From Aggregatilineales bacterium (GTDB lineage: Bacteria > Chloroflexota > Anaerolineae > Aggregatilineales > Phototrophicaceae), in NCBI GenBank assembly GCA_030834905.1, contig JAUQWZ010000042.1, positions 1 through 64,000 on the forward strand: 64,000 nucleotides of DNA, in the 5' to 3' direction. The translations under genes were made by a program, and so were the position numbers. Under the pieces are notes generated by a model, which was given only the letters and a program-made list of their open reading frames with translations, ran no database searches and had not been told where the DNA came from. Shown piece by piece: positions 1 through 64,000 of this stretch (positions are counted from its first letter, which is position 1; each line of letters opens with the position of its first letter).

Positions 1-115
1 GGTGACAAAAGCGATGAGGGTCTACCCGGTCCCATCTCGAACCCGGTCGTCAAGCTCATCAGCGCGGAGGGTACTGCACGGGTGACTGTGTGGGAGCGTA
101 CGCCGTCGCCGACAC
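1..115 (+). rRNA. rrf: 5S ribosomal RNA, 5' end truncated by the window edge
   Basis: Conserved 5S core 'acccggtcccatctcgaacccggtcgtcaagct...cagcgcggagggtactgcacgggtgactgtgtgggag...cgccgtcgcc'. Helix I pairing is visible between GGTGAC (1-6) and GTCGCC (105-110). Confidence 0.9.
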
Positions 116-231
116 CGTCCTGTCGCGCTCCCCCTCCCCGGATTGTCTGTTCCGGCGAACCGGACTGGAATGGGTCAGTGGTTAAGTAGCGGTTTCACTA
201 CCACAATTCAAGATGGCACAATGCCACCACC

Positions 232-267
232 AACGAGCGCGGTTTTTCCCGGCGCTCGTTTTTGTTT
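232..267 (+). terminator. Intrinsic terminator downstream of 5S rRNA
   Basis: AACGAGCGC / GCGCTCGTT 9-bp stem (232-240 / 252-260) followed by TTTGTTT. Confidence 0.85.
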
Positions 268-370
268 CCCTGCCCTGTACGCCACAAACTTGAGCCGGGT
301 TCGGACGTGCGTTACACTCTGCCTGTCGCTGCCATCTTCGCGCCGCGAGAAATACGCTAGGATACACACT

Positions 371-1336
371 TTGACGAACAACACGCTTACCGCTGTGCCT
401 GGAATCCGGGTAGGTCATCAGACCAATCTGGAAGCCGCTACCGGCTGCACCGTCATCCTTTGCCCGCCGAATACAGTTGGTGGTGTTGATCAGCGCGGCG
501 GCGCTCCGGGAACGCGCGAAACCGATTTGCTTCATCCCATGCACCTTGTCCAGCACGTCAACGCAATCGCCCTTGCGGGTGGCAGCGCCTATGGTCTTGC
601 GACTGCCGATGGCGTAATGCGCTATCTTGAGGAGCAGAACCAGGGTTTTGTGACACAGACCGGCGCGGTTGTGCCCATCGTGCCCGCCGCAATATTGTTC
701 GACCTTAGCCTGGGCAGCGCCGACGCACGCCCGACGGCTGAAATGGGTTACGCGGCATGTGCCGCTGCCACGACAGCGCCGGTTGACCAGGGTAATTTCG
801 GCGCGGGAACGGGCTGCCGTATCGGGGCGATGCTTGGCAATGAATTTGCTACCAAAGGCGGTATTGGCAGCGCCGCCATAACCATTGCCGATAATCTGAT
901 TGTCGCTGCGCTCTGCGCCGTGAATGCTTTTGGCGATATTATTGACGAGCAGGGGAAAATTCTTGCCGGACTGCGTCAGCCGCCGGATGGCAGCCAGTTC
1001 ATCAGCACCCTGGACGCCATTCGTATGATGCCAGCGCCGCCGTCTGAGCTACAGAATACCATCATCGGCGTGGTAGCCACCAATGCGCGGCTGACCAAAG
1101 AACACACCAACAAGGTCGCCCAGATGGCGCATAATGGTCTTGCCAGGGCAGTGCGACCCGCGCACACGCTTTTTGACGGCGATACCCTGTTCGCGCTGGC
1201 AACTGGCGAGGTCGCCGCGGATGTCAATGTCGTCGGTGCCTTTGCTGCCGAGTCGGTCGCTGAAGCCATTCGTAACGCGGTGCGCGCCGCGACCTCACTT
1301 CATGGCGTTCGCGCATTGAACTCGGAATTGACGTAG
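371..1336 (+). CDS. P1 (S58) family peptidase, DmpA-like
   Basis: Protein from in-frame TTG at 371 (MTNNTLTAVPGIRVGHQ...GGVDQRGGAPGTRETDLL...ALAGGSAYGLATADGVM) resembles P1/DmpA peptidases. The ORF-track extension to 143 crosses the rRNA terminator and is unlikely to be translated. Confidence 0.85.
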   Translation: MTNNTLTAVPGIRVGHQTNLEAATGCTVILCPPNTVGGVDQRGGAPGTRETDLLHPMHLVQHVNAIALAGGSAYGLATADGVMRYLEEQNQGFVTQTGAVVPIVPAAILFDLSLGSADARPTAEMGYAACAAATTAPVDQGNFGAGTGCRIGAMLGNEFATKGGIGSAAITIADNLIVAALCAVNAFGDIIDEQGKILAGLRQPPDGSQFISTLDAIRMMPAPPSELQNTIIGVVATNARLTKEHTNKVAQMAHNGLARAVRPAHTLFDGDTLFALATGEVAADVNVVGAFAAESVAEAIRNAVRAATSLHGVRALNSELT

Positions 1337-1429
1337 AATATGTTAAGAAAACTGCGTTCATGTTTAATCCGGTGTTAGCAAAGGTTTGATACCCTTAACC
1401 CGTTATGCGCTAGACAGAACGGAGTTAGT

Positions 1430-2116
1430 ATGGCGAAGGTGTTAATCGTGGAAGACGAGGAGACGCTCGCTCGCACGCTGGCGGAAAAGCTGCGCGGCGA
1501 CGGCTTCACCGTAGTCACCGCTGGAGATGGCGAAGAGGGGTTGGAGAAAGTCCGTGACGAGCGCCCGGATTTAATCGTGCTCGATATTATGCTTCCGAAG
1601 CTGGATGGTCTGAGCCTGTGCCGCATTGTCCGACGCGACACCGGGACGGCGCACATTCCCATCATCATGCTGACAGCGCGTGGTACTGAAGTTGACAAAA
1701 TCGTTGGGCTTGAAAGCGGCGCTGACGATTACGTGGTGAAACCGCTGGCGCTGGGCGAGTTTCTGGCGCGCGTGCGGGCGGTCATGCGCCGCGCGCCCGG
1801 ACGACCGGCGATGCAGGACGAACTGGTATCCAACGACCTGCGCCTGAGCATGACCGGACGCCGGTTGTTCAAGGGCGATCAAGAGACGAAGCTGAGCAAC
1901 AAGGAATTCGACCTGCTTGCCGAACTGATGCGCAACAAGGGCGTTGTCCTCTCTCGCGATCTCATCCTGACAAAAATCTGGGGCTACGACTATTTTGTAG
2001 ACAAGCGAACGGTTGACGTCCATGTTCGCTGGCTGCGTGAAAAGATCGAAGATGATCCGTCGAATCCGAAGCGTATCGTCACTGTTCGCGGTGTCGGCTA
2101 TCGTTTTGAAGGCTAA
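1430..2116 (+). CDS. OmpR/PhoB-family response regulator
   Basis: Receiver (VEDEE, LDIMLPKLDG, KPL) plus winged-helix C-terminus (VDVHVRWLREKIEDDP..TVRGVGYRF). Confidence 0.95.
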   Translation: MAKVLIVEDEETLARTLAEKLRGDGFTVVTAGDGEEGLEKVRDERPDLIVLDIMLPKLDGLSLCRIVRRDTGTAHIPIIMLTARGTEVDKIVGLESGADDYVVKPLALGEFLARVRAVMRRAPGRPAMQDELVSNDLRLSMTGRRLFKGDQETKLSNKEFDLLAELMRNKGVVLSRDLILTKIWGYDYFVDKRTVDVHVRWLREKIEDDPSNPKRIVTVRGVGYRFEG

Positions 2117-2132
2117 GGAGCGGAGTCAACAG

Positions 2133-3437
2133 GTGAAGCAGTCGTTGGACACCGATATCGCGGCACGCGAGCGCAGAATTGCCGAGGTGCGCAAGTCGCT
2201 GGAAGATCGCGAAAAATTCACCGAATCGCTGCGCGCTTTGCTGCAAGACACCGAGGGGACAATAGACTTTCTGAAACGGGACATGCTCGAACAGGAGCAG
2301 ATGCTGGAAAGTCTGCGCCAGAATGCCACTCAGCGCGAGCAGCAGATGGCATCGCTTCAGCAGCGGCTGGACGATTACGAAACCGACAGCGCTTATAAGC
2401 TGGCGCTGGCATTGACGCTGGCGAATACCGCGTATGACGCGCTGTTTGTCCTCAACGAGAGCTGTCAGATCGTCGCCATTAATAACGGCGCCGAGTCATT
2501 GTTCGAGGTCGCTCGCCCGCTTGGGCGCAGTCTGGCTGACGTGACGCACACGCCCGAACTGGAGTTGATGGTCGGCGATGCGCTCGCCAACGCCGAAGAG
2601 ACGCTTGAAGAACAGATCACTATTGATGGACGCAGTTACCGCGTGCGCGTGCAGGTTATCCGGCGAGCAGGGAACGCTTTTATTGGCTTGGCGCTGCAGG
2701 ATGTCACTGAACTGGTGCGCCTTCACCGCGCCCGGCGCGACATGGTTGCCAACATTTCGCATGAACTGCGGACGCCAATCGCCAATATCCGCCTGATTAT
2801 TGACAGCCTGTTCCACGAGCAGGACAAGCCCAAGCGCAAGCAGAGTACCACGGCGCTGCGGACGATTGCGCGCGAGACGGATTCGCTGCTTTGGTTAGTG
2901 CAGGAACTGCTCGATCTCTCGATGATCGAATCAGGACAGGCGATCCTTCGGATGGTCGAATGGTCGGTTAAGGAGCTGATCGAAGAGGCAGCCGAACGGA
3001 TGCAGGATCAGAGCGAGATCAAAAAAATCAGGATCGTCTCGGAAGCGCCGGACGATGTCTGGGTATGGGCAGACCATGAACAGGCGCGGCGCGTCCTCAT
3101 CAACCTGATTCACAACGCCATCAAGTGGTCGCCGCCTGGCAAAGTGATCACCGTGACCGCCGAAACCGCTGCTGATGAAGTCATTGTAAGCGTGCTGGAT
3201 CAGGGACCCGGCGTTGCCGACGACCAGAAGGAACGCATATTCGAGCGATTCTATCAGGTCGATCCGTCCCGTTCCGGCGGCGAAGGAACTGGACTGGGGC
3301 TGGCGATCTGCAAGCACATCATCGAAGCGCATGGCGGGCGAATCTGGGCGGAAAGCACGAACAATGGCGCGAACGGCGGCATTTTCCGTTTCACACTAGG
3401 GTTAGCGGAGACTCATGCGATACACCACGACTCCTGA
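2133..3437 (+). CDS. Soluble sensor histidine kinase (coiled coil, PAS, HisKA, HATPase_c)
   Basis: HisKA motif ISHELRTPIANI and HATPase G boxes. GTG start at 2133 preceded by AAGGAG. No evident transmembrane segment. Confidence 0.9.
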   Translation: MKQSLDTDIAARERRIAEVRKSLEDREKFTESLRALLQDTEGTIDFLKRDMLEQEQMLESLRQNATQREQQMASLQQRLDDYETDSAYKLALALTLANTAYDALFVLNESCQIVAINNGAESLFEVARPLGRSLADVTHTPELELMVGDALANAEETLEEQITIDGRSYRVRVQVIRRAGNAFIGLALQDVTELVRLHRARRDMVANISHELRTPIANIRLIIDSLFHEQDKPKRKQSTTALRTIARETDSLLWLVQELLDLSMIESGQAILRMVEWSVKELIEEAAERMQDQSEIKKIRIVSEAPDDVWVWADHEQARRVLINLIHNAIKWSPPGKVITVTAETAADEVIVSVLDQGPGVADDQKERIFERFYQVDPSRSGGEGTGLGLAICKHIIEAHGGRIWAESTNNGANGGIFRFTLGLAETHAIHHDS

Positions 3438-3714
3438 GGGTATACGTCGCCTGCTGGATCAGATCATCGGCGGCAGCAGCCAAGAGCGAACGGCGGCATG
3501 GCTCATTTTCCTGCATTTGGGGAATGACGCCGTCCAGCCGCTTGCCGACGAACTCTACACCGGGGTAGACGAGGCAACCGGCGTCGTCATCCTCGATCTG
3601 TTGGGAGAAATCGGCGGCTCGGACGCGCAGATGGTGCTGCAAGACATTCTAAACGCCGGTGGGCGCGACGCGCTGGTTCAGGCGGCGGCGCGTGGGCTGG
3701 CGCGGAATCAATAA
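3415..3714 (+). CDS. Small HEAT-repeat-like protein
   Basis: 99 aa alpha-helical repeat pattern (DEATGVVILDLLGEIGGSDAQMVLQDIL..). Start overlaps the end of the kinase gene. Confidence 0.6.
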   Translation: MRYTTTPEGIRRLLDQIIGGSSQERTAAWLIFLHLGNDAVQPLADELYTGVDEATGVVILDLLGEIGGSDAQMVLQDILNAGGRDALVQAAARGLARNQ

Positions 3715-3720
3715 ACGTAA

Positions 3721-3745
3721 GAGGGCGACCGGAGTTGTCGTCCTC
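3721..3745. terminator. Stem-loop between convergent genes, possible terminator
   Basis: GAGGGCGAC / GTCGTCCTC (one G-U pair). No good T-tract on either strand. Confidence 0.35.
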
Positions 3746-3795
3746 GTGATGCCTGATACACCCTGATACTGCTCAACTCAGTCTGACACAAACGC

Positions 3796-4557
3796 CTACG
3801 CGCGTTCGATATTGGCGCGCACCCTCTGGGCGATGTGACCAAACTCCTCGCTGTAGGTCACTGCCAGGACGCGCGGGCGCGGCAGTGGAACGGCGATATC
3901 GGCGATGATCTGTCCGGGACGGCGGCTCATCACCAGCACTCGATCTGACAGCCAGACCGCCTCGTTGATGTCGTGGGTGACCATCATCACGGTCTGCCGT
4001 TCCTGTGTCCACAGGCTCATCAAATCGGCGCTGACCTGTTCGCGGGTGAGCGCGTCGAGCGCCCCGAACGGCTCATCCAGCAGCAGTACATCGGGGCGCT
4101 GAATGAGCACCCGCCCTAAGGCGACCCGCTGCGCCATGCCGCCAGAAAGCTCGCCGGGGTAGGCGGGTGCAAATTCCTCCAAGCCAAGCTGCGGCAGCAG
4201 CGCCTGGGCGGTGCGATTCCGTTCGTCCCGGCTGATACCAGCCAGCTCAAGCGGCAGCGCCACGTTGTCGATGATGGTGCGCCAGGGCATCAGGTTGGCA
4301 TCCTGAAACATGATGGCAACCCGAGGCGATGGTTCGGTCACCGGCTTGCCATCCAGCAGGATGCTGCCTTTGGTCGGCACCTGAAGCCCGGCGAGCAGAC
4401 GCAGCAGGGTGCTTTTGCCACAGCCGCTGGGTCCCACCAGGGTGATAAACTCGCTCGGCGCGGTGGTAAAGGTGACCGGTCCCAGCGCTGGCAGGCTGCC
4501 TCCGTTGGGTGCTGTGTAGACCGCGGTTACGCCGCGTACTGCCAGAGACGCTGTCAT
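3796..4557 (-). CDS. ABC transporter ATP-binding protein, TauB/SsuB-like (RibZ-like)
   Basis: Walker [12 protein letters not shown], signature LSGGMAQRVALGR, Walker B LLLDEPFGALD. Downstream of an FMN riboswitch. Confidence 0.9.
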   Translation of the reverse strand: MTASLAVRGVTAVYTAPNGGSLPALGPVTFTTAPSEFITLVGPSGCGKSTLLRLLAGLQVPTKGSILLDGKPVTEPSPRVAIMFQDANLMPWRTIIDNVALPLELAGISRDERNRTAQALLPQLGLEEFAPAYPGELSGGMAQRVALGRVLIQRPDVLLLDEPFGALDALTREQVSADLMSLWTQERQTVMMVTHDINEAVWLSDRVLVMSRRPGQIIADIAVPLPRPRVLAVTYSEEFGHIAQRVRANIERA

Positions 4558-4561
4558 TTGG

Positions 4562-5722
4562 TTATTCCTCAGCCGGTAAGAAGGCGTTGGTGTACGCCGC
4601 CGAGACGTCCTGCTCCTCGGTGATGTATCCCATGGCGATCAGTGTCGTCTGGGTCGTTTCCCAGTCCTCAAGGTCGCTGTAACCCAACTGGTCGGCATCC
4701 CATAGTTCAATGCTTGCCAGCAGAATCTGGAACTGAAGCAGCGTATCGGCGTCGAACTGTTCCTGAAGGCTCGCCAGCAGATCGGCGCGTTGTTCAGCCA
4801 CAATTTCACGATCTGCGTCCGGGTTTTCTTCCAGAAAAGTCGCCTGCGCTTCGGCGGCAGCGGTCAGGAAGGTTTCCAGGTCTTCGGGCAGCGGCAGCGT
4901 TTCGACGTAGACGGCGCTCAAAAGATACGCCTCTGCCGGATTATTGATGGCGCTGCGCACGCCAAGGTCGAAGGCGCTGACCATCCCCTGTACCAGATCG
5001 GGGTCATTGGCGGCGGTTTCTTCGTTGGTGGCGACCGTGTTGGACACCAGATTGGTGAAGTCTGACAACCGGAAAACTTCGACGCCGGTGATGTCGCCGC
5101 AGTCGCCGTCGGCGGCGCGGTTGTTGATTTGCAGAGGTTCATTGGTGACGTAGATGACGGCGGCTTCAACAGCGCCGACACACATCACTTCGGGGGCGTT
5201 GAAGCCGATCTCCTGTAACTGGAGATCGCTTTCGGTCATATCGTTGGCTGCCAGCAGCGCGATCAGCCCGGTATAGGATGCGCCAAAGCGTCCGGGAATG
5301 CCGACGACACGCCCCCGAAGATCGGCGACCGTCTCGATACCGGAATTCTCCGGGTAGACAATGCCGACCGGGTACTTCTGGAACCATTCATAGACGCTGA
5401 TGATCGGACGCCCGTTTGCCCGCGCTGCCAGCACCTGCTCGCCGCTGACCAACCCAAACTGGCGCTGTCCTGCCGCGATTAGATCGACGCCAACCGGCTC
5501 GTCGCCATGTTCCATTGTCAGATGGATGCCCGCGTCGGAGAAGTAGCCTTTTTCGAGCGCCGTGTAAATCGACGCGAATTGGATATTGGGTACGAAAGTC
5601 ATGAAGAAGGTCTGGTCTGTTAGCTCATCCTGCGCGCCCGCAGGGGCAAAGGCGAACAGCAGCGAAGCCAGAACCAGCAAGCCAACAAAACTTCGGATGG
5701 GTGCAGCACGCATCATGAACAA
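4562..5722 (-). CDS. ribY: NMT1/THI5-like substrate-binding protein, RibY-like
   Basis: Signal peptide, then TFFMTFVPNIQFASIYTALEKGYFSDAGIHLTM, typical of NMT1-family binding proteins. Operon under FMN riboswitch. Confidence 0.8.
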   Translation of the reverse strand: MFMMRAAPIRSFVGLLVLASLLFAFAPAGAQDELTDQTFFMTFVPNIQFASIYTALEKGYFSDAGIHLTMEHGDEPVGVDLIAAGQRQFGLVSGEQVLAARANGRPIISVYEWFQKYPVGIVYPENSGIETVADLRGRVVGIPGRFGASYTGLIALLAANDMTESDLQLQEIGFNAPEVMCVGAVEAAVIYVTNEPLQINNRAADGDCGDITGVEVFRLSDFTNLVSNTVATNEETAANDPDLVQGMVSAFDLGVRSAINNPAEAYLLSAVYVETLPLPEDLETFLTAAAEAQATFLEENPDADREIVAEQRADLLASLQEQFDADTLLQFQILLASIELWDADQLGYSDLEDWETTQTTLIAMGYITEEQDVSAAYTNAFLPAEE

Positions 5723-5754
5723 TGCTCCTTAAGTGTAAAACCAGCGCTGTGAGA

Positions 5755-6567
5755 CTAAAGTGAATTCTGCCGGCGCGAGCGCGACTGCCACGCCAGCAGG
5801 CGGTGTTCCAGCAGGGCGACAGCGCCGTACATCAGCCGGGCAATGAGCGCCAGCATCAGAACCGCGACCATAACCAGCGGTGTGTTGTAGCTGTCACGCG
5901 CCAGCTTGACCAGATAGCCCAGTCCGGCATTGGCGCTGACAAATTCACCCACCACGACGCCGATCACCGAAAGCGTGGCGCTGAGCTTCAGCCCGCCGAG
6001 CAGAATGGGCATGGCAGCGGGGACTTCCAGTCGGGTAAACATCTGCCAGCGAGTGGCGCGAAGCGAGTGCATCAGGTCGCGCAGGGACGGCGGCACCGAG
6101 CGAATGCCGACGACGGTATTGGTCAGCATTGGGAAGAAGACGGTCAGCATACAGGTGACGATTTTACTGGTGGGACCCGTCCCAAACCAGATAACCAGCA
6201 GCGGCGCATAGGCGACCACCGGCGTAGACTGGATCGCCACAATAATCGGCGACAGCATCTGTTCAAGCATGTGATTCTTGGCAATCAGGTAACCGAGCGC
6301 GACGCCTGCCACCAAGCCGAGAAACAGCCCAATCCCCATCTGCCCAACCGTCGTGACGGTATGCGTCCATAACCGACCATCAAGCAAAGTCTGCACGAAG
6401 GTATCGAAGACAGCCCGCGGCGGTGGGATGATGAATTCGGGGTAGATCTTCAGCCGGGTGATCAGTTCCCAGAGGAGCAGCAGCACCAGTAAGCCGAGAT
6501 ACGGCGCGAGCGCGCGGCTGGATGGCATCCGTAGATTGACCTGTCTGCTGAGCATGGTGATTTGCAT
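5755..6567 (-). CDS. ribX: ABC transporter permease, TauC/SsuC family, RibX-like
   Basis: Binding-protein-dependent permease with multiple TM segments. First gene after the FMN riboswitch. Confidence 0.85.
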   Translation of the reverse strand: MQITMLSRQVNLRMPSSRALAPYLGLLVLLLLWELITRLKIYPEFIIPPPRAVFDTFVQTLLDGRLWTHTVTTVGQMGIGLFLGLVAGVALGYLIAKNHMLEQMLSPIIVAIQSTPVVAYAPLLVIWFGTGPTSKIVTCMLTVFFPMLTNTVVGIRSVPPSLRDLMHSLRATRWQMFTRLEVPAAMPILLGGLKLSATLSVIGVVVGEFVSANAGLGYLVKLARDSYNTPLVMVAVLMLALIARLMYGAVALLEHRLLAWQSRSRRQNSL

Positions 6568-6611
6568 AAAAATACCCCGCCATCTTTTGATGATGATTCG
6601 GGGCAGGGGTA
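6568..6611 (-). terminator. Riboswitch expression platform / attenuator hairpin
   Basis: On the - strand TGCCCCG-AAT-CATCATCAAAAGATG-G-CGGGGTA-TTTTT, directly before the ATG of the permease. Confidence 0.7.
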
Positions 6612-6698
6612 CGCTTCGCCTGAAATGCCATATTCATGGCAGATACAGCTAAGCAGCCATAAACCCACGCGCAGATTTGCCGCGCTGGTTTGGCTGAA

Positions 6699-6892
6699 CG
6701 CACCTTCTTCCATCCGGACTATAACCGTCGGCTCTGGCTTCTAACCAGATCCACCGGCACAGAGAACAGGCTCTGTGACGCACCAACCACCACCCGAAGG
6801 TGATCAAACGATTGGCGACACGGGTCGCGGGCTTCCTGCGCATTTTCACACAGGCTACCGCCGGTAGGGACTTTCACCCTGCCCCGAAGGTT
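6699..6892 (-). promoter_or_regulatory. FMN riboswitch (RFN element)
   Basis: - strand shows conserved RFN blocks: CTTCGGGGCAGGGTGAAAGTCCCTACCGGCGGTAG, AAGCCCGCGACCC, GCCGGTGGATCTGGTTAGAAGCCAGAGCCGACGGTTATAGTCCGGATGGAAGAAGGTGC. Confidence 0.97.
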
Positions 6893-7023
6893 GCTTGTCA
6901 ATTACAGCCTATTATAACGGCTTTCAATAAGAATTGCACTAACAAGGCATACAAAAGTGCAGCAAATCAGGACGATCCGGTGATGTTCTTCGGATAATTC
7001 CGCCCAATCAACCGGATCTGCTT

Positions 7024-8640
7024 TCAGGCTTGGACGCGATTGAGCAGCAGCGTCAGCCCAAAAACGCTGCCCTGATTAGGGCTGCTGTGGACGTAGACGC
7101 CGCCGCCGTGTGCCTCTGCCACCGTTTTCACGATTGCCAATCCGAGTCCGGTTCCCGGAATGCCGGAGCGCGTGTTCGCCCGGTAGAATCGCTCGAACAG
7201 CCGCGCCTGCAAGTCTACCGGAATGCCCGGTCCGTTGTCCGCGACTTCGATGTGCAGCATCTGCCCGCTGACGAACAGGCGCAGCGTGATTTGACTGCCC
7301 GACGCGGCATATTTACTGGCGTTATCCAGATAGTTGAAGATCGCCCGCGTGACCCAGCGCCGGTCGGCGTACAGCGTGGGGATATCGGACTGAAGTTCGA
7401 CCGCGGTCGTGATGCCCTTCGCCTGAAGCAGCGGGCGAATACCCGCCATGACTTCGTACACCAGCTCGCCAACGTCAATGTCCACCAGATTAAGCCCGTA
7501 GCCACTTTGGATCTGTTCCAGGTTGAGCAGATCGTCGATTAAGCTCTGAATTCGGTTGATGCCGGTTTCGGCAATGTCGATGATTTCGTCCGTTTCGGTG
7601 TCGGACGTGGAGATGCGACGGCGCAGCAGCATCAGCGAGTTGAGCGCCACGCCGAGGGGATTGCGCATATCGTGGGCAGCCGCCTGGATGAACTGCGTTC
7701 GCGCGATTTCCGCCTGGCGCAGATGGGTCACGTCCTGAAGCACGATCACCCAACCGTCGGTGGCGGTGGTCTGCTGTACCTGGCTCTCGACATAGATCGG
7801 TGAGATCAGGACCGAGAGGACGCGATCACTGTCGGTATCGACCCGAAAGGCTTTGTTGCGCTCTTCACTGCGCGACGCGGTGGCGACTAACAGCGTATCA
7901 CGGATCTGCTGCTGCACCGGCGCTTCGCGCAGGGGAATGCCGAGAAGATCATCGGCGCTCGCTTCGAGCATCTGCTCCGCCGAGTCGTTGACCAGCCGGA
8001 TGCGACCGCTTTGATCGGTCGCGATGATGCCGTCGGCGGTTGAGCGCAGCACTGCGCTCAGGCGATCCTGATTTTCGACGCTCGTCTCGTAGAGGCGGGC
8101 ATTGTCAAGCGCCACGCCAACCGTATCGGCAATCGCCCGCAGCACGCCAATGCTGCTCTCGTCGAAGCTGTTGGGCTTATAGCTCATGATACTGAGGATG
8201 CCGATAATCTTACCGCGCGCGTGCATGGGTGCCATCACCAGCGAGCGAAAGCGCTCGTTATGAAAGCGAGGGACGGCAAGCTGCTCGCTCTCGGTCAGGT
8301 TGTTCTTAACGACCACTTCATCGGCAGCGATGACGCGACCGGATAATCCTTTTCCGAGTGGAATCCGCATCGGGTTCTCTTTGACGAAATCGCCCACCCA
8401 ACCCTGCTGCGCCCGCAGCACGACTTCACCTGCGTCCTCGTCTATCAGGCTGATTCCGCCTGCCTGCGCGCCGGTGATATTGAGCACCGCCTGGAGCGCC
8501 GTTTGCAGCGTCAGGTTCAGATCGAGAGACTGGCTGACGCTGGCGGCGACGGTATTAATCGCTGCCAGTTGGTCAACTCGCCGCTTCACTTCATCGCTGA
8601 GATGGCGATTTTGAACGATGAGGTGCTGTAGATCAATCAT
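7024..8640 (-). CDS. Sensor histidine kinase with GAF and PAS domains
   Basis: GAF-like region, PAS region, HisKA (AAHDMRNPLGVALNSL), HATPase (DNGPGIP, GTGLGLAIVK). Confidence 0.9.
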   Translation of the reverse strand: MIDLQHLIVQNRHLSDEVKRRVDQLAAINTVAASVSQSLDLNLTLQTALQAVLNITGAQAGGISLIDEDAGEVVLRAQQGWVGDFVKENPMRIPLGKGLSGRVIAADEVVVKNNLTESEQLAVPRFHNERFRSLVMAPMHARGKIIGILSIMSYKPNSFDESSIGVLRAIADTVGVALDNARLYETSVENQDRLSAVLRSTADGIIATDQSGRIRLVNDSAEQMLEASADDLLGIPLREAPVQQQIRDTLLVATASRSEERNKAFRVDTDSDRVLSVLISPIYVESQVQQTTATDGWVIVLQDVTHLRQAEIARTQFIQAAAHDMRNPLGVALNSLMLLRRRISTSDTETDEIIDIAETGINRIQSLIDDLLNLEQIQSGYGLNLVDIDVGELVYEVMAGIRPLLQAKGITTAVELQSDIPTLYADRRWVTRAIFNYLDNASKYAASGSQITLRLFVSGQMLHIEVADNGPGIPVDLQARLFERFYRANTRSGIPGTGLGLAIVKTVAEAHGGGVYVHSSPNQGSVFGLTLLLNRVQA

Positions 8641-8756
8641 AACCGTCTAGCCCACCCACATAAGCGCTTGAAGCAATGTCGTCACTGTCGCAAAACGTGT
8701 CGCGACGGTGTACAGTAAACGTGTTCTTTTACCTACTTCATTTTCATTATAACAGG

Positions 8757-9989
8757 ATGTATGGGATGATTAATGTAGACGCTGTGCGCGCGCAGTTTCC
8801 GGCGCTGAACCGCCCGGCGACTGGCGGGGTGCTGCCAGTTCACTTCGATAATCCGGCGGGAACACAGGTGCCGCAGCGGGTCATCGAAGCGGTGAGCCGC
8901 TACTACCAGACCATGAACGCCAATTCCGGCGGCGCTTTCGCTACGTCGCAGGCAAGCGACACGATGGTGCAGCAAACGCGCGCCAAGCTGGCGGCGTTTC
9001 TGAATGCGCCAACCCCGGATGAAGTCGTCATCGGTCCCAACATGACGACGCTCAATTTCGCCCTCAGCCGCGCTTTAGCACAGACGCTGAACCCCGGCGA
9101 CGAAATTTTGCTCACCCACATGGATCACGACGCCAACGTATCCCCCTGGCTGCGCATCGCCCAGGATCGCGGGCTGGTCGTGCGCTGGGCGGATATGGAT
9201 GTTGAAGACTGCACGCTCGATTTGAACAGCCTGGAGGTGATGCTTTCCGACAACACGCGCATCGTCGCCACCGGTCACGCCTCAAACGCCGTCGGGACGA
9301 TTAACCCGGTCGCGATCATCGCGGAGATGGCACATTCCGTCGGGGCGCTGTACGTGGTCGATGCGGTGCAGTCCGCGCCGCATATTCCCATCGATGTGCA
9401 GGCGATAGGCTGCGATTTTCTGCTCTGCTCGTCATACAAATTCTTCGGACCACATGCCGGAATCCTGTGGGGCAGATACGATCTGCTGGAGAGCCTGCCC
9501 GCTTACAAGGTGCGCCCGTCGAAGGACGTGCCGCCATACCGATGGGAAACGGGCACGCCCGCGTTCGAACTCATCGCCGGAGTAGGGGCGGCGGTGGATT
9601 ATCTGGCGAGCCTGTGCGGCGGACAGGCAGACCGGGCGGGTATCGAAGCCGGAATGGGGGCGGTGGTGGCGTACGAACTGGAACTTGTGACACATCTGAT
9701 CGATATGCTCCAGACGATCCCCGGACTTCAGATTTACGGCATCACCGATTCGGCGCGCTATCACGAGCGCGTGCCAACGGTGGTCTTTGCGCTGGAAGGC
9801 TCTACGTCATTGCAGGTCGCCGAGCATCTGGCGCAGCGGCACATCTACGTCTGGGACGGTAACTATTACGCCGTCGAGGTGATGAAGACGCTGGGCTATG
9901 AAGAGGATGGACTGGTGCGGGTAGGGTTGGCGCACTACAACACACACGATGAGATCGACCGGCTGGAAGCCGCGCTGCGGAAGCTATGA
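8757..9989 (+). CDS. Class V aminotransferase / cysteine-desulfurase-like protein
   Basis: MINVDAVRAQFPAL..HFDNPAGTQVPQRV..; PLP-lysine region FLLCSSYKFFGPHAGILWGR. ATG at 8757 or 8766. Confidence 0.85.
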   Translation: MYGMINVDAVRAQFPALNRPATGGVLPVHFDNPAGTQVPQRVIEAVSRYYQTMNANSGGAFATSQASDTMVQQTRAKLAAFLNAPTPDEVVIGPNMTTLNFALSRALAQTLNPGDEILLTHMDHDANVSPWLRIAQDRGLVVRWADMDVEDCTLDLNSLEVMLSDNTRIVATGHASNAVGTINPVAIIAEMAHSVGALYVVDAVQSAPHIPIDVQAIGCDFLLCSSYKFFGPHAGILWGRYDLLESLPAYKVRPSKDVPPYRWETGTPAFELIAGVGAAVDYLASLCGGQADRAGIEAGMGAVVAYELELVTHLIDMLQTIPGLQIYGITDSARYHERVPTVVFALEGSTSLQVAEHLAQRHIYVWDGNYYAVEVMKTLGYEEDGLVRVGLAHYNTHDEIDRLEAALRKL

Positions 9990-9998
9990 AAGTCGCGC

Positions 9999-11150
9999 TT
10001 AACCCCGGCTGGCGGCTGCCAGCGTAAGCAGCATAAGCTGACGCAGCCCATCAAGCACAGGCGCGGTATCGATGTATTCGTCCAGTCGGTGCGCGTTGCC
10101 GCCGCGGGTGATGCCGACGGTCACGGCGGGGCAGCCTTCTGAAAGCGGCACGTTGCCATCGGTGCTGCCGGTTTCCAGCGTGCCGCGCACGCCCACCTGG
10201 GCGAGAGCCGCCAGGGCACCCTGTACCAGCGGGTGATTCGGATCGAGATGCCCGGCGGGACGGTCGCCGACGATCTGTATGGTGAAGGCGATCTCGCCTT
10301 TCGACAGGGCGGTGATATGTTTCCTCACCTGGGCTTCGAGCGCTTCCAGCGATGCCCGGTCTTCCGAGCGCATATCCAGCCACAGGCTTGCCTGAGAGGC
10401 GATAGCGTTGATGGCTTCGCCGCCTTCGATCATGCCGATATTGTAGGTGGTGCGCGGCGACTGCGTCGGCTGGATTTCGGTGATATGCGCGCCAAGCTGG
10501 ACGATTGCGTGGGTGGCGCTGGGGCGTCCGAAGTGCAGCCAACTGTGCCCGCCGGGGGTGGTCGCGGTCACGTGCAGGCGGCGCACCGCAATGCCTGCGT
10601 GGTAGATGTGACCAAACGCCAGTCCTTCAAGATTGATGATGTAGTGAATCCGCCGCTTGAGCGCGTTAAAGGCAGCGCGCATTCCGCCGAGATCACCCAG
10701 CCCTTCTTCGCGGGACGTGGCGACCAGCCATAGATCGCGCTCCGGTTGGATATTCATCCGCTGGAAGGCATACGGCATCGCCAGCAGCCCGGCAACGCCA
10801 ATACTGTTATCGCCCAGACCCGGCGCAAAGATACATTCGTTCTGCCGCCGAATCGTAAGGTCAGTTTCGGATGAGAAGATGGTATCCGTATGTGCCGACA
10901 GCATCACGCCGGTCAGGTCGGATGCAGAGCCGCGCAGCAGCCCGGACACGTTAAAGAGTTCGTCGATGTGTACCTGCTCAAGCCCAAGCGATTCGTACAC
11001 CTGAGCGACATACTCGGCGCGTGGTCGCTCGTGAAAGGTGGGCGCGGCGATCTGTTGAATTGCCAGCGCCTGCTCGATAGTCCAGTCGCGAATATCGGGC
11101 AGTTTTTGCCAGTTGAGGGATTGATCCAGAGATTGAATGAGGTGTTGCAT
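9999..11150 (-). CDS. M20 family metallopeptidase
   Basis: LSAHTDTIF, GLGDNSIGVAGLL, REEGLGDLGG motifs characteristic of M20 peptidases/deacylases. Confidence 0.85.
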   Translation of the reverse strand: MQHLIQSLDQSLNWQKLPDIRDWTIEQALAIQQIAAPTFHERPRAEYVAQVYESLGLEQVHIDELFNVSGLLRGSASDLTGVMLSAHTDTIFSSETDLTIRRQNECIFAPGLGDNSIGVAGLLAMPYAFQRMNIQPERDLWLVATSREEGLGDLGGMRAAFNALKRRIHYIINLEGLAFGHIYHAGIAVRRLHVTATTPGGHSWLHFGRPSATHAIVQLGAHITEIQPTQSPRTTYNIGMIEGGEAINAIASQASLWLDMRSEDRASLEALEAQVRKHITALSKGEIAFTIQIVGDRPAGHLDPNHPLVQGALAALAQVGVRGTLETGSTDGNVPLSEGCPAVTVGITRGGNAHRLDEYIDTAPVLDGLRQLMLLTLAAASRG

Positions 11151-11230
11151 CGCTGTCGGCGCACCATTGCTCTAGAGTTGAAGTAGGTGAGAGAATACCT
11201 CAAGATCGCGGTTTGCGCAGTCCCGACAGA

Positions 11231-11260
11231 TTGCCTCAACCCCACAGTCAGCGCTATAAT
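11231..11260 (+). promoter_or_regulatory. Candidate sigma-70-type promoter
   Basis: TTGCCT (11231-11236), 18 bp, TATAAT (11255-11260), 31 nt before the ATG at 11292. Confidence 0.55.
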
Positions 11261-11291
11261 CACCCTTCTGCGGGTGGAGAGGGTAAGCGGC

Positions 11292-11993
11292 ATGTCGAGG
11301 GCAACCGTACTGCTGATCGAAAGGCACCGGGCACAACATACTTCATTTCTCAGCGCCCTGAAGAAGCGCTATGACGTGATCAGTGTGCCCAGCGGCAGCC
11401 AGGCGCTGACGGCAGCCAGAGAGCAGATGCCGAGCGTGGTGGTGCTGGACGCGATCTCGATGGCAACCCCCGGCATTCGCATCTGCAAGCAGATCAAGCG
11501 CAGCCTGCTCAATGTCCCGGTGATTCATCTACTCTCGGAACTTCACGACAGCAGCGCCGACGCGGTGCTGGTGATGCCGTTCACGGCGCGTAAGCTGAAC
11601 AACGCCATCGAGCGACTGCTGCACCAGAGCGCCGACGACGAGACGATCAGCTTTGGACCCTTCACCATCAACCCGACCAGACGGGTGCTCACCGCCAACG
11701 GGCAGGAAACGCAGCTCACGCCGAAACTGGCTGATCTGGTGGCGATCTTTCTGCGCAACGCGGGCAAAACGCTGGATCGTAAATCGCTGATGGAGCAGGT
11801 GTGGCACACGAATTATCTGGGCGATACCCGCACGCTTGACGTGCATATCCGCTGGTTCCGTCGCGCCATCGAAGCCGATCCCGGACGCCCGGTTTATCTC
11901 AAGACGGTGCGCGGCGTTGGTTACCGGCTGGAGCTTCCGGCTGGAGACAGCGCCCCTCAGATTGAAAATGCCCCGGCGCTGCAAAGCGTCTGA
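11292..11993 (+). CDS. OmpR-type winged-helix regulator with atypical receiver
   Basis: C-terminal winged helix (TLDVHIRWFRRAIEADPGRPVYLKTVRGVGYRL). Receiver retains VVVLDAIS but has LLIERHR in place of the acidic pair and VMPF in place of KPF. Confidence 0.85.
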   Translation: MSRATVLLIERHRAQHTSFLSALKKRYDVISVPSGSQALTAAREQMPSVVVLDAISMATPGIRICKQIKRSLLNVPVIHLLSELHDSSADAVLVMPFTARKLNNAIERLLHQSADDETISFGPFTINPTRRVLTANGQETQLTPKLADLVAIFLRNAGKTLDRKSLMEQVWHTNYLGDTRTLDVHIRWFRRAIEADPGRPVYLKTVRGVGYRLELPAGDSAPQIENAPALQSV

Positions 11994-12002
11994 ACCACAA
12001 AC

Positions 12003-12034
12003 AAAAACCGACCTCAAAGGTCGGCTTTTATTTG
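12003..12034. terminator. Bidirectional intrinsic terminator between convergent genes
   Basis: CCGACC-TCAAA-GGTCGG (12008-12024), flanked by CTTTTATTTG on + and TTTTTGT on -. Confidence 0.85.
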
Positions 12035-12065
12035 TTTTGAGTCTGGCTTAAAAACAGGGCGGAAA

Positions 12066-12338
12066 TTACTCGGCGCTCATCTTGGCGTTCAACTGACGCA
12101 TCAGGCGGCTCTTGCGACGAGCAGCGTTGCGTTTGTGAATCACGCCTTTGGTCGCAGCTTTGTCCAGTTCGCGGATCGCTTCACGGGTCGCTTCAACCGC
12201 ATTTTCGCTGCTGGTTTCGCCAATCGCGGTACGCGCCTTCTTAACGAAGGTACGCGCACGGCTGCGCCACGAACGATTGTAGAGGCGGCGCTTATCATTC
12301 TGACGCTGGCGTTTTAGTGCGGATTTATGGTTTGCCAT
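12066..12338 (-). CDS. rpsT: 30S ribosomal protein S20
   Basis: MANHKSALKRQRQNDKRRLYNRSWRSRARTFVKKAR... is a clear bS20 sequence. Confidence 0.97.
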   Translation of the reverse strand: MANHKSALKRQRQNDKRRLYNRSWRSRARTFVKKARTAIGETSSENAVEATREAIRELDKAATKGVIHKRNAARRKSRLMRQLNAKMSAE

Positions 12339-12419
12339 CTTGATTGCTCAACGGCGCGGCAGCACCGTTCTCTCCTCTCTGAAATTTCCCCTGGCGGGGT
12401 GTCTGACTTAAGAAGCGTC

Positions 12420-12449
12420 ATTCTAGCATAATGCCGTAGCGATTGTCCA
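12420..12449 (-). promoter_or_regulatory. Candidate rpsT promoter with extended -10
   Basis: - strand TGGACA, 18 bp, TAGAAT preceded by TGC. Confidence 0.5.
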
Positions 12450-12456
12450 GCGTGAA

Positions 12457-13413
12457 TCACGCGGGCGTAAGGAACCGCAGCACCAGCAGCGTGGCTGCGC
12501 CCAGGTTCAGCACGATGAGCAGCAGCGCGGCGAGCACCAACAGCACCGGTGTGCGTTCGCGCGTGCCGGGAAGCCGCGTCACCTTGACGGACTTGGGAAT
12601 GTAGCCGAACAGCTCGCTCTGGCTTTCCTCTTCCTCAACTTTTGGAGTCGGCGACCGGCGGCGGTCAGGCGGGACGATATCGACTGGAATCGCCTCGTCT
12701 GTCGGGGGCAGGGTATACGGGATGCTTCCGGTGGATGCTGTTAGCACTGGCGACTGCCTGCCGGTGAACGATGGCGACTGCTGGAAGGAAAAGGTTGGCT
12801 CTCTTGGCGGCGACGGCGGCTCTTCGACAATCGGCGCGGAAGAAAAGGGTCCGCTGCTGAAAAAGTCATCCAGATTATCGGTGTCCGTATCGGTGGTTCC
12901 GAACATGTCGTCCAGATCGTCCAGGGGCTGGGGACCGGAAAATGCGGGCACGCTCGGGGCAGGCGGAGACGCCTCCTGCGATGTCGTGAGGTTCAGCCGT
13001 TCCACCCAATCATCATATTCCTGCGGCGAAGGCTCCTGAACGGCGCGCGGCGAAGCGCTGATGCTGCTGCTTTCAGTCGCCGGCATGTCCCATTCCACGC
13101 TGGTGGGGGCGCGCGCCGGTGGCGGCGCGGAATGCAGCGGAGTCGGATGGGCAGGGGCAGAAGCGACGCCCCCGGACAGATAAGCGACTCCCTGGCGGGC
13201 GCGGTCGTTGTTTGGGTTGATTGCCAGCACGTTTTCAAGACAGGTGCGCTGATCGTCAGGTGATTCAACGACGCCGCTGAGCCAGAGCCAGCCATCCTCG
13301 TTATAGGGATCGAGTTCGGTTGCTTTGTGCAGCAGCGCGCGGGCTTCTTCCTTGTTCCCGGCTTTAGCCGCGTTGATTCCCTCGCGTACCATTGCCTCAA
13401 CATTTGCAGACAT
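12457..13413 (-). CDS. TPR-containing protein with proline-rich linker and C-terminal membrane anchor
   Basis: N-terminal TPR-like NKEEARALLHKATELDPYNEDGWLWLSGVV; C-terminal hydrophobic helix VLLVLAALLLIVLNLGAATLLVL. ATG at 13413 has GGAGGGAAGC upstream. Confidence 0.7.
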   Translation of the reverse strand: MSANVEAMVREGINAAKAGNKEEARALLHKATELDPYNEDGWLWLSGVVESPDDQRTCLENVLAINPNNDRARQGVAYLSGGVASAPAHPTPLHSAPPPARAPTSVEWDMPATESSSISASPRAVQEPSPQEYDDWVERLNLTTSQEASPPAPSVPAFSGPQPLDDLDDMFGTTDTDTDNLDDFFSSGPFSSAPIVEEPPSPPREPTFSFQQSPSFTGRQSPVLTASTGSIPYTLPPTDEAIPVDIVPPDRRRSPTPKVEEEESQSELFGYIPKSVKVTRLPGTRERTPVLLVLAALLLIVLNLGAATLLVLRFLTPA

Positions 13414-13718
13414 GTGCTTCCCTCCATCCGTATGGCAACTATGATAGCACGAGAACGCGGCAGTAAATAACCTGGATTCCTGCGCCGCACTGCGCGACAG
13501 CAGCAAACGGCGTTATACCAGCAGACAGGAATTAACTGGCGTTTAAATTATTCAAACTTAGGGTTTATAGAGTTTTGCAGGGTTTCAAACTTCAATTTAC
13601 CCTGACCACCTTTCGGCTCCCGTTTTGTGAAAACTTTCGCTTAATCGCCTGCGTGGAAATAAACCGTCCGCTTCGGGTATCATGCAGGCAGCATTTCAAC
13701 TCAAACTGGAGGCATAAC

Positions 13719-14678
13719 TTGAACTTCAAACTCCCATTGACCGGAGGAAGCCGGATCGTCGCGCTGTTGGTGCTGGCGCTGTCGTTGACTCTCGGCGCAG
13801 CCCAGGCTCAGGAAGCGGCGGCATGTGAAACCGGCTTTCATCTCGTGGTTCACAATATGGGAGAAACGTGCGTGCCAGAACATCCCGAGCGCGTTGTCGT
13901 GCTCGATACCGGTCATCTGGACGGCGCGCTGTCGCTGGGTGTGAAACCGATAGGTTCGGTCGAAGCCTTCGCGGGCGCTGGCTTTCCGGCATATCTGGAT
14001 GGCATGACCGAAGGGATTGCAGTCGTCGGCACCATTGCCGAGCCAAATCTCGAAGCGATTCTGGCGCTCAACCCTGACCTGATTTTGAGCGCGACGCTTC
14101 GGCACGAAGCGATTTACCCGCAGCTTGCGGCAATCGCGCCCACCGTTTTTACCGAGAGTGTCGGCGTGGTTTGGAAAGAAAACCTCGAATTGTTTGCCGA
14201 GGCGCTGAACCGCCATGATCTGCTGGATATCCGCTGGGCGGAATATAACGCGCGGATTGCCGCGATTCGCAGCGCCGTCCCGGTTCAGGATATTGAGGTT
14301 TCGATTATCCGTTTTGTTTCGGGACAGAACCGCCTGATGCAGCGCGGCAGCTTCATCGGAACGGTGATAGACGATATCGGCTTTGCGCGTCCTGAATCGC
14401 AGCGGAGCGAAGAATTTATGCTGACGATCAGCCAGGAGCAGATCGATCTGGTTGATGGTGACGTGATTTTTGTCAGCTACTATGGCGACCCCGGCGAAAC
14501 CGAGATGTCCGCCTTCCTGGACAGCCCGCTGTGGCAGACGCTAAGCGCCGTCCAGAACGGGAATGTCTACGAAGTGGATGACGATCATTGGTTCCTGGGT
14601 ATCGGCTTCCTCGGCGCAAACCGAATTTTCGATGACCTGCTCATTAGACTGTCCGGCTATGAAGCGGGGCAAGCGTAG
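13719..14678 (+). CDS. Iron-siderophore ABC transporter substrate-binding protein (FecB/FepB-like)
   Basis: TTG start with CTGGAGG RBS, signal peptide, periplasmic binding domain (HPERVVVLDTGHLDGALSLGVKPIG). Confidence 0.88.
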   Translation: MNFKLPLTGGSRIVALLVLALSLTLGAAQAQEAAACETGFHLVVHNMGETCVPEHPERVVVLDTGHLDGALSLGVKPIGSVEAFAGAGFPAYLDGMTEGIAVVGTIAEPNLEAILALNPDLILSATLRHEAIYPQLAAIAPTVFTESVGVVWKENLELFAEALNRHDLLDIRWAEYNARIAAIRSAVPVQDIEVSIIRFVSGQNRLMQRGSFIGTVIDDIGFARPESQRSEEFMLTISQEQIDLVDGDVIFVSYYGDPGETEMSAFLDSPLWQTLSAVQNGNVYEVDDDHWFLGIGFLGANRIFDDLLIRLSGYEAGQA

Positions 14679-14690
14679 CCCGCACTGCCT

Positions 14691-15737
14691 ATGACTGCAC
14701 ACGCTGCTAAAACGGCATCCAGCAACACCACGCGCATCCTCGGCAGCCGCGCCCTACTGCTGCCGGGGCTGCTGCTTTGTCTGGTGCTGCTGGTGCTGTG
14801 CCTGCTCTGGAGTATCACGCTTGGCGCTGCTGATATTTCGCCGGAAACAGTCTACACGGCGCTGTTTAACTTCGATTCGACCAGTTTCCAGCACCTGATC
14901 ATCCAGACGGTGCGGCTGCCGCGGGTGCTGTCCGGCGTTATCGTCGGCGCGTCGCTGGCGGTCGCCGGGGCGATCATGCAGGGGCTGACGCGCAACCCGC
15001 TGGCAGATTCGGGCATTCTGGGCATCAACAGCGGGGCGGCGTTCGCGGTCGTGCTGGCGGTGTTCATCATGGGAGATCCGCCGCTGTCGGTGTACGCGGT
15101 CTTTGGGCTGATCGGGGCGGCGGTTGGGGCAGGGCTGGTTTTCACGATTGGCTCGATGGGGCGCGGTGGAGCGACTCCGCTTAAGCTGACGCTTGCCGGT
15201 ATCATTCTGACCTCTTTCATTTCGTCGTTCACGACCGCCATCCTGATCAGCGATCAGGAAACGCTGGACAAAATCCGCTTCTGGACGGCGGGATCGCTGT
15301 CAGGACGCGAAATGTCGCTGCTGGCGCAGACCGCGCCGCTGATGATTGCTGGCTTGGTTGGCGCTGTCATCATCAGCCGTCAGGTGACGACAATCAGCCT
15401 GGGCGACGACATCGCCCGGGGGCTGGGACAGAACACAGGCTGGGTCAAGATTGTCGCTGCCGTGGTGGTGGTTCTGCTGGCTGGCGGCGCGGTATCGCTT
15501 GCCGGTCCGATTGGCTTCGTCGGTCTGGTCGTGCCGCATGTGGTGCGCTTCATCGTTGGTGTGGATTACCGCTGGGTCGTGCCGTATTCGGCGATTTTTG
15601 GCGGCATTCTGGTGACGGTTGCCGACGTGCTGGCGCGGGTGATTATTCGCCCACAGGAACTGCCTGTCGGCGTGATGATGGCGATTATCGGCGCGCCGTT
15701 TTTCATCTGGCTGGCGCGCTGGAAGGTGAAGCGCTAG
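14691..15737 (+). CDS. FecCD-family iron-siderophore permease
   Basis: [44 protein letters not shown] is characteristic of the FecCD family. Confidence 0.95.
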
Positions 15738-16814
15738 ATGACAGCTCACGATCCATCCAAGCCAAGCTGGATCACCCTGCGCGCGCAGCGTCCGCCGTTC
15801 TCGTACCGCATTGACCGGCGCGTGCCGCTGGTGGCGCTGGCGATTATCGCCTTTACGCTGGTGGTGCTGGTGTTGAGCATCAGCTTTGGTGAATACGACA
15901 TCTCGCCGCTTGAAGTCGTGCGCACGATCCTGAACGTCAATCAGGATCATCCCGATTACGCCAACTACGCGCTGGTCGTGCATACTTTCCGGCTTCCACG
16001 CATCGTGCTGGCGTTCCTCGTCGGCGCGGCGCTGGCGACTTCCGGCGCGATCATGCAGGGCGTCACCCGCAACCCGCTTGCCGATCCGTTTCTGCTGGGC
16101 GTCAGCGCGGGCGCGGGACTGACAGCCGTCGCCGTTATTGTCTGGTTTAAGACGCTGCCTGTTAGTGTACTGCCGTGGGCGGCATTTGGCGGCGCGATCA
16201 TCGCCTCGATTTTGATTTATGTCCTTGCCTGGAAACAGGGCAGCAGCACGCCTATTCGCCTGATTCTGATCGGCGTCGCCCTGCAAGCCGGGATCGCCGC
16301 CATCACCACCGTGATGCTGCTGTTTGGCGATATTCAGGCGGTGCAGCAGGCGTATGTGTGGCTGACGGGCAGCGTTTACGGGCGCAACTGGGAACATGTT
16401 CAGGCGCTTGGCGGCTGGCTGCTGATCTTTATGCCGGTGGCGCTGCTGTCGGCGCGTTCGCTTAACGTCCTCGGGCTGGGTGACGAGACGGCGAAAGGCT
16501 TGGGGATGCGTGTCGAGCCACAGCGCATTCTGCTGCTGCTGATCAGCGCGGCGCTGGCGGCGGGCGCGGTTGCCGTCTCTGGTACGATTGGTTTTGTCGG
16601 GTTGGTCGCGCCGCACGTCACGCGGCGTCTGGTCGGTCCGTCGCACGAAGGGCTGCTGCCCGTGAGCGCGCTGTTTGGCGGCGCGCTGGTGGTACTATCA
16701 GACCTCATCGGTCGCTGGGTGATCTCGCCGAGCGAACTGCCGGTTGGCATCGTTACGGCAATGATCGGCGCGCCGTATTTTCTGTTCCTGTTAGTGAGGA
16801 GTCGTCACGGATAA
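15738..16814 (+). CDS. FecCD-family iron-siderophore permease
   Basis: [44 protein letters not shown]; abuts the previous gene. Confidence 0.95.
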
Positions 16815-16818
16815 CCTT

Positions 16819-17664
16819 ATGAGTCAACTGACTGCCCGCAATCTGTCACTCGCTTACGAAAACAACATCATCATCGAGAATCTCTCGGTGGATATTCCCG
16901 ACGGCAAGATTACGGCGCTGGTCGGTCCGAACGGCTGCGGTAAATCGACGCTGCTGCGCGGGCTGTCGCGGCTGCTGAAGGCGCAGTCGGGCGGCGCGGT
17001 GCTCGATGGGCAGGATATCTGGAAGCTGCCGACCAAAGCGCTGGCGAAGCGGCTCGGTATTCTGCCGCAGGGTCCGGTCGCGCCCGAAGGTCTGACGGTG
17101 CATGAGCTGGTGGCGCAGGGGCGCTACCCGCATCAAAGCTGGTTCCAGCAGTGGTCGCGCGAGGATGAGCGCATCACCCGCGAGGCGCTGGAGATCACCG
17201 GCGTGCTGGAGTTCGCCGACCGTCCGGTGGACACGCTCTCCGGCGGGCAGCGGCAGCGCGCCTGGATCGCCATGACGCTGGCGCAGGACAGCGAATATAT
17301 TCTGCTGGACGAGCCGACCACCTTCCTGGATATGGCGTACCAGATCGAAGTGCTCGATCTGCTGCACGACCTGAATCTCGAACGCGGCAAGATCATCGTT
17401 ATGGTGCTGCACGACCTGAACCACGCCTGCCGTTACGCCGATCATCTGGTGGCGATGTGCGGCGGGCGAATCGTGGCGCAGGGCGATCCAATGCAGGTAG
17501 TGACCGAGGAGATGGTACAGGAAGTCTTTGGCATGGAATGTCGAATTATGCCCGACCCGGTGACGGGCACGCCGATGGTCGTGCCGCTGGGGCGTTCTGC
17601 CAAGCTGGCGCGCCAGCTTGATCTGGTGAATGAGTGCCACGTTCGCGTGCTTGCCTCGGCATGA
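16819..17664 (+). CDS. Iron-siderophore ABC transporter ATP-binding protein (FepC-like)
   Basis: [41 protein letters not shown]. Confidence 0.95.
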
Positions 17665-17698
17665 GCGCGTGTGACGATGTTGTGAGAAAGCAGGCGTA

Positions 17699-18727
17699 AT
17701 GGCGAACGAACGGTCGGCGGGATGCGGCTTCTGCAATGTGCTGGCGCAGGAAAAAGGGCTTGACCCGGTTGGAACGGCGGCACATTTTGAGGATGTCATC
17801 GTGATTGAAACCCGGCTGCCCTGGAAGCGTGATATTTACAGCCAGCCGGGCGCGCTGCCGCCTGAAATGATCGATCTGCGGGCGCAGTGGCAGCAGCAGT
17901 ACCAGGGAGGGCGGGGCTTCCCGCACCGTTCGCTGCTGGTCGCGCCGGACGCTGAGTACTCGCGCGAGGGCTTCCGGCGGGTGATGTTCTACGCTCGACA
18001 GCCGGGAATGATTGCCCAGTTCGACAAAATCGAATATCTCGTCCCCGAATCAGAAATCGGCGCGCTGGTGTGGGCGCTGTATGAAGCCCGCGAGCAGCTT
18101 CCCGCCTTTGAGCAGTACCGCCAGCCTGACGACGATTCGACCCGCGACCTGCTGGTGTGTACGCATGGCACCATAGACAGTGCCTGCGGCAAGTTCGGCT
18201 ATCCGCTGTTCAACCTGCTGCGCAGGCAGTATGCCCACGACGACCTGCGCGTCTGGCGGGTGAGCCATTTTGGCGGGCACGTCTTCGCGCCGACGCTGAT
18301 GGAGATGCCGACCGGGCATTTCTGGGCGTATATCGAGAGCGAGCAGGCGGCGCAAATTGCCGGGCGCGGCGGCGATGTCGCGGCGCTGCGCGGGCATTAT
18401 CGCGGCTGGGCGGGCGTCGCGGCGGGTTTCGTGCAGGCGGCGGAGTATGAGCTATGGCAGCGTTTCGGCTGGGCGTGGTTCGATTACGCCAAATCGGGCG
18501 CGGTGCTGGCGCAGGACAGCGGCGATGCGCCGCGCTGGGCGGATATTCGCATCGACTACGTTTCGCCTGATGGCAGCGATCAGGGCGCTTACGAAGCGCG
18601 CGTTGAAGTCCGGCAGTTTATCCAGACGATCTTCAGCACCGGCAGCAACGCGACCCACAACTACCCGCAGTACGCCGTGACCGCTGTCCGTGAACTTGTC
18701 GCGGAAGCCGGTTACGCGCCAGCCTGA
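17699..18727 (+). CDS. Sucrase/ferredoxin-like family protein
   Basis: RDLLVCTHGTIDSACGKFGYPLFNLLR...VSHFGGHVFAPTLMEMPTGHFWAYIE resembles the sucrase/ferredoxin-like family. Confidence 0.8.
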   Translation: MANERSAGCGFCNVLAQEKGLDPVGTAAHFEDVIVIETRLPWKRDIYSQPGALPPEMIDLRAQWQQQYQGGRGFPHRSLLVAPDAEYSREGFRRVMFYARQPGMIAQFDKIEYLVPESEIGALVWALYEAREQLPAFEQYRQPDDDSTRDLLVCTHGTIDSACGKFGYPLFNLLRRQYAHDDLRVWRVSHFGGHVFAPTLMEMPTGHFWAYIESEQAAQIAGRGGDVAALRGHYRGWAGVAAGFVQAAEYELWQRFGWAWFDYAKSGAVLAQDSGDAPRWADIRIDYVSPDGSDQGAYEARVEVRQFIQTIFSTGSNATHNYPQYAVTAVRELVAEAGYAPA

Positions 18728-18745
18728 TGCAGATGGTGAAGCGCA

Positions 18746-18767
18746 GGGACGACTCACCGAGTCGCCC
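18746..18767. repeat. GC-rich palindromic stem-loop between convergent genes
   Basis: GGG(A)CGACTC-ACC-GAGTCGCCC. Confidence 0.6.
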
Positions 18768-18802
18768 CCACTATACAAATCCAGATTTTTTCAGCCGTAT
18801 GC

Positions 18803-21800
18803 TTACGCCGGAATCAGGCGCAGGCTGACGATTTCGTAAGGTCCGATGTTGAGCTGCACCTGATTGCCCTGCACCTCAAACGCCGCCGAATCTTCTTCCA
18901 GCAGGTTGGTGTGATATGCCGCCGCCAGTGGGAAGCCGACGTTGACCGTAATCCTGCCCCGGCTGCGCTCGTTTTCGTACAGGCGCACGATGATGCCGTT
19001 GCCATCTTCCGCCCGCTTGACGGTTTCGATCACCACGTAAGGCGCATCCACCGACACCAGCGAGCCACCTGCCTGCGCGTCAGGGCTGCTCCCTGAGAGA
19101 CGCCGCAGGATCAGCGGAATGTTGAGATCGTAGGCAGAGCGCACAACTTCCTCGCGCCAATCGCCCAGGTGCGGCAGCAGGCTGTAGGTCATCACATGCT
19201 CGCCCTGATCAGCTTTTTCGTCCGGGCTGGTCGCGCTCTTGACGAGACTGAGGCGGATGACGTTGTCGAGAATGTCGTAGCCGTATTTACAGTCGTTCAG
19301 CAGCGCGACACCGTAATTGCCTTCGCTCAGGTCTGCCCATTTGTGGGCGCAGGTTTCAAAACGCGCCCAGTCCCAGGGCGTATTGTGGTGCGTCGGGCGC
19401 TGGACGTTGCCCCACTGCACGTCAAAGGTGGCGGCGGGCGCGAGCACGTCCACCGGGAAGGCGGCTTTGAGCAGAATGTGCTGCTCGTGCCAGTCGATCC
19501 AGGTGTCGAAGTCGATGCGGCGGCTGTCCCGGTACAGGTAAATCGTCTGGCGAATGGCGCTGCTGCGGTAGCGGCGGCGGATTTCGACGGCGACCCGCAG
19601 CGGTCCCTGCTCGGTAATGGTCAGGCTTTCCAGACCTTCCACCTTCTCGGTGCGGTCTTCATAGAAGATGTCGATGTCCCAGGCGTCGAAGTTCATCGGG
19701 CGGTCTTCAAAGGCGAGCAGGGCATTAGCCGTCGCGCCTTCGGGCAGGACTTCCCGGTTTGCTTCCTTGTCGTAGATGCGGCTGATATCGCCAGCAGCGT
19801 TGATTTCGATCCACAGGCTGGCGTTCTCTAGCACAATCTGACCGCTGTCCTGCGAAGCCGACAGCATCCCCGTCGGCGCGCTGGCTGCGCCCTGCGCGGC
19901 ACTCAGTCCCACGACCGAATAGGGTTCGATGCTGGCGACTTCCACCAGCGTCCCGCCGCTGACCGCCTGCGTGGTCACGGCGCTGCCGCTGGCATCGACC
20001 AGCGCGGCGTTCAGCCCGCCTTCGAGCAAGCCCACCCGGCGACCACCGAACGAAGTGCTGTTGATGGCGACGACGGCGGTGCTGGCTGGCAGCACCTGCG
20101 CCAGCTTGGCGATGGCTTCCTCGCGTATCTTTTCACCCAGGGCGCGGATGACTGCATAGTCCTTGTCGCTATCCTGGTAGACGGCGTTGATGGACGATCC
20201 CGGCAGAATGTCGTGGAACTGGTTCAGGCAGATCAGTTCCCACGCCTGCGTGATGTCAAGCTGCGGATAGTCATAATCGGTGAGCAGGTCAGCCCACGCC
20301 GCGATAAATTCGGCGTCGTGCAGCAGGAACTCGCTCTTGCGGTTGTTGCGCTTGTTCTTGCCCTGGCTGGTATACGTGCCACGATGGTATTCGAGATAGA
20401 ACTCGCCGTTCCAGACCGGCAGCGTATCGGCGATCTCGTCTTCGATGCGCTCCATGAACTCACGGACGGTTCCATAGCGAACGCGCGGCGCGCCGGGGAA
20501 GCTGCCCATCTCCTCGATATTTTCCAGCATTTCGCGCGTCGGACCGCCGCCGCCGTCTCCGTAGCCATAGGCGGTGATCAGTTCGTTGTGGGTTTCCTTC
20601 TGGCGGAAATTATTCCAGGTGTCGAAAATCTCCACCGGTGACGCCATGCCGTTGTAGGTGGTCGAGTGGGGCAGGAAGCCGTCGCTGCCACCGTCTGAGC
20701 GCGTGGTGAGGAAGTGCGTCAGCACGCGCGTGCCATCCAGACCCTGCCACCAGAGGATCTGGTTGGGCATCTGGTTATATTGATTCCAACTCATCTTGTG
20801 GGTGATGAAATACTTCATCCCCGCCTGCTTGATCAACTGCGGCAGCGCCCAGCTATAGCCGAATGTATCCGGCAGCCAGAGGACAGGGGTGTCCACGTCG
20901 CCGAAGTGTTTGCGGAAATAGCCGCGCCCAAGCAGGAACTGACGCGCCAGCGACTCCGCGCCGATGGCGTTGCAGTCCGGCTCGACCCAGGTGCCGCCCA
21001 TCGGCTCCCAGCGCCCTTCCGCCACCCGCCGCTTGATCTGCTCGAAGATTTCGGGGTAGTGCCGTTCGGTGTACTGGTAAAGCTGCGGCTGGCTCTGCGA
21101 GAACTTGTAGCCGGGGAACTGCTCCATCAGCCGGAGTACATTGCTAAAAGTGCGCCCGGATTTACGGACGGTCTGCCCCAACGTCCACAGCCACGCTACG
21201 TCAATGTGCGCGTGCCCGACGCCGATCACGTCTACGTCCATCGGGTCGCCCGACGCGGCAATGCCCTGCTTGAGGGTTTCCAGCGCGGCGGGCACGCTGT
21301 CGTAAAAGGCGGGCGTGCCAAGCGGATCGCGCGTGTCCAGCACCCGGAAGGCGTTTTCGAGGGCGTTGAACAGCAGCCCTTTGGATGGGTGATTGTCGTC
21401 TAGCTGCTCGGTGACTTCCAGCGCAATGCGTGCCGCCGCGATGAACTCGCGGGTCGGCATGTCCAACTGGACGACGGCGCATTCGCGCATGTAGAGCTTG
21501 GTATCGGGGTCGCCGTTTCGCCAGCCGCCAAGTCCTGTCCAGCCGTGAAGCTCCAGCCGGTGGGTCGCGCCGTCGCGCCACTGACCGGCTAGCAGGATTT
21601 CGTGGTGGTGGCGATCTGCCGAGGCGAACGGCTGCCCGTCAATGTATGCCAGCGCTTCCGGGTGGCTAAAATCGCCCGCGTTGCCAATGGGCAGGAACAA
21701 CGCCACCGGCGCGCTGGCGTCCCAGCCCGGTGGAATGCTGAAACTGGTACGCAGGACAAAATCCGTCGTCCAGGTACCCCAATAGCTCTTGGGCTTGATC

Positions 21801-21973
21801 ACGTCCCAACTGCTGTCATCTACGTCCGCGCCGATAGGCGGGTTCTCCAGTGGGCTGGACAGGGTCTTGATGCGGAAGGCTGGCAGCGGCTGGCGCTGCC
21901 TATAGACGAGTGGATCGATGAGTTCAAGGCGCTGCGCAAACTTCTGTGGCGCCCAGCGGACTTTATGTAGCAA
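18803..21973 (-). CDS. Alpha-mannosidase, glycoside hydrolase family 38
   Basis: GVGHAHIDVAWLWTLGQTVRKSGRTFSNVLRLME and LWLPDTFGYSWALPQLIKQAGMKYFITHKMSWNQYN are GH38 catalytic/metal motifs. Confidence 0.95.
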   Translation of the reverse strand: MLHKVRWAPQKFAQRLELIDPLVYRQRQPLPAFRIKTLSSPLENPPIGADVDDSSWDVIKPKSYWGTWTTDFVLRTSFSIPPGWDASAPVALFLPIGNAGDFSHPEALAYIDGQPFASADRHHHEILLAGQWRDGATHRLELHGWTGLGGWRNGDPDTKLYMRECAVVQLDMPTREFIAAARIALEVTEQLDDNHPSKGLLFNALENAFRVLDTRDPLGTPAFYDSVPAALETLKQGIAASGDPMDVDVIGVGHAHIDVAWLWTLGQTVRKSGRTFSNVLRLMEQFPGYKFSQSQPQLYQYTERHYPEIFEQIKRRVAEGRWEPMGGTWVEPDCNAIGAESLARQFLLGRGYFRKHFGDVDTPVLWLPDTFGYSWALPQLIKQAGMKYFITHKMSWNQYNQMPNQILWWQGLDGTRVLTHFLTTRSDGGSDGFLPHSTTYNGMASPVEIFDTWNNFRQKETHNELITAYGYGDGGGGPTREMLENIEEMGSFPGAPRVRYGTVREFMERIEDEIADTLPVWNGEFYLEYHRGTYTSQGKNKRNNRKSEFLLHDAEFIAAWADLLTDYDYPQLDITQAWELICLNQFHDILPGSSINAVYQDSDKDYAVIRALGEKIREEAIAKLAQVLPASTAVVAINSTSFGGRRVGLLEGGLNAALVDASGSAVTTQAVSGGTLVEVASIEPYSVVGLSAAQGAASAPTGMLSASQDSGQIVLENASLWIEINAAGDISRIYDKEANREVLPEGATANALLAFEDRPMNFDAWDIDIFYEDRTEKVEGLESLTITEQGPLRVAVEIRRRYRSSAIRQTIYLYRDSRRIDFDTWIDWHEQHILLKAAFPVDVLAPAATFDVQWGNVQRPTHHNTPWDWARFETCAHKWADLSEGNYGVALLNDCKYGYDILDNVIRLSLVKSATSPDEKADQGEHVMTYSLLPHLGDWREEVVRSAYDLNIPLILRRLSGSSPDAQAGGSLVSVDAPYVVIETVKRAEDGNGIIVRLYENERSRGRITVNVGFPLAAAYHTNLLEEDSAAFEVQGNQVQLNIGPYEIVSLRLIPA

Positions 21974-22076
21974 GATAAAAGCTCCTTTCAGAAGCGAAGC
22001 AATAAGTCAGGTAAACGATACGGCTGAGCAAGTCAGGTATTTCTGCGTTATCGGAGCGGGTCCCTGTGGGCGGTGT

Positions 22077-23105
22077 CTAGCGCGTCGCCGCCTGATGCGT
22101 TTCCACAGGGGCAGCCACCTCCTTGTCCGAATACAGGTAGCAGGCTGCCTGGTGGTCAATGTCGTCGATCTTGTACAGCGGCGGCTGGGCTTCCAGACAG
22201 CGATCCATCCGGTGAATGCAGCGCGGATAGAAGCGGCAGCCGCTGTGGACTGAACTGCGCATTTCTTCTTCCGGCGGCAGGATGATCTCGCCTTCCCACT
22301 TCACATCCGGGTTCGGGACGGGCACTGAATCGACCAGAAGCTGGACATAGGGGTGATGCGGACGGTCAATGACGCTAATAGTGCTGCCTTTTTCGGCAAC
22401 CGCGCCCTGATAGAGGATAAAGATCTGGTCGCCGATCTGGTAGGCAGTACTGAGATCATGGGTGATGTAGAGGAACGAGATGCCCATCTCTTCCTTGAGG
22501 CGAATCATCACGTCGAGAATCGACGCGCGCAGCGAGGCATCCACCATCGATACCGGCTCGTCGGCGACAATCAGCTTCGGCTTGATCAGAAGCGCCCGCG
22601 CCATCATGATGCGCTGGCGCTGACCACCACTGAGCTGGTGGGGGTATTTTCGCAGCACATCTTCGCCACGCAAGCCGACGACGTTAAGCGAGTCCTCGAT
22701 CATTGCCCGGTTTTCGCGCTTGTTGGGCGTAAGCCTGAAGTTGTTGATGACGGCGTGGAAGACGTGTTCAACCCGGTAGAAGGGGTTGAAGACGCCGAAC
22801 GGGTCCTGGAAAACTGCCTGTACGTCGCGGCGGTAGTCCTTCAACTGTTTGGCGTCCGCCGTTGCCATGTCCTGCCCGTTGAAAATGATTTGACCTGACG
22901 AGAGCCGAACGAAACCGAGGACGACCTGCGCCAAGGTGGTTTTACCGCTGCCGCTTTCGCCCGCGATGGTAATGATCGAGGCGGGCGAATTCGGAATATT
23001 CAGCGTAAAGTTTTGCAGCGCGATCACTTCGCGCTGTCTTCCGCCCAACCCGCGCTGCGTATAGACCTTGGTTGCGTTACGGATTTCGAGCAACATCTGC
23101 GACAT
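22077..23105 (-). CDS. Oligopeptide/dipeptide-type ABC transporter ATP-binding protein (DppF/OppF-like)
   Basis: [33 protein letters not shown]-terminal oligo-HPY region. Confidence 0.95.
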   Translation of the reverse strand: MSQMLLEIRNATKVYTQRGLGGRQREVIALQNFTLNIPNSPASIITIAGESGSGKTTLAQVVLGFVRLSSGQIIFNGQDMATADAKQLKDYRRDVQAVFQDPFGVFNPFYRVEHVFHAVINNFRLTPNKRENRAMIEDSLNVVGLRGEDVLRKYPHQLSGGQRQRIMMARALLIKPKLIVADEPVSMVDASLRASILDVMIRLKEEMGISFLYITHDLSTAYQIGDQIFILYQGAVAEKGSTISVIDRPHHPYVQLLVDSVPVPNPDVKWEGEIILPPEEEMRSSVHSGCRFYPRCIHRMDRCLEAQPPLYKIDDIDHQAACYLYSDKEVAAPVETHQAATR

Positions 23106-24102
23106 TGATCAGGCTCCCATCTACTGACTCGGGGTACAGGTGACAGGCGACAAGCTGACCTTCGTTGGTTTCGCGCATCACCGGCGGTTGGACGCGGCAG
23201 ATATCCATCACGAACGGGCAGCGAAGCTGGAAAATGCAGCCCGGCGGTGGATTGCGGGGATCGTGGGTGATACCCTCGGTGATCTTCAGGGGCTTGCGTT
23301 CCTTCAGCGACGGCACCGACTCGATCAGAAGCTGCGAGTACGGGTGTTTGGGTTCGGCGAACATCTCCTTCACCGGCGCGATTTCAACGATCTTGCCAGC
23401 GTACATGACGGCTATACGGTCAACCATCTGCGCCATTAAGCCCATGTCGTGCCCGATCATAATCATCGAGACGCCAAGCGCATCCTTCACTTTGAGCATG
23501 GTTTGCGCCACCACTCGCTGAACCACCACATCAAGGGCGCTGGTCGATTCGTCGGCGATGATGACGGTTGGATTAAGCGCGATTGCCATGGCGATGCAAA
23601 CCCGCTGTTTCATGCCGCCGCTTAGTTCGTGCGGGTACAGGTCGTAGACGCGCCCCGGCAGACCGACCATCGTCAGCAGTTCGAGGATGCGCGGCTTGAT
23701 GCCTTTGTTCGCCTGCTTGCCCTCGTGGGCGATAATGGCGTCCTTGATTTGCGCGCTGACTTTCATCGTCGGGTTGAGCGAATTCATCGCGCCCTGTGGA
23801 ATGAGCGCCAGCTTGATCCAGCGCACCGCCCGCAGCGCCTGCTCCGACATGCCAAGCAGGTTGTGTCCTTCGAGCAGCACTTCGCCGTCTACCACGCGAC
23901 CGGGCGGCGTGACGAGCTGCAAAATGCCCATTGCCGCCGTTGATTTGCCGCAGCCCGATTCGCCGACCAAGCCCAGGGTTTCACCCTTGAACAGATCGAA
24001 GTTGACGCCGTCCACCGCGAGCACGTCGCCTTTGGGCGTTTCGTAGTAAACCTTCAAGCCGCGCACCTTTAGGACAGGAGGCTGGTTCCATGAAGTGGTC
24101 AA
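23077..24102 (-). CDS. Oligopeptide/dipeptide-type ABC transporter ATP-binding protein (DppD/OppD-like)
   Basis: GESGCGKSTAAMGIL, LSGGMKQRVCIAMAIALNP, ADESTSALDVVVQ, oligo-HPY Cys-rich C-terminus. Confidence 0.95.
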   Translation of the reverse strand: MTTSWNQPPVLKVRGLKVYYETPKGDVLAVDGVNFDLFKGETLGLVGESGCGKSTAAMGILQLVTPPGRVVDGEVLLEGHNLLGMSEQALRAVRWIKLALIPQGAMNSLNPTMKVSAQIKDAIIAHEGKQANKGIKPRILELLTMVGLPGRVYDLYPHELSGGMKQRVCIAMAIALNPTVIIADESTSALDVVVQRVVAQTMLKVKDALGVSMIMIGHDMGLMAQMVDRIAVMYAGKIVEIAPVKEMFAEPKHPYSQLLIESVPSLKERKPLKITEGITHDPRNPPPGCIFQLRCPFVMDICRVQPPVMRETNEGQLVACHLYPESVDGSLINVADVARNP

Positions 24103-24115
24103 AATTTGTTCCTCC

Positions 24116-25078
24116 TTACCTGGACGCCTGACGCAGGCGCGGGTTGGCGACCTCGTCTAAGCCGAGGTTGATGAGCAGCAGACCGATGAACATCAGCGCC
24201 AGCAGCAGGGTCGGCAGCGCCCACCACCACCACATATTGCGCAGCAGCGCTGCGCCGCTGATGGCGAAGTAGATCGTTCCGCCGAGGGTGGGGACACGCT
24301 GCGGACCCAGTCCCAGCGTTTCCAGCCCGACCGCGGCGAGGATGGCTCCGGTTGCGTTGCCGATGAAACTTGCCGCCAGATAAGGCAGCAGGTTCGGCAG
24401 AATTTCCTTAAACATAATGGAGAAGGTTGATGTGCCCGACAGCTTCGCCATCTGCACATAACCGCTTTCGCGCATAGTCAGCACCTGCGAGCGAATCAGG
24501 CGGGTCGGCGAGGGCCAGGCAAAAGCGGCGATCAGCAGCGCCATCGTCGAAAGCTCGATCACGGGCAGCAGCGCCTGAATTACGATCAGCACCATCAATG
24601 TCGGTATGGTGATGGTTACGTCCGAAATCAGGCGGATAAAGTCGTCCAGCCTTCCCCCAATGAAACCGGCGGAAAAGCCGAGAATCACGCCGACGGTCAT
24701 CCCGACAGTGGCGGCGACGACGCCGACCATGAAGGAATTTGGCGCGCCGACGATCATCAGTGCCAGCATGTCACGTCCGCTGTTTTCGGTGCCCAGCGGG
24801 TGTGCCCAGGTGCCTTCCTGCCCGCGTGAATTCACAAATCCTGGCGGCGGTAAATTCAGCGGCGAACTGGCGGTAAAAGCGAGGTCGGTGTCCCAGAACA
24901 ACCGCCCAAAAATGCCTATCAGGAGAATAGCGCCAACAATCGCAGCGCCTGTCAGTAGCTTTCTGTTAAGCCAGGGGGTATCCCAACGATTGAACCGTCC
25001 CATCCGCTTTGGGGTGATGGGAAGCGCGAGCGCCGAGTCTACCGCACGCTGATCCGGGCTGGTGTTTGTCGTCGCCAT
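24116..25078 (-). CDS. DppC/OppC-like permease
   Basis: HPLGTENSGRDMLALMIVGAPNSFMVGVVAATVGMTVGVILG. Confidence 0.93.
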   Translation of the reverse strand: MATTNTSPDQRAVDSALALPITPKRMGRFNRWDTPWLNRKLLTGAAIVGAILLIGIFGRLFWDTDLAFTASSPLNLPPPGFVNSRGQEGTWAHPLGTENSGRDMLALMIVGAPNSFMVGVVAATVGMTVGVILGFSAGFIGGRLDDFIRLISDVTITIPTLMVLIVIQALLPVIELSTMALLIAAFAWPSPTRLIRSQVLTMRESGYVQMAKLSGTSTFSIMFKEILPNLLPYLAASFIGNATGAILAAVGLETLGLGPQRVPTLGGTIYFAISGAALLRNMWWWWALPTLLLALMFIGLLLINLGLDEVANPRLRQASR

Positions 25079-25080
25079 GG

Positions 25081-26091
25081 CTAACTTCTTTCGTAAGAAA
25101 TACGCGGATCGATCAGGGGGTAGATCAGGTCGATAATCAGGACTGCCAGCGCCGTCATCAGGATCAGGATGAACGACGTGCCTTGAATGACCGGGAAATC
25201 CTGATTACGCAGGGCAGAGAAGATGACGTTGCCCATGCCCTGATAGGCGAAAATGTACTCTACCAGAACCTGACCGCTGACGAGCGTGCCAAGTGTAATC
25301 GCAAAGGCGGTGACCTGCGGCAGAATGGCGTTGCGTATCATATAGCGGTACAGCACATACAGCGGGTTAAGTCCTTTGGCGCGGGCTAAGTGCATGTAGT
25401 CTTCGCCTTCGACGGTGATCATCATGCCGCGCATACCCAGCGCCCAGTAGCCGAAGCTCACCAGGACAACCGACAGCGCTGGCAGCGTTCCGTGATGAAT
25501 GACGCTGGTGATGAATTCGATGCTCAGGCTGGGCGTCATACCGGCTTTATAAGCGCCGGTCAGCGGGAACCAGTCGAGGAAAAAGGCGAAGATGTAGAGC
25601 AGGAAGATTGCCGCGAGAATGGACGGAATTGACGTGAAGATCATGCCAACAGGAATCAGGTATTTAACTAATTTTGGCGTTCCTCGCCAGGCGAGAAGCG
25701 CCCCCAGAAAATTCCCCAGGAAGAATGTAATGGTGACGGCAACGAGCAATAAGCCCACCGTCCAGGGCAGCGCCCTCCCTACAATTTCGCCGACCGTCGT
25801 CGGGAAATAGGCGAGCGAGTACCCGAAGTCCATACGAACCAGATTGCCGAGGTAGCGAACATATTGTACGGGCAGCGAATCGTTCAGCCCGAAACGCTCG
25901 CGCCACCCCTCGATGATAATGTCGGAGTTTTCAACATACCCGGCTTGCCGGATCATTCGCCCGACCATCGCGGTGATCGGGTCACCGGGCGCAAGGCGTG
26001 GAATAATCCATATCAGTGTTGCCGCGAGCCAGATAGTGACCAGAAAGATAGAGAATCGCCGGAGGAAGTAGCCTAACGTTAAGCGCCCCAT
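25081..26091 (-). CDS. DppB/OppB-like permease
   Basis: YFLRRFSIFLVTIWLAATLIWIIPRLAPGDP; multi-TM DppB family. Confidence 0.93.
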   Translation of the reverse strand: MGRLTLGYFLRRFSIFLVTIWLAATLIWIIPRLAPGDPITAMVGRMIRQAGYVENSDIIIEGWRERFGLNDSLPVQYVRYLGNLVRMDFGYSLAYFPTTVGEIVGRALPWTVGLLLVAVTITFFLGNFLGALLAWRGTPKLVKYLIPVGMIFTSIPSILAAIFLLYIFAFFLDWFPLTGAYKAGMTPSLSIEFITSVIHHGTLPALSVVLVSFGYWALGMRGMMITVEGEDYMHLARAKGLNPLYVLYRYMIRNAILPQVTAFAITLGTLVSGQVLVEYIFAYQGMGNVIFSALRNQDFPVIQGTSFILILMTALAVLIIDLIYPLIDPRISYERS

Positions 26092-26126
26092 ACTGATGTC
26101 CCTTCACTTTGCAGCTTCCAGAGGAA

Positions 26127-26154
26127 ACTGGGGGGAGAAACTCCTCCCCCCAGT
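26127..26154 (-). promoter_or_regulatory. Intercistronic stem-loop between SBP and DppB-like genes
   Basis: Perfect 11-bp stem ACTGGGGGGAG / CTCCCCCCAGT with 6-nt loop. Confidence 0.8.
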
Positions 26155-26164
26155 CTCGCGCCGG

Positions 26165-27922
26165 CTAGCCGCCAGCCTTCTGCAAATTGAGGATGATCTG
26201 GTGCGTGCTGTTCCACCAGGTCGCGGGATGGTTGTAATTGTTCTCGGCAGTCGGCCAGCCAGTCCAGTAGGTGGTGTCAAACGGAACCAGCTTGGAAGCC
26301 TGTACGAGTGGGATCAATGGGGTTTCGTCAAACAGGTACTGGTATGCTTCGACCACCAGATCGGGGATGGAGGGATCGCCCAGCGGCAGAACGCCGATTT
26401 GCTCGACAATTGCGCTGTACGCCTGCGCGCCTTCGGTGTTCCAGCGCGGCTCGTTGGCGGATGCGCGCGAGCCGATGGGCGTGTAGAAGAAGGTGCTCAT
26501 CTGGTTCATCGAATTCCACGGCTCGTTGACTGTGCCGCAGGTGTCCCAGTTGTAGGCGATGCCAAAGTTACCATTGGCACGATTGTCGTTGGCGGTGACT
26601 TCGATGAGGGGGCGAGCGGTCGCATCAACACCAGCGGCGCGAAGCTGCTCGACGATGACGTTGACCGTCCGGACGTACTCAATGCTGCCCTGGTTGACTT
26701 CGAGGTCAGCCGCCAGCACTGTGCCGTCCAGCTCATAGAAGCCATTGCTGTTCATCGTGTAGCCAGCGCCTTCCAGCAGCGCCTGGGCTGCCGGAACGTC
26801 GGCGGTCGGGCTGGTGCCCATGCCGGCGGCGACAACTGCGTCGATGTAGGGCGCCATACCACCGTACTCAACAAACATGGTGCGGGACGCGGTGGTCGTG
26901 CCTTCGTAGGCGACTTCGATGATCTGGTTGCGGTCGATCATCAGGCTGATCGCCTTGCGCACGTCGGGGCTATCCCACGGCGGCAGTTCAGTATTGAACG
27001 AAATCTCGCGCGGGCACGGATCAGCCCAGGCATACGGAGGCTCCGAGTGCCAGGCGATGACGTTGGGATTGCGTGCCTGAATGGCTTCGAACGCGCCCAG
27101 GGTGATGTTCATTGAGCTGTCGAGCTGGCTGTCAGCCATCAGCAGCGAGCGATTTTCTTCCGAGCCGGTGATCGCGAAGATCAGGCGAAGCGGTACGGGC
27201 AGATCGTGGAAGCCGGTCTGCGCGCCCCACCAGTTGTCATTACGATCCCAAACGAACTGGGTCGGAGTGGCGCTGGTCAGCGTGTACGGACCAGTTCCGA
27301 GGGGCCAACCCTGCTCAGGATCGTAGTTGGTGAATGTGAACGGGTCTTGTCCTGCCCACACGTGCTCTGGGAAGATGACGACGCTGCCCCAGATACGCAC
27401 CGAGAAGTAGTCCAACTGGAAGCGAGGATTCGGCGCGGTCAGGTTGAACGTCACGGTCATGTCATCGACCTTCTCAACGCTTCCAACCCACTGCTGCATA
27501 TTGGCAGCATCGCCCAGGGTCGAGGTTTCGTCGTCCAGCAGCATCTGAATGGTGAAGACCACGTCATCTGCGTTGAACGCTTCGCCGTCTGACCAGGTCA
27601 CGCCTTCGCGCAGATTCAGCGTCCACACGTCGAGCGTGTCATTGGGGATGAAGCTCTCGGCAAGCCAGGGCATAATTTCGCCGGTTTCGTAGTTCAGGAT
27701 GAACAGCGGTTCCCACAGTGCCTGATGAGCGCCCTGGTTTTTGTTGGTGCCCGGAACCAATGGATTGAAGTTGGTGGGGTTCGGCAGGGGGTCGGTGTTG
27801 TCGATGTCGAAAATCACCGTGTCTTCGCGGGCAACATCCTGCGCCGCGACAGAGACTGCCATCAGAGCGAAAACAAGGATCAGCATCATCGCAAAGCTGA
27901 GCCGTCTAAAACGGAGTGTCAT
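26165..27922 (-). CDS. Extracellular solute-binding protein family 5
   Basis: Signal peptide; SBP_bac_5 pattern (HQALWEPLFILNYETGEIMPWLAESF...LREGVTWSDGEAFNADDVVFTIQML). Confidence 0.93.
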   Translation of the reverse strand: MTLRFRRLSFAMMLILVFALMAVSVAAQDVAREDTVIFDIDNTDPLPNPTNFNPLVPGTNKNQGAHQALWEPLFILNYETGEIMPWLAESFIPNDTLDVWTLNLREGVTWSDGEAFNADDVVFTIQMLLDDETSTLGDAANMQQWVGSVEKVDDMTVTFNLTAPNPRFQLDYFSVRIWGSVVIFPEHVWAGQDPFTFTNYDPEQGWPLGTGPYTLTSATPTQFVWDRNDNWWGAQTGFHDLPVPLRLIFAITGSEENRSLLMADSQLDSSMNITLGAFEAIQARNPNVIAWHSEPPYAWADPCPREISFNTELPPWDSPDVRKAISLMIDRNQIIEVAYEGTTTASRTMFVEYGGMAPYIDAVVAAGMGTSPTADVPAAQALLEGAGYTMNSNGFYELDGTVLAADLEVNQGSIEYVRTVNVIVEQLRAAGVDATARPLIEVTANDNRANGNFGIAYNWDTCGTVNEPWNSMNQMSTFFYTPIGSRASANEPRWNTEGAQAYSAIVEQIGVLPLGDPSIPDLVVEAYQYLFDETPLIPLVQASKLVPFDTTYWTGWPTAENNYNHPATWWNSTHQIILNLQKAGG

Positions 27923-27997
27923 AGCCTTTTCTCCTAAATACTAGTTCAAGTAACGCTTCCTAAACCAGCCGCTTCATCCGATACGCATCGCCTCCTT

Positions 27998-29164
27998 TCA
28001 AGTTTGGATTCCCAGAGGGATTGAGGTTGAACTCCGAATACGGAGTTTCGTGGGGACGATCTCACAGCGGGTGGGACCTGTAAATCCCTCCAGCCGTTCG
28101 ATCAGGAGTCTCGCAGCGCGTTTACCGATGGTGAATGGATCCTGGGCAACGGTGGTCAGCGGCACCTGGAGATAAGCTGCCAGATCAATATCGTCGAACC
28201 CGCCGACGCTGACCACTTCCGGTACTGCCAGATTGAGCGACCGCATGACCTGAAGCGCCAGAACCGCCAGATAGTCATTCACCGCGAAGATCGCCGTAGG
28301 GCGTACCGAAGCCCCAAGCATATAGCTGCGGATTTGATGGAGTTCGGGACTGTTGACATGGAACGATGATCGCAGCATGTCGCTGGCGCTGCCAATTTCC
28401 TTACCCGACTGCCCGATAAGCCACGGCGCTTCGATGGGCAGGTTGGCTTCGTGCAGAACGTCCACATACGCCCGGTGACGTTCCATGACCGGCAGCAGTT
28501 CCATTTCGTGGTGCGTCATAAAGACAACGTGCTGATGCCCAAGTTCGACCAGATGGCGCATCAGCGCCTGCGCGCCGCCGTAGTTATCGCTGGTGACGAA
28601 ATCGCATTCTAGCCCGTATATCTGCCGATCCATCAGCACGATAGGGACGCTGACTGCCTGATACAGCACCGAGTTTTCCTGCTGCATTCGCGAAGCATTG
28701 GCGTTGGGCCACATCATCAGCCCGGCAATGTTGTCTTCCTTAAAGCGCTTCAGGATTTCGACTTCGTCGTGGCGGTTCTGTACCGTGTTGAAGATGATGC
28801 GATGCCCGCTGGTCTTGACCTCGTCTTCCGCGCCGTTGAGCAGCAGCAGGTGGGTGTCTGAGTCAAAGCCCCAGGTCACAAAGGCGATCAACCGGCTGTG
28901 ATTCTCCGGTCGCGTCCGGTGGGTGACAAACGAGCCTTTTCCCGGAATTCGCTCAACCAGCCCTTCCAGTTCGGCTTGCTGAAGGGCAAGGCGGATGGTC
29001 GTTCGGCTGACGTTCAGGTGTTCGGCAAACTGGCTTTCTGAGGGGATGCGCGAACCATTCGCCCAGCGTCCAGAGAGGATTAGCTGGCGCAGTTGGTTGT
29101 GCAGCTGCACATGCAGCGAAATGAAGCTGTTGTGAGAAACAATAATATCAGTAACCAGGTTCAT
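27998..29164 (-). CDS. GntR-type wHTH / LacI-type ligand-binding hybrid regulator (AraR-like architecture)
   Basis: N-terminal GntR wHTH (QLRQLILSGRWANGSRIPSESQFAEHLNVSRTTIRLALQQAELEGLVERIPGKGSFV) fused to a LacI-type sensor domain. Confidence 0.92.
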   Translation of the reverse strand: MNLVTDIIVSHNSFISLHVQLHNQLRQLILSGRWANGSRIPSESQFAEHLNVSRTTIRLALQQAELEGLVERIPGKGSFVTHRTRPENHSRLIAFVTWGFDSDTHLLLLNGAEDEVKTSGHRIIFNTVQNRHDEVEILKRFKEDNIAGLMMWPNANASRMQQENSVLYQAVSVPIVLMDRQIYGLECDFVTSDNYGGAQALMRHLVELGHQHVVFMTHHEMELLPVMERHRAYVDVLHEANLPIEAPWLIGQSGKEIGSASDMLRSSFHVNSPELHQIRSYMLGASVRPTAIFAVNDYLAVLALQVMRSLNLAVPEVVSVGGFDDIDLAAYLQVPLTTVAQDPFTIGKRAARLLIERLEGFTGPTRCEIVPTKLRIRSSTSIPLGIQT

Positions 29165-29189
29165 AAAAGTTCTTACTACTTAAAAAGGC

Positions 29190-29211
29190 ATGTATACACC
29201 TGTATATACAT
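29190..29211. promoter_or_regulatory. Candidate operator palindrome upstream of the GntR/LacI hybrid
   Basis: ATGTATA-CACCTGTA-TATACAT, perfect 7-bp arms, about 26 bp upstream of the regulator start. Confidence 0.55.
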
Positions 29212-29298
29212 TTAACAATATCTTATCGAATCGAATCATGCAACATTTTGCCCGGAGCAATTTTCAAGCCGCGATGCCGCGCCCTTTGCAGCCTGTAG

Positions 29299-29322
29299 GG
29301 GGCGCAGAGCATCCTGCGCCCC
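29299..29322. repeat. GC-rich palindromic stem-loop
   Basis: GGGGCGCAG-AGCATC-CTGCGCCCC, perfect 9-bp stem. Confidence 0.65.
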
Positions 29323-29347
29323 TCCTTCTTTCGGCGTGGTTCGGAGT

Positions 29348-29779
29348 TTAGGGGACAAAGAAACGCCACTGCATATCGACAGGCAGCAGCACGACACCTA
29401 CAACCGCCAGAATCAACGAGACGACGATTACCAGCAGCCCATTGCGCCAGCGAGTCGAATCGGGCAGGGCGCGTTTGCGCCAGCCGTGATGGGCGTTGGC
29501 TATCAGCATGGCGACGGTCTGAATGACCAGATGTTCCCAGAAGTGGCGCTGACCAAAGCCAACGATGCTGCCGTAGGCGATCAGCAGTATCGCCCCAAAA
29601 AGCCACTGTAAACCGAACAGCGCGCTGTAGCCATTCAGAAGCGAATTTGCCCGCGCGCTCCAGTCCTTCTTCTGAAGCAGACCCAGAATGAAGACGATGA
29701 GCGCGATCACAGCGACGATCAGCAGGATCCAGCGCGTCCAGGAATGGAGGAGGCGGGCGATAAGCACAATAGTTTCCAT
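29348..29779 (-). CDS. Small membrane protein, about 4 TM helices
   Basis: Hydrophobic segments (WILLIVAVIALIVFILGLL, GLQWLFGAILLIAYGSIVGFG, GLLVIVVSLILAVVGVVLLPV). RBS AAGGAG upstream. Confidence 0.65.
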   Translation of the reverse strand: METIVLIARLLHSWTRWILLIVAVIALIVFILGLLQKKDWSARANSLLNGYSALFGLQWLFGAILLIAYGSIVGFGQRHFWEHLVIQTVAMLIANAHHGWRKRALPDSTRWRNGLLVIVVSLILAVVGVVLLPVDMQWRFFVP

Positions 29780-29784
29780 ACAGG

Positions 29785-29973
29785 TTACTCCTTGTTTTGA
29801 AGAGATAAACGAGCCAGAACTTCGCTGAGCCAGTCAAGCTCAAAGGCGAGGTAACGCTTGTGAAGTTCTAAGGTTAACTGCAAGCTGCCTTCGCCGTGTT
29901 CCTCTACCGCCTCAGCCGCTTCCTGCTCCGCGATCAACGCCGCCTGCCGCGCGCGCAGCAGTGCCAGCGCCGC
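29785..29973 (-). pseudogene. Start-less 62-codon reading frame, possible C-terminal remnant of a PadR-like regulator
   Basis: Continues in frame after the HAD stop codon: AALALLRARQAALIAEQEAAEAVEEHGEGSLQLTLELHKRYLAFELDWLSEVLARLSLQNKE*. No start codon precedes the conserved-looking portion. Confidence 0.45.
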
Positions 29974-30774
29974 CTACGGGACTGGTGAGACGAGATGCTC
30001 CGTCAGTTCATCCAGCCCACTGAAGATGTAGTCAGGTTTGAAGGGGCTGTGTTCGAGATCTTCGGGTTTTGTCTCGCCGCTAAGCACCAGCGCCGTCTGG
30101 ATGGGCGAGTGATGCCCCATGGCGATATCGGTGTACAGACGGTCGCCCACCATGCACAGGTCGTGTACCGGCAGCCTGAGCCGCTGAGCAGCCATTTCCA
30201 CGATGTGGCGGTTTGGCTTGCCGATGACAATATCCGCCTCTCGCCCGGTGGACGCCGTCACCAGCGCCATAATCGCGCCGATATCGGGGACGAATCCGCC
30301 CTCAACCGGGCAGTTGAAGTCGGGGTGGGTGGCAATGTAGGGCAGCCCTAGCCGCACCAGATCGCACAGCCGCGTAAGCTTCGCGTAGTCAATAGTAGTG
30401 TCGAAGCCAAGCACGACCCACTGTGGATTTTCCATATCGAGGATAAAGCCGCTGTCAGCGAATTCACGTTCCAGATCGGGCGTGCCAAACAGCGCCACTC
30501 GCGCGCCGGGCTGCTGAAGCTGGAGATACTGCGCCGTCGCTTCGCCCGACGTGAGCACCTGCTCCGGGCGGGCGTTCAGCCCCAGCCCGGCAAGCTTCCG
30601 AACGTAGGAATCGCGGTTTTTGGAAGAGTTGTTGGTCAGCAGCAGAAAGGGAATATCCCGGTTCGCCGCCAGCGCCCAGAATTCACGCGCGCCCGGCAGC
30701 AGGCGGTCACCGAGGTATATCGTCCCATCCATATCCAGCAGGAAACCGCGAACCGAGTCGAAGCGCGGCGTCAC
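29974..30774 (-). CDS. HAD-superfamily IIA hydrolase (NagD/AraL-like phosphatase)
   Basis: GFLLDMDGTIYLGDRLLPGA, LLTNNSSK, GKPN, VGDRLYTDIAMG. GTG start at 30774 overlaps the upstream stop codon. Confidence 0.9.
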   Translation of the reverse strand: MTPRFDSVRGFLLDMDGTIYLGDRLLPGAREFWALAANRDIPFLLLTNNSSKNRDSYVRKLAGLGLNARPEQVLTSGEATAQYLQLQQPGARVALFGTPDLEREFADSGFILDMENPQWVVLGFDTTIDYAKLTRLCDLVRLGLPYIATHPDFNCPVEGGFVPDIGAIMALVTASTGREADIVIGKPNRHIVEMAAQRLRLPVHDLCMVGDRLYTDIAMGHHSPIQTALVLSGETKPEDLEHSPFKPDYIFSGLDELTEHLVSPVP

Positions 30775-31661
30775 CGCACGTCCTCGCTCTCGCCGCTTAA
30801 CCCTGCCATCAGACTGCGCTGGAGCACCAGCAGCACGACCAGCGGCGGAATGATGGTCGTGACCACACCCGCCATCAGCACGCCCCATTCAACCGTCGCG
30901 TCGGTGGCAATCAACTGCTTGATGCCGATCTGCACCTGACGTGTTTGCACCGAGTTCGCCACCAGCAGGGGCCACAGGTACTGATTCCACATATAAGTAA
31001 ACTCGATCAGGAACAGCGCGCCAATGTTGGTGCGCGAAACGGGGATGAGGATGCGGAACAGGAAGGTCATCGGTCCAGCGCCGTCCACCCGCGACGCATC
31101 CGCCAGGTCGGTGGTCAGCGTCCTGAAGAACTGCTGGAACAGCAGCACGCCGGTCGCGCTGGCGAAGAACGGAACCGCCAGCCCCTGGAAGGTATCGATC
31201 CAGCCAAAGCTGGACAGGAGTTGATAGGTTGGGACGATGCGCACCGGCAGCGGGAGCAGGTGTGTGAGCATGATCAAGCCGAGAATGAGGATGCCGCCGC
31301 GAATTCGGAAATAGACCAGCGCGAACGCCGCCATCATGCTCAGGATGATCTTGCCTACCGCCACGCTCACGGCGACTACCGTTGTGTTGAACATCAGCCG
31401 TCCGAGACTGGCGCGTTCCCAAGCAATGGTGTAATTTTCGACGGCATTTGATCCCGGCATGATATTGCCGACGATGCGCCAATCCGCCGAGGACTGCGTG
31501 CTCAATACAAAGGCGAAGATCAGCGGCAGCAGTACGATGATGACGACCGCAATCATAACCGCGTGCATGATTACCGGGTAAGCGACGTGCTTCTGGAACG
31601 CCAGCCGCCGCTCGGTGGCGCGCGTTGACCACTCTGCCATAGGGGTGCTTTGAACGCTCAT
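30771..31661 (-). CDS. Carbohydrate ABC transporter permease (MalG/UgpE-like)
   Basis: MalG-type permease with EAA-like loop DASRVDGAGPMTFLFRILIPVSRTNIGAL. Confidence 0.9.
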   Translation of the reverse strand: MSVQSTPMAEWSTRATERRLAFQKHVAYPVIMHAVMIAVVIIVLLPLIFAFVLSTQSSADWRIVGNIMPGSNAVENYTIAWERASLGRLMFNTTVVAVSVAVGKIILSMMAAFALVYFRIRGGILILGLIMLTHLLPLPVRIVPTYQLLSSFGWIDTFQGLAVPFFASATGVLLFQQFFRTLTTDLADASRVDGAGPMTFLFRILIPVSRTNIGALFLIEFTYMWNQYLWPLLVANSVQTRQVQIGIKQLIATDATVEWGVLMAGVVTTIIPPLVVLLVLQRSLMAGLSGESEDVR

Positions 31662-32542
31662 CGGTAAAACGCCCTCTTCCCGGCAGTCCGCGCCTGGATG
31701 ACGGTCAAAACGACGACGAAGACCAGCAGCAGCACCGATTGGGCTGACGCCGACCCCAGCAAATTCTGCGTCTTGAAACCATCACTGTAGAGCTTGTAAA
31801 TCAACAGATTGGTCGCGCGTCCCGGACCACCGTGAGTGGTGATATCGATCAGTCCGAACGTTTCAAACGCCGCGTACAGCGTGTTCATGATCAGCAGGAA
31901 AAAGGCGATAGGGGAGAGCAGCGGAAACCGGATGCGCCAGAAGCGCGTCCAGGCATTGGCACCGTCCAGTCCCGCCGCCTCGACCACATCGCGCGGGATA
32001 TTGCGCAGCCCCGCCAGGAAAAAGACAATGTTGTAGCCGAGGATCTTCCAGGTTGCCGCCGCGCTGATGAAGATGACAGCGTGGGTGCTGTTTCCGCGAT
32101 AGTCAAAGTTGATGCCAATGGACTCCAGCGCGTTGGTGATCGCGCCGATGTTCGGATCCATGATCAGCGCCCAGATCGCGCCGGTGATGGCAGGCGACAC
32201 CGCGTAGGGCCAAATCAGCAGCGTGCGGTAGACGCCGAAACCGCGCAGCGGCAGGCTCGCGCCTACGGCAATCGCCAGGCTGATGGACAGCCCGAAGATC
32301 ACGACGACGGCGATAAAAGCGCCAGTGGTCGTCAGCGACTGGATATAGTCAGACGAGGTGAGCAGCCGCGTGAAATTCTCGAAGCCAACGTAAAGCTGCC
32401 GTCCACTGAGCGCGTTGACGCGATAAAAGCTGAGTTGCAGGCTCTGGATTGCTGGTACGATGAAGAAGACGATCACCAGCAGGGCGCTTGGGGCAATGAG
32501 CAGATAGGGAAGAAAACGATTGGGGAAGATGTAGTCGCGCAT
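31658..32542 (-). CDS. Carbohydrate ABC transporter permease (MalF/UgpA-like)
   Basis: MalF-type permease; EAA-like loop EAAGLDGANAWTRFWRIRFPLLSPI. Confidence 0.9.
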   Translation of the reverse strand: MRDYIFPNRFLPYLLIAPSALLVIVFFIVPAIQSLQLSFYRVNALSGRQLYVGFENFTRLLTSSDYIQSLTTTGAFIAVVVIFGLSISLAIAVGASLPLRGFGVYRTLLIWPYAVSPAITGAIWALIMDPNIGAITNALESIGINFDYRGNSTHAVIFISAAATWKILGYNIVFFLAGLRNIPRDVVEAAGLDGANAWTRFWRIRFPLLSPIAFFLLIMNTLYAAFETFGLIDITTHGGPGRATNLLIYKLYSDGFKTQNLLGSASAQSVLLLVFVVVLTVIQARTAGKRAFYR

Positions 32543-32589
32543 GTTTTACTTATCAGATAACCCATATAACCACAGAATGACTCTTGATT

Positions 32590-32626
32590 GAAATGGCGCG
32601 CGACCAGACCTCTCGCGCGCCATTTC
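32590..32626 (-). promoter_or_regulatory. Intercistronic stem-loop between SBP and permease genes
   Basis: Perfect 14-bp stem GAAATGGCGCGCGA / TCGCGCGCCATTTC with 9-nt loop. Confidence 0.85.
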
Positions 32627-32652
32627 AGGGCTTTAGGTCAGCCGAATAACAA

Positions 32653-33960
32653 TTACTCGTTCAGGCTCTTGTAGTCTTCCAGGAGCTGGTTGATCTCCGC
32701 CGTAGCGGCGTCCAGTGCTTCCTGCGGATCCACGCCGTTGACGACTGATTCTTCAATTGCCGCGCCGACGATGTCGCGGATAGTCACAAAATCGCCCAGC
32801 AGAACGCCCTGCGCGGCGACGGTGTCTTCGCCCGCCAGAATCTGGTCAAACGCCGTCAGGAAGTTCGGGTTTTCCTCGAACCAACCTTCGGCTTCCAGCG
32901 CATCTACCGCCTCAAGTGTCGAGGGGAAGTAGCCGGTTCCCTTGTGCCAGGCAACCGACTGCGGCGTTTCCGACAGGAAGCTGAAGAACTGCCACATAGC
33001 GTCATTTTCGGCTTCGTCATGTCCCGCCAGCGCCCACAGGCAGCCGCCGCCAATGACGTTGTTGCCGATGCCATCGTAGCCTTCGAGGCGCGGCAAGAAT
33101 GCGGTTCCGACTTCAAACGGCGCGTTGGACTCAATACCGGCAAGGCTGGATGTACTCTGCGCCAGCATGGCGAATTCACCGGCGATGAATGGGTCGTTGG
33201 CGCTGTATTCGCGCCCGCCGTAGATGAGCACGCCGTCATCTGCCCAGCGCTGCCACTCGCTCAAGACGGCAACGCCGAACTCATTGTTCAGGTAAACCTC
33301 GGTGGCAAGCGCTGACCGACCACCATCTTCGTTGGCAAGAAGCTGATCGTGCTTGGCATACATCTGTTCCAGAATCCAGGCGGGCCAACCAAAGGAAATG
33401 CCGCCCTGCGCTACGCCAGCGTCCATAATCTGGCGGCTCATGTCGTACACTTCCTGGAAAGTGGTTGGCGGCTGATCAGGATCCAGCCCGGCAGCGGCGA
33501 ACATATCCTTGTTGTAGTACAGCATCGCGGTGGAGCTGTTGAACGGCATACACTGAAGCTCGCCGCCAGCGGAATAGTAATTGACGATGGGCGCAACAAA
33601 CGAGGCGGGGTCAAAGGCACCACCGCTGACTTCGGCGACCGGCAGAATCGCGCCCGAATCCAGCATAGCGCGCGTGCCGACTTCGTAGACCTGAACGATG
33701 TGCGGCGGCTCACCCGCGCGCACCGCCGCCAGCGCTTTCGTCAGCGTATCAGCATAGCTGCCGCTGAACTCCGCAACGACCTCAATACCGGGGTGGGTTT
33801 CGTTGAACTCATCCACCAGTTCCTGCACGACCTCACCACGACTACCACTCATGGCGTGCCAGAAGCTAATCTGGATCTCATCCTGGGCAGATACCAGCGA
33901 AAAGGTTGCGAGGAGGGCGGTGGTCAGCAGTAATACGGACAATAACCTGCGTTTCGACAT
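32653..33960 (-). CDS. Extracellular solute-binding protein family 1 (UgpB-like)
   Basis: Signal peptide MSKRRLLSVLLLTTALLATFSLVSAQ, then EIQISFWHAMSGSRGEVVQELVDEFNETHPGIEVVAEFSGSYADTLTKALAA. Confidence 0.9.
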   Translation of the reverse strand: MSKRRLLSVLLLTTALLATFSLVSAQDEIQISFWHAMSGSRGEVVQELVDEFNETHPGIEVVAEFSGSYADTLTKALAAVRAGEPPHIVQVYEVGTRAMLDSGAILPVAEVSGGAFDPASFVAPIVNYYSAGGELQCMPFNSSTAMLYYNKDMFAAAGLDPDQPPTTFQEVYDMSRQIMDAGVAQGGISFGWPAWILEQMYAKHDQLLANEDGGRSALATEVYLNNEFGVAVLSEWQRWADDGVLIYGGREYSANDPFIAGEFAMLAQSTSSLAGIESNAPFEVGTAFLPRLEGYDGIGNNVIGGGCLWALAGHDEAENDAMWQFFSFLSETPQSVAWHKGTGYFPSTLEAVDALEAEGWFEENPNFLTAFDQILAGEDTVAAQGVLLGDFVTIRDIVGAAIEESVVNGVDPQEALDAATAEINQLLEDYKSLNE

Positions 33961-34164
33961 TAGATATTCTCCTAAGTAGTAAAAAGACAGATTAACAATC
34001 CTTAACAAACAATCGGTGTATGTTAACACATCTTTCCAATATGGGGGGTAATTCGGAAGACGATGCGTAAGATACGCGGTGATTTGTTACATTTGGCACT
34101 TTGTGCCAGATTTCCCAAGCCGTAGCATAAGAGTAGAGGCAAAAGTCGCGCGCGCCGTGAAGCA

Positions 34165-34186
34165 GCGCATCGCCGGAAGGATGCGC
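34165..34186. repeat. Short palindromic stem-loop
   Basis: GCGCATC-GCCGGAAG-GATGCGC, 7-bp stem. Confidence 0.4.
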
Positions 34187-34224
34187 CAGCGGTTCAGGCG
34201 TTAAGCATTTTTAGTACGTTTTAA

Positions 34225-34263
34225 TTGTGAAAAGTTGCACAATAGGTCAGATCAGAATATACT
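34225..34263 (+). promoter_or_regulatory. Candidate promoter with Rex-like operator overlapping -35
   Basis: TTGTGAAAAGTTGCACAA (34225-34242); TTGCAC (34235-34240), 17 bp, TATACT (34258-34263). Confidence 0.65.
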
Positions 34264-34340
34264 CTGGATAGTACTTTGAGGAATGAGAGTGAGATGCCGC
34301 AGATGACCTAGTGCTAACACCATAGTTAAAGGAAGTCTTT

Positions 34341-35528
34341 ATGGTTAAGATATCTAGACGGGAGGGCAGGGCAGCGCAACTCATCGAACACCATGACTTC
34401 CAGAGTTTGTTCGATGTTCTTAAAGCCAAGAAGTACAGGCTGATTGGTCCCACGGTACGCGACGGTTCGGTCGTGTATGACGAAGTAGCCAGGGTCGATG
34501 ATCTTCCTGTTGGATACTCAGATGAACAGGAAAAGGGCAGCTATCGTCTGAATAAATCGGACGATCACAGGCTGTTTGGCTATGGAGTTGGTCCCCATTC
34601 ATGGAAAAAATTTCTCTTTCCCCCAGCCGTCCGGCTCTGGCAAGCTCGGCGCGATGACGGCAGCTTTCAGATTATTCCAGAAGACTATCATGCTGAACCA
34701 CTGGCACTCATTGGCGTCCGCGCCTGCGAGCTAAATGCCATCGCCATACAGGATCGGGTTTTCCTAGATGGCGAGTATCGTGACCCAATTTACGCGGCAC
34801 AGCGCGAGAAGCTGTTTGTGCTGGCGGTGAACTGCGGACAGGCAGGAAATACCTGCTTCTGCGCTTCGATGCACGCTGGACCCAGGGTTACGGGGCAGTT
34901 TGATCTGGCAGTGACCGAGGTTATCAACGGCGAAAGTCACTATTTCACGGTGGAAGTAGGCAGTCCCCGGGGCGAAGAAGTGCTCAGCGAGGTTCCACAC
35001 CGCCCGGCATCTGGCGAAGAAAAGGCGCTCGCCAACCAGATCATCACCCAGACCGCCGCCAGCATGAAGCGGTCAATCGATACGCGCGGCATTAAGCAGC
35101 GCCTGTATGCCAGTTTTGAGCACCCGCAGTGGGATGACATTGCGGCGCGCTGTCTTGCCTGCGGCAACTGTACCCAGGTGTGTCCGACCTGCTTCTGCAG
35201 CACTGTTGAAGACGTGACTGACCTGTCGGGGAACACCGCTGATCGCTGGCGAAAATGGGATTCCTGCTTCACAACCGATTTCTCCTATATTGTCGGCGGC
35301 AGTATCCGTTCCTCGGTGAAGTCGCGCTATCGGCAGTGGATGACCCACAAGCTGGCAACCTGGATCGAACAATTTGGGACGTCGGGCTGCGTGGGCTGTG
35401 GGCGCTGCATTACCTGGTGCCCGGTTGGAATCGACATCACTGAGGAAATAGCAGCGCTGCGCGCCGAAAAACAACCCGCCACGGCAGTGGAAGCGGCGAA
35501 GGAGGACGTTTCGTATGCTGATGTCTGA
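34341..35528 (+). CDS. hydB: Group-3b-type hydrogenase / sulfhydrogenase beta subunit, 4Fe-4S
   Basis: [25 protein letters not shown] and [17 protein letters not shown] cluster motifs; first gene of a hydrogenase operon; RBS AAAGGAAG. Confidence 0.88.
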
Positions 35529-36393
35529 CGCGCCTTCGATCACAGCACCCACAGCATCGGACAGAATATCTGACCCGATGCTGCCAAGTCCGTATCGTGT
35601 CCAGCGCGCGCGCTGGGATACCGACGATACCTTTTCGCTCGAACTGGTGCCGCTGGACAGCGACGATATTCCGCATTTCGCTCCCGGACAATTCAACATG
35701 GTGTACGTCTATGGAGTGGGCGAAATTCCGATCTCCATCAGCGGCGATCCAACCCGGCGCGATCTGCTGGTGCATACGACCCGCGCCGTTGGTACCGTTA
35801 CGCGGGCGATGAGCAAGCTCAGAGTAGAGGATATGCTCGCCGCCCGGGGACCATATGGCACCGCCTGGCCCGTCGCGGAAGCCCACCAGAAAGACATCGT
35901 CATTGTGGCGGGGGGCATTGGTCTGGCACCGCTTCGTCCGGCGATGTATCACATCATGGCGCATCGTGAACAGTACGGGCGCGTCGTGCTGCTCTACGGC
36001 GCGCGCACTCCCGGCGATGTGTTGTATCGCAAGCAGCTTGAACAATGGCGCGCCCATTTTGACCTTGACGTGTTCGTGACAGTTGACCGGGCGACTGGCA
36101 GTTGGCGCGGGAGCGTTGGCTTGGTGACGTCACTGATCGGGCGCGCGCCGTTCGATCCCCTGAACACGGTTGCCCTGGTCTGCGGTCCCGAAGTCATGAT
36201 GCGTTTCACGACCATGGGGCTGGAGAAGCGCGGCGTCGATACGAAGAATATCTATGTATCGCTGGAACGAAACATGAAGTGCGCGATTCGCCTGTGCGGG
36301 CATTGTCAGTTTGGTTCGACGTTTGTCTGCAAGGATGGTCCCGTCTTCCGCTACAGCCAGGTTCAGTCTCTGCTGACCAAATGGGAAGTGTAG
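35515..36393 (+). CDS. hydG: Hydrogenase gamma subunit, FAD/NAD(P)-binding oxidoreductase
   Basis: Ferredoxin-reductase-like fold ([34 protein letters not shown]) with C-terminal Cys-rich [23 protein letters not shown]. Confidence 0.9.
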
Positions 36394-36403
36394 GAGGCGC
36401 GCC

Positions 36404-37183
36404 ATGCAGCGAAAAAACAAACCAACACTTGCCGTCTGGAAGTTCGCTTCCTGCGATGGCTGCCAGTTGAGCCTGCTTGATTGCGAAGATGAGCTGCTCG
36501 CCATCATTGACAGGATTGATATCGCCTATTTTCCCGAAGCGACGCGCACAGTGCTCAAGGGTCCTTACGACGTCTCGCTGGTGGAGGGATCGATTACAAC
36601 CCAGCACGACGCCGAACGCATCCATCGTGTCCGGCGGGCGTCGAAGGTTTTGATCACCATTGGCGCTTGCGCCACCGCCGGAGGCATTCAGGCGCTGCGC
36701 AATTTTGCGGACGTTAAGCAGCTTGTGCCGATGGTGTATGCCAGCCCGAAATACATCGAAACGCTGAACAAAAGCACGCCCATTTCTGATCATGTATTCG
36801 TGGATTTTGAGCTGCGCGGCTGCCCGATCAACAAGGGGCAGCTTCTGGAGGTGCTGTCGGCGTATTTACACGGACGCAAGCCGAATACATCCCGGTACAG
36901 CGTGTGTATGGAGTGCAAGCGGAACGGAACGCCATGCGTGATGGTTGCGCAGGGAACCCCCTGTCTCGGTCCGGTGACGCAGGCGGGCTGCGGCGCGATC
37001 TGCCCGCTGTTCCAGCGCGGCTGCTACGGCTGCTTTGGTCCGGCGGAGGTGGCGAACACCCGCGCTCTGAGTGAACAGTGGAAGGCACTGGGCAAAACGC
37101 CCCAGGACGTCATGCGTGCTTTCCGCACCTATAACGCTTACGCCGAGGCGTTCCGTAAGGAGAGCGATATTCATGGAGCCTAA
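36404..37183 (+). CDS. hydD: [NiFe] hydrogenase small (delta) subunit, group-3b type
   Basis: [50 protein letters not shown] and C-terminal Fe-S cysteines. Confidence 0.92.
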
Positions 37184-38504
37184 AACTGCCACCAAAAGAA
37201 CACGGACACGAACCCTGAAGGTCGATGTTCTGGCGCGGGTGGAAGGCGAAGGGGCGCTGTACGCCAGGATCAAGGATCGGGATGTAACCGACGTTCAGTT
37301 CAGGATTTTTGAGCCGCCGCGCATGTTTGAAGCGCTGCTGCGCGGGCGCGCCTACAGCGAAGCGCCGGATATCACGGCGCGGATCTGCGGGATTTGCCCG
37401 GTGGCGTATCAGATGAGCGCCGTTCACGCCATCGAGAATGCTTTTGGGGTTGAGATCGATCCGGCTGTCCGCAGCTTGCGGCGGCTGCTCTACTGCGCTG
37501 AATGGATCGAGAGCCATGCGCTCCATATTTACATGCTTCATGCCCCCGACTTTCTGGGATATCCCGATGCGATTGAGCTTGCGCGGGACAACCCCGACGC
37601 GGTGAAACGGGGATTAAGGCTGAAAAAGGTCGGTAATGACCTGATGCGGCTGCTGGGCGGCAGGGAAATCCATCCCATTAATGTGCGGGTTGGGGGCTTC
37701 TATCGCGCCCCGACGAAATCTGAATTGGCGGCGATGGTGGATTCGCTGAAATGGGCGCGTGATGCGGCAGTTGAAACGGCGCGATGGGTAGGTGGGCTGC
37801 CGTTTCCTGCGGCTGCCTATGACTATGAGTTTGTGGCGCTGCATCACCCGGATGAATACGCCTTGAACGAGGGGAGGATCGTTTCCAGCAGGGGACTTAA
37901 CATCGCTATCGAAGAATACGAAGATCACTTTGCTGAAGAACATCTAGCCCATTCAAACGCGCTGCACTCTTATCACAAAGGGCGTGACGCATATTCCGTG
38001 GGCCCGCTGGCTCGCTACAGCCTGAACTATGAGCAGCTTACCCCTCTTGCGAAGGAAGCTGCCCGAAGCGGCGGGATTGATTCGACTTGCAACAACCCGT
38101 TCCAGAGCATTGTCGTGCGTGCTGTTGAAACGGTCTACGCCTGCGATCACGCGCTTCAGATCATCGAAGCCTACGAGCCACCCGCCCAGCCGGCAGCGGT
38201 TGTGCGAACCCGTAGTGGGACAGGCTGCGGCTGTACCGAAGCGCCGCGCGGGATACTCTACCATCGTTATCGTCTTGATGAGGCGGGAACTATCCTCGAC
38301 GCCAAACTCGTCCCTCCCACCGCGCAGAATCAGAAGGTGATTGAAGGCGATTTGCGCCGCTGCCTCGAGACGAACCTTGATCTTCCTGACGAGCAGCTCA
38401 CGATGCAGTGTGAACAGGTGATCCGCAATTATGACCCGTGTATTTCCTGTGCCACCCACTTCCTGACGCTGCACATCGAACGCGACGAACGGAGGGGACT
38501 ATGA
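37173..38504 (+). CDS. hydA: [NiFe] hydrogenase large (alpha) subunit, group-3b type
   Basis: L1 motif [19 protein letters not shown] and L2 motif DPCISCATH, followed by a 14-residue C-terminal extension. Confidence 0.95.
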
Positions 38505-38911
38505 ACGCCACCGTTGCCAAGCCGCTTGGCTTGCGCATGATAATTAACGATCAATTTGAGACGGCTTACGGACGTGTGCTCACCGCCTTGAAAGCCGCCG
38601 GATTTGAGATCATCACTGAGGTGAATGTACGCGACTTAACGGGTCAGCGGGCGCAGTGGCACAGCCAGCTTAACAAGTTGATTGTCGTCTGCCATCCCGA
38701 TCTTGTCCAGCGCGCCCTGATCGTTTCGCCAGAGGCGGGCGTCCTGCTGACGTGCAACGTCGGGGTGCTTGAGATTCTGGATAATCAGGTCGAAGTGGTG
38801 ATCGCCGATTTGCTAACGGCGAAGGGCGAGCTATATGAGCCGCACCTGAAATCTATCGCCGATGAACTTCTTTCTCGTATGCGCTGCGTTATTGATGCGT
38901 TGAAAAAATAG
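38501..38911 (+). CDS. DUF302-like protein within the hydrogenase operon
   Basis: ATGA overlap with hydA; DUF302-like pattern ([25 protein letters not shown]...[21 protein letters not shown]...). Confidence 0.7.
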
Positions 38912-38917
38912 ATGAGG

Positions 38918-38939
38918 GGGTGGGAGAACCCTCCCACCC
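38918..38939 (+). promoter_or_regulatory. Intercistronic stem-loop between the two hydrogenase modules
   Basis: Perfect GGGTGGGAG-AACC-CTCCCACCC stem-loop, no T-tract. Confidence 0.75.
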
Positions 38940-38952
38940 GTTACTGATTGGA

Positions 38953-39531
38953 ATGGTTGAAGATTTCGCTAAAGCCGAACCCGTTCTGTCGAAGACGGTA
39001 TTGATCATCGGAATCGGCAATGAGTATCGCGGCGACGATGCGGCGGGAATCCGGGTTGTCCGGCTCATCCGCGCGCGCGCGCTCCCGCTGCCAGTGGTTG
39101 AACTCTCCGACGAGGGGACGGCGCTGATGGATCTGTGGCGGTGTTCCAATGCGCAGGTCGTCTTCGTAATCGATGCTATGCTTTCCGGCGCTGCGCCGGG
39201 CTGCGTTCGACGTTTTGAGGCGCACGCCAAGCCACTGCCTACCCATTTCGGTGCTAATTCCTCACACCTGTTTGGAGTCGCCTCGGCTGTCGAGATGGCG
39301 CGGGTGCTTGGCTGCCTGCCGCCGCAGATGATCGTCTATGGAATCGAAGCTAAATCGTTCGACTATGCTGCTGATCTATCGCCTGAGGTAGAGGCGGCGA
39401 CGCGGATGGTGGCGGAGCGCATCTACATGGAATGCCAGATGTTTGCCGAAGCTGCCGATCAGTCAGCAGTTCCGGCGGTGACGGTGCTCCGTTCGCTGTT
39501 TCTAAATGGGGGTCAAGAGCCTGATGCTTGA
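38953..39531 (+). CDS. Hydrogenase maturation protease (HyaD/HycI family)
   Basis: VLIIGIGNEYRGDDAAGIRVVRLI and VFVIDAML. Start assigned to ATG 38953. Confidence 0.88.
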   Translation: MVEDFAKAEPVLSKTVLIIGIGNEYRGDDAAGIRVVRLIRARALPLPVVELSDEGTALMDLWRCSNAQVVFVIDAMLSGAAPGCVRRFEAHAKPLPTHFGANSSHLFGVASAVEMARVLGCLPPQMIVYGIEAKSFDYAADLSPEVEAATRMVAERIYMECQMFAEAADQSAVPAVTVLRSLFLNGGQEPDA

Positions 39532-40087
39532 GATAGCGCTGGTCTTCGGAATGCTGCTGTGCGCGGTGATGGTGATTCGGGCAGGGCGATTGCTGGCGGC
39601 GGCATTGTGGCTGGCGGGAGTCAGCGTCTTTACTGCGATGCTGCTCTATCGCCTCGGCGCCATCGAAGTCGCCGTCATCGAACTGAGCGTTGGCGCGGGA
39701 CTGGTGACGGTGCTGTTTGTCTTCGCCATCAGCGTCGCCGGTGACCAGGGCATGAAAGTGCCTTCCAGCGTGCCTAAGCCGCTGGCGTGGGGGCTGCTGG
39801 CATTCGCGCTGGTGCTGCTTCTCTATCTGACCTTGCCGCCGCCGGAAGTCTCAGCAATGCGGGCTGAAGCCGCGTTTACCGAAACGCTCTGGCAGGGGCG
39901 GGCGCTGGACGTATTGGTGCAGATCGTGATGATTTTCTCCGGCGTTCTTGGATTTGTCGGTTTGCTCTCCGAGTCAAAATCGGAGCAGATGGCGGCAGTA
40001 GTCGCGCTGGCAGAAGCGGAACCCGAACCGCCAGCCGAAGCAGCAGTCACTGAAGCCGATGCGCTGCTGGAACAGGAGCCTGTATGA
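39524..40087 (+). CDS. Membrane subunit, NuoJ / Mrp-Mbh DUF4040-like
   Basis: Hydrophobic; GAIEVAVIELSVGAGLVTVLFVFAISVAGD matches the Mrp/Mbh/NuoJ pattern. Confidence 0.7.
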   Translation: MLEIALVFGMLLCAVMVIRAGRLLAAALWLAGVSVFTAMLLYRLGAIEVAVIELSVGAGLVTVLFVFAISVAGDQGMKVPSSVPKPLAWGLLAFALVLLLYLTLPPPEVSAMRAEAAFTETLWQGRALDVLVQIVMIFSGVLGFVGLLSESKSEQMAAVVALAEAEPEPPAEAAVTEADALLEQEPV

Positions 40088-40383
40088 CGACGGTGCTGGT
40101 GGTTGGCGTGTTCGGTCTGGTCGCGATTGGGTTGTACGGGCTGCTGATCGTCCGCAATCTGATCAAGATCGTCATCGCCCTGCAATTATTGACCAAGGCG
40201 GCAGCGCTGGCGATGGTAGTCGCCGGGCAGGTCAGCGGGCAGGTTAATCTGGGGCAAAGCCTGGCGCTGACCGTCATCGTCGCCGATACGATTGTTGCCG
40301 TGGTGGGGCTGGCGCTTGCCGTACAGGTACGGCGGCGTTTTGGCACCCTCGATGTCAGGCAGCTTTCGACACAGAAAAGGTGA
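40084..40383 (+). CDS. NuoK/MrpC-like membrane subunit
   Basis: 99 aa, 3 TM: GLYGLLIVRNLIKIVIALQLLTKAAALAMV...QSLALTVIVADTIVAVVGLALAV. Confidence 0.85.
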   Translation: MTTVLVVGVFGLVAIGLYGLLIVRNLIKIVIALQLLTKAAALAMVVAGQVSGQVNLGQSLALTVIVADTIVAVVGLALAVQVRRRFGTLDVRQLSTQKR

Positions 40384-40387
40384 AATT

Positions 40388-42130
40388 ATGGCTGGGGCGC
40401 TGAGTCTGCTTGTCATCCTTTTTCCCTGGACGGGCGCGGTTATCGTGGCGCTGGCAGCCCGCCGGAACCCACGATGGCTGCACCTGCTGGCGGCTGTTTT
40501 TGCTGCTGCCGCCGCGGCTGCCGGGCTGGGGCTGCTGTTCTACACTGGCGACGCGCCAGCGGTGACCCTGTCGCTGGGCGGCGCTTTTGGCGATTTCACC
40601 CTCGTGCCGGATGGTTTGGGCGCATTCCTGGCGGCAGTCGCAGTGGTCATCGGCAGTCTGGCGGTGATCTTCTCGGCGGATTACATGCGCGGTGAAGCAC
40701 AGCTTGGGCGCTACTACTTTCTGGTGCTGCTGTTCATCGGCTCGATGTGCGGGCTGGTGCTGTCCGGCAGTCTGCTGCTGATGTTCATCTTCTGGGAGAT
40801 GACGGCGCTTTGCTCTTACGCGCTGATCTCGTTCTATAACGATGATCCGAAAGCGGTCGCGGGCGGCATCAAGGCGCTGGTCATCACTCAGTTCGGTGGG
40901 GTGGGCTTGATGATAGGCGTGCTGGTCACGCGCGCGGCGCTGGGCAGCGATTCGGTATCGGCGCTGCTGAACGGCGCGGACAGCCTGCCGCCGGAACTGC
41001 TGAGCCTGATCGCCTTTGGCTTCCTGATCGCCGCCGCCGCGAAATCGGCGCAGGTGCCGTTTCACACCTGGCTGCCGGGCGCAATGGAAGCGCCAACGCC
41101 GGTGAGCGCTCTCATTCACGCGGCGACGATGGTCAACGCTGGCGTCTACCTGCTGGCGCGGTTTTATCCGGCATTCGCGGGCGTACCGGGTTGGACAACG
41201 GCGGTAGTTGCCGTCGGGATGCTGACCGCGCTGATGGGCGCGCTGATGGCGCTGACGTCAGACGATCTCAAACGGGTGCTTGCCTATTCGACCATCAGCC
41301 AGCTTGGATACATGTTTTACGCTATCGGCGTCGGCGCGGTCTTCGCCAGCCAGTTTCACCTGCTCAGCCACGCGGTCTTTAAGGCGCTGCTGTTTCTGGG
41401 TGCGGGCGCGGTCATCCACGCCGTTGGCACGCGCGATATGCGGCAGATGGGCGGTTTGGGTTCGCAAATGCCGTTTGTTCGCGGCGTCTTCATCATCGGC
41501 GTGTGGGCGTTGGTCGGGCTGCCGTTTGCCAACGGCTTCTGGAGTAAGGAATTGATTCTTGAAGCCGGGCTGGCGGATGGTCCCGCCTGGGCGTACATCG
41601 TCATGCTGGCGGTTGCCGGGCTGACGGCGCTGTACAGCTTCCGCATGGTCTGGATGGTGTTCTTCGGCAAAGCCTGGACGGGGCGGCGTCTCCACGATGC
41701 CCCCGCCGCCATGCGCGGTTCGCTGGGGCTGCTGGCGGTTGGCACGCTGACGATCTGGCTGCTGGCGGAGCCGTTTAAGAACCTGCTCGCCAGCAGCCTG
41801 CTGCGGCATATAGGCGAGGCTGAAGGCTCAGTTTTGCTCGCCGTTCTCACCAACCCCGCCACCCTGCTGGCGCTCGGCGTGATCGCCGCCGGGCTGGCGG
41901 CGTGGTGGTGGCGAGAATCACTGACGGGCGTGGCGAACCGGCTGCGTTTTATCGCTCAGGCGGCACAGGCAGACTTTGGCTTTGAATGGTTGAACCGGCA
42001 GGTCGTGATCGTCACGCACCGAACTGCCATGACGCTGCGAACCACCCAGACCGGACAACTGAACTGGAACGCGGTGGGGATCGTCGGCGGGCTGGTAATC
42101 GTCCTGCTGGTTCTGATTGTGGGCGGATGA
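40388..42130 (+). CDS. NuoL/MrpA-type antiporter-like subunit
   Basis: FIFWEMTALCSYALISF, AKSAQVPFHTWLPGAMEAPTPVSALIHAATMVNAGVYLL, SHAVFKALLFL; conserved Glu/Lys residues present. Confidence 0.95.
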   Translation: MAGALSLLVILFPWTGAVIVALAARRNPRWLHLLAAVFAAAAAAAGLGLLFYTGDAPAVTLSLGGAFGDFTLVPDGLGAFLAAVAVVIGSLAVIFSADYMRGEAQLGRYYFLVLLFIGSMCGLVLSGSLLLMFIFWEMTALCSYALISFYNDDPKAVAGGIKALVITQFGGVGLMIGVLVTRAALGSDSVSALLNGADSLPPELLSLIAFGFLIAAAAKSAQVPFHTWLPGAMEAPTPVSALIHAATMVNAGVYLLARFYPAFAGVPGWTTAVVAVGMLTALMGALMALTSDDLKRVLAYSTISQLGYMFYAIGVGAVFASQFHLLSHAVFKALLFLGAGAVIHAVGTRDMRQMGGLGSQMPFVRGVFIIGVWALVGLPFANGFWSKELILEAGLADGPAWAYIVMLAVAGLTALYSFRMVWMVFFGKAWTGRRLHDAPAAMRGSLGLLAVGTLTIWLLAEPFKNLLASSLLRHIGEAEGSVLLAVLTNPATLLALGVIAAGLAAWWWRESLTGVANRLRFIAQAAQADFGFEWLNRQVVIVTHRTAMTLRTTQTGQLNWNAVGIVGGLVIVLLVLIVGG

Positions 42131-42131
42131 C

Positions 42132-43613
42132 ATGGACACGAGCTTACCATTGTGGTTGATCGGAATTCCCCTGGCAGCGTCGCCAGTCGTCTATCTGACC
42201 GGGCGCTTGTTGCTGGCGCGTCCTGTCATCTGCCGCTGGCTGACACTGGCAGGACTCGCCGCCGCGTGGATCGTTTTCGCGCAGGTGGCGTCCAGCTTCA
42301 GCGTGGAAGGTGATGCTGAACGCCTTATCGGTATGGTGGCGCTGCGAGTCGATGGACTCAGCCTGCTGCTGGCTGGGGTGGCGCTGACACTGGGGACGCT
42401 GGTTACGCTGTATTCCTATCACTATATGGCGGGTGAAACCGGCGAAGAAAAGTACTATGCCCTGTTGATCACGCTGATCGGTACCATGATCGGTTTAGGC
42501 TGCGCCGCCGACATTTTCAACCTCTGGGTGTGGTTCGAGGCGATGACGATCTCGACCTATCTGCTGGTCGCCTTCTACCGCCAGCAGCCAGCGTCGCTGG
42601 AAGCCGGAGTCAAATATCTGGTGCAGAGCGCCACCGGCTCGGTGTTTGTGCTGCTCGCTATTGCCCTGGTGCTGGCGCAAACCGGCACGCTCGATCTTGA
42701 CGCTATCCGCGCCGCGTCGCCTTCGCTGCCGCTGTTAGCCGCTGGGGCGCTGTTTGTTATCGGCTTTGGCGTCAAGATCGCGCTTGTCCCGCTGCACACC
42801 TGGCTGCCAGACGCGCACGGACAAGCGCCCAGCGGCATCAGCGCCATGCTGTCCGGCGTCGTCATCGAAGCCGGACTGGTCGCCCTGCTGCGAGCGCTGG
42901 GCGCGCTGGCGGGGGTTACGCTGTCGTGGGGTTGGCTGCTGATCGGCTTTGGTCTGGTCAATATGCTGGTGGGCAATCTGCTGGCGCTGCGGCAGCAGCA
43001 GGTCAAGCGGCTGCTGGCGTTTTCGAGCCTGAGCCACGTCGGCTACATGCTGCTTGGGTTGGGGATCGCCGTCTATTCAGGGCAGCCCGACGGCGCGCAG
43101 GGTGGTTTCTTCCACCTGCTCAATCATGGGCTGATGAAAGGACTCGCTTTCCTCGCTGCCGGGGCGCTGCTTTACGCGCTGCACAGCGATCATGCGCCGC
43201 TGTACCTGGCTGATCTTTCCGGCGCTGCCCGGCGCTATCCGCTGGTTGCTCTGGCGTTTAGCGCGGCGCTGCTGGGTCTAGGGGGGCTGCCGCCGCTGGC
43301 GGGGTTCATGTCCAAGTGGCAGATCTTCGTCGCCGGGGTCGATACGCAGGATGTGGCGATCACGCTGGCGGTAGCATTTGCCGCGCTGAACAGCGTGCTG
43401 TCGCTGGCGTACTACGTACCGCTGGTGAACGCGCTCTACCGCCAGAAAACATCTGCCCCCGTCGAGCGTGGGCGGGCGATACCGGTCACGATGAAACTGC
43501 CGCTGGTTCTCCTGATGATCGCGATGGTCGTGCTTGGTCTGCTGCCGACGCTGGTGAACTGGCTCACCGAACCGGCAGCGGCGGCGATGATTCGTCTGTT
43601 TGGAGGGGTGTAG
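42132..43613 (+). CDS. NuoM/NuoN/MrpD-type antiporter-like subunit
   Basis: WVWFEAMTISTYLLVAF, GVKIALVPLHTWLPDAHGQAPSGISAMLSGVVIEAGLVALLR, LNHGLMKGLAFL. Confidence 0.93.
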   Translation: MDTSLPLWLIGIPLAASPVVYLTGRLLLARPVICRWLTLAGLAAAWIVFAQVASSFSVEGDAERLIGMVALRVDGLSLLLAGVALTLGTLVTLYSYHYMAGETGEEKYYALLITLIGTMIGLGCAADIFNLWVWFEAMTISTYLLVAFYRQQPASLEAGVKYLVQSATGSVFVLLAIALVLAQTGTLDLDAIRAASPSLPLLAAGALFVIGFGVKIALVPLHTWLPDAHGQAPSGISAMLSGVVIEAGLVALLRALGALAGVTLSWGWLLIGFGLVNMLVGNLLALRQQQVKRLLAFSSLSHVGYMLLGLGIAVYSGQPDGAQGGFFHLLNHGLMKGLAFLAAGALLYALHSDHAPLYLADLSGAARRYPLVALAFSAALLGLGGLPPLAGFMSKWQIFVAGVDTQDVAITLAVAFAALNSVLSLAYYVPLVNALYRQKTSAPVERGRAIPVTMKLPLVLLMIAMVVLGLLPTLVNWLTEPAAAAMIRLFGGV

Positions 43614-43624
43614 GGAGTGTGCTG

Positions 43625-43942
43625 ATGGCTGAAATTCTGCTGTTACCGCCGGTTGCGTTCCTGCTCTATCTGGGGCTGGTGAGCATCCTGTCGCTGGTGG
43701 GGCGGGTTCTGGCGGGGACTGAGCATCCATCTTCGGAAGCGAAGACCAGCGCCTACGCCAGCGGCGAAGCAGCACCGGCTGAGATTGGCGTGCCCGGATA
43801 CCGCCCCTACTTTCTGGTGGCGCTGTTTTTCGCCACCCTGCATCTCGGGGTGCTGGTGCTTGCCACTGGTGGGACGTCGCTGGTGGCGCTGATCTATCTG
43901 ATCGGGTTGATGGTGTCGCTGCTGGCGCTGATTCTGGGGTAG
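43625..43942 (+). CDS. Small membrane subunit, NuoA-like (or MbhI-like)
   Basis: 105 aa, 3 hydrophobic segments; loop KTSAYASGEAAP resembles the NuoA YECGxxP loop; positioned between antiporter-like and NuoB-like genes. Confidence 0.65.
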   Translation: MAEILLLPPVAFLLYLGLVSILSLVGRVLAGTEHPSSEAKTSAYASGEAAPAEIGVPGYRPYFLVALFFATLHLGVLVLATGGTSLVALIYLIGLMVSLLALILG

Positions 43943-44001
43943 GACGGTAAGGAAATGGCGGTTTTCGTCTGGAGACGGAGTTTTTGATTGGGGGTGCTGG
44001 A

Positions 44002-44481
44002 ATGGCAAACAACCTGGAAGACCGATGGCAGCAGGCGCTGGAGCAGGTCAAGACCTGGGCGCGCGCCAATTCACCCTGGGCAATCCACTTCAACAGCGGT
44101 TCGTGCAACGGCTGCGACATCGAAATTCTGGCGACGCTGACGCCGCTGTATGACGTTGAGAGGCTGGGTATCAAGCTGCAAGGCAGCCCGCGCCACGCCG
44201 ACGTACTGCTCTGCACCGGACCGGTGACTCGTCAGGCGCGTGACCGGCTGCGGCGCGTCTACGAGCAGATGCCTGAGCCAAAGTTTGTGATCGCGGTTGG
44301 CTCGTGCGCGATTTCGGGCGGCGCCTTCCAGGGCTGCTATAACGTGATCGGGCATATCGACGAGGTGATCCCCGTGGACGTGTACGTGCCGGGCTGCCCC
44401 CCGCGACCAGAAGCGATCATTGATGGAGTTGCCAAACTGCTGCAGGTGCTTCAGGGAACCGAGGTGACAAAACCGCTATGA
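44002..44481 (+). CDS. Group-4 [NiFe] hydrogenase small subunit (NuoB/MbhJ-like)
   Basis: NSGSCNGCDIEILATLTPLYDVERLGIKLQGSPRHADVLLCTGPVTRQ...AVGSCAISGGAF...YVPGCPPRPEAI. Confidence 0.93.
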   Translation: MANNLEDRWQQALEQVKTWARANSPWAIHFNSGSCNGCDIEILATLTPLYDVERLGIKLQGSPRHADVLLCTGPVTRQARDRLRRVYEQMPEPKFVIAVGSCAISGGAFQGCYNVIGHIDEVIPVDVYVPGCPPRPEAIIDGVAKLLQVLQGTEVTKPL

Positions 44482-44963
44482 ACGCTGAAAGCACGCTGAC
44501 TATCGCGGCAAAACTGATCGAAGCCTGGACGGTTGAAACGAGGACGCCTGAAGCCAACCGGCTGGATGTGATGGTCGATGGGGCGCATCTGCTGGAAGCG
44601 ATCCGGGTACTGGTTGACGAGGGATGGGGTTATCTGGCGGCGATCACCGGGCTGGATACCAGCGTCGATTCGGGCGTAATGGAAGTCCTGTATCACTTCT
44701 GCGAAGGGGCTGCTGTGCTCACCCTGCGGGTGTCCGTTCCCCGTGATGGCGCTTCAGTTTCGTCCATCTGCGGCATCATTCCGGCAGCCAGTTTCTATGA
44801 GCGCGAACTGCGCGAGATGTTCGGCGTTCGCGTCGAAGGGATGCAGGGTCCCAAACACCTGATGCTGCCGGACGACTGGCCCGAAGGGCTGTATCCGCTG
44901 CGGAAGGATGCTGATCTGACAATGAAAGAGGCAGAGGCGAATGGCGACTCAAGAGAAGGGTAG
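44478..44963 (+). CDS. NuoC / 30 kDa-like subunit (MbhK-like)
   Basis: C-terminal FYERELREMFGVRVEGMQGPKHLMLPDDWPEGLYPLRKD is characteristic of complex I 30 kDa subunits. Confidence 0.93.
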   Translation: MNAESTLTIAAKLIEAWTVETRTPEANRLDVMVDGAHLLEAIRVLVDEGWGYLAAITGLDTSVDSGVMEVLYHFCEGAAVLTLRVSVPRDGASVSSICGIIPAASFYERELREMFGVRVEGMQGPKHLMLPDDWPEGLYPLRKDADLTMKEAEANGDSREG

Positions 44964-46131
44964 AAAATTCATCGTTCCGATTGGTCCGCAGCACCCGGCG
45001 CTCAAGGAGCCGGGGCACTTTGAGTTCACGGTTGACGGCGAAATCGTGACCGACGCGACAGTGCGCCTGGGCTACGTGCATCGCGGCATCGAAAAAGCGA
45101 CTGAATCGCGAAGTTGGGTGCAGAACCTGTACCTGCTGGAGCGCATCTGCGGCATCTGCTCGCACATTCACGCCTTAGCCTACTGTCTGGGTGTGGAGAA
45201 GCTGGCGGGCGTGACGGTGCCGCCGCGCGCGCAGGCAGTTCGCGTGCTGGTGGCGGAACTGGAGCGCATCCACAGCCATCTGCTGTGGGTAGGCGTCGCC
45301 GCGCACGAAGCCGGTTTCGACACGCTGTTCATGTACAGTTGGCGCGACCGTGAAACGGTGATGGATCTGCTGGAAGCGCTGACCGGCAACCGCGTGAATT
45401 ATTCGGCTAACCTGCTGGGCGGTGTGAAGATTGATGTCACCGACGAGCAAAGTGACGCGATCTGGCGCGGGCTGGACTTTCTGGAAGATCGCACGCGCCA
45501 TTACCTCGATATCACCACCAGCGACAGCGTGTTCCTGCGGCGCACGCGCGGCATCGGCGTCACCACGCCGGAACAGGCGAAAAGATTGGGGCTGGTCGGT
45601 CCCACGGCGCGGGCGTCGGGCATCTGGCACGATCTTCGCGTGGACGCGCCCTATGCAGGCTATGCAGACTACCCGATCACTATGATTGTCTCCGACACCG
45701 GCGATCTTGAAACGCGATTTGTGGTTCGCATCAAAGAGCTGTTCGAAAGCTACCGCGTGATTCGGCACATTCTCGACACCCTGCCCGACGGCGAACTGGT
45801 GACGCGCGTCCCGCGCCGCATCAAGGCGGGCGAAACCATCAGCCGGGTGGAAGCGCCGCGCGGCGAACTGTTCTATTTCATCCGAAGCAACGGGACGGAT
45901 TCGCCGGAACGCATCAAAGTGCGCACGCCGACCATGTGCAACATGGCTTCGGTGCTGGCGCTGGCAGTCGGACACCAGCTTGCCGACATGCCGATGATTT
46001 TAGTGGGCGTTGACCCGTGTTTTTCGTGCAATGACCGGACAGTGGTGGTTGATCAGGGCGGCGCGCGCGGCGGCTGGACGTGGGAGCAGCTTCGCCAGTA
46101 TGGCATTGACTATTATCGGAGGCAGCCATGA
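44941..46131 (+). CDS. Group-4 [NiFe] hydrogenase large subunit (NuoD/MbhL/EchE-like)
   Basis: Both Ni-ligand motifs present: ERICGICSHIHALAYC and DPCFSCNDR. Confidence 0.95.
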   Translation: MATQEKGRKFIVPIGPQHPALKEPGHFEFTVDGEIVTDATVRLGYVHRGIEKATESRSWVQNLYLLERICGICSHIHALAYCLGVEKLAGVTVPPRAQAVRVLVAELERIHSHLLWVGVAAHEAGFDTLFMYSWRDRETVMDLLEALTGNRVNYSANLLGGVKIDVTDEQSDAIWRGLDFLEDRTRHYLDITTSDSVFLRRTRGIGVTTPEQAKRLGLVGPTARASGIWHDLRVDAPYAGYADYPITMIVSDTGDLETRFVVRIKELFESYRVIRHILDTLPDGELVTRVPRRIKAGETISRVEAPRGELFYFIRSNGTDSPERIKVRTPTMCNMASVLALAVGHQLADMPMILVGVDPCFSCNDRTVVVDQGGARGGWTWEQLRQYGIDYYRRQP

Positions 46132-47042
46132 GTGAACTTCTGGCGCTGCTATTTTTCCCCGCTGGATTAAGTTTGCTGGCAGGCGGTCTGGTTTATGAAT
46201 GGGTAGATCGCAAGCTGGTCGCCCGGCTGCAAAACCGGATGGGTCCGCGCTGGTACCAACCGCTGGCGGATATCGTGAAACTGCTGGCGAAAGAAGAGGT
46301 TATCCCGACGGGCGTCAATAAGCTCCTGTTCGTCGGGCTGCCGATTGCAGCGCTGGCAGGCGCGCTCACGTCGGCGCTGTACGTGCCGATGTTCGGCTTG
46401 GCTCCCAGTTTCAGCTTTCCGGGCGATCTGATCGTGGCGCTTTACCTGCTCAGCCTGCTGACACTGTGTACCGGACTGGCAGGCTCGAATACCACTAACA
46501 CCTTTTCGCTGGTCGGCGCGACCCGGACGCTGACGCAGATGTTTTCGTATGAAGCGCCGTTTCTGCTGACGCTGCTTGGACCAGCACTGGCTGCCGGAAC
46601 CTGGCAGATCGGCGGGATTGACGCCTATGCCCAGAACCATCTGCTGCTGCTGACGCAGCCGATTGGTCTGCTGGTGGCGCTGATCGGTCTGATGGGCAAG
46701 CTGGAACTATCGCCGTTTGACTCGCCCGAAGCGGAGACGGAAATCGTTGCCGGGGCGCTGACCGAGTACAGCGGGCGCGGGCTGGCGTTATTTCGGTTGG
46801 GCAAAAATGTGGAGCTGGTCATCGGCTTGACGCTGGTGGCTTCGTTCTATCTCGGCGGGCTGGCAAACCCGCTTGAATTCCTGCTGAAAACCGGTGGGCT
46901 TCTGCTGGGATTATCGCTCATTCAGGCGGTCATGACCCGCTTACGCATCGATCAGACGGTAGGCATGTGGTGGCGCTATGGCGCGCTGCTGGTGCTGGCG
47001 CAGTGGCTGCTGCTGATCGTTACTCAAGGGACAGTATCATGA
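46128..47042 (+). CDS. NuoH/MbhM/EchB-like membrane subunit
   Basis: RKLVARLQNRMGPRWYQPLADIVKLLAKE and SPFDSPEAETEIVAGALTEYSGRGLALFRLGKNVELVI. Confidence 0.95.
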   Translation: MSELLALLFFPAGLSLLAGGLVYEWVDRKLVARLQNRMGPRWYQPLADIVKLLAKEEVIPTGVNKLLFVGLPIAALAGALTSALYVPMFGLAPSFSFPGDLIVALYLLSLLTLCTGLAGSNTTNTFSLVGATRTLTQMFSYEAPFLLTLLGPALAAGTWQIGGIDAYAQNHLLLLTQPIGLLVALIGLMGKLELSPFDSPEAETEIVAGALTEYSGRGLALFRLGKNVELVIGLTLVASFYLGGLANPLEFLLKTGGLLLGLSLIQAVMTRLRIDQTVGMWWRYGALLVLAQWLLLIVTQGTVS

Positions 47043-47467
47043 AATTTGGCGCAATGCTTGGCGATGTTTTCCAGTCCCTGTTCCGGCGTCCGGTGACCCG
47101 CGATTATCCGGTGGAGCGCAAGCCAGCCCCGGACAGGCTGCGGGGCAAACTGCACTGGGATCCGACTAAATGCACCGGCTGCCGCCTTTGCAGCAAGGAC
47201 TGTCCCGCCAATGCCATTGAAGTGACCATGGTGGACAAGGCGACCAAACGTATTGTGATGACGTACCACATGGATCGCTGCACGTTCTGCGCGCAGTGCG
47301 TGCGATCCTGTTCACAGAACGCGCTCGAACTCTCCAACCATGAGTGGGAACTGGCGGGAACGAACAAGGCTGAATTCACGTTGTATTACGGAGATGAGGC
47401 TGATGTCCAACAATTCCTGGACAGCCGCGCTGGAACAGACCCTAAGCTCGCTGAAGAAAAGGAATGA
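47039..47467 (+). CDS. NuoI/MbhN-like polyferredoxin subunit
   Basis: Two 4Fe-4S motifs CTGCRLCSKDCP and CTFCAQCVRSCSQ. Confidence 0.93.
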   Translation: MKFGAMLGDVFQSLFRRPVTRDYPVERKPAPDRLRGKLHWDPTKCTGCRLCSKDCPANAIEVTMVDKATKRIVMTYHMDRCTFCAQCVRSCSQNALELSNHEWELAGTNKAEFTLYYGDEADVQQFLDSRAGTDPKLAEEKE

Positions 47468-47915
47468 GCTTCCGCGCGTCGCCATTGTGGGGATCGGTCA
47501 TGAGGTTCGCGGCGACGACGCGGCTGGACTGATCGTGGCGCGAAAGCTCCGGCGAATGCTGGCACATCGGGCGCACATTTTGGTCGTCGAAGGCGGTCAT
47601 GCGCCAGAGAATTCGACCGGACCGCTGCGCCCGTTTGCGCCGGATCTGGTGCTGATGATCGATGCGGCACAACTGGACGCGCCGCCTGGAACCGTTCGCC
47701 TGCTGCCCTGGGAGCAGACGACGGGCTTGAGCGCCTCAAGCCATACGCTGCCGCCGTATATGGTCGCCAGATACATCACTATGGAACTGGGGTGCGAGGT
47801 TGCGCTGCTCGGAATTCAACCCTGCCACACAACCCTCCTGGTGGGGTTATCACCGAAGATCAAAACCACCGTCGATGATATCGTGACCCATCTGCTTGAT
47901 GCCTTGCCCGCCTGA
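47403..47915 (+). CDS. Hydrogenase maturation protease (HycI-like)
   Basis: VAIVGIGHEVRGDDAAGLIVARKLRRML and LVLMIDAAQLDAPPGTVRLL. Confidence 0.88.
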   Translation: MSNNSWTAALEQTLSSLKKRNELPRVAIVGIGHEVRGDDAAGLIVARKLRRMLAHRAHILVVEGGHAPENSTGPLRPFAPDLVLMIDAAQLDAPPGTVRLLPWEQTTGLSASSHTLPPYMVARYITMELGCEVALLGIQPCHTTLLVGLSPKIKTTVDDIVTHLLDALPA

Positions 47916-47928
47916 CTGCTGCTGTCGG

Positions 47929-49707
47929 CTAAGGCACAAATGATGTTTCGCGCGGGCGAGTGAAAGCCAAACCGATCACCTTGCCGCGTTTCGGATCGAT
48001 GGACAGGCGCATATCCACCATGCCCTGATGACCCAGCAGCCGCAGACGCGCCGCTTTGGTGCCGTCGCCTTCCAGAACCTCCCCCAGACGCAGTTTGCCA
48101 TACTGAATCCGCAGAGCGTCGAACTGGACGCGGGCTGACCTGTGCCTAAGCCTGCGATCCAGCAGCGTTTTTGCCTGGCTGTCATCCCATTGATTGATGA
48201 GCGCCACCAAACCCGCCGCGATCTCCCTGAATGCTGGCGTTAACTTCCGGGCTGCCGTAATCTGCCAGTACTGAAGTCTGGGCGGCATCGTCGGAGATAG
48301 GGTGACGAACAGTTCGATGCGTCCGCTGCGGCAGTTCATACGCCAGCGCCCGCGCAGCGCATTCTCCGGCTCAATCGCGGTCACGGCGCGGCACTTTCCG
48401 AAATCGGCGCGAAGCCTGGCGAACTGCTCGCGCCGCTTCTCCAGAGGTTGATCGAGGAAGAATGACTTGGTTGCCATGTCGATGATGGTCTGGTCGTCCC
48501 AGCGTTCGTAAAGCTGCGCCAGCGTGTCCTGAACCGCCAGCAGCGCCGGTGTTGGCTGAATGATGCGCGGCTGGATCGTTTTCGCCCGGCGCAGATCGTA
48601 CAGAATCTCGGTCAGGCGCTGTCCGGGTGATGTATAGGTCAGATTGGCGAACCCGACCAGACCGACGCCGTAATCTGGCAGCAGGCGATAAAACGTGCCG
48701 TAACCGGGCAAGCCGCCGCCGTGTGCCACCGAATAACCGAGGATTGAATCCTGGGTGATGCGCAGCCCATAGCCGTAACCGTCGCTCAATACCAGCACTG
48801 GCGCGGCGGGCGCAGCCCGGGATGCGGCGACGCCGCTGTGACGTGCCATCTGCTGCATTTCACGCAGGGAGCTTCGTCGCACCGGTCCATTGTCGGCTTC
48901 GTCGCGCGGCGGAAACGCCGACAGCAAAAACGCCATGTAGCGGGCAAAGTCGGTAATGGTGGTGAACAATCCACCCATCGACGCGAAGGCACCGTCTGCC
49001 AGCGGCGGCTCGGCTGTCCACTGGTTTTCTTCGCGGCGGTACCCCATCGCCAGCCGTTCCGGCGCTACCTGGCTGACGTCAAAGGTGCTGGAGGACATGC
49101 CCAGCGGCTTCAGGATGGCTTCCTGCACGTAGCGCTGATAGGGCATCCCGGAAACGACGGTTACGATTCGTCCGAGGACAGCGTAGCCGTAATTGGAGTA
49201 TTCGTAAGCCACGCCCGGCGGGTTTGAGAACGAAATACCGCTTTTCATCCAGGTCGAGAACGTCGCGTCGGCGGCGGCAAGCTGCCGGTCAGCCCAGGGA
49301 TCGTCCTGCGGCAAGCCAGCGTTCATGGTGAGCAGTTGGCGCACCGTAATCGCCGCCGAGTCGCGGGTAGGATATTGCAGGTCAGCGAGTTCGGGCACGA
49401 TCTGCGCCACCGGCGCGTCAAGCTGAAGCCGCCCGTCGTCCCGCAGCTTCAGAACAGCCATCGCCGTAAAGCTTTTGCTCATCGAGGCAATGCGAAAGAC
49501 GCTGTCCGGCGTCACCGGAATCCGGCTGTCGATATTCTGCACACCCATGCCGCCAGCCGCGATCAATTCGCCGTTGGCGACTACGCCGTATGCCAGCCCC
49601 GGCACATGGCTTTGTTCCATGAACTGTCGAAAACGCGCCTCGATCCTGGCACGCACAGCCGGTGACAACAAACGATCCCTGTTGAGTGAAGCAGAATCAG
49701 CCGCCAC
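47929..49707 (-). CDS. Serine hydrolase, class C beta-lactamase-related
   Basis: SMSKSFTAMAVLKL (SxxK), YEYSNYGYAVLGRIV (YxN), AHGGGLPGYGTFYRLLPDYG. Confidence 0.9.
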   Translation of the reverse strand: MAADSASLNRDRLLSPAVRARIEARFRQFMEQSHVPGLAYGVVANGELIAAGGMGVQNIDSRIPVTPDSVFRIASMSKSFTAMAVLKLRDDGRLQLDAPVAQIVPELADLQYPTRDSAAITVRQLLTMNAGLPQDDPWADRQLAAADATFSTWMKSGISFSNPPGVAYEYSNYGYAVLGRIVTVVSGMPYQRYVQEAILKPLGMSSSTFDVSQVAPERLAMGYRREENQWTAEPPLADGAFASMGGLFTTITDFARYMAFLLSAFPPRDEADNGPVRRSSLREMQQMARHSGVAASRAAPAAPVLVLSDGYGYGLRITQDSILGYSVAHGGGLPGYGTFYRLLPDYGVGLVGFANLTYTSPGQRLTEILYDLRRAKTIQPRIIQPTPALLAVQDTLAQLYERWDDQTIIDMATKSFFLDQPLEKRREQFARLRADFGKCRAVTAIEPENALRGRWRMNCRSGRIELFVTLSPTMPPRLQYWQITAARKLTPAFREIAAGLVALINQWDDSQAKTLLDRRLRHRSARVQFDALRIQYGKLRLGEVLEGDGTKAARLRLLGHQGMVDMRLSIDPKRGKVIGLAFTRPRETSFVP

Positions 49708-49760
49708 TGGTTTATCCTTTGGGAGCGACGATGATGTTACAGCATACCGGATAAGGTTCG

Positions 49761-51761
49761 CTATTCCTCAGCCTTCATGCGGAAATCGAAGGCTGGCGGC
49801 AGCGGGTGTTCACGGACGACCTGCGCCATCAGCGTTTCATTGACGGGTACATGCTTTTCACGGCTCAGCCGTTCGGCATGATAGCGGAACCAGAGATCGG
49901 TCAGGATTTCATCGCCCTCGCGATAATCCACAATCTCGAAGCCTTCGTCAAAGCGCTGCCCGACCCGATCCAGATCGCCGACTGCCAGCCCGGCTTCCAC
50001 TTCCAGCAGGCGCAGACGCCCGTGTTGGCGCGCCGCTTCCGGCTGCCCGGACAGCAGCCGCAGGAAGTCGCGCGCGCGTCCCGCGTCAATCAGGGCGCGG
50101 GCGGTTTCGACCAGCAGCGGAACTGCCTCTGGACGAAGCTCGAACGCCTCCAGCAGATAAGACGCCGCTTCATTCACCTGTCCGTTCTGGCGGGCTAAGA
50201 CTGCCAGATTGCGCAGCGCCCAGGGCGTCCGCCGAATCGCCAGCGATTGTTCCCACGCCTGGCGCGCGCCGCTGGAGTCGCCGTCGTGCAGGCGCATGGT
50301 TCCCAGGTGCAGCCACGCTTCCCATCCGGCGGCATTCTGGCGCTGGACAGCCGTTTCCAGCAGAGCCTGCCATTCAGCCTGAACCAGTATGCCAGCGCCG
50401 GGAACATCGGAATCTGAATCGGGGAAGCGTCCGGTCTTGAGGAGCGCGAGCCAGGGCTGCTGCGCGGCGCTCAAAGCTCCCGAAAAATCGAGTCCAACGC
50501 CAGCGAACGGCGGCAGCCCCGCCGCCCGACGGCGCTGCGTTTCCAACTCGCCCCAACCTGACCCAGCGTGCAGAACCTCAGTTGGCGGCTGGTCTTTCCA
50601 TGCTTCACTGCGTTGGTACTCGGCTTCAAATGCCGGTCGCGGCGCGAGCTTTTCCAGCCCAGACTCTATTTCAGCGCGTGCCGCCTGCCAGTTTTCGCCA
50701 TGAACCTCCTGCGGATCGGCTTCCATCAAGCCGTAGCCTTCCAGCCACGACCATTCAGCCAGCGGCGGCATGGTGGCGTATTCAAGCTGTGTGGGGGCAA
50801 GCCCGGCTTGAATCTCCAGGTAATCATGGCTGGAGCCGTTCAGCCATTCCTGCCAGCGCCTGCCGCCTTGCCCGGTGCCCCAGAGAAACAGCTTTCGCCC
50901 GTGAAGCCGGTCAGTCGAGACGTGGATCAAGCCTTTGCCGCTGGCGTCCAGCGCGGTGATCCAGGGGCGCTGCTGGTCGGGAATCAGGAAGAAGTAATCT
51001 GCCGCGCGCCGGAAGCGGGTTGTGTAGGTGATGTCCTGACCATCGACCAGTGGAACGGGAACGGTCTGTAAATCGTCCACCGACAGCGCGTAGCGATAAG
51101 ATTCGTCGGCGGGCGCGAGCACGCGAACATCCTCGCGTTCTGGCACCGCGATATTTGACCACCAATACATCGGCAGCAGCTGGTCGAACGGGTTGACGAT
51201 GCGAACGCGAACGTACAGGATTTCCGAGCCGTCCGGCAGATAAGCGTCAATCTGATACGCCGCCTGACGAATTCGTTCCCATTCATACAACCGCAGGACG
51301 GGCATTCCATCCGGGGTATCCACACGGGCGGCAAACAGCGGCGCGCAGGTGAACGGCGTATGGGCGATGACACCCATATTCCACTCGACGCCGCCGCTGA
51401 ACCAGGCATTGCGCATCGCCAGATTCGCGGGCTGTAACAAGGGGTTGACGTACAGCAGTTCGCGGTTGGTCGGCTTGTGCAAAAGCGACCACAACCGCCC
51501 GCCGTAGTCCAGCAGAAAAGCCGCCCGCAGTACGTCGTTCTCCAGCACCGCCATTTTTACGTCAGTCATGCGCCGTTCGCGCGTGTAACCATCCTGAACG
51601 GTGTACGGCAGATAGTCCCGGAGATAGCCCGCCTCAGGATCGCTTTCCGGCTTACCTGAAAGCACTGGCTGATGGATTGGCTGCTGAAAAGAAGGCAGAG
51701 GATTTTCGGAACCCAACGGCGCGACCGACATGCGCCAGGTCTCAAGGCGTAAGGTGCTCAC
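49761..51761 (-). CDS. DUF5107-like protein with C-terminal TPR-like repeats
   Basis: YGGRLWSLLHKPTNRELLYVNPLLQPANLAMRNAWFSGGVEWNMGVIAHTPFTCAPLFAARV; TPR-like ...AWEQSLAIRRTPWALRNLAVLARQNGQVNEAASYLLEAFEL. Confidence 0.75.
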   Translation of the reverse strand: MSTLRLETWRMSVAPLGSENPLPSFQQPIHQPVLSGKPESDPEAGYLRDYLPYTVQDGYTRERRMTDVKMAVLENDVLRAAFLLDYGGRLWSLLHKPTNRELLYVNPLLQPANLAMRNAWFSGGVEWNMGVIAHTPFTCAPLFAARVDTPDGMPVLRLYEWERIRQAAYQIDAYLPDGSEILYVRVRIVNPFDQLLPMYWWSNIAVPEREDVRVLAPADESYRYALSVDDLQTVPVPLVDGQDITYTTRFRRAADYFFLIPDQQRPWITALDASGKGLIHVSTDRLHGRKLFLWGTGQGGRRWQEWLNGSSHDYLEIQAGLAPTQLEYATMPPLAEWSWLEGYGLMEADPQEVHGENWQAARAEIESGLEKLAPRPAFEAEYQRSEAWKDQPPTEVLHAGSGWGELETQRRRAAGLPPFAGVGLDFSGALSAAQQPWLALLKTGRFPDSDSDVPGAGILVQAEWQALLETAVQRQNAAGWEAWLHLGTMRLHDGDSSGARQAWEQSLAIRRTPWALRNLAVLARQNGQVNEAASYLLEAFELRPEAVPLLVETARALIDAGRARDFLRLLSGQPEAARQHGRLRLLEVEAGLAVGDLDRVGQRFDEGFEIVDYREGDEILTDLWFRYHAERLSREKHVPVNETLMAQVVREHPLPPAFDFRMKAEE

Positions 51762-51840
51762 TTGTTTTGTCCTGTTTACAACAAAGCCCGCCTGCCGGTG
51801 TCAGGGCAGGGCGGGCGTATCATCCAAAGTTGGCTTCCGT

Positions 51841-52734
51841 CTATTTCACAGAGCCAAGCGTCATTCCCGAAATCATCCGTTCAGACAGAATGACGAACAA
51901 AATGATCGTCGGCACGACGACGATGACGACACCGGCGAATAAGCCCGCCCAGTCACCCGAATAGGTCATCGAATTTTTGAGCGTGTACAGGCTGAGCGAC
52001 AGCGGGCGCAGCCCCGGATCCTGAATGAAGATCAGCGCAAGCTGGAACTCGTTCCATAAGCCGATGAAATTGAAGATCGAGGCGGTCAGCAAGCCGGGCG
52101 ACGCCAGCGGCAGCATGACTTTGCGGAATACCTGAAAATCAGTCGCGCCGTCGATCACGGCGGCATCTTCAAGCTCTGAAGGCAGGCTGCTGAAAAAGCC
52201 CGTCAGAATGTAGACGGTGAATGGCACCGACAGACTGACATAGACGAGAATCAAACCGGGTATCGTGTTGATCAGCTTAATGCCAGCCAGCAGCGCGAAC
52301 AGCGGGATGAACAGCAGCGGATAAGGAATGCCGATGCCGGCGATAAACACCATCGTCAGCAGACCGCGTCCTTTGAAGCGCGCGCGGCTGAGAATGTACG
52401 ATGCTGGCGCGGACACCGCGATGATGACGATGACGGAAAGCCCGACGATCACCAGGCTGTTGAGGAAAGACTGCCCAACCTGCGAGTTCAGCCAGACACG
52501 CTCGTAATTCACAAACTGCGGATCAGCCGGAAAGCTGAACGGCTCGCGAAAAACCTCACGGTTCGTCTTTAGCGACGCCAGCACAACCCACGACAGCGCC
52601 AGAATAGTGAACAGCGACCATGCGCCCAGAAAGAGGTAGGAAGGCACATGTTTGAGCTGCAAGCGCGATTTTCTACGTTCCTTTGATTGCGCAGCCGCCT
52701 GCTCAAGTTTTAGTGACCGTTCAGCCATTACCAT
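51841..52734 (-). CDS. Carbohydrate ABC transporter permease (MalG-like)
   Basis: EDAAVIDGATDFQVFRKVMLPLASPGLLTASIFNFIGLWNEFQLALIF. Confidence 0.92.
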   Translation of the reverse strand: MVMAERSLKLEQAAAQSKERRKSRLQLKHVPSYLFLGAWSLFTILALSWVVLASLKTNREVFREPFSFPADPQFVNYERVWLNSQVGQSFLNSLVIVGLSVIVIIAVSAPASYILSRARFKGRGLLTMVFIAGIGIPYPLLFIPLFALLAGIKLINTIPGLILVYVSLSVPFTVYILTGFFSSLPSELEDAAVIDGATDFQVFRKVMLPLASPGLLTASIFNFIGLWNEFQLALIFIQDPGLRPLSLSLYTLKNSMTYSGDWAGLFAGVVIVVVPTIILFVILSERMISGMTLGSVK

Positions 52735-52740
52735 CCCTCT

Positions 52741-53628
52741 CTAGTATTGGTACACTTCTCGGCGTGTCACACGGCGCAGGACGAGTACGATCAGGATCAC
52801 GACCAGCAGCAGCATTACGCCGACCGCCGTCGCATACCCCAGGCGGTAGATCGGCTGACGCTGACCGAAGCCGAGAATGTACAGGTACACAGCAACCGTG
52901 TAGGAATTCGGGTTCGGCTCAAGTCCGGTAAACGCAAATGGAAACTCAAAAATCTTAACCGCGTGAATGCTCCACAACACCATTCCAATGGCGATTACGT
53001 CTGAGAGCAGCGGTACGGTGATGTGGCGAAACTGCTGGAAGTCGGTCGCGCCGTCGAGCTTGGCGGATTCGTAGAAGTCGGGCGGAATTTTATCGACGCC
53101 CGCCAGCAGAAGGACAACGTAGAAGCCGACTTCAATCCAGATGATGGCGATCATCATGGCGGCGGCGATGGTGTCCGGACCCATCCACGGGAAACGCGCC
53201 AGCTCGGTTAAGCCAAGCGCGTCAAACACGGCGGCAAACAATCCCGTTCGCGGGGTGTACATATAGCCCCACAGCGTCGTCAGGGCGATGACAGCGATGA
53301 TGTTCGGCAGAAAGATGACACCGCGAAAGAACTTCTTGCCACGAATTCCCGACGACAGCATCATCGTCATAACAAAGGCGATGCCAAAAATGACGATTCC
53401 GCCGATTATGAGAATGGCGATGGTGTTCCCCATGCTCGTCCAGAACAGACGATCAGACATCAGTTCCTGGAAATTGCGCATACCAATGAAGCGCGGCGCT
53501 TCGCCAAAGCCACTCCAGTCATAGAGACTGTAAACGAGCGCCTGAATGGTGGGCACCAGGAAGAAGGTGAGGTAGAGCGCAGACGCCGGGAGCAGTAATA
53601 AAATAATGAAACGATTTGAAACTTTCAT
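52741..53628 (-). CDS. Carbohydrate ABC transporter permease (MalF-like)
   Basis: YESAKLDGATDFQQFRHITVPLLSDVIAIGMVLWSIHAVKIFEFPFAFT. Confidence 0.92.
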   Translation of the reverse strand: MKVSNRFIILLLLPASALYLTFFLVPTIQALVYSLYDWSGFGEAPRFIGMRNFQELMSDRLFWTSMGNTIAILIIGGIVIFGIAFVMTMMLSSGIRGKKFFRGVIFLPNIIAVIALTTLWGYMYTPRTGLFAAVFDALGLTELARFPWMGPDTIAAAMMIAIIWIEVGFYVVLLLAGVDKIPPDFYESAKLDGATDFQQFRHITVPLLSDVIAIGMVLWSIHAVKIFEFPFAFTGLEPNPNSYTVAVYLYILGFGQRQPIYRLGYATAVGVMLLLVVILIVLVLRRVTRREVYQY

Positions 53629-53667
53629 AGGATTCAGCCGCTTCGTCTAAGGACAGATTGTTGGGCA

Positions 53668-53692
53668 GAGGGTGAGGACAAGCCCCACCCTC
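53668..53692 (-). promoter_or_regulatory. Intercistronic stem-loop between SBP and permease genes
   Basis: GAGGGTG(A)GG / CC(C)CACCCTC. Confidence 0.65.
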
Positions 53693-53716
53693 ATGCGAAT
53701 CGGGCTGAGAAATACT

Positions 53717-55018
53717 TTATTCCTGCGGATGCTCCGCCCAGTATTCCGCCGTCTGAGTTGCCATCATTTCGACGTACTCGTCTGGCGTCACGCTACCTTG
53801 CCACAGGCTGACGTAATTCGGGTAGAGGACCGTATTCAGGTACTCGCTGTACAGCGATGCGACGTGATCCACGTCGCCATAGGTCGAAGTCGCTGCCGAC
53901 GCCGCTGCTGAGGCGTCCGCGATAATGGGATTCCACTCGATGTAAAGGTTGGTCACACCAACCAGCGACTCGTCGGTAAACTTCTGCTGAATTTCGTCGG
54001 ACATGATGTAGCGCAGGAAGTCGAACGCCTCGTCGGGATGGGCAGTGTCCTTGTTGATCATGAACGACAGCAGCAGGGCGTTTACGTCGGTGACAGATCC
54101 TTCGCCACCTTCAATCGCCGGGAAGCTGAAACCGCCCCACTGGAAATCGGGATCGGTTGCGTTTTGCAGCTCAACCGGCAGCCACGAACCAACCAGTTCC
54201 ATGGCGGCAGTTCCGAACGCCAGCGTGTTCTGACCCTGGGGCCAAACGTAGCCGACGGTTTCTGGCGGGACGCAGCCATTATCCCACAGTTGGCGCGTCT
54301 TCTGGGCAGCATCCAGCACTGCCGGGTCGCGCCACATTTCGCCGGTTGGGTCTGCCGCTGCCTGGCGCAGCCAGCCGGGTCCCTTGATGCGTGCCAGTAG
54401 TTCGGTCAGGTAGAATGCTGCGTAACCGGGTTCGTTGCCTTCCGCCGCGATTGGCGCATAACCTTCGGCATTCAGCGCGTCACATGCCGCCAGCAGGTCA
54501 TCCCACGTCTGCGGCACTTCGATACCAACCTCTTCAAAAACGCGCTTGTCATACCAGAACTGAACGGTGTTATAGATGTAGGGAATCTGGTAAATGTTGC
54601 CATCGACCGCGAACATATTGAGCGTGTTCGGCAGGAAGACATCAGCCAGCGGTTCCTCGTGGTCAAGCGCTGGCTCCTGTAGATAGTCGTTCAGCGGCAG
54701 CGCGAAGCCCTCTTTCATCAAGCCGCCCGCGATCTGGTCGGCGTCCTGATCCATCAGGTCAATAACCTGGGCGCCGCCGCTGAGCGCGGTACGAACCAAT
54801 GTCTGATTCTGGCGACCATTCCAGACGGCTTCGATATTGATGTGGGGATTAGCTGCTTCAAAGTTGGCAATCGCATCCTGAATAACTCGTGCCTGACCTT
54901 CGGTTTCATTCCACATCGACCAGTACACGAGCGTCACCGGATCCTGCGCGTTGACAATGCTGAAGGATAGCAGCAGGACCAAACTGAGTATCAAACCGAT
55001 CATGACGGACTTTTTCAT
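53717..55018 (-). CDS. Extracellular solute-binding protein family 1
   Basis: Signal peptide MKKSVMIGLILSLVLLLSFSIVNAQ, then VTLVYWSMWNETEGQARVIQDAIANFEAANPHINIEAVW. Confidence 0.93.
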   Translation of the reverse strand: MKKSVMIGLILSLVLLLSFSIVNAQDPVTLVYWSMWNETEGQARVIQDAIANFEAANPHINIEAVWNGRQNQTLVRTALSGGAQVIDLMDQDADQIAGGLMKEGFALPLNDYLQEPALDHEEPLADVFLPNTLNMFAVDGNIYQIPYIYNTVQFWYDKRVFEEVGIEVPQTWDDLLAACDALNAEGYAPIAAEGNEPGYAAFYLTELLARIKGPGWLRQAAADPTGEMWRDPAVLDAAQKTRQLWDNGCVPPETVGYVWPQGQNTLAFGTAAMELVGSWLPVELQNATDPDFQWGGFSFPAIEGGEGSVTDVNALLLSFMINKDTAHPDEAFDFLRYIMSDEIQQKFTDESLVGVTNLYIEWNPIIADASAAASAATSTYGDVDHVASLYSEYLNTVLYPNYVSLWQGSVTPDEYVEMMATQTAEYWAEHPQE

Positions 55019-55119
55019 CTGAGTAACTCCTCAAGAACATAATATTGAAACACACGACTTCGCTGCTGATTATGCCATCGACCTCCTTTACGTGGGTGCG
55101 ACATGTTGTGACCTGCGGG

Positions 55120-56193
55120 TTACGTCATCGACTTATCGAGTGAGATGACGAACTCAAGGTTAGCAGGCTGATCGGGATTTTGACCGTTTGAAAGCGCGCG
55201 ATAATATGCCATCAACTGCAATATTGGCAGGTAGGCAACAGGACGCGCCCAGGATGGCAGGTTGGACGACAGCGACACAAAATGCGGCGTGCTCGCCAGT
55301 CCTAAGCCGTAATCCTGTTCGGCAATGGCGAGCGTCTGCGCGCCGCGCGCTCGCATGTCACGCAGCACCGCTGCCTCCTGCGCGGGCGCTTCGTCGGACA
55401 GAAGTGCGACCACCAGCGCGCGCTCATCGACCATCGACATTGGACCGTGACGGAACTCCAGTACGTGGAAGGCTTCGCTGTACGAGAGCGACATTTCCTT
55501 CATCTTCAGCATTGCCTCGCAGGCGATTCCATAAAGGGAACCTGAACCGAGGAAAAAGAAACGCTCAATCCGGCGATCAGTACCAAGCTGGCGCGCCAGA
55601 TCATGATAGCCATCCAGCAGGGCTGCCGCCGTCGAACCAAGCCGCGATACAGCCGACAGATCATCACGTCCAGCCAGAACCGCCGCCAGCGCCTCAATCA
55701 CGATCAACATGCTGGCGAATGAACGGGTCTGCGCCAGACTCTGTTCCTGCGCTTCGGGAATGACAAAGGTCAGGTCGGCTTGTGTTGAAAGGCTGCTGTC
55801 GCCGTAGCAGGTGACATTCACCGTCGGGCTGCCGGTGCGCTGGCGAAACACACGAACTGCTTCCAGCGTCTCGGTGGTTTCACCGGAGCGCGAGACGGTA
55901 ATCAGGAGAGGATTGGTGTTCGGAAGGAAGACCACTTCAGGATACAGCGCGATCTCCGAACCCGGATACGCCCGCGCGTTTACTCCCAGAAGCTGCTGAA
56001 ACAGCGCTGCGCCAACCTGCGCCAGGTAATAAGTCGAGCCGCAGCCTGTAAAGATGACCCGATCAAATTGGTGTTCGGAGTAGAGCTTTTTGAAAGCGTC
56101 CACCTGCCTATGAAAAGCATCGACCGCTTTCCCCCACACTACTGGCTGACTGGTGATTTCCGCCAGGCTGTACGCGCCTCGTTCGACAGTCAT
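55120..56193 (-). CDS. SIS-domain sugar isomerase-like protein (GlmS isomerase-half / AgaS-like)
   Basis: FTGCGSTYYLAQVGAALFQQL, LITVSRSGETTETLEAVR, FHVLEFRHGPMSMVDERALVVALLSD. Confidence 0.88.
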   Translation of the reverse strand: MTVERGAYSLAEITSQPVVWGKAVDAFHRQVDAFKKLYSEHQFDRVIFTGCGSTYYLAQVGAALFQQLLGVNARAYPGSEIALYPEVVFLPNTNPLLITVSRSGETTETLEAVRVFRQRTGSPTVNVTCYGDSSLSTQADLTFVIPEAQEQSLAQTRSFASMLIVIEALAAVLAGRDDLSAVSRLGSTAAALLDGYHDLARQLGTDRRIERFFFLGSGSLYGIACEAMLKMKEMSLSYSEAFHVLEFRHGPMSMVDERALVVALLSDEAPAQEAAVLRDMRARGAQTLAIAEQDYGLGLASTPHFVSLSSNLPSWARPVAYLPILQLMAYYRALSNGQNPDQPANLEFVISLDKSMT

Positions 56194-56338
56194 ACGATAC
56201 CTTTCCGGTTGCTGCCTCCCGAACCTATATCGCAGCAGGTGCATTGTTGAAAGCAGGGACGCGCGGATCGTTTCGGCGCGCGGCTGCGAGTGATTTCAGG
56301 TCACATTGTCTAAATAATAGTGAAATTTCCGATGGTCG

Positions 56339-56411
56339 TCAATCACAAACACTGGCAAAACTGCACAAATGCGCAGAATCGCGCGTGCATTAGCCGTCAA
56401 ATTGTGATTGA
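56339..56411. promoter_or_regulatory. 10-bp inverted repeat pair in a divergent intergenic region
   Basis: TCAATCACAA (56339-56348) and TTGTGATTGA (56402-56411), exact inverted copies 63 bp apart centre to centre. Confidence 0.5.
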
Positions 56412-56545
56412 ATATGATTAACTTTGACGTATACAGGCAGGTATGATTCGCTGCCGGGCGGCAGAAATTGGCGCATCTTTCGATAAAAATGAGCGAACCA
56501 ACGGGAACCTGATCACCCACTCCAATTTAGAAAGGAATAATCAGA

Positions 56546-57625
56546 ATGGCAGTTATTCATCGCGATACGGAAGCTCCCCCCTTACTTCTGACCGACTTCA
56601 AGCCAAAATCGAAGCTGGTCACCCGCGAGACGGTGGTTGAGCGCCCGCGCTTTCCGGTCATCGACGCGCACAACCATCTCTCGCTGGAAGGCTTTGGCGG
56701 CTGGGACAAACGCCCGGTATCCGAACTGCTGGATATCTTTGACCGAGCCGACGTGCGCGTATACGTTGATCTCGACGGCGGCTGGGGCGAAGACATCCTG
56801 GAATCGCACCTCGACCATTTCAAGTCTGCCGCGCCGGAACGGTTCCGTGTGTTTGGCGGCGTCGATTGGACGAAGTGGGAAGAACAGGGAGATCGCTTTC
56901 CCGAATGGGCAGCTAACCGCCTGCGCAAACAGGCAGAACGCGGCGCGGAAGGTCTGAAAATCTGGAAGATGCTAGGGCTGACGGTTCACGACCACAAGGG
57001 GCATCTGGTAGCAGTTGACGATGCGCGGCTCGATCCCATCTGGGCGGTAGCGGGCGAACTGAAGCTGCCGGTCACGATCCATATTGCCGATCCGGTCGCC
57101 TTCTTTGACCCGGTTGATGGCAATAACGAGCGATGGGAAGAACTGCACGATCACGTTGACTGGCAGTTCCCAAGCCCGCCGTTCCCCAGCTTCAGAACGG
57201 TGGTAGACGGGCTTGCCAATGTGGTCGCGCGCCATCCTGAGACAACTTTCGTCGGCGCGCATCTCGGCTGTTACGCCGAAAATCTGCAATGGGTCGGTGA
57301 TGTCCTTGACCGCTGCCCGAATTTCTACGTCGATATCAGCGAGCGCATTGGCGAGCTAGGACGCCAGCCCTATACTGCCCGCCGCTTCTTCCTCAAGTAT
57401 GCTGACCGCATCCTGTTCGGGACTGATCGCGCGCCGGAAGAATACATCTACCCGACCTACTACCGCTTCCTTGAGACTGACGACGAGTATTTCGACTATG
57501 GCATCGAGGAGATCCCGCGTCAGGGGCGCTGGCGCATCTGCGGGCTTTACTTGCCCGACGACGTGCTGGAGAAGGTTTATTACCGCAATGCCGCCCGCGT
57601 GATGTTAGGTCAAACGGACGGCTAA
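56546..57625 (+). CDS. Amidohydrolase family 2-like metal-dependent hydrolase
   Basis: PVIDAHNHLSLEG, LPVTIHIADP, TFVGAHLGC, RILFGTDRAPE. Confidence 0.85.
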   Translation: MAVIHRDTEAPPLLLTDFKPKSKLVTRETVVERPRFPVIDAHNHLSLEGFGGWDKRPVSELLDIFDRADVRVYVDLDGGWGEDILESHLDHFKSAAPERFRVFGGVDWTKWEEQGDRFPEWAANRLRKQAERGAEGLKIWKMLGLTVHDHKGHLVAVDDARLDPIWAVAGELKLPVTIHIADPVAFFDPVDGNNERWEELHDHVDWQFPSPPFPSFRTVVDGLANVVARHPETTFVGAHLGCYAENLQWVGDVLDRCPNFYVDISERIGELGRQPYTARRFFLKYADRILFGTDRAPEEYIYPTYYRFLETDDEYFDYGIEEIPRQGRWRICGLYLPDDVLEKVYYRNAARVMLGQTDG

Positions 57626-57666
57626 ACGCCGTGATAGATCAAGACCCGCGCGTTCGACCAACGGTT

Positions 57667-58734
57667 TCAGGCTTCTTTTGTGTCCTGAGGCTCCGAATCG
57701 CGCGGGTCAAAGGGCAGATTGTCCGGATCAAAGCCGCGCTGAATCGCCTGATGCCAGCCGAGCATTTGCAGCGGGGGCAGGTAAAGGATGGTTCGTCCCC
57801 ACTCCGGCACGCCCGATTCCAGGGTGATGACGTCGTCGAGTTCGCTTAAACGCCCATCCCGGTTGGTTTCAGCCAGCGCCAGCACTCTTGCCCGCCGCTG
57901 GCGCAGCGAGCCGAGTGCGCGCGCCTCTTCCTCGTAGGCGCTGTCCGAAACCAGTCCTACAATGACCGTGTTAGCGTCCGCCGCGTAACGGGGACCGTGA
58001 AGATACTCCAATACGTGGTAGCCGACGCTCAGTATCCGCGACATCTCGGTCATCTTCAGCATCGCTTCGCAGGCAAGACCATACTGCGCGCCCGACCCCA
58101 GAAAGGCAAACTGGTTGATCGACAGGTCTTGCCCCAGCTTGTGGCTGACGGCTTCCGACCGATCCATCAACTGTTCGAGCGCCGCCGGAAGCGCCTTCAT
58201 CTGCCGCCAGTCCTGACGGGCGAGGACCGCCGCGAGTCCGGCAATGATCACCGCCATGCTGCTGAATGAACGGGTTTGCACCCGGCTTTGCTCCTGCGCG
58301 GAATCGATAGCCAGCAGCATGTCTGCTGCCTGCGCCAGCGGACTCTGGCTGTCACAGGTCACGACGGCGATGCTGCCAGCGCCATACTGCCGAAACAGCC
58401 GCGCCGCTTCGACGGTTTCCCGCGTTGTGCCCGAACGGGACACGCAGATCAGCAGCGTCTTTCGCTGGCGGCTGAAGTTTGCTTCGGGAAACAGCATCAG
58501 TTCCGATGCCGAAGAGGCGCGGGCGGGTATTCCCGTCGCCTGCCGCAGCAGCGCCGCGCCGATGACGCCCAGATAATAGGTTGAGCCGCAGCCGGTCAGC
58601 AGCACCTCATCAAACGCGCCCGCAGACCAGAAGCGGAGCGCTTCATCCGCGCGCTGTTCGACCAGCTCCAGTGCTTCTGTCCACAGCCGAGGCTGGCTTC
58701 TGATTTCAGCCAGCGTGATTTCACCACGCGCCAT
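57667..58734 (-). CDS. SIS-domain sugar isomerase-like protein, paralogue of 55120-56193
   Basis: LTGCGSTYYLGVIGAALLRQATGIPARASSASELMLFPEANF, LICVSRSGTTRETVEAARLFRQ. Start at ATG 58734. Confidence 0.88.
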   Translation of the reverse strand: MARGEITLAEIRSQPRLWTEALELVEQRADEALRFWSAGAFDEVLLTGCGSTYYLGVIGAALLRQATGIPARASSASELMLFPEANFSRQRKTLLICVSRSGTTRETVEAARLFRQYGAGSIAVVTCDSQSPLAQAADMLLAIDSAQEQSRVQTRSFSSMAVIIAGLAAVLARQDWRQMKALPAALEQLMDRSEAVSHKLGQDLSINQFAFLGSGAQYGLACEAMLKMTEMSRILSVGYHVLEYLHGPRYAADANTVIVGLVSDSAYEEEARALGSLRQRRARVLALAETNRDGRLSELDDVITLESGVPEWGRTILYLPPLQMLGWHQAIQRGFDPDNLPFDPRDSEPQDTKEA

Positions 58735-58760
58735 AATTCTGTTCCTTATCAATAGAAGGC

Positions 58761-59807
58761 TTATACTGCCTTTGCCTGCCGTATCCCCTGATACAGTCCA
58801 TGCAGGTACATCGCGCCAAGCGCCCGGTCGTACAGCCCATAGCCGACACGCCCGATTGTTTCGCCCCAGATGGCGCGTCCGTGATCGGGGCGGGCAGGTC
58901 CGGTATAGCCGATTTCCACCAGCGCCGCCATGACCGCCGCCATATCGATGCTGCCGCATTCTGACGGATGAGCCACCTCGTAGAATTCTTTATCGCCGGT
59001 GACCATGACGTTCCGCATGTGGACGAAATTGATGCGCCCGGCGAACTGTCTCACCATTGCCGGAAGGTCATTTGACAGGGCAGCGCCGAGCGAGCCGGTA
59101 CAAAAGGTGATGCCGTGATGCGGGCTGTCTACCACGTCCAGAATACGCTGAATCGATTCCGCATCCTTAACGATACGCGGGATGCCGAACATCGACCAGG
59201 GCGGATCGTCGGGATGGACGGCGAGAAACACGCCAGCCGATTCCGCCACCGGCACGATGCAGCGCAGAAAATAGGCATAGTTCTCGTGCATCTCGTCTTC
59301 GCCAATGTGGGCATACTGGTTGACCGCTTCCTGAAACACATCACCCGAAAGCGCGCTGCGCCAGGCGGTCCGCGCTTCAAAGCCCTGGCTCACATCATAT
59401 TTGAGGATGTCACTGTAACTGTAGGCGCTGACAAACGAGCCGTCGGGAAGACTCTTCCTGAGGTCGGTACGCATCCAGCCCAGAACCGGCATGAAATTGT
59501 AGCACAGGGTCTTGATGCCAGCTTTGCCCATATTTTCAATGCTGCGGGCAAACGTCTCGATGAACCGGTCGCGCTCCGGCAGCCCGACCTTGATCGTCTC
59601 GTGAACCGGAATGCTTTCGATGACTTCGAGCGTCAGCCCGAAAGATTCGACACGCTCTCGCAGCGTCTCAAGGCGTTCCAGCGACCAGAGTTCCCCGATA
59701 GGGATGTCCTCAAAATCGCTGCCAACGCCGACGAGACAGGGAACCTGTCGGATTTGATCGAGGCGAACGGTATCAGATTCGCCAAACCAGTGCATGATGA
59801 GCTTCAT
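58761..59807 (-). CDS. uxuA: Mannonate dehydratase
   Basis: MKLIMHWFGESDTVRLDQIRQVPCLVGVGS...GIKTLCYNFMPVLGWMRTDL...HPDDPPWSMFGIPRIVKD is characteristic of UxuA. Confidence 0.93.
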   Translation of the reverse strand: MKLIMHWFGESDTVRLDQIRQVPCLVGVGSDFEDIPIGELWSLERLETLRERVESFGLTLEVIESIPVHETIKVGLPERDRFIETFARSIENMGKAGIKTLCYNFMPVLGWMRTDLRKSLPDGSFVSAYSYSDILKYDVSQGFEARTAWRSALSGDVFQEAVNQYAHIGEDEMHENYAYFLRCIVPVAESAGVFLAVHPDDPPWSMFGIPRIVKDAESIQRILDVVDSPHHGITFCTGSLGAALSNDLPAMVRQFAGRINFVHMRNVMVTGDKEFYEVAHPSECGSIDMAAVMAALVEIGYTGPARPDHGRAIWGETIGRVGYGLYDRALGAMYLHGLYQGIRQAKAV

Positions 59808-59816
59808 GATCTGACC

Positions 59817-60173
59817 TCATTTGGGTTCTGTATCGGGGTCATTCAGGAAATCCTCTCGAATCGGGCTAAATGTATCGACCAGCCGCGCCGAGCGCGTCAG
59901 CAGTTGAATGGCGTGGGGCACGTCTGGCGGAACGGTGATCAGGTCGCCCGCTGAAAGCTCATGGGTTTCGTCACCGAGGAAAAAACGAACCTGTCCTTCA
60001 GCGACATAGGTGATCTGTTCATGGGGATGGCTGTGGGGCGCGTCGGGGTTGTCGCCAGGTCCATCGTTGAAATCGAACACGGCGACCATCAATCGCGCTC
60101 CGTGTGCCAGATAACGCTCGCGTCCGGGCGCAACCGCGTGACGTGGCGCATGGCGATTATAGACAACTGACAT
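59817..60173 (-). CDS. Cupin-domain protein, KdgF-like
   Basis: HSHPHEQITYVAEGQVRFFLGDETHELSAGDLITVPPDVPHAIQLL and C-terminal DTFSPIREDFL resemble KdgF. Confidence 0.78.
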   Translation of the reverse strand: MSVVYNRHAPRHAVAPGRERYLAHGARLMVAVFDFNDGPGDNPDAPHSHPHEQITYVAEGQVRFFLGDETHELSAGDLITVPPDVPHAIQLLTRSARLVDTFSPIREDFLNDPDTEPK

Positions 60174-60210
60174 TTGGGACTTTTACCTCGCTTTTTGCTG
60201 ATTTTTCCTG

Positions 60211-61392
60211 TCAGAATTCGAGTAAGTAAAGCTGAACACGCCCGCCGTGATCCGATGCGTAGAGGATGCGGCTGCCATCCCAATCCCAGGTTGGATGACA
60301 ATGGCTGCTCTGCGTGTGCCAGGACGTTTTGTGGCTGCACAAGACCTGCTGCGTCGCCTGCTGCCCGGAAATATCGATCAGGACGAGGTTGTCCACATCG
60401 TCACCGACCAGCAGCGAATTATCAGGGTTGGCGTGGTAATGATTGCAGTAGAACGGCATATCCAACTGGCGAACCAGATGACCATTTCTGTCCATCAATC
60501 CGATGAAAGGCGTCATCGCATTCTGGTTGACGGCGACCTCGGTGACGACAGCCTGGGTGCGATGCGAGGTGATCGTGCCATCGTGACCGGGACCGCGATT
60601 ATCGAAGAACAGATAGCCAGCCTGCGTCCAGAATTCATGACCAATGGAATCCTGTTCGCTCTGCCGGAAGCAGGGACGCGCCTGGCGGGTGATAAAGTCG
60701 AGGAACCAGATACGCTGTGTCACCAGATTCCAGGGTCCCTCGTGACAGAACATGCCGAGCGCCGGATCATCGGGTGAAAACTGGAAATGCCCGACCTGAT
60801 GCGTATCCTTGAACACGTCGAACCAGCCGGAACCGTCGAGAAATGCCAGCGTGATGCGCCCATCCTTGATGGCATAGTAGCGTTCCTTGAAGCCCGCGTA
60901 GTTTGCGCCGTGATAGTGGATTGGGTCCTGGCTGACTTCGTTGCGGCAGAAGGCAACATAACGGCGGTTGGCGGCGATTGAGGGAACGCTGGCTAATTGG
61001 AAAGCGCCGGTTTCTTCGTAAACAACGCGAGCTGTCCCGGTTTGCGAGTCAAGCGCTTTGACCTGTTTACCACTGGTGTAGGCGATCAACTGCGCATCCG
61101 GGGTTTTCGTCACTTCATGCGGCGAACTGACAACATCATCGGAAAGCTGCTCGATGATTCCCGTGTCCAGATCCATACTGAATATGCTGTACTGCGGGTC
61201 TTCGTGAGGCGCGCGGTCGCTGCCGGATGCGCGATCCGATTGAAAGATAATCTCGTTTTTGCCGCGCACGAACGAGTTTTCCGTAAAATACATGTGGACG
61301 TTGTTACCGGTTGACGTAAGCTGCCTGATCGCGCGACCGGTTTGTGCGTCGGTGAACGTCCGAATCTCCGACTGCCACGTTTCCCCCTTCAT
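60211..61392 (-). CDS. Oligogalacturonate lyase-like beta-propeller protein (PL22-like)
   Basis: TGRAIRQLTSTGNNVHMYFTENSFVRGKNEIIFQSDRASGS..YSIFSMDLDTGIIEQLSD...SSHCHPTWDWDGSRILYASDHGGRVQLYLLE. Confidence 0.82.
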   Translation of the reverse strand: MKGETWQSEIRTFTDAQTGRAIRQLTSTGNNVHMYFTENSFVRGKNEIIFQSDRASGSDRAPHEDPQYSIFSMDLDTGIIEQLSDDVVSSPHEVTKTPDAQLIAYTSGKQVKALDSQTGTARVVYEETGAFQLASVPSIAANRRYVAFCRNEVSQDPIHYHGANYAGFKERYYAIKDGRITLAFLDGSGWFDVFKDTHQVGHFQFSPDDPALGMFCHEGPWNLVTQRIWFLDFITRQARPCFRQSEQDSIGHEFWTQAGYLFFDNRGPGHDGTITSHRTQAVVTEVAVNQNAMTPFIGLMDRNGHLVRQLDMPFYCNHYHANPDNSLLVGDDVDNLVLIDISGQQATQQVLCSHKTSWHTQSSHCHPTWDWDGSRILYASDHGGRVQLYLLEF

Positions 61393-61395
61393 CCT

Positions 61396-63303
61396 TCATT
61401 CCTTTGGCGTAATGTGCAGAGTAAATGTCGTACCGTGTACCGGCGTGAAGACGCGCTTGAGGACGCCGCTGCGCTCGTTATCGCGACACACCTGCGCCAT
61501 GTCCTCAACGGCGAAGCGCGCGCCGTCCGCTTGCAGGGTGATGGCTGACCGTTCGCCGCTAATGGTGGCGGTGTCGCCGTCCACAGATACATCGTGCCAG
61601 GTGACAAACGACTCCTCAACCGGCAGCGATTCTCCTTGGAATGTGAATTCGTCATGGATTTCCGCCGCGCCAGTCGCCAGTTCGAGCGACAGCGTCCGGC
61701 GGGCGCGGGTCAGCGCGGGCAGGTCATAGGCGGCGTGGAAGTCGATCACCGCGATTTTGCGCCCGTCACGCTCCTCATGCTCGACAATCGTTCCGTGATA
61801 CTGCTGTGTCCCGCCGAATTCCGGTCCCGGCTTCTGCATGTGCCCGCCAATACGGGGGATATTGTGCAGGGAAGCATTGGTAAACGGATTATCATAGCGA
61901 GTCTGTCTGAAATAGGCTTTGCTGTATTTGCCGCGCCCCGCGTCGGGGATGAGACTTTCGCCATCAACGTGATAGACGAAGCTGGCAATATCGACGTGAC
62001 TGTGATGCCCGTCGGTATGACCGGCAGCTACCGCCAGAATGTGGGGCTTATCGTCCACAAGACAAACCATCTTGACGACGCCAACCGTCGGCAGGACGTA
62101 ATCCTGTGGAGGCGGCAGGTCATAATGCTTCGCATCCCACCACGCTAATTGGCGTAACATCACCGGCAGCTTGGCAATGGAATAGCTGTGTTCGTCCGGT
62201 TTGGTGCTGCTGCCGACGAGCGCCCGCAGTTCGCGGATGCCTGTCCGTTCGGCGATGCGCTGCACAATACCCGCCGGAAGGTCTACCGTATCGGGCGCGT
62301 CGCCAAAGTTCAGATACATCGGCGGCTTGAGCGCCATTCCCACCGGGTAGTGGGCAATCGCTTTCATGCGCTCTGTGCCTAACAGATCGAGTTTGCCGCC
62401 GGTGCGCTCGCGCAGATATTCGGCGACGATGGTGTAGTACATCAGACCATACGCCCAGTAGCCCACGCCTTCAATACTGCCGCCGTCGGCTTCAAAGCCG
62501 GTTTCGATATAGGCGTCAAACCCTTCCAGCACCATCGACAGGGCTTCCGCCAGCGTTGGCAGATCGTTTTCGAGATACAGGAAGGCGAGTCCAATGCTGC
62601 CATTGCAGACGCCGTTCCAGTTGAGCGCACCTTTGAACCACCAGTGATCGCGTCCATAGGCGAGATATGGCTTGAAAATGTGTCGCTCAACTTCCTGGCG
62701 CACACGCTGGCGCACTTCGGGCGCGATCTCGTCTCCCACCAGCGCGATGGTTTCCGCCAGAATTGCCCCTGTTTCAGCGGCGAACAGGTCAATGCTGTCG
62801 GGTTCGCGCGTCAGCGAGGTATGCGCCCCCAGCGGGTGCGCGCGCACGACAGGCGGATTGATGTCCCAGTAATCGGGTCCCTGTTCCTCGTGCGCGGGGA
62901 CAACCCACGACGTTTCCTCGCAGATTGCCCAGAGAATATTCTGGATCGGGTCGAGCATGGCGGCATCGCCCATGATGTATTCGACCAGGGCGCGGGTGAG
63001 CATGGCGCGGCGCAAAAAGTAGGGGTTCTGAAAGTTCGGGCGTTCGCCCGTGTGCTCAAATTCGCGATACATACTGTAGGTCAGCAGGGGAATATCGCCG
63101 ATATCCGGGACGATGGCGCGCATCGTCGCCAGCATCGACGGCGTGACCGGCGCATGACGTATTTGTTGGCGCAGGTCAGTGACCGGCGACGGATTCGCCA
63201 GCCACTGCCTGATCTGTTCGATGGACGGACGGACGTTCATTTTAGGGTAGACCTCAGTGTACGCCTCGCAGCGATAATTCTTCGGCAAAGTGACAGGCGA
63301 CAC
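61396..63303 (-). CDS. Heparinase II/III-like polysaccharide lyase family protein
   Basis: Alpha/alpha-toroid plus C-terminal beta domain pattern; [42 protein letters not shown]. Start may be ATG 63240 ([14 protein letters not shown]). Confidence 0.82.
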
Positions 63304-64000
63304 CGTGACCGCCGTCCAGTTCGCGCCAGGCTGGGGTTTCCTGCTGGCAAATCGGCTTGGCGTAAGGACAGCGGGTATGAAAGGCGCAGCCCGGCGGCGG
63401 GTTGGCGGGGTTCGGCACGTCGCCGGTGAGGACGATGCGCTCTCGCTTCATATCGGGATCGGTGGATGGTACGGCTGACAGCAGCGCTTCGGTATACGGA
63501 TGCAGCGGCTTGCTGTAGAGTTCGCGAGAACCGGCAACCTCAACGATTTTGCCGAGATACATCACGGCGACACGGCTGCTGATATGCTGGACGACCGAGA
63601 GATCGTGGGCGATGAACAGATAAGTCAAGCCAAATTTCGCCTGAAGATCCTGAAGCAGATTGACGACCTGTGCCTGAACCGAGACATCCAGCGCCGACAC
63701 CGGTTCGTCGCAAACGATCAGGCGGGGGCGCAGCGCCAGCGCGCGGGCGATGCCGATTCGCTGGCGCTGACCGCCGCTGAAGGCATTCGGATACCGGTTC
63801 ATGTGTTCGGGTCGCAGCCCAACGGTGCGGAGCAGGTCAGCGACCTCGTTCTTAAGCTGTTTGGGGGATTTGCGCGTGTGGATGACCAGCGGCTCGCTGA
63901 CAATATCCAGCACCGTCATGCGCGGGTTGAGCGACGAATACGGGTCCTGAAAGATCATCTGGATTTCGCGCCGGTAGGCGCGCAGGTCGTGCTGGCTGAG
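63254..64000 (-). CDS. Oligopeptide-type ABC transporter ATP-binding protein (OppF/DppF-like), N-terminus beyond window
   Basis: Frame stays open to the window edge ([34 protein letters not shown]); [38 protein letters not shown]; oligo-HPY C-terminus. Confidence 0.95.

Follow-up and report, generated by a model that had tools for sequence, protein, structure and literature searches.

A predicted Rex operator in front of a dual hydrogenase operon

In the genome of a Chloroflexota bacterium, the palindrome TTGTGAAAAGTTGCACAA, an 18-mer on the forward strand, stands in front of a 13.6-kb hydrogenase operon, and Rex, a repressor that senses NADH, very probably binds there. This assignment is based on the recurrence of the sequence in front of the same genes in related genomes and, in addition, in front of classic Rex-controlled genes. 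The explanation as a whole, in which Rex would repress the operon through this operator, NADH would relieve the repression and the hydrogenases would provide an outlet for reductant as H2, is considered highly likely.

In the window (the whole stretch of 64,000 nucleotides that was analysed), the palindrome is located in an intergenic region of about 377 bp between a divergently oriented ugpB-like gene and the hydB-like gene at 34341, and the palindrome (centre 34233.5) lies 116 bp upstream of the first ATG of the operon. The Rex (ROP) operator consensus is quoted as TTGTGAA-N4-TTCACAA (PMC5317091, PMC13077300). The first-pass annotation had described a near-Rex palindrome with one deviating position, and this was confirmed: G replaces T at position 13 of the pattern (34237), and the inner pair of the classic consensus, A7 and T12, is present. 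A scan of the window with up to three mismatches to the Rex pattern yielded three matches (1.43 expected); the palindrome is the only one with fewer than three mismatches, and the other two have three each. In the whole genome (5.29 Mb), 19 places with at most two mismatches were detected (6 in the reversed control), three of them with at most one. The form TTGTGM-N6-KCACAA occurs exactly once in the genome, namely at the palindrome, and 0 times in the reversed control.

Organization of the hydrogenase operon

The genes downstream of the palindrome were found as they had been described before, i.e. as a dual hydrogenase operon in which the genes of a group 3b-type enzyme come first and those of a membrane group 4-type enzyme second (Table 1), and they are probably all transcribed as one unit. 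The group 4-type module starts with an MbhD/NuoJ-like subunit, a small K-like subunit, two NuoL/M-like antiporter subunits and a small A-like subunit, and continues with NuoB, NuoC, a NuoD-like large subunit (RICGICSH...DPCFSCNDR), NuoH and NuoI. The nickel ligands (paired CxxC in RICGIC and DPCxSC) are kept in both large subunits, that of group 3b and that of group 4.

Between hydB and hydG of relatives, a protein of about 150 amino acids resembling a cNMP-binding domain (..GWSWLFPPYRWHF..) is encoded, and this gene is clear in seven genomes (L275, L276, L279-L282, L290). It is missing in the window, where hydB and hydG overlap (35515-35528). Of 80 named loci, 19 also have a CRP/FNR-like stretch just after hydB, and most of these belong to other phyla.

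Table 1. Features of the hydrogenase locus and its upstream region in the window
Feature	Position	Strand	Remarks
Imperfect inverted repeat, 35 bp, TTGTTACATTTGGCAC-TTT-GTGCCAGATTTCCCAA	34084..34118	.	16-nt arms, 3-nt spacer
Rex-type operator TTGTGAAAAGTTGCACAA (predicted)	34225..34242	+	sole exact match in genome; conservation 16/24; 22.6 bits
Putative -35 element TTGCAC, within operator	34235..34240	+	17-bp spacing; weak as stand-alone prediction
Putative -10 element TATACT	34258..34263	+	transcription start expected near 34270
Group 3b-type hydrogenase Fe-S beta subunit (HydB/ShyB-like), first operon gene	34341..35528	+	
FAD/NAD(P)-binding gamma subunit (HydG/ShyC-like)	35515..36393	+	
Hydrogenase small (delta) subunit	36404..37183	+	
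Group 3b-type [NiFe] large (alpha) subunit	37173..38504	+	RICGICPV...DPCISCATH; start deduced from MEPKTATK residue
DUF302 protein	38438..38911	+	
Hydrogenase maturation protease 1	38920..39531	+	
Group 4-type membrane module	39506..47467	+	
Hydrogenase maturation protease 2 (HycI-like), last operon gene	47340..47915	+	

Promoter elements and sign of regulation

According to the first-pass annotation, the palindrome is embedded in the promoter of the operon. TTGCAC is indeed covered by the palindrome and lies 17 bp from TATACT, and the arrangement CACAA-N15-TA(T/C)A(C/A)T was seen again in G065 and G061, with TACAAT as -10 element. The two hexamers by themselves are no better than chance, since stand-alone sigma-70 prediction found one such pair with 0.7 expected in shuffled sequences. 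In another genome (G030) the palindrome abuts TATAAT, and the Rex-type sites of ndh and rex overlap or follow the -10 element. Sites that touch or neighbour promoter elements in this way are in keeping with a repressor whose repression would be relieved by NADH.

At a low NADH/NAD+ ratio, Rex, whose gene lies in another part of the genome, would bind to the palindrome as a dimer and would block the promoter, the -35 element being inside the site. When NADH builds up, the NADH-bound Rex would leave the DNA and the 13.6-kb operon would be transcribed from a putative start near 34270. Its two hydrogenases, the group 3b-type enzyme linked to NAD(P)H and the group 4-type enzyme of the membrane, may then discharge surplus reductant as H2.

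A variant of this explanation, differing only in the sign of regulation, is that Rex binds to the site and activates the operon, either fully or for one promoter. In Caldicellulosiruptor bescii, the Rex operator of the MBH operon is located 45 bp upstream of the start and less transcript was found in a rex mutant (PMC8579813); in relatives with divergent modules the operator is situated further from the hydB start. In the window, however, the centre of the operator is at about -36 from the expected start and the -35 element is covered, and the sites in G030 and at ndh and rex, which touch, overlap or follow the -10 element, also argue against activation. It is rather unlikely that Rex acts as an activator here, and repression relieved by NADH is the preferred reading.

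Upstream of the operator, an imperfect inverted repeat is present (Table 1), the right part of which, TTGTGCCAGATTTCCCAA (34101-34118), scores 17.6 bits and thereby ranks second among the Rex-type matches of the window. The repeat could represent a second Rex site, or it could be the operator of the divergent ugp genes (ugpB).

The motif at other genes

Similar sites were sought in the genome, and the same motif was detected at the gene of a type II NADH dehydrogenase (NDH-2, identified by solved relatives), which possesses the tandem sites TTGTGTAAGTTTACACAA and TAGTGAATATTATCACAA, the second of them overlapping TATAGT. Single sites occur at NDH-2 orthologues or paralogues in G068, G060, G040, G050, G053, G085, G028 and G132. 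The rex promoters of most genomes of the families f1 and f7 contain ATGNG...TTTCACAA directly after a -10-like TAATATT, which is probably a partly degenerate autoregulatory site with one conserved and one degenerate half. Furthermore, the motif is present in the intergenic region upstream of nuo in G068 and precedes HoxE/NuoE-type diaphorase genes (G068, G085, G064), the gene of cytochrome oxidase subunit II (G028, G030) and, in G068, a flavoprotein gene resembling succinate dehydrogenase/fumarate reductase. The motif also precedes an FprA-like NAD(P)H reductase in G040 and G047, and this genome has a weaker site there. Canonical Rex targets in these genomes share the motif, and such a set of targets is the Rex regulon profile as known from other phyla.

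The half-site GCACAA, which is the source of the single mismatch in the window, is common at ndh too (C6 in 4 of 16 half-sites). In comparison to classic Rex operators, which have A at position 7, this position is looser here as far as the sequences tell (A, C or T; A accounts for 14 of the 26 half-sites at hydrogenase genes and for 12 of the 16 at ndh), and the TTGTGC half-site is frequent. The outer T1/A18 is almost invariant (25 of 26 half-sites). When a matrix without any hydrogenase site was applied, the window palindrome ranked first with 22.6 bits, followed by a match with 17.6 bits, and none above 17.5 bits was obtained with this non-hydrogenase matrix in 2 Mb of simulated intergenic sequence; the sites behind the matrix were gathered with the same pattern, so that the collection is not fully independent.

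Beside these genes, a cytochrome P450 gene is preceded at 30-36 bp by a Rex-type palindrome, both in this genome (L015, 1501-1518, two mismatches) and in G068 (L209, 1555-1572, exact TTGTGM-N6-KCACAA). Palindromes of the TTGTGAC/TTGTGAT type also stand alongside genes of ArsR-type regulators in G053 and G040 (L220, L229); these are possibly sites of a different regulator with a similar core.

The Rex regulator

A rex gene was sought in the genome and is present. The single bona fide Rex protein (205 aa; L001, 1489-2106) is encoded on contig 20. It reaches a score of 278 bits, over the NCBIfam Rex cut-off of 126, and its best PDB matches are all solved Rex structures. Its DNA-binding domain is canonical, with a recognition-helix region (SSAQIRKDLSHFGGFGKQG) close to that of the solved structures. 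The second PF06971 match of the genome (L002) was rejected as Rex, as it is a DeoR-type protein.

Within the order, Rex was detected in 105 of 108 genomes with a completeness of at least 90%. It is present in all site-bearing genomes except G054, an 85%-complete assembly in which no Rex was found. Only three well-assembled genomes are without a rex match, too few for motif counts with and without rex to be compared informatively; among them, G131 has 0 motif sites and G064 has three, one of which precedes a HoxE-type gene.

A sequence peculiarity was seen in the Rex proteins of four genomes of the genus g41 (L155-L158), which carry GGFLSGK just after the recognition helix, where GGFGKQG is found elsewhere. 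These four genomes are without the operator before the hydrogenase genes; the same applies to G025, although its Rex is normal at the GGFGKQG position.

CRP/FNR-type regulators as possible readers of the site

The first-pass annotation had left the regulator uncertain, as the site also resembles the CRP/FNR core. CRP sites (TGTGA-N6-TCACA) agree with the motif in spacing and core, i.e. TTGTGA-N6-TCACAA fits CRP-type regulators as well, and with TGTGA-N6-GCACA the window palindrome is also a near-consensus CRP site. Moreover, the genome contains 13 matches to the cNMP domain, and at least three proteins possess CRP-type recognition helices of the form RE..[G/N/T]R (L133 REVVGR, L130 REVINR, L135 REVVTR), which presumably read TGTGA.

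The distribution of two of these regulators, L133 and L135, does not follow that of the site. When orthologues of the two were traced, the L133 type was absent from G030, where the site is exact, and the L135 type was absent from G060, G068, G142 and G030, all of which bear the site, while Rex is lacking in a single site-bearing genome only. The nearly fixed outer T1/A18 also favours Rex over CRP, and so do the target genes: the genes that carry the motif include rex and genes for the oxidation of NADH, and the sites coincide with promoter elements or adjoin them and do not appear to have activator spacings. The positions of the sites relative to the predicted starts vary, and they often lie over the -35 or the -10 element. 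FNR-type sites (TTGAT-N4-ATCAA) were not detected close to the operon in this genome. With two of the three candidates traced, it is quite improbable that a CRP/FNR-type regulator reads the site, and Rex is retained as the predicted regulator.

Conservation of the palindrome across the order

An orthologous hydB is present in 24 genomes of the order, and in these conservation was analysed by counting sites that deviate from TTGTGM-N6-KCACAA at no more than one position and are located at most 300 bp upstream. The palindrome was present in 16 of the 24 genomes, whereas dinucleotide shuffling, repeated 200 times, produced 0.11 on average and never more than 2. The 16 genomes include the near-identical pairs G061/G065, G040/G050 and G042/G052 and therefore represent about 13 independent cases. 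Since site and ATG are separated by 51 to 183 bp and the flanking sequences are unrelated, selective retention of the site rather than general similarity is indicated. A chance match of an AT-rich sequence without any regulator, which the three one-mismatch matches in the genome would by themselves hardly contradict, is ruled out by this conservation upstream of hydB and has next to no probability.

Eight genomes, above all those of the genus g41, have no palindrome within 300 bp of hydB, and in the g41 genomes as well as in G033, G053 and G044 no such site was found within 400 bp. Outside the order, the loci of other phyla contained no site with one mismatch or fewer within 500 bp, and only L096 showed one with two mismatches; the link between hydrogenase and site is therefore one at the level of the order.

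Arrangement of the two hydrogenase modules

Three arrangements of adjacent group 3b and group 4 modules occur within the order (L283-L291, L295, L297); the most frequent is a divergent one in which the palindrome separates the modules. A single gene run comprising both is found in this genome and in G047. In G040, G050, G042, G052, G054 and G085 the modules diverge from a common palindrome-bearing intergenic region (of the group 4 module in G052, no more than the beginning was visible), and in G061, G065 and G053 the group 4 module is upstream of the 3b genes in the same orientation. In the stretches read of G068, G142, G030 and G028, the 3b genes have no group 4 module next to them.

Wherever the site is present, it precedes hydB in every arrangement, which suggests that both hydrogenases are governed together. 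It is conceivable, if somewhat doubtful, that group 3b and group 4 hydrogenases form an obligate pair in this order, with one Rex operator as their common switch, which was kept while the genes came to be arranged in three ways. If this is true, the two hydrogenases would function as a single unit under redox control; H2 might, for instance, shuttle between NAD(P)H and a membrane enzyme that pumps ions.

Comparison with known systems and implications

The predicted operator resembles Rex operators in being an 18-bp palindrome with one mismatch that lies over promoter elements and before NADH-linked redox genes, and the occurrence of the motif at ndh, nuo and, half-conserved, rex in this clade corresponds to Rex regulons. 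The statement of the first-pass annotation that Rex controls hydrogenase genes is borne out by precedents from Caldicellulosiruptor, Calderihabitans and Parageobacillus (PMC8579813, PMC7306483, PMC13077300). In Calderihabitans maritimus, Rex sites were predicted before hyd-3b and cooS2-ech1 (PMC7306483). This carboxydotroph and the window have in common that a TTGTGA-N6-TCACAA-type site precedes a [NiFe] hydrogenase of group 3b. The genes of the two groups are located in separate clusters in C. maritimus, whereas in the Anaerolineae genome they form one gene run and the site is kept across the order. In C. bescii, Rex regulates the MBH and a bifurcating hydrogenase (PMC8579813), so that hydrogenases including a membrane [NiFe] enzyme are under Rex there as is predicted here; the C. 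bescii case was tested experimentally, with MBH apparently activated, whereas the present one is predicted from sequence. In Parageobacillus, Rex is linked to the Ni-CODH/ECH (PMC13077300).

Published work already covers the control of hydrogenases by Rex, a predicted 3b case among them, and the predicted extension of this control to a new bacterial group is well supported here. No paper on a Rex regulon in Chloroflexota was found in the literature searches, the regulon survey of Ravcheev et al. 2012 being outside this comparison.

These results place the coupled [NiFe] hydrogenases of largely uncultured Anaerolineae under predicted NADH/NAD+ control. Beyond this, they provide a usable Rex motif and a first list of targets for the order, comprising ndh, nuo, hox-type, cox and hydrogenase genes. 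The timing of H2 production or use in these bacteria would thereby be tied to a measurable cellular signal.
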